Shown here: positions 1 through 64,000 of the stretch, piece after piece
Position numbering within the stretch: position 1 is the stretch's first letter
Layout: every line of letters begins with the position of its first letter
Source: Chionoecetes opilio
Lineage: Eukaryota > Arthropoda > Malacostraca > Decapoda > Majidae
DNA: 64,000 nt
Assembly (NCBI GenBank): GCA_016584305.1
Contig: JACEEZ010024063.1
Location: 112,501-176,500 of the forward strand
Reading direction: 5' to 3'
The notes under the pieces: model-generated
Database searches by the model: none
What the model saw: only the letters and a program-made list of their open reading frames with translations
What the model was told of the DNA's origin: nothing
Position numbers and translations under genes: made by a program

Positions 1-391
1 TTATTTCATTTTTACTGTTTACTGTTTACGAGAAAACTTTTCTTCATACTGTTTTTATCTTATTCTTACTGTCTACGGTTTCATTTCCACTGTTTTTTAA
101 GGTATTTTTTCGATATCTCTCATTATAGTTACTCATAAAGTTTTCTTCTACGAGATATACCAACTTATACCGTACACTCAAGCGTTATTAAGTAAACAGT
201 CACTCACACACACACTTGGCACGCGGCTACTGCTTGAGGGAGGGAGGTGCTGCAACGCGCGAGCCACGAGTGTTCCGATCTGCGCTCCGTCCTACGAGGC
301 AACGCGACCCGTGGTTCCTGCCGCGCCAAGGGACTAACCAAGACTGAGCCACACTCCTGCATCACACCATAGCTCTCTCTCGCACACAACA

Positions 392-568
<177 letters not shown>

Positions 569-684
569 ATTTTTATCTTTTTTCCTCTCAAAAACAGGAA
601 ATATCTTGAAAAATATGCCGTAATACACTTAGACAGAAATTTTGTTGCGGTTTTTCATTATTTGTGTTATCCTCTTCTGACATC

Positions 685-795
<111 letters not shown>

Positions 796-908
796 TACAT
801 ACATAACTTGATAACTTGCAAAAAACCACACAATTTACTTATTTTTTCTCTCTCTGAACCGCCGATCTCCTAAGTTTCCTCAGTGCTTGCCTTTTTCTAT
901 CGTTTCAG

Positions 909-966
909 GGCGGCTCACTAGGCGGAGTCCACATCGACAGGGAGCTCCGCCACGGCAGCCCACAAG
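909..966 (+). CDS. Candidate internal exon of an unidentified gene
   Basis: A pyrimidine tract ending TTTCAG precedes a 58-bp GC-rich segment that ends AAG|GTAACA, so both splice sites are plausible. One frame reads GGSLGGVHIDRELRHGSPQ with no stop; a second frame is also open. I do not recognise the protein, and no partner exon was found on either side, so this could be chance. Confidence 0.22.
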
Positions 967-1079
967 GTAACAGCGTCATGGCCTGGCCTCGGCTGTGCAT
1001 GCTGGAACTAGGGTCGGATCCTTAAAGTGACTCGCTGGTGGTCAGTGGGTCGCCGCGTCGCATGAAAAAAAGTAAAAAA

Positions 1080-1365
1080 GTCACGTAGATATAAGTAAAG
1101 TAGAATAGAAGTGTAAGTAAAGTATAAGTATAAGCAAATATATAAGTCAGTAGATATAAGTAAAGTAGTAAGTGTAAATAAATGTAAAGTGTAAGTAATG
1201 TATAAGTCAGTAGATATAAGTACACAGATATAAGTCTGTAGATATAAGTAGATATAAGTAAAGTAGAAGTGAGTAAAGTATAAAGTAAAGTATAATATAA
1301 GGTAAATATAAGCAAATAGATATGATAATGATGATGATGATGATAATAATAATAATAGTATTCGT
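1080..1365. repeat. AT-rich degenerate minisatellite
   Basis: Irregular tandem units of the type ATATAAGTAAAGTA, followed by ATG/ATA triplet repeats (1321-1365). Reading frames across it have Tyr/Leu/Ile-rich composition and no gene character. Confidence 0.85.
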
Positions 1366-1504
1366 GATAATAAAATAATGATTATAATACGAATACAAGT
1401 AGTCTCGATATCAATAATGTGATAATTCAAGTGCTTCGGCCCGTCCTGTGAAGCACGTCGTTGTGATTCACTGGGCAGTATTCGAGCGAGAAGCAAATTG
1501 CCCT

Positions 1505-1865
1505 CTCTGTGTCTCATTTACTCGCTCATCATCTCTCATTTAGTCGCTCATTTACTCTCATTTACTCACTCATTTACTCGCTCATTTACTCTCATTTACT
1601 CGCTCATTTACTCATTTACTCGCTCATTTACTCATTTACTCACTCATTTACTCTCATTTACTCGCTCATTTACTCGCTCATTTACTCTCATTTACTCGCT
1701 CATCTACTCTCATTTACTCGCTCATTTACTCTCATTTACTCGCTCATTTACTCTCATTTACTCGCTCATTTACTCATTTACTCGCTCATTTACTCATTTA
1801 CTCGCTCATTTACTCATTTACTCGCTCATTTGCTCTCATTTACTCGCTCATTTACTCTCATTTAG
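1505..1865. repeat. CTCATTTACTCG minisatellite
   Basis: A 10-12 bp unit (CTCATTTACT with or without CG) is repeated about 30 times. Frames across it translate to Ser/Phe/Thr/Leu repeats and are not genes. Confidence 0.92.
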
Positions 1866-2170
1866 CCTCCATGAGTATAGCTACTCCTATTATCAGAGAT
1901 CATTCGTGTTCTTATCTCAGAAAAGGAAAAAAGTAGGAATGAATTATGGAAACTATATGTTTTAGTTGGCCTTCCTATTAGGCTATAATGCAAGTCCTTG
2001 AATAGATAACGAGGCACGGGTAGTGATCCGTTAGTGCTCAAAACTATGCAGGTCCTACATACAGGCAGACAGACAGACAGCGCAATAAATCATAGAATGG
2101 AGTTCAATGTTATGTATCAATATAATCAACTCAGAGTTCAACGCTCAATTTCCCTTGTGTAGACAAATTT

Positions 2171-2419
2171 GGCCGATTTTTTAAACCTGGACATGGGCTA
2201 ACCTAAGACTAACCATGGCTTTAGACAGACATTTCAGTGCTTTAAACATTTGTCCGGGGTATAATATCATTAGACTTGGATGTTGGAGAGGTTAGGGAGT
2301 GTCTAGCAATTCCAATCTGAGACTAAACCCCCTGGAAAAATGGTTAAAAAGCTTAAATGTCTGGTCTAAAGCCATGGTTAGTCTCAGGTTAGCCCAAGTC
2401 CATGTTTAGAAAATCGGCC
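2171..2419. mobile_element. Foldback MITE
   Basis: The left end (GGCCGATTTTTTAAACCTGG, then a CATGGCTTTAGAC block) reappears in inverted form at the right end (GTCTAAAGCCATGG and AAAATCGGCC). Arms of ~80-100 bp surround a short centre. No coding capacity. Confidence 0.75.
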
Positions 2420-2713
2420 ATAGAAGACATGTAGATTGTAGAATCAAAGTACGAACTAAAGAAAATAAGGACAGTGGTGCAGCGTCTGTGTGTGACGCAG
2501 AGTGGGGAACTAAACTGAATAATGAATGTGTAAAATCAACGCCATTTACGTATCCGCTGCAACCCTGTGCGTGCAGAAAGTGACTTCCTATTCCTGCATC
2601 ACGCTCACACTTGGTCCTCCCGTTCAATTTGGGCACTTTTCACACTCTTCATCTAGTCATTACAACTTTATCCATTCATTGGTTCCAAACCAGCTACGTA
2701 TTTTTTTCCACCA

Positions 2714-2925
2714 TTAACCCCTTCACGCCCAGATCTTTCCTTTGCTATATAAAACTGTCTGTTGTTAGCCATAAAATTACGAAAAGAAACTTAATATACC
2801 AAATTAGTTAGTCGACAAGGATACTAAACAGGTCATAGCTATAAAATATTGCTTATAGTCACTAAAAATCGTCTAATGGTACCCAAATTACAATGGAAAT
2901 TACGTTCTGGGCCTCAAGGGGTTAA
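2714..2925. mobile_element. TTAA-flanked MITE, piggyBac-like (copy 1)
   Basis: The element has TTAA at both ends and terminal inverted repeats TTAACCCCTTCACGCCCAGA / TCTGGGCcTCAAGGGGTTAA. TTAA target sites with CCC-starting ends are the signature of the piggyBac superfamily. About 212 bp, non-coding. Four more copies occur at 10,274, 21,526, 50,243 and 60,611. Confidence 0.7.
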
Positions 2926-3133
2926 TGCATTCAAGCCGCAACTCATCCATTGATTCGTCCTACCCACTTTTAATGCCCCTTAAGATTCCAGTCAGACATC
3001 CACGTCTCCATCCAAGTGGGTTTAAGCCTAATCACATCCTCCTCTTTCACTCGCCCTTCTCACTTTTCACTAGCTGTTTTCTTCACTCTTTTCACTAAGC
3101 CTTACTTCCATTCAGCAAACTCTTGTATGTTCA

Positions 3134-3765
3134 TAGATTTAAAAAGCAAATAGGGAAAAAACTGGTTCACAAATAGGATGGTAAATGATTGGAATGGTCT
3201 CAGTCGTCAGGTAGTTATAGTCTATTTTTTTTATGGTCAAAATGCACTAAGGAAGCCACGCCCCCTGCCTCCCCTTCTATTCTACGGGGCAGCTGATTGG
3301 TGCATTCCTCTTATCATCACTACAAATCACAATATCTTCACCAAAGTACCGTATATGGTACTCTGATCTTCACTACTTAACAGCGGCGTGACCATTGGAC
3401 AAAACAATCTTCACTACAGAGGGATTTTTGATATTGTCACCCTCTGTAGTGAAGATTGCTTTGTCCAGTGGTCCCGCCGGTGTTAAGTAGTGAAGATATT
3501 GTGATTGGTAGTGATGATACGAGGAATGCACCAATCAGCTGCCTCGTAGAATAGAAGGGGAGGCAGGGAGTGTGGCTTCCTTAGTGCATTTTGACCATAA
3601 TAAAAACAATAGACTATAGTGCGGAGTCAATAGGGAGTTTTAAAATGAGGCTAAACAATTTCATGGATGAGGATGAAAGGTAGATGTAGGAAGTAAGTAT
3701 TAAGTAACAGGAACTACTATGTGTAGGTCTCACGGCCTCTTGTAGCTTCCGTATTTTTTTATGTT
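3134..3765 (+). mobile_element. 3' tail of a LINE, split by a foldback insertion
   Basis: Two parts (3134-3215 and 3620-3765) match the LINE tail that is uninterrupted at 21,871-22,176. That tail encodes a C-terminal reverse-transcriptase-like segment with the motif NRVVNDWNGLSRQVV and ends in a TCTTATGTTC-rich 3' end. The foldback element at 3216-3619 separates the halves. Confidence 0.7.
3216..3619. mobile_element. Foldback element inserted in a LINE tail
   Basis: Long, nearly perfect inverted arms (from TATAGTCTATT to AATAGACTATA), each ~170 bp, include the block GATTGGTGCATTCCTC on one arm and its complement on the other. The inner ends are ACTACAGAGGG / CCCTCTGTAGT. A partial copy lies at 61,690-61,860. 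Confidence 0.85.
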
Positions 3766-3878
3766 CTTCCTACGACTCCCAGGCTTTGCCACTCAGCTGG
3801 TTCATCCTCCAACTCTTGTCTCCCAGAAATCAGAATTCATACACACACTCAAAGTGCTCGCCAGTAAGATCAGTATTT

Positions 3879-3981
<103 letters not shown>

Positions 3982-4159
3982 ACCATTTCTTCTTTCAGTG
4001 CTTCTACTCTATTTTTCTCTTTTTTACCACCTCCTCTCAACCCCCACTTGTAAAGGCCCCCATCCACGGTACGATTGGTCGTACGATCTGATCCGACAGA
4101 CCTGATCCGATGGATATCCTACCACCCACTAATGATCCGACCGCACCTCAGGATCAATT

Positions 4160-5037
4160 AGAGAGAACTGAAACTCGAGAAATGCCAGTGGTCGCTGGCA
4201 GTTTTAACTCAAAGGTTGGTCTACTGTGTTTTGGCTCCGCGACTAATATTTTTCATAAATTAATTTCGCGATAAACATTGATGCACCGCATCTGAATACC
4301 AAAAAATATAGTTCTTCTGTTGTTCTACTAATTATATGGATGACATTCATTACGATGGAACGTTCTATAATAGCAATTTAATGCAAATTACTCGCCTCGA
4401 GTAGCAAAGCTTAATATATTTTTTACATGTATATTGTGGCATGTAAAATTTGGGTGATGTTCACACTGTTTTCTAAGACAGTACTGCTGCGTCTGGCAAA
4501 CGCTTGTCAAAATACAATAAGCAATGCCTTGGAAAAACGAAGAATAAAGAATGCCGAAATCGGCTTGTTGCTGCGACAATGTAGGTTATAATTGTGGAGG
4601 TGACACGCCGCGGCGGGGAGTGGTGGGCGGAGAGATTGTGGCGGGGAGATTGAATCAAAACATTGCCACTTCACGCGTCGACTCATTGCACTTCCAGGCT
4701 TTCTATCTGATTGATACACAATAATAACAGGAAAATATGACTGCCTAGGTATAGATAACTTCTAAACATACGTTATTGACTATATAATATCATAGAGTAA
4801 CATTTACCTCGCCTCCTCAACTATAACCTACTTGGTTATTTGGTTAAATGCATGTTTTACAGACTCAGGCTTCTATACAATATACATATAGAAGAAAATC
4901 GTTCTTAAAATTATACTTTTGTGTTTTAAGTGCAGTGGAATAAGCCCATATTTTTCTTTCAAGTTGACCAACTTTTCACCAAATTGTGAGTTAAAACTGC
5001 CAGCGACCACTGGCATTTCGGAGTTGCAGTTCTCTCT
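4160..5037. mobile_element. 878-bp TIR element, tandem copy 1 of 3
   Basis: Terminal inverted repeats of about 50 bp (AGAGAGAACTGCAACTC... and ...GAGTTGCAGTTCTCTCT, then CCAGTGGTCGCTGGCAG inward). Flanked by AATT on both sides. Small minus-strand frames recur at the same place in each copy, but none resembles a known protein and they differ in coding content no more than in non-coding parts. Probably non-autonomous. Confidence 0.85.
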
Positions 5038-5041
5038 AATT

Positions 5042-5919
5042 AGAGAGAACTGCAACTCGAGAAATGCCAGTGGTCGCTGGCAGTTTTAACTCAAAGGTTG
5101 GTCTACTGTGTTTTGGCTCCGCGACTAATATTTTTCATAAATTAATTTCGCGATAAACATTGATGCACCGCATCTGAATACCAAAAAATATAGTTCTTCT
5201 GTTGTTCTACTAATTATATGGATGACATGCATTACGATGGAATGTTCTATAATAGCAATTTAATGCAAATTACTCGCCTCGTGTAGCAAAGCTTAATATA
5301 TTTTTTACATGTATATTGTGGCATGTAAAATTTGGGTGATGTTCACACTGTTTTCTAAGACAGTACTGCTGCGTCTGGCAAACGCTTGTCAAAATACAAT
5401 AAGCAATGCCTTGGAAAAACGAAGAATAAAGAATGCCGAAATCGGCTTGTTGCTGCGACAATGTAGGTTATAATTGTGGAGGCGACACGCCGCGGCGGGG
5501 AGTGGTGGGCGGGGAGATTGTGGCGGGGCTATTGAATCAAAACATTGCCACTTCACGCGTCGACTCATTGCACTTCCAGGCTTTCTATCTGATTGATACA
5601 CAATAATAACAGGAAAATATGACTGCCTAGGTATAGATAACTTCTAAACATACGTTATTGACTATATAATATCATAGAGTAACATTTACCTCGCCTCCTC
5701 AACTATAACCTACTTGGTTATTTGGTTAAATACATGTTTTACAGACTCAGGCTTCTATACAATATACATATAGAAGAAAATCGTTCTTAAAATTATACTT
5801 TTGTGTTTTAAGTGCAGTGGAATAAGCCCATATTTTTCTTTCAAGTTGACCAACTTTTCACCAAATTGTGAGTTAAAACTGCCAGCGACCACTGGCATTT
5901 CGGAGTTGCAGTTCTCTCT
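5042..5919. mobile_element. 878-bp TIR element, tandem copy 2 of 3
   Basis: Same length and orientation as copy 1, with only scattered substitutions (for example near 5229 and 5283). AATT at 5038-5041 and 5920-5923 separates it from its neighbours, giving a junction CTCTCTAATTAGAGAG. Confidence 0.88.
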
Positions 5920-5923
5920 AATT

Positions 5924-6801
5924 AGAGAGAACTGCAACTCGAGAAATGCCAGTGGTCGCTGGCAGTTTTAACTCAAAGGTTGGTCTACTGTGTTTTGGCT
6001 CCGCGACTAATATTTTTCATAAATTAATTTCGCGATAAACATTGATGCACCGCATCTGAATACCAAAAAATATAGTTCTTCTGTTGTTCTACTAATTATA
6101 TGGATGACATGCATTACGATGGAACGTTCTATAATAGCAATTTAATGCAAATTACTCGCCTCGAGTAGCAAAGCTTAATATATTTTTTACATGTATATTG
6201 TGGTATGTAAAATTTGGGTGATGTTCACACTGTTTTCTAAGACAGTACTGCTGCGTCTGGCAAACGCTTGTCAAAATACAATAAGCAATGCCTTGGAAAA
6301 ACGAAGAATAAAGAATGCCGAAATCGGCTTGTTGCTGCGACAATGTAGGTTATAATTGTGGAGGCGACACGCCGCGGCGGGGAGTGGTGGGCGGGGAGAT
6401 TGTGGCGGGGCTATTGAATCAAAACATTGCCACTTCACGCGTCGACTCATTGCACTTCCAGGCTTTCTATCTGATTGATACACAATAATAACAGGAAAAT
6501 ATGACTGCCTAGGTATAGATAACTTCTAAACATACGTTATTGACTATATAATATCATAGAGTAACATTTACCTCGCCTCCTCAACTATAACCTACTTGGT
6601 TATTTGGTTAAATACATGTTTTACAGACTCAGGCTTCTATACAATATACATATAGAAGAAAATCGTTCTTAAAATTATACTTTTGTGTTTTAAGTGCAGT
6701 GAAATAAGCCCATATTTTTCTTTCAGGTTGACCAACTTTTCACCAAATTGTGAGTTAAAACTGCCAGCGACCACTGGCATTTCGGAGTTGCAGTTCTCTC
6801 T
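5924..6801. mobile_element. 878-bp TIR element, tandem copy 3 of 3
   Basis: Third head-to-tail copy, again exactly 878 bp, flanked by AATT at 5920-5923 and 6802-6805. Near-identity to the other two points to a recent event. Confidence 0.88.
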
Positions 6802-7974
6802 AATTCAGTTGGTGATAGAAACGGTGGAGAGCGGTTCCCATGATGGGTCTATGCAATGAGGATCGAACTACTTTTGATGGAATCTGATAACACAACTGAG
6901 GAGCGTAAACATCATCCGCGCTCGCACCAAATTTCACAGAGGCAATTATTTTCTTAATATATTTCCGGAACACACTTCCCATATTGTTTTTTTGTTTTTT
7001 TACTTTCAACATTAGCCTCACTGTCGCTCACTGTCCCGCTCCTTGAGTTTCTCTACCAATACTTCATAAGTTGCATTTTTCTTATATTTATCCATTTACT
7101 TTTTGCTTTTTATTTCCCACAAACACTCAGTTTCTATATAATTGGATGAATTCTGTCCAAAAGTGCTTGTCATCAAAGAAACAATTCATCTTGGTAACCC
7201 TCTCGCGACGCTGTCAGTGGCGAAACTGACGGTTGGCCTCACGATCAGCACACTCACGGTGCGATCCGGTCTGAACCGGATGATCTGTCGGATCTAAAAA
7301 CCAAACACTGCTTGGTCGCATCCGACCAGCTGTCAGTCGGTCGGACAGACCAAAATCACCCCACTCACAATCCAATCTGGTTGGATCCAACCAGATCTGT
7401 CCGATGGTCGTACGACCAGATCGCACCGTGGATGGGGGCCTTAACTCTTACCTTTCATTAATAACACAACAGTCTTGTGTACCCACTGGCCACAAGTATT
7501 GCAAGGGGTAGAATGATTCCCTACCGCACTGGAGCCAATCATACACCCCTAACTGTGTACTTTCCGTGATAGAAATAAATTATAGTTACCTATCCTTATA
7601 ATCACTTTTTGTTTTGCTGCTATTTACTATAATAACTCTCGAGCTGTATTCTGTCTTTCCACTTCCTAAATTTGCCTCCATGTCCCCCTTTCATTTTAAG
7701 ATCAACATTTGCTTATTTTCGTATCTATGACCCTCAGTAATGCAGTCCAAAGCTCCAAGAACCATATCAAATTGCAGAAGACTAAAATTTTAATCACTCA
7801 TCACCCAGACCTCTATTCACCCTCTTTTTTTTTTTTTTTTTTTTACATCACAAAGGACTGGCCAAGGGAGAGAGAAAAAGGTAACAAAAAGCCTTGGATC
7901 AGACGCCTTCGTACATTGCCATCACAGCCTCAACCAACCACTGATCACTCTCAACCTTCCTTATTGTACACCCG

Positions 7975-8152
7975 TCAGGGTGGCTCGGTTGGTAGAGCTG
8001 TCGGCTCGCGTGTAGCGTCCCTGCATTCGGTCAGCAGTTTGAGCCCACCAGGTTCGTCCTGGCGTGGTGGCGCTTTGTATAGTCAATAACCTTGTAGTTG
8101 GTACTTGCAAAGTGTCTAGACAGGATCAAAGTATGTATCTTATCTTATCCTT
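7975..8152 (+). mobile_element. tRNA-derived SINE, family A
   Basis: The head carries a pol III A-box-like stretch (GGTTGGTAGAGCTGTCGG) and a degenerate B-box (GTTTGAGCCCA). The body reads CTTTGTATAGTCAATAACC and ends in a TATCTTATCTTATCC tail. Other copies are at 29,355 (plus) and 53,080 (minus). Confidence 0.75.
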
Positions 8153-8621
8153 ATTGTACAATATGTTAGCAACTTATGACCATCTAATGACCAAGTAATA
8201 ATTAGAGTAATTTTATGAATTAGATCCCAAGCATTATAATACTGGTATGTAATGCGCCAGACTCCAGACTCTTACCTCTTTGGAGATACCCACAAGTACA
8301 TTAATATCGATATGTAACAAATATTTGTGGAAACATGCATGAAACAAGCCTTTGTTTGTTCCCAGATTATTTATAATACTTTTGTCAAATAATTAATTTA
8401 TCAAACTGGAATAGTCTTGTGGAAAAAGAAATGCCAACATATTTTTAGATCAATCTATTTCTTTTTCCATATGAATGTCCTCAAAACAAATTAGTAGTAC
8501 CTACCAAATCAAGAGGGAATAAAGTAGGCTACCTATTTACAGTTATGTATTCAATCAACTTCATTGATAAACATGTAATTTTCAAGTCACTCAAAATGTA
8601 TACATATAAAAAAAAACTCCT

Positions 8622-8699
8622 TTATTTCCTGCTTGGTCCGCCTAACTCATCCAGTTGATTATGTAAAGTTCTCAGCTCCAGGTCAGGGATGTACCGGAT
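8622..8699 (-). CDS. MRPL48: MRPL48 exon 6 (terminal)
   Basis: Acceptor CCCCTAG precedes ATCCGGTACATCCC. It encodes IRYIPDLELRTLHNQLDEL and a short basic end, then TAA. This matches the ARPELEELL-type end of the family. The stop codon lies inside an AATAAA hexamer (8621-8626), so the 3' UTR may be very short. Confidence 0.85.
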   Translation of the reverse strand: MRYIPDLELRTLHNQLDELGGPSRK

Positions 8700-11600
8700 C
8701 TAGGGGAAAAAAGACAAACATATTAATTTACTGTTGTTGATCCAATACACATATACACAGATAAACATTATTATCATAGAAGAATATGATCAAATATCTA
8801 CTTCAATCACCATCACATCTGCTGCATTACATAGGGAAGTGTCAGACATGTCTGAGAGAAGTAGCTTAACAAACGGTTAAAGAAAAAAAAATCAGTTACC
8901 CGTTCTCATAAGTTACGAGGCGTATCAAAAGTAATTCCATATACTATTATGTACTACCGTCAATAACACTAGTCGCCACTGCACTAATGTCACCAGGCAA
9001 ATTTTACGAATGTTAGCATCACTACAGACTTGTATAAGCCACTGAACACAGGTACATAATGTAAGCTACTGTGCATGCCTCTTTAGTGGCACATACAAGT
9101 CTGTAGTGATGCTAAAATTCGTAATACGTATTCATATATGGCACCTGGCGACATAAAAGTCTGGCAAGAGGTCTGTCTGTCTGTGTCTCATGGTTATCTC
9201 GCTCTTTCTCTCTTTTAATCTTTGCCTTCTTACATTATATAGACACCACCTTCCTTACTACCTCAGATTACTGCACAGGGTACTTATAATTATCCTATAT
9301 ATGCACAGGGTACTTATAATTATCCTATATATGCACAGGGTACTTATAATTATCCTATATATGCACAGGGTACTTATAACTGTCCTATATATGCACAGGG
9401 TACTTATAACTGTCCTACATATGCACAGGGTACTTATAACTGTCCTATATATGCACAGGGTACTTATAATTGTCCTACATATGCACAGGGTACTTATAAT
9501 TGTCCTACATATGCACAGGGTACTTATAATTGTCCTACATATGCACAGGGTACTTATAACTGTCCTACATATGCACAGGGTACTTATAACTGTCCTATAT
9601 ATGCACAGGGTACTTATAACTGTCCTACATATGCACAGGGTACTTATAACTGTCCTATATATGCACAGGGTACTTATAATTGTCCTACATATGCACAGGG
9701 TACTTATAATTGTCCTATATATGCACAGGGTACTTATAATTGTCCTACATATGCACAGGGTACTTATAACTGTCCTATATATGCACAGGGTACTTATAAT
9801 TGTCCTATATATGCACAGGGTACTTATAATTGTCCTACATATGCACAGGGTACTTATAATTGTCCTACATATGCACAGGGTACTTATAATTGTCCTATAT
9901 ATGCACAGGGTACTTATAATTGTCCTATATATTTGTCCTATATATGCACAGGCTACTTATAATTGTCCTATATATTTGTCTTATATATGCACAGGCTACT
10001 TATAATTGTCCTATATATTTGTCCTATATATGCACAGGGTACTTATAATTGTCCTATATATGCACAGGCTACTTATAATAGTCCTATTTCATACAGAACA
10101 CATGCAGTACAACCCACCTCGCTGTGTTCAGGCTCGTGTTCATGCATGGAGAGTTCCACCCCCTCCGGCAGCCCCGCCTGTATCACCTCCAGGAACACCG
10201 GCGCCGTGATGGAAGGCAGATCTGCCAACTAGGTAAACACAGGTCAGTTGATTTCTCACTCACACACACACTTTTAACTCCTTCATGCCCCGATATTTCC
10301 TTTGCACTAAAAAATGTCTGTAGTTAGCCATAAGATTAAGAAAAGTAACTTAATATATCAAATAAGTAAGTCGATAAGGGTACTAAACAGGTCATATCTA
10401 TAACATATTGCTTATATTCACTAAAAAAACGTCTAATGGTATACCCAAAGTACAATGGAAATTACATTCTGGGTCTCAAGGGGTTAAGGAATTTAAAGGG
10501 GACAAGTAGGGAACCATTGGGCATTGAAGAGGCTGAGGCAAGGGATAGAAATAGTTCAAAGCGTATCATCGATCGTCTAACCTCATAAGACATTGTGGGA
10601 AAATGTGACGTTAAACAGAAAGACGATGACAATTGGGAAGCCAATTTTGACGGGGGATTTTGTAAGGAGGATATAAGTAAGTGATTTCGTAAGGAATGTA
10701 AGGAGGTAAATAAGAATGTTCTGCCAATGGTAATGAACACTCATGGGGAACAAGGTGCTGAATCAAAGAAATTAATCAATAATGTGATGAGCCGATGGAT
10801 GGAACGAGAGACGAGATTTTATTTGAGGGAAGACTCTCCCGCAAGACTGGATCAGCTGTTCACCAAGACAAGGGACGTGGTATAACCTGTACTGGAGGTT
10901 TATGTCCTCATGTACCATTGTAGATATAGTTAGAAGCGTATCATGGACCGTCTATTCATTCATTCACTAGAGGGGATAGACAGTCGGGGGAAAGAAGAAC
11001 TAGGAAGAAGTTCAAGAAAAGGAAAAAATTCAAATAGTTGACCGTCTAACCTCATAAGATTTCATGGGAAAATCTGACGTTAAACAGAAATATGATGATG
11101 ATGTACCATTGAAAGTGGCATAAATTGAGTTAACATCATTTCCTTCTAGTAACACATGAGGAACCTACATAATTTCCTTCTAGTAACACATGAGGAACCT
11201 ACATAATGTTCTTCTAGTAACACATGAGGAACCTACATAATGTTCTTCTAGTAACACATGAGGAACCTACATCATTTCCTTCTAGTAACACATGAGGAAC
11301 CTACATCATTTCCTTCTAGTAACACATGAGGAACCTACATAATGTTCTTCTAGTAACACATGAGGAACCTACATCATTTCCTTCTAGTAACACATGAGGA
11401 ACCTACATCATTTCCTTCTAGTAACACATGAGGAACCTACATAATGTTCTTCTAGTAACACATGAGGAACCTACATCATTTCCTTCTAGTAACACATGAG
11501 GAACCTACATAATGTTCTTCTAGTAACACATGAGGAACCTACATAATGTTCTTCTAGTAACACATGAGGAACCTACATCATTTCCTTCTAGTAACACATG

Positions 11601-14600
11601 AGGAACCTCCATCATTTCCTTCTAGTAACACATGAGGAACCTGCATCATTTCCTTCTAATAACACATGAGGAACCTACATCATTTCCTTCTAATAACACA
11701 TGAGGAACCTACATCATTTCCTTCTAGTAACACATGAGGAACCTCCATCATTTCCTTCTAGTAACACATGAGGAACCTGCATCATTTCCTTCTAATAACA
11801 CATGAGGAACCTGCATCATTTCCTTCTAATAACACATGAGGAACCTACATCATTTCCTTCTAGTAACACATGAGGAACCTACATCATTTCCTTCTAGTAA
11901 CACGTGAGGAACCTACATCATTTCCTTCTAGTAACACATGAGGAACCTGCATCATTTCCTTCTAATAACACATGAGGAACCTACATCATTTCCTTCTAGT
12001 AACACATGAGGAACCTCCATCATTTCCTTCTAGTAACACATGAGGAACCTACATCATTTCCTTCTAGTAACACATGAGGAACCTGCATCATTTCCTTCTA
12101 GTAACACATGAGGAACCTACATCATTTCCTTCTAGTAACACATGAGGAACCTACATCATTTCCTTCTAGTAACACATGAGGAACCTGCATCATTTCCTTC
12201 TAATAACACATGAGGAACCTCCATCATTTCCTTCTAGTAACACATGAGGAACCTCCATCATTTCCTTCTAGTAACACATGAGGAACCTACATCATTTCCT
12301 TCTAATAACACATGAGGAACCTACATCATTTCCTTCTAGTAACACATGAGGAACCTACACCATTTCCTTCTAGTAACACATGAGGAACCTACATCATTTC
12401 CTTCTAGTAACACAAGAGGAACCTACATCATTTCCTTCTAGTAACACATGAGGAACCTCCATCATTTCCTTCTAGTAACACATGAGGAACCTCCATCATT
12501 TCCTTCTAGTAACACATGAGGAACCTCCATCATTTCCTTCTAGTAACACATGAGGAACCTGCATCATTTCCTTCTAGTAACACATGAGGAACCTACATCA
12601 TTTCTTTCTAGTAACACATGAGGAACCTACATCATTTCCTTCTAGTAACACATGAGGAACCTACATCATTTCCTTCTAGTAACACATGAGGAACCTGCAT
12701 CATTTCCTTCTAGTAACACCTTAGCACAGCCTACCTGAATATTGCGTTCATAAACCTGAAGGTGGTAGTCAGCCTGCAACTTTATGCTTCTCGGCTTAAA
12801 GGTCTGGATGTGCAGCTTCGCACAAGGAGTCGCCCAGCTGAAAGAACCAGAGAACATAAGAAAATAAGGAAGCTACAAGAGGCCGTGAGACCTACACGTC
12901 GTAGTTCCTGTATATATACTCAGTGTAGTGATTCTTATTATAATATTCTTAAGAAACTTATTCATTTCAATCAAATTCAAACAATATTCTTAACGTGCTC
13001 TGAGAAATTAAGAGACATAGAAACGGCCAAATGTCTTCACTGTTATACCAGACACCCTCCATATAGACTCAGAGATTAACAAAGATCATATTCATAAAAT
13101 TTATATTAAACACTCATCACAATTATCATGAATGCAGAACTATTGGATGTGGTCATGTATTGTGTTCGGTACTGTTTTAATTTCTGGAGTGATTCCCTGA
13201 CCAGTGATGACAGACTCAGGTTAAAGACTCCAACACAGGGCCGTTTCTTACTACATACATGCGAACTACACGGTTGCACAGGGCCCCCGAAGCCACCAAG
13301 GGGCCCCCAAGCTGTCATTAGTATTTTTTAATTTTTTTATTTAGTCTCTTTTCCTCTTAAATTGTACCAGATTGATGCATTTAAAAATTAAACCTCATAT
13401 TAATGCATAGCTTACCACTTAAAAACTTAACTTAACTTAACTTAGTTAAGGACCACCTTAGAGGGCTTGGAATCCCCCCCCATAGTTTTACAAAATAGGG
13501 CCCCCAAACAGCATTTCGCATAGGGCCCCAAAAGGCTAGACACGGCACTGCTCCAACACTCCATCACCACCCACCAGTCCTCCACATCGATGCCCATGTG
13601 GACCGCCGTGCTGTGGATCCACTTGCCGTAATGCTCCAGCACGGTGAAGTCGTAGCCTTTGATCTGCACATTCACCGCGTCGTAATCCGGCACCTCGGGT
13701 CCGGCAGCCTGTTGGGGAGACACGCACACCTTAGCGCAGAAATACACCTCATTGATAATTGATAGATATACTTAAAAACACCATACATAGGTTATAGGTA
13801 AATGATAACAATGTTCTGTTCATCTTGTATTTCATAGGACATAGTATGGTGCACGTTTTATGACTGAACATATTCTCCCTTCATATTACGTCCACAGACT
13901 GCATTAATTACCCCATGAGGAGAAAAATAAGTGCCTGGTTAAGTCATCTTAAGCTTTTTATATTGAGTAAACTACAGTACAGGAGAAACACGATGCGGCC
14001 TTAAGGAAAGAGGCAAAAATTAAGAAACTTTGACAAACACTTGCGTGCCCTTTAACAACCTCATAAATTCTCCCAGCCTATACTTTAGGTAGTCAAGGAA
14101 TGCGCCACAGACATTATTTACATCCTCGCCTATAATGAAAGGGCGCATCATACTTACATCTAAATAGGGAGGTTCTTGTTGATATGAAGTTTCCTTTGAC
14201 ATGTGGAAGCGATGGAGCGCCTTGCTAGCTGGGAGCACCGTGCGCTGCCACTATCTGAAATGTACATAGACATTACTCTGAATGGAAATTATACCCTGAA
14301 AATAAACACTCGTGTACATATAAAGCCCCTCGGTTAATGGTCCTGCAAACAACCAAGTCACCACAGGACACCAGCTTGTCTTCAATGATTAAAGAGGCTG
14401 TGTGTGGCGATAGGATTTTAACGATGTGGCGATGGGGATTTTAACCCCCCTCCCCCCCCACACTTCTGAGCCTCAATTTCCATTGGATTTCCCACAATGG
14501 CTTTTATGGGTAAACAAATGGGAGAAAAAAATCAGAATAATGAAATACATAGAGACTTAACGGAAAAGGTTTTGTAAGCCAAAGTGAGACGAGTGTTAGT

Positions 14601-14801
14601 CTGTAAATGTATAAAATTTCATTAAAACTAGTTGCTTTACTGTCATGCCAACCATAATGCTATGATATCATCGCTACCAAAGAAGTAAATCTACAAATCT
14701 ATTCGATTGTCAGGAAGCAAACTGACCCTCACTTGCCCTCTCTTGCCCCACGCCACACACACACACACACACACAACACCTACCCTGCACAGCGAGGCCA
14801 T
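8622..14801 (-). CDS. MRPL48: Mitochondrial large-subunit ribosomal protein mL48 (gene, 6 exons)
   Basis: This nuclear gene encodes a mitoribosome large-subunit protein of the S10-like fold, imported into the matrix. Coding exons are 14784-14801, 14158-14250, 13575-13708, 12735-12837, 10118-10228 and 8622-8699; they join in frame to 178 codons plus TAA. All introns have GT-AG ends; phases are 0,0,2,0,0, and the phase-2 junction restores a Cys codon. The N-terminus (MASLCR, then WQRTVLPASKALHRF) is Arg/Ser-rich without acids, as expected of a mitochondrial presequence. The conserved core includes NVQIKGYDFTVLEHY, FKPRS, DYHLQVYERNIQ and GLPEGVELSMHEHE, matching the vertebrate family, which is slightly longer (212 aa in human). 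The gene is divergent from LETM1. The start exon is the weakest part, supported by its ATG, donor and phase. Confidence 0.88.
8970..9160. mobile_element. Foldback MITE
   Basis: GTTAGCATCACTACAGACTT on the left is mirrored by AAGTCTGTAGTGATGCTAAA on the right, with GCCACTGAA / TTAGTGGC inner ends. It sits in MRPL48 intron 5. A related copy is at 28,860-29,120. Confidence 0.75.
9265..10083. repeat. 30-bp minisatellite in MRPL48 intron 5
   Basis: The unit is ATGCACAGGGTACTTATAAT plus TGTCCTATAT, repeated about 25 times with T/C variants. The last units near 9930-10080 are rearranged with short TATATATTTGTCC inserts. Because 30 is divisible by three, an open frame of repeated MHRVLIIVLY runs through it; this is not a gene. 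It begins about 34 nt downstream of the exon 5 splice donor (minus sense). Confidence 0.95.
10118..10228 (-). CDS. MRPL48: MRPL48 exon 5
   Basis: Acceptor TTACCTAG, donor GAG|GTGGGT, 111 bp, phase 0-0. It encodes LADLPSITAPVFLEVIQAG followed by LPEGVELSMHEHEPEHSE, the most conserved C-terminal block of the family. Confidence 0.9.
10274..10487. mobile_element. TTAA-flanked MITE, piggyBac-like (copy 2)
   Basis: Same element as at 2714, with TTAACtCCTTCAtGCCC at one end and TCAAGGGGTTAA at the other. It lies in MRPL48 intron 4. Confidence 0.68.
10490..11105. repeat. Interspersed repeat fragments (CGTCTAACCTCATAAGA family)
   Basis: Two related stretches carry CGTCTAACCTCATAAGA followed by CTGACGTTAAACAGAAA and an ATGATG tail. 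Shorter relatives occur at 21,365-21,430, 37,415-37,460, 43,755-43,900 and 47,385-47,510. The family is unassigned; it may be the 3' end of a retroelement. Confidence 0.5.
11137..12719. repeat. 34-bp minisatellite in MRPL48 intron 4
   Basis: The unit CTTCTAGTAACACATGAGGA + ACCTACATCATTTC is repeated about 46 times, with variant positions (ACATAATGTT, CTCCATC, CTGCATC, CTAATAAC) that define sub-types. There are no spacers, so it is not a CRISPR array. Its last unit ends 15 nt from the exon 4 donor. Confidence 0.96.
12735..12837 (-). CDS. MRPL48: MRPL48 exon 4
   Basis: Acceptor TTCTTTCAG, donor CAG|GTAGGC, 103 bp. One base completes the split Cys codon; the exon then encodes WATPCAKLHIQTFKPRSIKL and ends DYHLQVYERNIQ. 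The pyrimidine tract before the acceptor abuts the 3' tail of a LINE (12,847-12,912). Confidence 0.9.
12847..12912 (-). mobile_element. LINE 3'-tail fragment
   Basis: Reverse complement of the tail seen at 22,115-22,175: ACACGT-GTAGTTCC..., GAAGCTACAAGAGGC and the terminal AAGAAAATAAGG / ACATAAG. It ends about 10 nt upstream of the MRPL48 exon 4 acceptor. Confidence 0.65.
13275..13552. repeat. Interspersed repeat with GGGGCCCCC-rich ends
   Basis: Both ends carry AGGGCCCCC-type blocks; the right end reads TAGACACGGCACTG. It looks like a MITE but clean inverted ends were not resolved. It lies immediately downstream of the MRPL48 exon 3 donor, in intron 3. Confidence 0.45.
13575..13708 (-). CDS. 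MRPL48: MRPL48 exon 3
   Basis: Acceptor CCCCAACAG, donor CTG|GTGGGT, 134 bp ending in phase 2. It encodes AAGPEVPDYDAVNVQIKGYD and continues through HSTAVHMGIDVED. The donor was chosen because the TG remainder plus C from exon 4 gives DVEDCWATP, which aligns with the family; reading through instead runs into repeat sequence. Confidence 0.88.
14158..14250 (-). CDS. MRPL48: MRPL48 exon 2
   Basis: Donor TTAGAT|GTAAGT is strong. Two overlapping acceptors exist (TTTCAG and TTTCAGATAG); the downstream one was chosen because the upstream one puts a TAG in frame. 93 bp, phase 0-0, encoding WQRTVLPASKALHRFHM... and ending YQQEPPYLD. Confidence 0.75.
14784..14801 (-). CDS. MRPL48: MRPL48 exon 1 coding part
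   Basis: ATGGCCTCGCTGTGCAGG is followed by GTAGGTGTTG, a plausible donor in phase 0 that joins exon 2. The context CCCACCATGG is a good initiation context. Upstream sequence is partly LINE-derived (see 14,830-15,260). Confidence 0.65.
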
Positions 14802-14829
14802 GGTGGGGGACCGGGGCCTGTGCTGGGGG

Positions 14830-15260
14830 CTCGCCGGGATGTGTACCTCCCTTGATGTCTTGGTTCTTGGTTCTTGATGTTGGTAACGGGCTGTGAAGAT
14901 CTATTTGACCCTATTCGCCCTGGTGGAGTGATCACAGGCGTGATGGCTGACCAATCCTCCTTGGGAAGGCACAGGTGAGACCAAGGATAGTATAACGAAT
15001 ATCCTTGGGTGAGACGGACAACCGCCGGTCGTCGTGGTGTGGGAACGCCTGCCGCAGCCTGCAGGGTGGCTAGGTCAAAAGATGACACGTTCAGGGCGAG
15101 GAGTTGGCTATGTAGGAGAGCCTGGTGGGAGTGGAATTCCTTGAAGTTTTGAGTCAGGCCGTGGTTTCTGCCCCTCGAGTGCGTTTCCTCCGGCGGTGTT
15201 GTTGTTGTTGTTCCCAGCTGTGTGGGCAGTCTTTTGAACGGCTCCTATTACACACTAAAA
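14830..15260 (-). mobile_element. LINE 3'-end remnant at the MRPL48 5' end
   Basis: The minus strand reads LLALNVSSFDLATLQAAAGV then PTPRRPAVVRLTQ. It resembles the segment at 63,110-63,340 (VPETIEHLLLQCPPFHSHR... AAAGVHSSLQ). Both look like the C-terminus of the same retrotransposon polyprotein. It is broken and non-functional, and ends close to the MRPL48 start codon. Confidence 0.55.
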
Positions 15261-15817
15261 CATGACTTAAAGACGTTATTCTACACTATTTCTTTGTGGT
15301 GTTTATTATGTATATTATCTACTCACATATCTACTTTAGGTGACTCCCTAACACAAGCCTATGGTCTAGAATAATAATAAAAAAATAACCTCTGGCAATT
15401 TTTCCCGTCGTCTTCGTAGGTAGGTCAGTGATATGTTAGTATCGGTGGGGGGAGGATGCACGTCGCGTCCTGCATGTTTATGGCCCTTGCTGGTGCCTCT
15501 AGACCTTCAAGATACGGTACGTGATCAATACATGACATGCACAGGTATCATGAACTACAGCAGTGGGGTCTAAACACGAGCAGGGCCAGATTAATGAGTG
15601 GCATGGGATTGGCACGATTGGAGGCACGGCGGTGAGAAGGTTGACGCAATCCCAATCATGCCGTCCACTCCTGCAACCCTGTGATTGGTAGGCCTGATTA
15701 GCGACCCATTCATCACCCAACACGCGGGTACTGAGGCTAAGTGTAGGATTGAAGATGAGTCACCAAGCAGGAATTCTAGGGAGATAAACAATATAATGTG
15801 ACGGAAAATTGTGGGAT
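15261..15817. other. Intergenic, nothing recognised
   Basis: Mixed-composition DNA between MRPL48 and the foldback element. Small frames on the minus strand (15,499-15,791) show no family resemblance. It could hold promoter sequence of either divergent gene, but no motif decides this. Confidence 0.5.
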
Positions 15818-15917
15818 AATTTATAGTTTAAACCCAACCAACGATTTTCTGATGCGCCTTATGTTTTTCTGGTGTGTTTTTATGTGTTTTGAATGAATCT
15901 GCTCACCGTTTCTGTCG

Positions 15918-15951
<34 letters not shown>

Positions 15952-16348
15952 ATATAATGACAAAAAAAAAAAAAAAAAAAAACTAAACCTAACCTAACCT
16001 AACCTTTACCTATACCTAACCTAACCTAACCTTTACCTATACCTAACCTAACCTAACCTAACCTAACCTAACCTAACCTAACCTAACCTCACCTAACCTT
16101 TACCTTTACCTTTACCTAACAAAACAAAAAACAAAAAAAAACTATACCTGAAAACATTTTAGGTATAGGTAAAGGTTAGGTTAGGTTTAGGTTCATTTAT
16201 TTTATTATTTTTATTTTTGCAACAAAAAAAAGTGATAATAATAATTGCGACAGAAACGGTTAGCAGATTCATTCAAAACACATAAAAACACACCTGAAAA
16301 ACATAAGGCGCATCAGAAAATCGTTGGTTGGGTGAAACTATAAATTAA
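15818..16348. mobile_element. Foldback element carrying (CCTAA)n telomere-type repeats
   Basis: Arms of ~140 bp: TTTCTGATGCGCCTTATG on the left is mirrored by CATAAGGCGCATCAGAAA on the right, and GTTTCTGTCGCAA is mirrored by TTGCGACAGAAAC. The centre has poly-T and poly-A, then about 15-20 CCTAA units interspersed with CTTTACCTATA, and finally the opposite orientation (GGTTAGGTTAGG). TTAGG is the arthropod telomere pentamer. Confidence 0.85.
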
Positions 16349-18186
16349 CCAAATTGTGATATTAAATGTGGTAGTATGATTTTGCCCTAAACAATTTTCA
16401 GGTTATTAAGAAAACACATCAAAATATACCCGAAATACCATATAGTTTGGTGCCAAAGATAGCTGGATGGCTGGGAAGCGAAATGGGTATATGTGCAGTT
16501 ACAACCAATCGGTGGTTTTAAGTATCTTAAACGATTCGTCCTCATCATAAGGAGGACTTTAACCCCTGCAACAGCTGGCGGAAATGAAAATAATACAAAG
16601 GGGGTCTGAGGGGCGAAACTCCCTCAGTGAGGTTAGATGTAAATGTATAAATGCATGAAAATACGTACCCTATTTGTGAATAATATTTTACAATAGACAC
16701 ATAACAATTTAATATGTACTAATGAAATGGACAGAAATGTAAACGTAATGGCTAATAATTACAAAGAGGCAGGAGTACCGTTATTATGCAGTGTAACAAG
16801 CTACTGTATACCATTATTATTATTACCGCTATCATTACTATGATTATTGTCTAACAATAATCCACCAACTACACCACCACGACCAGAGCTCACTCAGTTG
16901 TCTACACCATCCACTTCACACTTTCTACCTGCCAAGCCACAGCGCCTCGTCTCGTAATCACAAGCACCTTGCTAACGACCGCTGAATTCCACTGCTGCAG
17001 CTTTGTACTCAATTTTGCATTGTGATGAATCAAGTATCAATAGCAGTGAAACATTACTTATAGAAGGTATCCCAGTCACTCCTGAACTTATTCCACCCCC
17101 TCCACCACCAATACAGCACCAACACCACCACGGCCCATTGTAAGCTACATATATCATTTCAAGTTCAAGTGAAACTTTCGTTTCAAGATCCCCAAGTCTG
17201 TGAAGAGTCCGACTTTGGAAGTAACATACCTGCTCCTGGCACAGTCAGTGACAATCAAGACATAAAATCTCTTTAGGATTTGATATATGATAGACACATT
17301 GGAAGTTTCGACGGTACCGTCGAAACCTCCATTTTCCCTCGTCAAAATTACATTCCGTCGAAACTTCCTGTAACCCTTTCAACCAGGTAATGAATACGAG
17401 GTCAAAAGTTACATTACAAATCGTCAGAAAGGCCTCATTTTGCCGCTATTCCCCCGCCTGGTCCAACTAGTTATTTCAACCAGAAACTGTTAGGTTAGGT
17501 TAAATTAGGGTTGCCTTATCTGAACAGCCAAAATTCCGGTCGCCTTCACCGACACCCATGACCCCGCCCATGCCCATGCCCATGCATGCCCCGCCATGTT
17601 GTAACCTTGAAGTCTCCATGTCTCCAGTACAAGTGTTGAAAGTACATAAAGTCAGAAATACATGTTATACACTAAGGGAAATGTGTTCTTTCTGAATGGA
17701 TGCAGTAATGTCCTTGATACATAGCCTCCCGACACCCAGTCACAGATCAATTCCCCTCAGGATCTATGAAGCTAACTCAAACATGACATGACTCACTTGA
17801 TAACTGTCCTTCCTGTAATGAGGGTGGGATCTGTACCCTTCACAGAGCTTGAATCTAAGGCAAACACAACCTTTCCTGCCACATGGGGGAGGGGGGGGAC
17901 ATCATATCACAATCCTTATGAGAAATTGATGCAGACAAGATATAACCACAAAGAGCATGAAGTAAAGGGGTTCATAGGATGCAAAAAAAAATGAAATAAT
18001 ACGTACGTATTACTATTTTATTTACTTGTTTTTGCATGTACATAAAACATTGGTCAAGGGCTAAACATAAATAAGGGAGGGAGAGTGCGTGTACAATCCC
18101 CCATAATGACCCCAGTGTAGTATGCAGTAGATGAGCTCCAAAAGGAAAGACTTATTTACTTCCGCAAGTGTTGCAAGATTCCTCCG
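16349..18186. other. Intergenic, no gene recognised
   Basis: AT-rich sequence with a perfect 22-bp palindrome (GTTTCGACGGTACCGTCGAAAC, 17305-17326). Small open frames are isolated and lack splice or family support. The missing first exon and promoter of LETM1 may lie here, but I could not identify them. Confidence 0.4.
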
Positions 18187-19314
18187 TTAAGGGGAGAGTC
18201 ACACGAATATTTTCGGAAAAATATCCAAATATTCGAAAAAATGATCATGTGTAGTTGAACACTTGAGCAAGCTTGTGACAAAGTACGTATTATAAAGAAA
18301 GAAGAAAAGATGAAAGAGTTATGGCTGATCCCCCCCCCCCGAAAAATATCCCTTTTTTTTATGATATTCACTGGCATAGGCAAACTGGCACCTCTCAGTC
18401 TCTCTGTGAGACAGAGGGTCGTCTCAAGGCCTCAGTAGTGAGGGAAAAGCCGGGTGTCGCTGCTCGTCTCTCAGCCTTCCACCATTCCTGCTCCCTCCAG
18501 ACCATTTACCATTTATTCAGCGCAGGATTGATCTACCTCATGCTCTCTACCTCCTCCACCACCATGCCGAGGACATCAAGGCATAAAGTGGCTCTGAGAG
18601 AGAGAATGCTGGCTGTAGTTCAGCAAACTGTCCATGAGCGTCTGACAGCTAGCACCCTTTTGTGACTAGAACCTTATGCAAAAGGGGGGACCAGATACCA
18701 GCTATGTCATATAACACTTCAAGAGTGATAGAGAGCGTGGCTGTGAGAGTAAACAAACAAACCAGCATCTGCTCAGATTCACTGAGCCTTGAGGTTTAAA
18801 GGGCGCACGGCTTTTTAAACTGCGTGCCTTTAAACCTCTCTACTGAAAATTTTGCCTTTTTCCAGTTTTTAATAACTTGGCCACTATTGTACCGAATTTA
18901 ATAAACAATATAACATTGGAAAGAGGAATAAAGATAGGATTTTCTCATCTTTCGTTTTTTTCAATTTGGGTAAAAATGTGCAAATAATAGCAAATACATT
19001 TACGAGATCCAAAAAAACAAAAATAATGCTAAACACTTAAGAAGAATGAAATTCAAAATTCTTAAGAAATGAATCGTTTGGATATGTTGTAATACATATT
19101 TGGTATTTTTTTCACCAGTGCAAGTCATTGGATAAGAACGTTATTAAGAGTTTAATTTCTTTAAAAAAAACTGCTTTTATTTTTTTTTGCAGTTATGTAT
19201 CGAGCTATGGATCTGAAAATGAGCTAGGATTATTTTGGCATTAGCATACTTAAGACATAAAAAAAATCATGACAATCCACCGGTAATTAAGAAATGGTGT
19301 GACGCTCCCCTTAA
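18187..19314. mobile_element. TTAA-flanked inverted-repeat element, 1.13 kb
   Basis: TTAAGGGGAGAGTCACAC at the left is mirrored by GTGTGACGCTCCCCTTAA at the right. Target TTAA suggests a piggyBac-type relative. An internal hairpin (GAGGTTTAAAGGGCGCAC ... TTTAAACCTC, ~18,790-18,840) is present. The plus-strand frame at 18,321-18,665 does not look like a transposase. Confidence 0.6.
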
Positions 19315-19663
19315 GTCATGGCACGTGAGGAATATGTAAAGACAGAAAAAGACAGAACATTATAGAATTTGCCAGTTCTTGAGCCTCCAATATAGCATGA
19401 CAGGGATTAGTTTTATGTAAAATTTGCCTAATATTTTTAGAGAGCACACAACAAATTTGTATTGTATCAGTTTCAATATGTGTTTATATTGAAAGAACAA
19501 ACTATCGAATTGAATATATTAAAAGAACTACTATGCATTAGCAACTGCAGTAAAATTAAAGCTTAAGAATGACTCATTTTCGTGTGAATAGCATTGTGTA
19601 ATCATTTCTTGAAAAATCGGAGCACCAATTTATATGAAATCGTTCTTCTGTGTGTGTTTGCAG

Positions 19664-42657
<22,994 letters not shown>

Positions 42658-43269
42658 TGTCAACAAGCAAAGAAATAATCCTAGAACAGGTAAAATTTAT
42701 CATTCTTGGTGTTTTAGAGTTTAGGAATATAGATATACGTATATATATATGTATATATTACTGTTATTACGCTCCTTTAGAAATTATTTTTGAGACCATA
42801 ATGTTCCTTGTTATAAATATTGAATAAGTTGTAAAAAGGCTTCATGGACTCAACTTAACAGTTTAGTACATTCATCATAGAAGTATGTCGTGGCAGACTT
42901 TGTATTGTATTAAGTACCATGTAATATATATGTATAATTGACCTTTAATGGTCAGTAACTGAAAATACAAAATTATGCATTTTGAAATTTAAGATTAGGA
43001 TACCGTGAGGAGAAACAATGTGATGCGAGTGTTTACTGCAACTATTTGTACGCGTCAATCCATGTCATGTCAAATCACCTTGTGTAGACATTGCATATAT
43101 TAATTTATTTTTTTCACTAGGGAACAATGGAAATGAGACACACGACAACTGAGGCAGGAATGGTTTAGGTGCCATTCAAGACAACATTCAAATAATATTA
43201 CATAGCTTAGTTTAGACCCACAGCTTGAATTCCAACCCATTATCTCTAGCGCAAGACTATAACGATGAA
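42658..43269 (+). other. LETM1 3' UTR and flank
   Basis: AT-rich with a TATATATGTATATAT run. I did not find a clear AATAAA at a usual distance, so the transcript end cannot be placed. Confidence 0.4.
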
Positions 43270-43470
43270 AGTATACTTGTCGTGCGTTAAGTTGGCAAAA
43301 ATGGGGCCCTCTCACTCTCCCCTTCCGAACGCACGGGATTGGCTGAGGTTAGAGCTTTAGGGCGGAACTTGGAGGAAGGCATTCTCACCCAACACCTCGG
43401 CCAATCCCGTGCGTTCAGAAGAGGGTAGTGAAGGGGCCTCATTTTCGGACTTTCGTGCAGTAAGTATAGT
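43270..43470. mobile_element. Foldback element with ATTGGCT inner arms
   Basis: GAACGCACGGGATTGGCTGA on the left is mirrored by GGCCAATCCCGTGCGTTC on the right, with TGGGGCCCT / AGGGGCCTCA further out. Arms of ~80 bp surround GGGCGGAACTTGGAGGAAGG. A second copy is at 48,646-48,866. Confidence 0.85.
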
Positions 43471-43754
43471 GTTGTAATACGTCACATCCTCAGCCTTCAT
43501 TTACGTAACTGTGTTGCAGTGTTTGCCTCGGTGGCGTGTATGTCACTTCCCTTCAGGTGTTAGTGTGTATGGCTGTCGGGTCTACTATACAATTAAACCT
43601 CGACTATCACAGACAAAAGATTCGTGTTTAGAAGTGTATTCCTTGCATTAAGAATATGTATTACCAAGCAATCATAAACTTATGCATTTCCTGAGAGCAA
43701 AGCTTTCATTCCTACTTATAGCTACACGTCAACACCTTTCTTCTTTTTATTAAA

Positions 43755-43900
43755 GTCAGATTTTCCCATATTTTATGAGGTTAGGTGGCCGATGATACAC
43801 TTCCAACTATCTATCCGTGGCCTCAACTTCTTCAATGCCCAATGCTGCCAGATCCTCTTCAACACTGCCTCCCATGTTATCGTCACACATCAATACCATG
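43755..43900. repeat. Interspersed repeat fragment
   Basis: GTCAGATTTTCCCATATTTT, CGATGATACACTTCCAAC and CTTCAATGCCCAATGCTGCC are shared with 47,385-47,510 and, in inverse sense, with 10,490-11,105. Confidence 0.55.
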
Positions 43901-44356
43901 ACTCCAAACAGCTTTAGGAACACTAATGCCTCGGGTCACAAAAGCAGCAGCATGTAAATGTTGTCTAATCTTTAGACACTTGTATTACGGAACAATATGT
44001 AGGGAAGGTAAATCTTTATCCTTGTCAAAATTTAATGGCTTAATTTTGTAGTTTGGTTCTCAACATGTATCATATTACATGTAAACGCATATTTATTTTT
44101 TCATACAACTAGCCATCGCCTACATATATGAGGCAGCATCAGATAAAAAAAAAAAAAAAAAAACTAAATTAATGACCCTTACACATGCTCTCGCATTTAG
44201 CCCACACGTCTATTTTTTCTTGATTATTTTTCATTTCATACTATTTACACACAAACCCACACAAAAAAAAAGTTAAGATTGACCAAATGAGTAATGTAGA
44301 AAGTACCCTACGAGTTTTAACTTATTTCTTATACATCACAACTATATATTAATTTT

Positions 44357-44512
44357 GGCAAGGACACTCACAATAGCTTAGTCCTGGTGACTCCCTTTGC
44401 CCAGCGGACTGGGTAGCCGAGACACTTGATCTCGGCCAGCATTTTATGTTGACTACTTATCACGCTGGGAGCTACCCAGCCGCCGGGACAGCTATCATGA
44501 GTGTCCTTGCAC
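44357..44512. mobile_element. Foldback MITE
   Basis: GCAAGGACACTCA...AATAGCT on the left is mirrored by AGCTATCATGAGTGTCCTTGC on the right; inner ACTGGGTAGC / GCTACCCAG. About 155 bp. Confidence 0.75.
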
Positions 44513-45391
44513 AACTGAATACAGTATAGGTCAATACACACACAGGCACACACTGATGCATGTAGTGTGTGCAAGGAATATTCACACTTTTAAATATGGA
44601 TACGACAAATTAACTCAGGAAATGTGATCCCACGACTCAATCCTGTAAAGATTCGATTAGGTAAAGACACACACTATTTATTATCCATGGATTTAAAGTT
44701 AACATGATAACATAAGACAGGTAGACAGGGCACTCTGAGAGTAACACTTCCTGTACATAATGACTAGGTAAATACACACTTACTTTGTGCAATGATATCT
44801 TTAATTCCTACTTGCCCAATCTACATTCTTAATCTTCAGGGGGCCAGCCGACAGATTTTCATATGATAAAATTATTGTGATATTATTCATCTAAGCTGTG
44901 TATGGCCTTTGACCCTCTAAATACAGTGTTTCATCAAAATTTGCCATTACTCTTTTTTCCCTTCCACCTCAACTGTGACCTTGTCGTACACCCGGGTCAG
45001 GACAGTGTTTAGTTTTTTTTAATTTCTTAAGTGAAACTGTACCATAAATTATACTTGACATTTTCCTCCCTTATTGTGGGTGGTCTAGTCCCCCTTTTTT
45101 GCATTAAATCAATCCATCGTGTAGCCAACATCATTATGCCATGCTAATATAATGGCATGTAAAAAAATAGTAAAGGAAGAAATAAATAAAATATTACTAT
45201 AAAATATATAGTACAGGAAGTATTTGGAATATAACCACAAGCAAAAGTGTACGAAAGTTTTTTTGTAAGATTTTTCTGTTGAGGCTAAACTTTATGCATC
45301 TAGTGCCACTGACTCCTAGAATTTATATTGCAGCCATAGCCCAATAAATGAAGAAAAAAAATAAAAAGTTTCGTGACCAGCCGGTCCCCTT

Positions 45392-45916
45392 TAAGCCCGG
45401 GTCCCACGATGAGGTTACGGGGCCACGTTATGGTAACGCGGGTTGACCAAGTAATAACACGACTTAACGCGGTCCTGACTTTTATGGTAACGTGGGCTGA
45501 CGAGGCCTCGTTCCTGACGTGGCGTGATATTTGAAAAATACAAAGTTGTTGCGTCAGCCCATGTCAGCTACCCTGGACAGTGTCGTGGCCATGACGTGGC
45601 TCTGTCTTTATCTGATGTGGCTGACGAGGCATTAACGTCGCTGACGTGGCGATCAAGCCGACGTTAGTTGACGCGAAAACATTTCTGCTTCTACCAGTGT
45701 CAGGCAATTTTCTCTGACGTGGACCGTAACCTCACAAATTGGGCCGACGCAACAATTTATTCAATTTTTCAAAAACCACGCCACGTCAGGAACGAGGCCT
45801 CGTCAGCCCGCGTCACCATAAAAGTCAAGACCACATTAAGTCATTTTACCTCGTCAACCCCCGTTAGCATAACGCGGGTTGACATGGCCCCGTAACCTCA
45901 TAGTGGCCCGGGCTTT
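45392..45916. mobile_element. Long-armed MITE rich in TGACG motifs
   Basis: Arms of ~150-180 bp: GATGAGGTTACGGGGCCA on the left, TGGCCCCGTAACCTCATAG on the right, and ACGAGGCCTCGTTCCTGACG / CGTCAGGAACGAGGCCTCGT inside. TGACGTGGC-type words recur many times through arms and centre. The frame 45,668-45,895 is an arm artefact. Confidence 0.85.
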
Positions 45917-46225
45917 AGATGTATGAATAATAAAACTACTTTAATTTATATTATACAAATGTTACCATTCACATCCTTCTCTGCTTTAAATAGTCTTAAT
46001 AATCACACTAGTAATCATTTCCTGCTCCCACAAATCACCATAACCAAGTCTGAGATGGTTGTGGTATTAACTCTCACCACACACATACATGTCAATAGTT
46101 AGACTTAACGCTTGGTGTCTATAGAACAGCTGCTGTTCACTTTCTTCACATATAGTCAAAAGGATATACGTATAGTAGATTGCTGTTTTTACTTTGAATA
46201 TCTCCAAAAACATGCTAAAAACTAC

Positions 46226-46741
46226 TCAAATTAATGGAGATGCAAGTAACTGCCCAAGTACTACATATAAAATGACATGGAAATCAAGTTTCACTCTAGT
46301 CCTGACTGGCTCTGACTGTGCATCACAACACTCCCTGAATGTCTTCTCACCTATGAGGCCTATGGCAACTACGTCTCGGGATGCCACTGTTAAATTGCCT
46401 TTATTTTTTGCTTTTATTAAAGCATGAGTCTCATCTACATTTTGGAGAACTAAGGCATTACAATAGGCCTCACATCTCAAAGATTGTATCAGCTTTAAAG
46501 CTACAAACCCGGCTATATATTCTACTACCTTTTCTGAATAAGGAGAGATTACACAGGCCGAAGCTACGCTTTCCATATTCCCCTCAGCAAGTGCATTATT
46601 AAATTCCTCATTATCATCACTTACACCAACCTCTAAAACTCTGCTTTTATCGCGGGAACGCTTGATTGCCGTGGAAGTCAACGTAGTACTGTTGGCGTAG
46701 CGAAGCGCTGCTCGTCTATTTCCCTCCACATAAAAACTCAA
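46226..46741 (-). pseudogene. P-element/THAP9-like transposase C-terminal fragment
   Basis: A 171-residue open stretch includes YIAGFVALKLIQSLRCEAYC, ALIKAKNKGNLTVASRDVV and EKTFRECC. The pattern (YxAGFVxxKL...C..C, then K.RG.L..AS.DVV, then E..FR) is the C-terminal part of P-element/THAP9 transposases as I know them. No THAP domain or catalytic core is present, so this is a remnant. It lacks a proper ATG. Confidence 0.6.
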
Positions 46742-46849
46742 CCCTTAAAAGTGCACTTCATCACTGTCCCTCTATTCTAGGTGACGTCAGCATGTCCCTC
46801 CCATTAATTATTAAAGTGTTCACGTGGACAAAATTCCCTAGGAACGGCT

Positions 46850-46985
46850 GGTGGGAGGGAGAGAAGGAGGGAAGGAAGGGGGAGAGGGAGAGAAGGAGGG
46901 ATGGGAGGGAGGGAGGGGAGGGAGGGAGGGAAGGGAGGGAGAGAGGGAAGGAGAGAAGGAGGGAAGGAGGGAGAGAAGGAAGGCA
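46850..46985. repeat. GGGA/GGAA purine tract
   Basis: Almost pure purine strand (GGGAGGGA, GAAGGAGGGA units) over ~135 bases. Such tracts can form triplex or G-quadruplex structures. Confidence 0.9.
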
Positions 46986-47085
46986 GTAGAGTTATGGGCT
47001 GCCTTAGCCCACAACAAGATGGCTGACTGACAGTTCACTGACTTCAACTCGCGCGGCTGAGGGCGTCTCCACCCATACTACCTCC

Positions 47086-47181
47086 ATGGTTGGTGTGGTG
47101 TGCTGCCTTGCCCTCATACTCCTTATACTGCTGCTGCTGTCTGGGCCTGTCCACCACCACCACCACCCTGATAAAAAATAG
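47086..47181 (+). CDS. Short ORF resembling a signal peptide
   Basis: ATG in the context CCTCCATGG opens a 31-codon frame: MVGVVCCLALILLILLLLSG, then PVHHHHHPDKK and TAG. The hydrophobic core and polar C-side look like a secretion signal. A Leu/His repeat (CTG and CAC triplet runs) could produce this by chance, and no downstream exon was identified. Confidence 0.2.
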   Translation: MVGVVCCLALILLILLLLSGPVHHHHHPDKK

Positions 47182-47384
47182 GGGAAATGTATGATTCCTT
47201 CACCAAACATTCATTGCCTTCCTCAAACTCAGATCTAACATGACATTACTACTAATGTTAGGAGGTTGTAACTTCCTAACCTAACCCAACCACTCTTAAA
47301 AGTTATCATGTCTAGTGCAATAACAAAAGCGATAAAGGTCACGAGAATAAAAGAAAGGGGCGTGGAAACATTACCTTCCATCCC

Positions 47385-47510
47385 TGAGGTTAGACGGCCG
47401 ATGATACGCTTCCAACTATCTCTGTCCATTGTCTCTACTTCTTCAATGCCCAATGCTGCCAGATCCTCTTCAACAACACTGCTTCCATGTCTTCCTTGGC
47501 CTGCCCGGTG
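47385..47510. repeat. Interspersed repeat fragment
   Basis: Same family as 43,755-43,900 (GATGATACGCTTCCAACTAT and TCTTCAATGCCCAATGCTGC). Confidence 0.55.
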
Positions 47511-48014
47511 GAAGGCGACCTGAAACTTTCACTCCAACACCTCTCCCCAATGCCTCACCACCTTCTCTTCTCTTCACGTGCCCAAACCACCTCAATCTCC
47601 TTCTAGTCTAGCCTATTATGACATCATGTGTCGCTTTCTGGCAACCATATTAAATACTTCCTTTTCTATTTTCTTCAATTTCTGCATCAAAATACGGTTA
47701 ACCAACGATGTCCGAGGTTCTTGAAAGATACATATTGATGTTAAGTTAAAATTTAAATGCTTTATATGTATAATAATAACGTCTCTTAACATTTATAGCG
47801 GCATACACGGACACAAGAATACTTTGTTAACCCAATCTTACACTTCACTCACACTATCATGGCACCTTTCAAACCATATACAGTCCCTCCTCCATACTCT
47901 TTGTGACATCAGGATGACCACCTCTTCCATCATATCCTTCATCTAAACCTGCCCAAACCACTCCAGCATTCATATCTTCCTACATTCCATAAACACATTA
48001 ACATTCACTCTATA

Positions 48015-48300
48015 CATTTCCTCCGTGGTGTAGTAGCTAGGCGTGGTTCCTGGTTCGAATCCGAGCCAAGGCAAGTCAGCGGCCAGCCAAACCAGCTGTT
48101 GTTCCTCCCTTTATGGGTTGGTCGATAAATGGGTACCTGGGGAAACCTGGGGAAGGTAACTGTAGTAACGCAGATGTCACACTAGCCCCGAGTAACGGAT
48201 TCTCACCCACCACAGGCTCAAAGGTTAATGCCACGGAGATGAGCACCGAGGCCACGTCAGGCAAAATAGCGTATGCCCGCCCCCATCTTTACCTTTATCT
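48015..48300 (+). mobile_element. tRNA-derived SINE, family B (long copy)
   Basis: CTCCGTGGTGTAGTAGCTAG (A-box) and GGTTCGAATCC (B-box) head, then GGTTGGTCGATAAATGGGTA, CACCCACCACAGG, ATGAGCACCGAGGCCACG and a CTTTACCTTTATCTTTAT tail. This is the most complete copy of the family here. Confidence 0.78.
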
Positions 48301-48645
48301 TTATAAATGCTCGTCCAAACATTTCACTCCATACTAATTCTTCCACTCTGCCTTTCATACTTGGTTACTTATCTGCCCAAGTGCAACGTTGTGCCAGATA
48401 ATGCAAATTATGCTTTATGATAAATCAAGGTTTTGAAAAAGAAAAAACTTTATTATGAAATATGGTATCATTATTATAGAAATGTTTGGTTTTCACTTCA
48501 ATTACTGGATAACAATATGGTGGAAGATAATCTATGGTACTTATAAGCGAGCACTAAAGAATGTGAGTACAATTAAAACTGCTTTCATTGTGAATCTGAA
48601 AGGAATTACACTAGTTTTCCTTAATATGATTGTTTATTCCAGTAG

Positions 48646-48866
48646 TAACTATACTCGTTGCACGTTTAGTTGGCGAAAATAGGGCCCTCACTCCCCCATT
48701 CCGAACGCACGGGATTGGCTGAGGTGTTGGGTGTGGGGGCTTTAGGGCGGAACTTGGAGTAAGGCATTCTCACCCAACACCCAACAACTCAACCAATCCC
48801 GTGCGTTTGGAAAAGGGGAGTAAAGGGGCCCCATTTTCACTATCTTAACGTGCGGCGCGTATCGTT
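48646..48866. mobile_element. Foldback element, second copy of 43,270
   Basis: GAACGCACGGGATTGGCTGA and CCAATCCCGTGCGTT arms, with GGGCGGAACTTGGAGTAAGG in the centre. It differs from the first copy by a TGTTGGGTGTGGG insertion. Confidence 0.83.
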
Positions 48867-49734
48867 TTCATTATTGATGTCCAACACACAGTATCCAAAG
48901 AGAGAATACAGAATCCCCGGCGTACTCAAACAGTGGCAACACCAAACACAGGTGTGCTCGATGCAACATGTTACATCTTTCTTTCACAACTTTCAACTCA
49001 GCAATTTTATGTTTACACTTACTCTTACAAGGCTAGGTATGAGGGGAGAAATTCATTAGGCCACAGAGTTGATGTAATGGAAGTGATGCTAAGATACTTC
49101 AATCAACGTACGACTAACATTTGTATGAACGTAAACACACATACAATAAATAGAAATGTGATTGACGAGTCGTACCTGAAGGCCGTCACTATACTGTGTC
49201 AGACTGGCATCAAAAGTGGGAGAAAACAAGTGTAATAGTATCACATATGTACTATAATAGGAGCATGTCACATGTACAAAACTATGAGCTGCAAACATTA
49301 TTTATAAATATGACAAATTTGTAAACATGAAGTCTATATATAATTCATTGCAAATTATTGTGACATCAAACTGAAGAAAACACCAACATATGCAAAGGTT
49401 ATTTGAGGATACAACAAAAAGATTGCACTCGAGCAAGTATACTAAGATTAACTTCAATAATTACATCAGATAATGTGACATACGTATCTAATTAAGAAGT
49501 AAATTGAATTCAAAATTTGTAAAATCATGACAAGCAAGAAGAGTTGCTTGGGAACTCCAACACAAGAAAGTTTCACTGCAACAAGTGAACCAAAACTAAG
49601 AGATGAAAGGCACACTGACAGGTGTAAAAACAGGTGACGATCTCCTTCATCATCTGTTAGTGTAAGATAGGAAAGTCAAATTGTGTGAATGTGTGTATTC
49701 ATCTAGTTGTATTTTACAGGGCCTGAGCAACGCT
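48867..49734. other. Intergenic, nothing recognised
   Basis: AT-rich. A 100-residue frame (48,933-49,235, plus) reads through unremarkable sequence and shows no family motif; I do not count it as a gene. Confidence 0.5.
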
Positions 49735-49985
49735 CGTATGGCCCCGTCTCTATATCAACATTTATTTTATCATTCATCCTTAGTGTTTTAGTGTTGGCCG
49801 AAGCCACCACCCCGGGAGGGGGGTCACAAACCCCCGGCTAACACCCGGTACCCATTCACTGCTGGGTGGACAGGGGCTCGGGTTTTTAAGAAGACCGCCT
49901 GTCTGTCTTCGCTCCGCCCGGGGATCGAACCCGGGACTTCTCGGTTGTGAGCCGAGCGTGCTAACCCTTACACTACGGAGTCCCC
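49735..49985 (-). mobile_element. tRNA-Val-like SINE
   Basis: In the minus sense the head folds as a tRNA: GACTCCGTAGTGTAAGGGTT, anticodon arm CTCGG-CTCACAA-CCGAG (anticodon CAC) and T-arm with GGTTCGATCC. Only five of seven acceptor pairs hold, and a ~170-bp body follows, so it is a SINE and not a tRNA gene. Confidence 0.75.
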
Positions 49986-50242
49986 AAGTGTGTGTGTATC
50001 TGTGTGTGTGTGTGTGTGTGCAGTGAAGGTCTCGCGGTGGTACATCACAGTCCAAACTAAAATTACCCAATGAAGAAGCTAAATAAGAATCTAGCAGGAG
50101 ACATTTTGATTTTAAATATATATTGGTCTCAAAATTAAATTGTTTAAATTCTTCTTTGGAAATTTCCGTATAGATGGGAATATGTGTGAGAACTATATGC
50201 ATTATCTCCTCCCCTTAAGAGTATTGAAGAGTATCATAATTG

Positions 50243-51615
50243 TTAACCCCTTAAGGCCCAGACCGTAATTTTCATTGTAATTTGACTACCATTAGATGAT
50301 TTAAATTACCGTATTTTACGGCTTATAAGATGCACTTTTTCCCAAAAAAATACCCTGAAAAACACTAGTGCGTCTTCCAAGACGAATGTTGTAGGGTTAG
50401 CTTAGCTAGCTATTTAATTCAGCCTCTTATATGATGTAACCTCAGTACATACCTGTTAAGAAAATTTAGAAAACCATAAGACATTCAAATCAACTACCAA
50501 TCTGTCCTCACCCTGTGATGTTTGCACGATACTGGCGGGAGCCTTTCCGCCCCGGCAAATTGGCGCCAACAGCCATTGCGTGTATAAGGAACTTTTTTGT
50601 TACATTAAATGAAAATTTGTATACTTATGTACATGCAGCCACCACAAATACTACACGCATACAGGAAAATTCAAACAATACGTGGTGAGGCACAGGAGGC
50701 AGGCAACGTAGTGAGGCACGGGAGGGCGTGAGAGTGTTTACACTCTGGACAACAAAGCCAGACTCAGCTGATCGGCACATCAGGGGTGCGTTCAGTAAGG
50801 GATTTCGTACGATTCTAATTGCAATTTCGCAATTCGAAATTTCGGTTTTCTCTCCCGCACACAGACTCGAGGAGTTGATTTGCCGCTGGGTTGCCAGCTG
50901 GCGCCACAATAAGGTATGTAAACAAAGGCCAAAAAAAGCCTTTCCTCTTCTCTCTCCTCTTCTTGCCTCCTTAATATTTCATGTCCTGCTGTTATCACTT
51001 CTGCTGCATCAAATACAGGGGCATCAACAAGTTATTCTGCAAGAATAAGAATAGCCACAGCGATAAATTTCGACAGCTGCCATCTTGGTAGCAAAATGTG
51101 TTGTCAATCGTTCAGTAGGGAAGAGACGAAACATGTTGCGCGGGGGAACCCTACTGAACGCAGCCCAGGCAGGCACGCAGCTGCGCACCGCCGCGGCAGG
51201 GTTTTTCACTCCCGCCGTCCGACCTACGTATACATGTTCACCCAGCCATCATTACGATTTACTTATATACTATCGCATACAAGCTAGAAAATTAAAATGG
51301 CTGATGAGCAGTGCTGAGTGAAGATAATGAATAGTGAGTGTGTTCTTGTGTGAAAATGACTGTATATCGGACAACAGTTTTAGTGTTTTGTTTTTTTTCT
51401 TAGAAATTTCTTTCCAAAATATGGGTGCGTCTTCCAAGATGCAGCATCTTATAAGCCGTAAAATACGGTAATATAAGGAATATTTTATAGATATGACCTG
51501 CTTAGTATCCTTGTGCACTAGGTAACTTGGTATATTAAGTCACTTTTCGTAATTTCATGGATAACAACAGACAATTTTATATAGCAAAGGAAAGATCTGG
51601 GCGTGAAGGGGTTAA
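50243..51615. mobile_element. TTAA-flanked MITE (copy 4), split by a Tigger-like element
   Basis: TTAACCCCTTAAGGCCCAGA at 50,243 and GGGCGTGAAGGGGTTAA ending at 51,615 are the two ends of the 212-bp MITE, in inverted orientation to copy 1. The middle is interrupted by 50,309-51,468. Confidence 0.75.
50309..51468. mobile_element. TA-flanked TIR element (Tc1/mariner/pogo-like), 1.16 kb
   Basis: CCGTATTTTACGGCTTATAA at the left and its exact inverse at the right (TTATAAGCCGTAAAATACGG) are ~26-bp terminal repeats, with TA on both outer sides. TGCGTCTTCCAAGA motifs repeat inside both ends. No intact transposase was seen, so it is non-autonomous. Insertion into a known MITE makes the TA duplication easy to verify. 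Confidence 0.82.
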
Positions 51616-51667
51616 TGCATAATTATTTCAGCCAATCACAATATGTACACCCAAAATGTCACCAACC

Positions 51668-52021
51668 TCAAAGCTTTCTCTGTCTAGAATGAGAATCTTT
51701 ACTTCCATCTTCATTCAGGCATCTTCTTTTCCTACGCCTCTTCGACTGCCTATCACAGGAATCTTCTTCGCTGCTGCTAACAGGTCCTGGCTGAGACTTA
51801 TTATCTGCCGCGGGGGAAGTGGAGTAGCCGGCACGAGATCCTTGGCCGGCATTATATCTAGCAGGAGGCTTAATTAAAACTGTCTGACTCAGCTTGGATG
51901 GAGACTCTCGCCCTGAGGAGGTAATGGGCCGTCCGCTGGAGTGCCTGGTTAGAGCGGAGGACGAAGGGTACGTACGGACGGGCACGGATGTCGCAGCCAA
52001 GGTGACTAAGTTTGGCTGTAT
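51668..52021 (-). CDS. FBXO28: FBXO28 exon g (terminal)
   Basis: Acceptor TTTCTTCAG, 354 bp to TGA. It encodes IQPNLVTLAATSVPVRTY, a Ser/Pro-rich stretch with SSSEEDSCD, then the basic cluster KRRRKRR and an end HSRQRKL. The vertebrate protein likewise ends in a Lys/Arg-rich nuclear signal. Confidence 0.88.
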   Translation of the reverse strand: MQPNLVTLAATSVPVRTYPSSSALTRHSSGRPITSSGRESPSKLSQTVLIKPPARYNAGQGSRAGYSTSPAADNKSQPGPVSSSEEDSCDRQSKRRRKRRCLNEDGSKDSHSRQRKL

Positions 52022-55000
52022 CTGAAGAAAAAAAGGGTAAAAATCAAACTTACCTCAACCTTACAACTTAATAACTTACTTTAACCAACTTAAAAATACT
52101 TTATAAATACATAAAAGTACGTATCAAACTTAATTCTGCAAAAGAGTGAGCACTGAAAGGTAACAGTAAAAAAGATGGTGAAAATCAAACTTATCAAATA
52201 CTTTCTAAATATATAAAAGTACATTTCAAACTTAATGCACTAAAAGCGTGAGCGCTGATAGGAATGGAGAGCTGTGTGGAGGTGAACATTGTCCGTCAGC
52301 AGTGATATTTTTCCTGGTGCCTATTTTTCCACTCTACAGCCTCAACTCATCTCCTTCTACACGCATCATTGTTCGGAATAAAAGTAGACTGTCAGAACAA
52401 GACCATCAGGACTACAGTCAGACCAGCTTAAACTGGCGGTCTGGGTCTGAGCTCAGGAATGCGCTATTGCCACATATTGAAAATAATTGAGCTTAACTTT
52501 TGTGATATTTGTGAAAGACATCACAATAGAGATATACACGTACGTATTGGTACACTTTTAACATAAATATTATACAGCAGGAGGCCTCAGACCACTCAAG
52601 CCGGACCGCCAGTTTAAGCCGGTCCGACTATAGTATTATTCTGAAAGAGGACCAAATGGGAAGCAGAAAGAAATGGCAAAGACAGTTCGAGAGCACTAAC
52701 ACACTAACACCTGATTTAAACAAATGAAAAGGCAGATTAACTTACAATATTATCAGGAACAAAGACAGCTGGACTAATAGCTGAGGTCTGTAAGCCATGA
52801 GGAACAAAGTACTGTGAGGAGGCAGGATCGTCCCTCGCCCAGCTGTTACTCGTGCTGCTCGAACTGCCACTTTGTTTATCCCTTGTGTGTCCGCCTGCCC
52901 TCAGCACCTCGTTGAGCCGCGTGTCATATTCCAGCATCTTGCGGCTCAGCTGGAATGCATGATGGATTCAGTCGTCAAGTAGTTAATGCAGTGTCAATAG
53001 GGAGTTTTAAAAGGAGGCTGGATAAATTCATGGATGGGGATGAAAGGTGGATGTAGGCAGTGTTAGGTATCAGGATATAAGATAAGATACTTTGATCCTA
53101 TCTAGACACTTTGCAAGTACCAACTACAAGGTTATTGACTATACAAAGCGCCACCACGCCAGGACGAACTTGGTGGACTCGAACCGCTGACCGAATGCGC
53201 AGGGACGCTGCACACACGAGCTCACGACTCTACCAACCATGCCACCCTGACAGGTTAGGTATCAGGAACTACCACGTGTAGGTCTCACGGTATCTTGCAG
53301 CTTCCTTATTTACTTATGGTCTTATGTTCTTATATGATTGAGTTATCAAAGCATGTAATTAAAAGTATATATCAAGAAAAGACTCGATAAATATTTTTGG
53401 GGGAAATTTATCAGAACATGAAATTAAAAGTATAAATCAAGAAAAGACTATCGATAAATATTTTTTTTAAGTAGCAACTATCTAAAACCTTGACTCTGAT
53501 TGTCAAAAAAATATTGGATCATACAGGAGCAGAATTTGGCTTTGTTTTTTTTACATTTGTGCCTATAGCGCGTGTAGGCAGTGATCTCCAGGGGTGGGAT
53601 GGTAGGCCCTGGAGGTTCACTTGAGGGCTCTGATGGTTGGCCCTCACCCGTGGTGGCGCAAGCAGGATATTTATAGTGACGCCTGTGATTAGAGGCTCAT
53701 GCCGCCCCCTGTGTCCTCCGATGCACTCGTAATCGAAGGTAGAATTATTGGGCAGCATGTGGGTGTTCTTAGGCCACTCGACGCTGCAGAAAAATTTTAA
53801 GTGGATTTTGGTTCACATCGGGGATCTACCTCTGGTTACCGAGAACCCCACTCGGAGACGCTAACCACTCTGCTACCGCCTCCCCAAGATGCATAGCATC
53901 TGAGCTTCCAAAACTGAACATTGTTCTGAACCTAAATGTTCTTAAATTGGGGAAAAGCCTGAACTTTAGATAAGAGAAATTCCCAATAAGCTAGTAACAC
54001 AGGACCTCCCTCTTCAGGATCCAAATTGTTGATAAGATATTTTTGCATTACTTTCTAAAAATTGTTCCTCTCTTTAATTATTTTTGTACAACTCACATAT
54101 GACGCTGGTGACTGTTACTGGTCTGTGTATTAATGGTTATTTTAATTCACTCACCTCAGAAAGTTTTCCTTCCTGGCTTGTCAACTTTGTGGCCTGCTCA
54201 GATATGATGCGATTCTGTTCTAGAGTCACTTTTTCTTGCTCATTCAGTTTTCGTCGTACTTCATTAATCTGTAAAATAGAACAAATATTACTTCTTATAG
54301 GCGATCAGCCTGGGGGGTTGGTCGGTATCAAATTAGGGCGAGAATGCTAATAGTGTTTTTTGGGAAGGTATAAATGCCTAGAGTTAGAAAACATGTGATA
54401 GCATTGTGGCAGTGGCAGCTTTATGGGAGTTATCCCCCTTTTCCAAACTGTATATTATATAATTATATAAATATACATACATATAATTAAAAAAAAAAAT
54501 CTTTTTCAGGTGTCGTATTTCATCGGCGAGAGACGGACCGGACGATCGACTGGCGACGTTGGAGACCCTCGAGGAGACCACCACTGCCGGAAGACCAGCC
54601 GGCCCGCAGGTCGTGCGTTCAGAGAAAGTCGGGTTTTTGGAGTGGAGAGGTAGAGTAGCAGCCGACTACCTCTCGAAGCTATTGTTGAAGGCTGGTGATG
54701 TAGAGAAGAATCCGGGACCAGAATCCGGTGTCGTGGTAGCTGTGGAACTTCAACGTAGGAGGCCTGGAATGTCCGTTAACATGGAAACGCCACAGGCACC
54801 CGCCAAGAAACTGTGCATCATACACCAGGCAGTATCCGACGGAGATGAACATTTTGTCAGTCCTCAAAGCCATGCCTCCTGGTTAACCTTACTTGAAGCC
54901 GCCAAAGTCAGGAACCATGTCCCCATTCTAGACGTTTCAAAAACGCTTCAGGACAAAGAAGTTCCAATTATATTCTATCATCGAAAATGTAGAAGCATGT

Positions 55001-58000
55001 TCACCATGAAAAGGAGACTTGGAAACTCTGAAAAGTAAAGCAGGTGAATGTAGTAGTGATCTATCTGGTAGTAGTGACTGTCCTCCAAAAAAGTCTTCCA
55101 GAACATCAACACATGAATCAAGAGTTTATGCTCCGATCTGCGTATTCTGTAGCAAGGTCAAGTTCAAAAAGCACTCCAATACACGTGAAACACTTACGCT
55201 AGCTTCACAACTGAGAGTAGATCAAACACTAAGAGAGAGTGCCGTCAGAAATGCAGACGGCAGGATGATAGCACTAACCAGTAGAGACATTGTTGCCACA
55301 GAGGCACACTACCACGCTTCATGCTATAGGAATTACACTAGGAACAAAGAGGACAGCAATGAGAATGAAGAAGAGAAAGTAACAGATGAATTTATACTGT
55401 ATCACAAGGTTGAAGGAGAAGCTTACCAAGAACTTTTCGAATACATCAGAGAAGATATTATCCCCAACAAGAGGATTATACCAGTCACCTCCTTGACCAC
55501 AAAATTGGAATCATTAATGTTGTCTGGTGGAGTTAATCTTCTGAAGGATTCAATAAAGAAGAATATGCACAGAAGACTGAAATCCGAGCTTGGAGGTGCA
55601 GTAGAAATATTTTCCGACGACAAGGGAAAGTTGTTGATGGTTCCATGCTGTGTCTCATTAAAGGATGTTGTCTTGGAAAATCAAAATCTACATAGGGAGC
55701 TCAAGCTTTGGAAGGCAAAGTCTACAGATATCAACAAGATCATAGATCAGACTTCGTCACATATCCGAACGGCCATCAAGAAGGACATGATTTTCACCCC
55801 GTGGCCATATCATCCGTCTGATGTAGCTACTCATATCGCCATACCAAATGAGTTACAGCGATTTCTGGTCGGGCTCCTCACTGGAGATACAACTAGTACT
55901 ACGAATAAATCCCAAAGGACTGCTATTCTTGTCGAGTCATTTAGCCAGGACATGATATACGCTGTTACACGTGGGCAGTATAAACCACCAAAACATTTCC
56001 TGCTTCCTTATGCGGTAAAAGCACTCACTGGAAACACTGAGGTCATTCGGATACTGAATAAGTTTGGACATGGGGTGTCTTATGACCAGCTGGAAGAGAA
56101 TGATACCGCTCTGTGTCTGCAGAAGTTGGCAATGGGCTTCAACCAGAGAGCTGTTCTACCACTCTCCATCAAGCCCCATGTCTTCACAAATCTTGCATGG
56201 GATAATATAGACAGACTGGAGGAGACACTTGATAGGCCCATAAAACGAAATTTAAAAATTTCATAATTATTGGGTGTATTTTGGCGGCCATTTTGGAAAA
56301 AGGGAGATAACTCATATAAAGCTGCCACCCCCACAATGCTATCACATGTTTTCTAACTCTAGGCATTTATACCTTCTCAAAAAACACTCTTAGCATTCTC
56401 GCCCTAATTTGATACCGGTGAGCAAAATTTCGGACCGGGGCTGACCGACTATTAGGACTATTTCATGCCCTATAACTATCATACACACATATTTAGGGCA
56501 ATATTTAGGTCAGATTATATTTAATGACAACTACTATACAAAATGTTTCTTCAGTACATTAACTCCTGAACATAATAGTACAGAAGGCAATTCCTTCATT
56601 CAGTACTAACTGCATTACTCACAACAGTAACCTCTATTTCTCTGAACACCTTTGAACTTTGCTTCAAAAACTAAATTTGAAGAAAGATCCCGTATTGTAT
56701 CCCATAAATGGTATACAAGAGTTTTGATTTACAAGAGTTCAATGCTACAAGAACTACCTCATGTAGGTCTCACGATCTCTTGCAGCTTGCTTTTTTTTTT
56801 CTCTTATGTTCTTATGTATTATCATAATTATATAATATTATTAATATGTAATATAATTATATTATATAACATCATTTTCAATGATGGTATCAATCAATCA
56901 TTGGGGGCATACGCCAGGGGGCGCGTCGCCTCGCCCACCCTACGACGCCACTCCCGGGGGTCACCACGCGCGAGTTCCCATGCAGGCTCCTTTCCCATAC
57001 CAAGCAGCTCTCGACAAGAAACATCAACTTGCCCCAGCCACGAGCCTTGTGGGCTCCCCCTTGGCCTCCTCCACGCCGGATTGTCTCTTACAGATACAAC
57101 CCGATGGGAAGGATCGGTTTCAGGGTACCGTGCCACATGCCCATATAGCCGAAGTTGGCGCTGATGGACTATGCAGGTAATAGGCCTCGATTCAGTCTCA
57201 CGGTGCAATCGCTGATTTGACACGTAATCATCCCAGCGATACCCCATGATTCTGCGAAGACACTTATTACCAAAGGCATTGATTCGTCTCTTCAAGTCAC
57301 TATTTAGTGTCCATGTCTCACAACCATAGAGTAAGACAGGGATCACAAGCGATTTGAAGATCCGGATCTTTGTCCTCCTGCACAGGTACCGACAACGCCA
57401 AATACTCCCGCTGAGCGAGTCCATAACACCGTGGGCTATGCCAATCCGCCGTAAGACTTCTTGACGTGACCCGCCGTCATTATGGACTGCGCTACCAAGG
57501 TATGTAAAACTTTCCAAGATCTCAATGTCCTCGCCACACGCATGAACAGACTGTACTGCTTCATCTCGTAAGTCTCCAAACACCTGGACCTTGGTCTTGA
57601 GCCAGGAGACCTCAAGTCCCAAAGGCTTTGCCTCCTCGTGCAGCGCCTCGAGAGCCATCACCAGGACCTCCAGCGACTCAGCAAAGATTACTGCATCATC
57701 GGCAAAAACAAGATCAGTGATCTTGGTGTTGCCAACGGATGCTCCACAATCACTTTGATCTACAACCTTGTCCAATACCCAGTCCATACAAGCGTTGAAA
57801 AGTGATGGGGCAAGCACGCACCCTTGCCTCACTCCTGTATTCACAGGAAAGAAGCCGGATACACCTGCCCTACCAATGATGGTATGCCTCCTGTATTATC
57901 TAAGAATATCCAAAAACATATTTACTGCCAGACGTTAACACATTGATAACCACCCCTAACAGCTGCTTGTCAGGATTGTCATTGATCAAATTTTGCTGCA

Positions 58001-61000
58001 GAAAGGCCTTTTGAGGTTAATCTTTTCACCTAAGGTAACTATTTGCTCAAGACTAGAATTTCTCACAAAAAAAACTGAATAAGGAAGAATGTTCTGTTGC
58101 CTATTATCAAAAGGGATGAAAGAATCAAGAAAAATACAGGAACTACCACGTGTAGGTCTCGAGGCCTCTTGTAGCTTTCTTATTTTCTTATGTTCTAAAA
58201 TGGTTTAACTCTTGCTTGAATAATGTGAATTGAATAACAACAAAAAATAATTGATCTTGTGCGATGGTGGTGAGTGTGTAGGGGAGGGAGGCTGGCAATC
58301 AGAAGTAAGCATAAATATACCAGAACTAAATTGCCCCCCCCCCCCCTTTTTATATTCTCTTACTGTCTTCTTTATAGGGACGGGCAATTAAGCGGGTTCT
58401 TTGTTACTTTTTTTTTTTTTTACCCTTGGCCAGTCCTTTGTGATGTAAAAAATATAATATATATAAAGAGTAAATGCTAGCATGACAGAACACTGCAGCA
58501 GACTGAGACACAGAGACATAGAGTTGAGGACCAGCATTTACAACACAAGACATTTGGTTGTGACCCAGAACACAAGGTCGATATAAGAAAATAAGGAAGC
58601 TACAAAAGGCTGTGAGACCTACACGTGGTAGTTCCTGTTACTTAACACTACCTACATCCACCTTTCATCCCCATCCATGAAATTGTCTAGCCTCCTTTTA
58701 AAGCTCCCTATTAACTCAGCACTAACTACCTGATGACCGAGTCCATTCCAATCATTTACCATCCTATTTGTGAACCAGTTTCTCCCTATTTTTTTTTTAA
58801 TTTACGTTTTTCCAGATCGATATGACAACAGACATGACCCGCTGGTGAAGTGACAAACAATTTACCTTTGATTTCATGTCATTAACTTCTTTCTTCAAAG
58901 CACCAGTAAAACTTCTGTAGTATATGTTAGAAGAAGCTAAATCAGAGAAGTCTTCAGACGATGCTTGTAATGAGTGAGCCTTGTTAAGGGCAAGGCTGGA
59001 TGAGGTGGTCGCGGCTAATGCTGGAAAAAGAAAACAAATATTCATATATCAAGATATCTGACTGAAGGTTGAAATTGCCAACAGCTGAAAATATAAAGAG
59101 TGAAGATTTATTCACTGTACATAAACTCATAATAGCCTGAAAGACTAGTTTTCCTCAGAGAAGTATAGAAGCCTGCTGGAATGGACTAAAGCAAGAGGTG
59201 ATAACAACAAAAAGTGTGCATCAATTTAAGGGAGAAAAAAAAAAAAAGCACGCGCGAGTGCTTAAATGCGCGGTGCTTTGTGTGTGTGTGTGTGCACCTT
59301 TACCATAAATGGCGGCGTACAAGTCGACTCTTTGAGCATGAAAAAATTTCTCCAAAACTAGGGGTCGACTTATACGGCAAGGATAAAATAGGAACCTTTA
59401 CCACTGAGTGGCAAACACGTGGATGAGCACTACTAACAATCGCTGTACACCACTTACCGTAGCTCCAGCAGGTTACCACAAATATTTCCAACTAAGACTT
59501 GTGTTCGGTGAACTTACTTAACATATTCAACACACAGATTCATATATAAATAATAAAATAATAATATAAATTCATTTTATATCAACACAAAACCATAGGC
59601 TGTTTCCAACAGCTGATACACAGATTGTAAACAACTGACTGGAACGCCACTGAACCGAAGCGGCCAGTCAGACAACTACAACAACAACAACTGCCTGGCT
59701 GCTCGCCGAGCGCCAGCGCTGTCCGCCCAACTCATCGTACCTCACACTCTAACAATACAACCGGTAATTCTGATCTACAAATATATCGTGACCATACACT
59801 ACGGGGGTAAAGTCTTTGTAAGCTTTGGCCTACCAGTAGCCTACCGTATTTTTGGGGCCGACTTATACGGCAAGTATAGGCCTAACCCGTAATCTTGAGT
59901 TAATAATAATGAGGTGGACTTGTACGCTGCCACTTACGGTATAAACATGATTTGATGAAGGAGCAGGTTGGTAGTATACTTACCGGAATGTGATACAAAG
60001 GATGATGAGACAGAGAAGCGAGGACTAGTGGTGGTGTGAGCCGCACTTTTTAGGGAACCAATAATTTTCTCCTCAAAGTGCTCCATGGCCATGCTGGAAA
60101 TGTCCCGCAGCTCTGTGAGGATTTCATGGGAGCGAGGCAATGTTCTTGTTTTGTGGCACTGAATGAACCGCAGCACTCTATATATCTCATCAATCACCTG
60201 AAAAGTGACCAAGTATCATAAATTATTGTAAATAACTATGCAAATTATAAAGTTAATGGGGCACCAAACAGCCTGGGTACCAACCCTAGTTAAAGGGGTA
60301 CCAAACACCTGGTGTGATGATGGTGCAGGCTATACAAATAATATCAAATAGGCTACTTGATTTGAATGTCCAATATTCAGACTATGTATCCATAAGAGAC
60401 CTTCTCACCTCTTGATGCAAGCACTAACCTTGCCTGGGATGAAGCAGCACATGTTACTGTCCACATACTTCATGAAGGTCATGTTGAGGAGGGAGACGCG
60501 TGTCTCTATGGCAGTGAGGATGTCACAGTGGCGGAACAGAGGGTGGTTCCTGCGCTCAGACTCCCGCCGCGGCAGCTGACTCTTCACCTGAGGGAAGGGA
60601 AGGATTGCGTTTAACCCCTTCACGCCCAGAACGTTATTTCCATTGTAATTTGGGTAGGCCATTAGACGATTTTAATCATTATAAGCAATGATTTATAGAT
60701 ATCACATGTTTAGTATCCTTGTTCACTAGCTAATTTCGTATATTACATAAGTTACTTTTCAATTTTTTTGGCTAATAACGGACAATTTTATACAGTAAAG
60801 GAAAGATCTGGGCGTGAAGGGGTTAAAGGGAAGGACAGCCACACAACACTTTTATGTGGCAGCTGACCAGCCTGACCACTCACCAGAATGTTAATGTAAG
60901 CCTGACACCTGAACACCTACACAGTAAAATCTGAATGCCATGGACTGTTATGATGGATGTGAGCCATGACAAGTACATGCTTCAGTCTGAGTGTGGCACC

Positions 61001-61587
61001 AATGAGTACCAGGAGGCAAGGCATCAGACACACCATGGCAGAAATACAGGAATGTGCAATTCAAATGAGAGGAGAACATGCTTCTCTGTATAATAGTAAT
61101 GATGGATGAATATAAATAAACAATGAAAAACTAATATGAGTGATTCGTAGATAGTTGTAAGTTCATGAAAGCAAAGTATATACCTGGACACAGAGGCATT
61201 TGTATACTCTGCTACCCTATGTGAACTACAGCTGTATATTCTGGATGCCACACATTCTTTTCTTCAATGAAATCTGAATAATAATACTTTTATTTTTACC
61301 CGAAGGCATACAGGGGAAAAAAAAGAACACAACATAATATACATACATGAGGAAATGAACTTAATGCAAAACCAAATAAAATATAAATATATACATGTGG
61401 GCAATATATACACTGCTGTACAGACAACCAGAGGTACATACACATACTTAAGCAGAGGTGAGAGGAACTAGGTATGGAAACAGAAACTTCCACTCACCTC
61501 CCTCAGGCATTTTGTTTGGTATTTCTCCAGTTGACGAAATCCTTTATTCAACAGCATCTGATTTACATTGTTGAATCTCCGACAAAC
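51668..61587 (-). CDS. FBXO28: F-box only protein 28 (gene, 7 exons, 5' end missing)
   Basis: FBXO28 is a substrate-receptor subunit of SCF (SKP1-CUL1-F-box) ubiquitin ligases, mainly nuclear. Exons 61498-61587, 60429-60587, 59984-60197, 58866-59020, 54155-54268, 52746-52949 and 51668-52021 join in frame to 429 codons plus TGA. Identity is clear from RRESERRNHPLFRHCDILTA, LLNMTFMKYVDSNMCCFIPG, VIDEIYRVLRF and RDISSMAMEHFEEKI, which nearly match human FBXO28 (368 aa in total). A coiled coil (residues ~207-255) and a basic tail KRRRKRR (~406-412) follow, as in the vertebrate protein. The F-box exon is not visible; the first exon starts at the VCRRF end of that domain. Introns hold the 2A-encoding element, a LINE and several MITEs. 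Confidence 0.95.
52411..52635. mobile_element. MITE in the last FBXO28 intron
   Basis: GTCAGACCAGCTTAAACTGG on the left is mirrored by CCAGTTTAAGCCGGTCCGAC on the right, continuing into TCTGAG / CTCAGA. About 225 bp. Confidence 0.75.
52746..52949 (-). CDS. FBXO28: FBXO28 exon f
   Basis: Acceptor GCATTCCAG, donor ATT|GTAAGT, 204 bp, phase 0. It encodes LSRKMLEYDTRLNEVLRAGG, continuing the coiled coil (compare LERKLREVME in vertebrates), then a Ser-rich linker ending AVFVPDNI. Confidence 0.87.
52957..53335 (+). mobile_element. LINE 3'-tail interrupted by a SINE
   Basis: TCAATAGGGAGTTTTAAAAG and ATTCATGGATGGGGATGAAA belong to the LINE tail; it resumes at 53,262 (AACTACCACGTGTAGGTCTC) after the SINE. 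Confidence 0.7.
53080..53258 (-). mobile_element. tRNA-derived SINE, family A
   Basis: Reverse complement of the 7975 and 29,355 copies; begins with the AAGATAAGATA tail and ends CCAACCATGCCACCCTGACA. It is inserted in the LINE tail. Confidence 0.78.
53520..53886 (-). mobile_element. tRNA-derived SINE, family C
   Basis: In the minus sense the head GGAGGCGGTAGCAGAGTGGT + TAGCG has a good A-box, followed by GGTAGATCCCCGATG in place of the B-box. The body carries CCCTCAAGTGAACC. The copy is degenerate. Confidence 0.5.
54155..54268 (-). CDS. FBXO28: FBXO28 exon e (coiled coil)
   Basis: Acceptor TATTTTACAG, donor GAG|GTGAGT, 114 bp, phase 0. It encodes INEVRRKLNEQEKVTLEQNR and ATKLTSQEGKLSE, matching the ISELRTKVQEQ...QIIGEQNARLAEL coiled coil of vertebrate FBXO28. 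A transposon end lies 38 bp upstream of the acceptor. Confidence 0.9.
54510..55038 (+). CDS. 2A motif plus first CxxH/HxxC module (5' part of element protein)
   Basis: An acceptor (TCTTTTTCAG) opens the frame at 54,510; there is no early ATG, so a 5' exon is missing or unused. Counting from the TTG codon at 54,559, residues 36-54 read DYLSKLLLKAGDVEKNPGP. NPGP is encoded at 54,709-54,720. DxExNPGP after a Leu-rich helix is the full consensus of 2A peptides, at which the ribosome skips the Gly-Pro bond and releases two products. Downstream, C86-x2-H89 and H141-x2-C144 (KKLCIIHQ; FYHRKCRSMFT) look like one metal-binding module. A TAA follows after a one-base shift relative to the next frame. 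Confidence 0.75.
55019..56266 (+). pseudogene. Element protein, 3' part (uncharacterised Cys/His family), frameshifted and truncated
   Basis: The frame continues the previous one after a single extra base near 55,015-55,020 (MKRRL then ETLKSKAGE). It has a second module, C41-x2-C44 (ICVFCSKVKFKKHS) and H99-x2-C102 (EAHYHASCYRNYTR), then about 290 residues with SQDMIYAVTRGQYKPPKHFL, LTGNTEVIRILNKFGHGVSY and FTNLAWDNIDRLEETL. I have seen this order in uncharacterised, probably transposon-related animal proteins, but I cannot name the family. It stops at 56,266 just after DRLEETL, earlier than I would expect, next to the right arm. Confidence 0.65.
56745..56815 (+). mobile_element. LINE 3'-tail fragment
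   Basis: AAGAACTACCTCATGTAGGT, TCACGATCTCTTGCAGCTT and the TCTTATGTTCTTATG end match the tail at 22,110-22,176. Confidence 0.65.
56894..57890 (-). mobile_element. 5'-truncated LINE (RT 3' half) in FBXO28 intron
   Basis: Minus-strand frame 57,844-56,894 encodes NTGVRQGCVLAPSLFNACMD, LVFADDAVIFAESLEVL with an intact FADD box, LESFTYLGSAVHNDGGSRQE and LLYGCETWTLNSDLKRRINA, ending RPLAYAPND. This is the same family as 38,745-42,000 but uninterrupted. The endonuclease and 5' RT are absent, so it cannot move by itself. Confidence 0.87.
58132..58197 (+). mobile_element. LINE 3'-tail fragment
   Basis: CAGGAACTACCACGTGTAGG, then GAGGCCTCTTGTAGCTTTCT and TATTTTCTTATGTTCT. Confidence 0.65.
58576..58800 (-). 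mobile_element. LINE 3'-tail fragment
   Basis: Inverse of the tail at 21,940-22,176, including the complement of the NRMVNDWNGLGHQVVSAE region (GACCGAGTCCATTCCAATCA). Confidence 0.72.
58866..59020 (-). CDS. FBXO28: FBXO28 exon d
   Basis: Acceptor CTTTTTCCAG, donor AAG|GTAAAT, 155 bp. It takes two bases of the split Ala codon and then encodes LAATTSSSLALNKAHSLQAS and ends FTGALKKEVNDMKSK, leading into the coiled coil. Confidence 0.86.
59303..59939. mobile_element. TA-flanked TIR MITE, 0.64 kb
   Basis: CCATAAATGGCGGCGTACAA at the left and its imperfect inverse (TTGTACGCTGCCACTTACGG) at the right, with TA on both outer sides. GTCGACTTATACGGCAAG recurs near both ends. Ends resemble the element at 50,309. 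It ends 45 bp from the FBXO28 exon c donor. Confidence 0.72.
59984..60197 (-). CDS. FBXO28: FBXO28 exon c
   Basis: Acceptor ACTTTTCAG, donor CCG|GTAAGT, 214 bp ending in phase 1. It encodes VIDEIYRVLRFIQCHKTRTL, RDISSMAMEHFEEKIIGSLK and ends SSFVSHSG. Confidence 0.95.
60429..60587 (-). CDS. FBXO28: FBXO28 exon b
   Basis: Acceptor CTTCCCTCAG, donor AAG|GTTAGT, 159 bp, phase 0. It encodes VKSQLPRRESERRNHPLFRH, then LLNMTFMKYVDSNMCCFIPGK; nearly invariant with vertebrates. Confidence 0.97.
60611..60826. mobile_element. TTAA-flanked MITE, piggyBac-like (copy 5)
   Basis: TTAACCCCTTCACGCCCAGA at the left, GGGCGTGAAGGGGTTAA at the right. It lies 24 bp upstream (in the gene sense) of the FBXO28 exon b acceptor. 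Confidence 0.75.
61498..61587 (-). CDS. FBXO28: FBXO28 exon a (first one visible)
   Basis: Acceptor TTATTTTTCAG, donor GAG|GTGAGT, 90 bp, phase 0. It encodes VCRRFNNVNQMLLNKGFRQL and ends YQTKCLRE, aligning with the end of the F-box and the MLNQGFLKVERYHNLC region of the human protein. Confidence 0.92.
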
Positions 61588-61689
61588 CTGAAAAATAAAC
61601 ACATTTCATTAAACTTAATGCAAGACTGATATTACCTAGCTCGGCTTGATTTGCATTTACAATTACGTATAGTAAATTTACATTCAACT

Positions 61690-61860
61690 TGCCCAGAAGC
61701 CACACCCCCTGCCTTTCCCCCCTTTTATATGTGGCAGCTGATTGGTGCATTCCTCGTATCATCACAACCACTCACAATGCCTTCACTACACAACAGCGCG
61801 TGACCACTGAGCAGAGTAATCTTCACTACAAAGGGTCTAGTGTAAATATAGGGCCAACAG
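61690..61860. mobile_element. Partial foldback element (family of 3216-3619)
   Basis: AGCTGATTGGTGCATTCCTC, CGTATCATCAC and CACTACACAACAGCG match the left arm of the 3216 element; the right arm is missing. Confidence 0.7.
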
Positions 61861-62078
61861 TAACCACTGGTTATTAAACAAATTAAACCTAACCCAACTT
61901 GCCAGCGGCTGGCAAGTATTAGTTAAAATATATTAAGAAATTAATATCTCAGGAACTAGTGACTTCCGACGGAAAAGCAATACAGCAGTGTTTTGTATGT
62001 GCAGAAAGCACCGCATATAACACACAGGTGTCCTTCCTCAGTGAGACAGCTGTTTCTCTGGAATAATATCACAAAAAT

Positions 62079-63032
62079 TTACCAGGTTAACTTACCTTCC
62101 TCGGAATAGGGGTGAAGAAACAGTTGACCAGCATTCTTAAGGAAGTGGTGAATTCTTTCAGTCTTGGAGTATGCCCTTGAAAACAGGTACCTTGCCAAGT
62201 ACTTCGGGTATACTGACACCTTATTTCCAGAGCGAAACACCCACGACTTGGCATCACGACAACACAGATCAACGTTTTGGGTGTGAACGCCGTCCTCGCT
62301 CACACCCGCACTGTGGTTCACGGCGGCCCGGTGTGTGCGGTGTGTGTAGCCCAAACTCAATGCCTCGAGCCGGGAGTAAGCTCGCCGCTCGGTCGAATAG
62401 ATTGTCGTGCCGGGGAGAATGTGGCGCTTTATGATGGGCGTGAGGGCTTGAATGTCTCTTTTGCCCACCGGGAAGAGCAACAGTTTCTTGGAGCCTCTCT
62501 CATAAGCCCCAAACAGCCATTTCCCCTCCACGTCACGCCCTCGCCCGTACTTAGCGTTTCCCAACCTCTGTTCGCCTATTTCCACAACGGCGTCAGGACC
62601 GCCCACCGTGCACTGATTCCAGAACCAGTACTCGAACACCTCGTAGCAGTAGCCGGCCCACTTCACACACGTCTCGCTGGAAAACCCGAGCCAATCCTGA
62701 GCCTCTCGCTGCGTTTTTGACTTGCTTAAAAACAAGGCAATGAACGCCAGCAAGGCATTGGGCCGAATGTGAGACTGGTTCAGGAAGGTGCCTTTCTTCT
62801 GAGTCACGGAGAACTTACACGTGATGCTGCGTCTCCGCTTGTCCTTCCATCTCTTGGAACAATAAAACGTCTTGTGGGATTTCTTTAACTTACAGTCCCC
62901 TCCACAGGTCGGGCACTTGATCTTTGTTGGGAGCACGCCATGTCTTTTCAAGTACTCGAAGCTCACTTCCTCCTCTATGGTGAACTCCTTTATAAACTCC
63001 AGAAACGAATAACTGCAACCTTCACAAGCCAT
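62079..63032 (-). CDS. Merlin/ISXO2-like transposase protein with altered catalytic residues
   Basis: A 317-codon ATG-started frame. Residues 40-72 form a Cys-rich N-terminal motif (CPTCGGDCKLKK...FYCSKR), followed by a KGTFLNQSHIRPNALLAFIA helical region and an ISXO2-like DDE domain (about 148-285; VVEIGEQRLGNAKYGRGRDV, ALTPIIKRHILPGTTIYS, AVNHSAGVSEDGVHTQ). In the family, catalytic acids sit at VEIDE, YSD and HTQxIE; here they are Gly153, Thr214 and Asp255, so strand transfer is unlikely. Four extra residues (HRTHRAAVNHS) interrupt a conserved block. No inverted repeats were recognised. A splice donor (GAAG|GTAAGT, 62,095) lies just before the stop. Either a domesticated gene or a decaying copy that still happens to be open. 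Confidence 0.8.
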   Translation of the reverse strand: MACEGCSYSFLEFIKEFTIEEEVSFEYLKRHGVLPTKIKCPTCGGDCKLKKSHKTFYCSKRWKDKRRRSITCKFSVTQKKGTFLNQSHIRPNALLAFIALFLSKSKTQREAQDWLGFSSETCVKWAGYCYEVFEYWFWNQCTVGGPDAVVEIGEQRLGNAKYGRGRDVEGKWLFGAYERGSKKLLLFPVGKRDIQALTPIIKRHILPGTTIYSTERRAYSRLEALSLGYTHRTHRAAVNHSAGVSEDGVHTQNVDLCCRDAKSWVFRSGNKVSVYPKYLARYLFSRAYSKTERIHHFLKNAGQLFLHPYSEEGKLTW

Positions 63033-63109
63033 AGCGTGTTGTTGTGGTTGTTTAAGGCAGCGAGGATCCCTTGGGGAACACTATGAGCCCTGGTGATGTC
63101 CTATCACAG

Positions 63110-63340
63110 GCGCGACAGCTGACCTCTCTTCTTCAGGAAGACAGGTGAGGCGGATGACTGACAGTTGCAGTGAGGAGTGGACGCCCGCCGCCGCCAACGG
63201 GGTGGGCAGGGCAAAGGTTCACAGGGCGAGTTGAGAGTGTAGGACTACACGGTGGGAGTGGAAGGGCGGACACTGCAGCAGCAAGTGTTCAATAGTCTCC
63301 GGGACGCTCCACAAGCCATAGCTCCACTAGTAAACATGGC
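63110..63340 (-). mobile_element. LINE C-terminal remnant
   Basis: Minus-strand reading YGLWSVPETIEHLLLQCPPF, HSHRVVLHSQLAL, stop, then FALPTPLAAAGVHSSLQLSV. The ETIEHLLLQCP motif is typical of the Cys/His end of non-LTR polyproteins. Related to 14,830-15,260. Confidence 0.65.
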
Positions 63341-63795
63341 TCCCAGACCCAGTCCCAGTCAGTGTTTTGATTCTTTTAATTGTTTTTCTTCAAATCGTGT
63401 GAGATCTTGATCTTGACAGGCCTTAAAATCGGCTGCTCTGTAGAAAAAAAACCACAAACAACCAAACAAAAATACATGCAAGCATACAAGATATGAAAAG
63501 ATGAACCGTGATTGGCTAACAAAATCTCATGACAGAAAGAAAATCCATGTAGGAGGGCGGCGCAGGCTCGGAGCGGCGTGACTTCTTCTTCTTGTGACCT
63601 TTGTTTCTTAGTATCTCTTCATAGGTCCTCCTCAACTTCAACAACAACTATTATACTTGTGCAAGACTTCATGACTTCATGACGTAAGACATTTCTATCC
63701 CTGCACAAGAGAGGACAGGGATATCTGAAGTGTCCTGAGGAGATTGACTTTTTAATTCCCATTAGTCAATTCTTTATTATTTTTTTCTAATTACT
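63341..63795. other. Intergenic, nothing recognised
   Basis: AT-rich sequence upstream (minus sense) of the transposase. No F-box exon for FBXO28 was found on either strand. Confidence 0.5.
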
Positions 63796-64000
63796 TTGCC
63801 GACACATTATCATCCAACACCTGAACCAAACAAAATTGGATTTAAAGATGCGATATGCTTTATCCCTGCCTTGTTTTATGCAGATGATGGCCTTATTTTA
63901 GCACAGAGTGAAGAAGATGCCCTAAACATGAGTGACACTCACAGAAGCAGCAAAAGCAAGTGGCCTGGAGATGAATAAAGACAAAAGCCATATAATTATT
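63796..64000 (+). pseudogene. Reverse transcriptase fragment at the window edge
   Basis: The frame reads CFIPALFYADDGLILAQSEE, containing the RT catalytic YADD box, then shifts frame near 63,925 to TLTEAAKASGLEMNKDKSHI and runs off the window. Not the same family as the LINE at 56.9 kb. Confidence 0.7.

Follow-up and report, generated by a model that had tools for sequence, protein, structure and literature searches.

A splice acceptor-like site and an intact 2A motif ahead of the transposase of a probable Academ transposon in Chionoecetes opilio: a possible natural exon trap

A family of DNA transposons in the crab Chionoecetes opilio carries an intact 2A ribosome-skipping motif in frame with its transposase, within a leader that opens at a splice acceptor-like site. 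The frame opened by this site passes through the 2A without a prior AUG, which suggests that the transposase is likely obtained by splicing onto host exons. We consider it an even call that this Academ-like family gets its transposase as these sequence features indicate, by joining its exon to host exons and freeing the protein at the 2A. The fuller picture of a natural “splice-acceptor-2A” gene-trap transposon, which would borrow host promoters and start codons and have its transposase freed by ribosome skipping, we rate a shade below even. Positions given here are those of the window, the whole stretch of 64,000 nucleotides that was analysed.

The window copy spans positions 54298-56451 of the plus strand (2154 bp) and is internally deleted; full-length copies measure 5,680 and 5,682 bp (about 5.68 kb). 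The family is high-copy, with more than 100 copies in the C. opilio genome, and its ends, TAGGCGATCAGCC...GGCTGACCGACTA, are common to copies with differing flanks. The left arm (54298-54450, plus) and the right arm (56289-56451, minus) pair at 93% over 54323-54450 and 56289-56417. Within this pairing lie 125 nt (54323-54447 and 56293-56417, 93% complementary) that correspond to the inverted arms of about 125 bp described in the initial annotation. Their possible origin from an unrelated repeat, considered there, is answered by the copies with differing flanks, which share arms and interior alike. In the window sequence, the element is bounded by TTA on the left (54295-54297) and on the right (56452-56454). 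Of 35 copies in which the two ends could both be seen, 31 show a 3-bp target duplication and four deviate; when the pairing of flanks was shuffled, the mean was 3.2 and the maximum 11. TA was our first guess at the duplication from the flanks, but the count favours 3 bp and the TA is the element's own end. Both terminal inverted repeats and a fixed-length target-site duplication, traits of cut-and-paste (DDE) DNA transposons, are present in the family. The element is mobile and inserts with a 3-bp duplication.

What had been taken for a single coding region is, in the window copy, two frames (54487-55038 and 55010-56266) split by a frame shift that is absent from some other copies. The second frame, on the plus strand, holds at 55010-56263 the remainder of the truncated transposase and has 198 relatives at E≤0.01. 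The two Cys/His modules recognized earlier are kept among relatives: CIIH...YHRKC at 54814-54990 (plus; CxIH...YHRKC in the consensus of 21 sequences) and CVFC...HYHASC at 55139-55324 (plus; CxxC...HYHxxC), with C44, C47, H102 and C105 of the second frame hardly varying across the alignment of relatives. A winged-helix region is predicted at 55388-55654 (plus; limits set by eye from P0140 ~203-296). The DNID motif at 56201-56212 (plus), which hardly varies in alignments A1 and A2, may provide the first acidic residue of a DDE core. Conserved acidic positions further along this possible core are missing from the window copy, which is deleted after ...NIDRLEETL. The full-length protein is predicted to combine the two Cys/His modules, a winged helix, a possible DDE core and a FEN1/EXO1/XPG-type nuclease, the RNase-H-like character of the core being possible and weakly predicted. 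Pfam gave no match for the window frames; its sole match, PF20231 (DUF6589), fell below the cut-off. Viral, prokaryotic and plasmid sequence collections yielded no relatives, a sequence search of the PDB returned nothing convincing, and a structure search with P0140 against BFVD and the Foldseek PDB set gave nothing at E≤0.001.

Academ elements encode an XPG/FEN1-type nuclease and duplicate 3-4 bp of their target. The 3-bp duplication, the length of about 5.7 kb and the predicted XPG-type nuclease together indicate Academ, and the element probably belongs to this superfamily rather than to the retrotransposons. Membership of the downstream protein in a known retrotransposon ORF, raised as a possibility at the outset, is not what was found: the protein sits in a non-retrotransposon family, and Pfam, run on the window frames, the frame of the full-length copy L031 and the C-terminal frame of the full-length copy L033, detected no reverse transcriptase. 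The likeness to Academ is one of traits: a length of ~5.7 kb against a mean of 5,565 bp for curated bivalve Academ elements (from an excerpt of PMC10294476), the 3-bp duplication, the possible DDE core and the predicted XPG/FEN1-type nuclease are shared, whereas the crab element adds a 2A leader, a splice acceptor-like site and the lack of an AUG ahead of the 2A.

The 2A motif LLLKAGDVEKNPGP (DVEKNPGP, or GDVEKNPGP) lies at 54679-54720 on the plus strand and is complete, as first described. The coding region does not begin there, as had been supposed: from 54487 onwards its frame is already open, with the acceptor-like site 56 codons ahead of LLLK. ATG is absent from all 74 codons between the TAA at 54484-54486 and NPGP. 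The open leader (54510-54768, plus) starts at the acceptor-like site and includes the 2A, and the first in-frame ATGs lie 3' of the motif (54769-54783, plus) at 54769 and 54781, the latter in the context AACATGG. Since the TAA is in the 2A frame and just upstream of the acceptor end at 54509, unspliced read-in is excluded in the window copy, and the 2A would be readable only via splicing or a non-AUG start. The suggestion that some 60 N-terminal residues are freed as a peptide founders on the start codon that it would need, no in-frame AUG preceding the 2A without splicing. A released peptide would more likely consist of a host exon product followed by 69 leader residues.

Among 49 distinct left ends, the frame from the acceptor to NPGP is intact in 42, and none of these 42 has an ATG ahead of the 2A. 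An inverted-repeat DNA element with an intact 2A in the same frame as its transposase, as the initial annotation had it, is thus what most of the examined copies contain. The other two leader frames contain stops, and one of the three splice phases alone reaches the 2A. The 5' layout of L031 and L033 matches that of the window copy. Throughout the 1.94-Gb genome, D[VI]ExNPGP has 259 matches, against 5 in a reversed control; among the 100 matches listed of these 259, 97 carry the 2A DNA of this family in exact or almost exact form. Dinucleotide shuffles (69 codons, same composition) yield an open frame as long as the leader's in 5.4% of cases. Nine compared loci match the window copy at 98.9-99.7% identity in their long alignments, so that retention of the 2A does not yet speak for selection; the family is young. 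The upstream context also matters to 2A skipping, according to a partial text of PMC4981915. In some listed copies the protein identity is 70-88% next to leaders of 100% identity, owing to frame shifts and not to divergent DNA. A “swapped 2A module”, with the same leader before divergent bodies, was considered and dropped: by blastn the DNA of nine loci, including L050, L053, L061 and L018, is about 99% alike.

The acceptor-like site, TTTTTCAG at 54502-54509 (plus), starts the leader as TTTTTCAG/G, and CAG/GTGTCGTATTTCATCG is present in all 49 left ends. The place of the polypyrimidine tract is taken by an A-run in 40 of the 49, the window copy among them, and a T-run is found in the remaining 9, in a sample biased to the A-run by a search query that included part of it. 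The share of the A-run is 17/26 among left ends within separately listed loci. On a rough scale, acceptors of T-run copies score 11.7-15.3 and those of A-run copies -2.6 to 2.8; the window copy, at -2.6, ranks 1125th of 4108 plus-strand AGs by the same rough score. The acceptor of L031 scores 15.3, the runner-up among its 451 same-strand AGs 3.7 and the best of 314 opposite-strand AGs 6.9. An interrupted frame between acceptor and 2A is seen in 4 of 9 T-run left ends against 3 of 40 A-run ones, so that the type with the strong acceptor is not the cleaner one. The leader is also broken in L034 (the locus of L020), a third copy near full length.

These features can be assembled into a sequence of events. 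An element that inserts with its 3-bp duplication, in sense orientation, into a host intron would capture the upstream host exon through the acceptor just inside its left arm. In one of three splice phases translation would pass through to the 2A, the other two hitting stops. At GDVEKNPG/P, as the motif predicts, one bond would be skipped, the host product would end and a proline-first transposase would begin. The freed protein would carry the zinc modules, the weakly predicted DDE core and the XPG-type nuclease, as folds are predicted. AUGs 3' of the 2A in the family make a second, 2A-independent start possible. Because the 2A would remove the fused host peptide, any phase-matched host exon might be tolerated.

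Precedents exist for parts of this scheme. PiggyBac has been described as a natural exon trap, and piggyBac/PGBD3 shares with the crab element a 3' splice site immediately ahead of its transposase and expression from a host gene; in the excerpted account, however, piggyBac makes an N-terminal fusion (PMC2268245), whereas the crab 2A would separate the transposase, which is a different one, from the host product. Engineered SA-T2A-GAL4 gene-trap cassettes, in which an effector follows splice acceptor and T2A, have the same order of parts. As the available part of their description has it, these man-made cassettes come with a poly(A) signal and in frame-matched versions (PMC5629313); the crab element is natural and has a single frame.

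The C. opilio gene models P0121, P0122 and P0136 all resume at the Cys codon after the acceptor site, behind three different upstream parts. In P0122 the upstream part is a high-copy repeat in its own right; that of P0136 resembles a reverse transcriptase fragment, and the 2A is lost in this model. As these two upstream parts are repeat-like, the three models do not prove that host genes have been captured, and our reading of them in that sense was weakened, notably by the repeat in P0122. NPGP occurs among 251 homologues in P0121 and P0122 only. Several relatives begin at a Met near 54781. The other homologues with a retained N-terminus begin at a Met beyond the 2A position, from which the leader seems to be an addition.

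A start at a non-AUG codon within the leader would yield a short, 2A-ended N-terminus with a regulatory or targeting role and dispense with host-exon splicing. We think this improbable. In-frame near-cognate codons are available, and TTG at 54559 is flanked by A at -3 and G at +4; CTG at 54550, however, has C at -3 and GTG at 54613 has C at +4. Such a start also presupposes a transcript beginning within the element and leaves the acceptor string in 49/49 left ends unexplained. An N-terminal 2A that doubles as a signal sequence is described for sea urchin NLR proteins in an excerpt of PMC4981915. In these, too, a longer protein carries an N-terminal 2A, but there the motif sits at a start-codon-bearing N-terminus, possibly a signal peptide, and the proteins are immune receptors and not part of a transposon.

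The leader could, with similarly low probability, be an untranslated relic, the transposase being made from the AUG at 54769 or 54781 and the 2A being a fossil, perhaps of retrotransposon origin. The relatives that start at Met near 54781 and the AACATGG context fit this proposal, as do LINE-like ORFs with DIESNPGP in the same genome (L067 and L069, by reading). The complete 2A, the frame open in 42/49 left ends and the stops in the other two frames count against a relic, though in so young a family they do not by themselves show use.

An element with its own start, using a promoter in the arm and a short left-arm first exon spliced to the leader, would free its transposase at the 2A from an element-encoded N-terminal peptide. 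The left arm offers ATGs at 54344, 54374 and 54423, a TATAAAT at 54369-54375 and an ATG frame MPRVRKHVIALW..., and three joins to the acceptor at 54509 preserve the 2A frame. Yet the donors of these joins look poor by eye (GCA/GTGGCA, for example), and the best-looking one, AAG/GTATAA, overlaps the TATAAAT and leads into a frame that stops ahead of the 2A; we judge an own start rather unlikely. A chance overlap, with an unrelated 2A retrotransposon lying between the arms of another repeat, has next to no probability: 2A motifs of animal genomes are mostly reported from non-LTR retrotransposons, as part of PMC4981915 states, but the exact 2A DNA recurs in 33/35 two-ended copies and the duplication in 31/35, arms, leader, 2A and transposase occur together, and the idea is refuted by the protein's place in a large non-retrotransposon family.

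The window copy itself is a relic: truncated, frame-shifted and antisense to the neighbouring host exon. Lacking most of the catalytic region in addition, it is not expected to work as a trap. The exon in question (54155-54268, minus) and exons near 60 kb resemble FBXO28.

The combination of a 2A with a DNA-transposon transposase was not found in the open-access literature searched, key 2A surveys lying outside that search. Of the two novelties first proposed, the class of element is probably Academ and so not undescribed, and the use of a 2A by an Academ-type transposon looks new, which is likely, not proven. If host-exon splicing with release at the 2A is indeed what the family practises, the splice-acceptor-2A gene trap evolved, as a compact natural module, before engineers built one, in a transposon needing neither its own promoter nor its own start codon. 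This would account for the persistence of a large transposase as an exon trap that carries no fusion partner, provide a testable link between 2A recoding and DNA transposon spread, and widen the natural range of the 2A, reported so far from RNA viruses, non-LTR retrotransposons and a few immune receptors.

APE-type non-LTR retrotransposons with a 2A were reportedly described by Odon et al. in 2013. An N-terminal 2A in a mobile-element ORF is common to them and the crab element, whose protein differs, with no reverse transcriptase found by Pfam downstream of the 2A. Non-LTR retrotransposons are not known to have terminal inverted repeats. By reading, two ORFs in the crab genome, the above-mentioned L067 and L069, have the look of such 2A retrotransposons.

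The window copy spans 54298-56451 and has two arms that pair at 93% over 125 nt. The outer ends, TAGGCGATCAGCC and GGCTGACCGACTA, are found again in copies whose flanks are unrelated, and the left-end string is present in 61 of the 66 fetched loci (L001-L066). Where both ends fell within the fetched stretch (35 copies), the 3-bp flanks were identical in 31 and different in 4; random pairing of left and right flanks gave a mean of 3.2 matches and a maximum of 11. The element is therefore a genuine mobile DNA element making a 3-bp target duplication. This bears out the initial annotation, which had read the region as an inverted-arm element carrying a 2A motif, and two copies, L031 and L033, proved to be full length.

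The frame of the 2A opens right behind a TAA codon (54484-54486), and the 74 codons from there to NPGP at 54709 include no ATG. Inside it, an acceptor-like site ends at 54509 (TTTTT, then CAG|G); 69 residues extend from the Cys codon at 54511 through NPG. Once same-place repeats, short stretches and N-containing stretches were taken out, 49 distinct left ends could be compared. All 49 have CAG|GTGTCGTATTTCATCG, and in 42 the frame from acceptor to NPGP is intact, with an ATG en route in none of these; most of the copies examined thus keep an intact 2A in frame. The leader frame is broken in the other seven (L008, L009, L011, L019, L020, L021 and L030), and the first 85 leader residues are identical in 37 of 48 translated leaders. 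Since the frame has no ATG and a stop upstream, and stops interrupt the leader in both other reading frames, the sequence predicts that the 2A would be read only when a coding exon from upstream is spliced to the leader, in one phase, or from a non-AUG start in the leader. Among the listed non-AUG codons, TTG at 54559 is the one in the most favorable context (A at -3, G at +4).

We favor a splice-acceptor-2A exon trap, a reading to which we give an even chance. The leader would be spliced in vivo onto a host exon in the 2A phase, ribosome skipping at the 2A would free the transposase from the host product, and the freed protein would be the active one. PiggyBac has been presented as an exon trap of natural origin, whose 3' splice site immediately precedes the transposase frame and whose product is an N-terminal fusion (PMC2268245); in engineered SA-T2A-effector cassettes, ribosome skipping resolves such a fusion (PMC5629313). 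The crab element has the parts of the cassettes, placed where piggyBac has its splice site, before the transposase frame. The sequences show these parts, their order and frame, the lack of an AUG ahead of the 2A, and mobility. Searches of an open-access library for 2A motifs in DNA transposons turned up none described, and this use of the motif is likely, though not proven, to be new.

Acceptors were ranked with a rough position-weight score of our own making. In the full-length copy L031 the acceptor scores 15.3, against 3.7 for the runner-up among 451 AGs on its strand and 6.9 for the top one of 314 on the opposite strand. A T-run, standing where a polypyrimidine tract is expected, is present in 9 of the 49 left ends. 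An A-run precedes TCTTTTTCAG in 40, including the window copy and the full-length L033 (sampled as L012), and these score from -2.6 to 2.8; in the window, the acceptor-like site ranks 1125th of 4108 AGs. The sample of 49 is tilted toward the A-run because the leader-search query held part of it; among left ends from protein-search loci, 9 of 26 have the T-run. An unbroken frame is seen in 5 of the 9 T-run left ends and in 37 of the 40 with the A-run. We do not take the A-run acceptor as dead, because a short TTTTCAG is often enough for invertebrate introns, yet it is the main objection to the exon trap. The two types differ at 54489-54501 as if a short stretch had been flipped, the rest being closely similar, and the run type there changes the predicted acceptor strength (copies listed beside the window for this variation: L002, L004, L008, L009, L011, L017, L019, L025 and L028).

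The data also allow a second route, in which AUGs after the 2A would be used under an element promoter; a TATAAAT in the arm is compatible with this route too. TATAAA-like strings follow the stop codons of L031 and L033 and do not amount to an established poly(A) signal. It is unlikely that the element's own left end, which offers 212 bp before and including the acceptor, supplies the upstream exon. When joins were enumerated over 54290-54680, from 4 ATGs, 24 donors and 33 acceptors with a minimum intron of 35 nt, 72 preserved the 2A frame; just 3 of these lead to this acceptor, from donors that look poor by eye, and the best-looking donor by eye, AAG|GTATAA, yields a frame that meets a stop ahead of the 2A.

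As to host exons in the exon-trap reading, the C. opilio gene models P0121, P0122 and P0136 each begin with an upstream part of their own, and all three continue at the Cys codon after the acceptor-like site. They fit a gene finder picking this site and nothing more, because P0122 starts in a high-copy repeat (3,012 candidates, of which 150 were scored), and P0136 has lost the 2A and starts with what resembles a reverse transcriptase fragment. The repeat matching this upstream part of P0122 is very abundant, with about 3,012 first-look candidates, and has a 363-aa open frame in many copies.

How the element came by its 2A can be approached through its relatives. NPGP was absent from the first 120 homologues and, among 251, occurs in P0121 and P0122 only. 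Relatives keeping the N-terminus start with a Met close to the position that corresponds to 54781, and the region upstream is not visible in proteins. L036 contains a distant relative (E 1e-6 to P0138 by BLASTP), which has its own acceptor-like TTTTTTCTTTTTCAG|GC and a leader with an in-frame TGA ahead of the ATG. Judging by this one example, the acceptor near the left end may therefore predate the 2A, the innovation being the open leader with its 2A. At the same locus (879-3277 and 3296-5298), the 2A element is inserted in the relative's 5' leader, with an ATA duplication. Of 259 genome matches to D[VI]ExNPGP, 97 of the 100 listed belong to this transposon family; the other three listed are L067 and L069, in LINE-like ORFs by our reading, and L068, in no clear ORF. 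Capture of the 2A from a LINE such as L067 or L069 is possible. Both these ORFs read ...LLLLA(A/G)DIESNPGP, then a Cys-rich segment.

Searching the 1.94-Gb genome gave 3,758 first-look candidates with the protein (100 scored) and 440 with the leader (40 scored); the 23-base 2A DNA, with at most 2 mismatches, lies at 275 places, its reversed pattern at none. In nine loci compared with the window copy along most of the element's length, the long alignments show 98.9-99.7% identity, and the first 600 bases are 97-100% identical in most protein-search loci (93.5% in L008, 94.0% in L019). Such identity among copies points to a young burst. C. opilio gene models are 94-99% identical to the window protein over 37-41% of its length. 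The window copy itself is a relic that by chance keeps an informative 5' end. It has neither the later conserved transposase parts nor the nuclease, and its frame shifts near 55.0 kb, unlike that of some other copies, such as L002, with 666 codons readable from the acceptor. Near-equal internally deleted copies of 1,889-1,891 bp, found in different places (L023, L024, L025, L026, L028, L029, L043, L050 and L062), have probably spread as non-autonomous elements.

The window copy lies antisense to a gene on the minus strand that we take to be FBXO28-like (exons 54155-54268, ~59937-60215 and 60408-60671), about 30 bp beyond one of its exons. A presumably LETM1-like gene seems to lie on the plus strand from ~19.6 kb. 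On the minus strand, a 333-aa open frame at 62082-63080 has an IS1595/ISXO2-like transposase domain (E 2.2e-11) and is, we assume, Merlin-like. Two fragments, at 39274-42048 (plus) and 56897-57895 (minus), read as non-LTR reverse transcriptases of one type, and at 9157-10002 there is a tandem array with several open frames, repeating MHRVLIIVLY or GTYNCPIYAQ.
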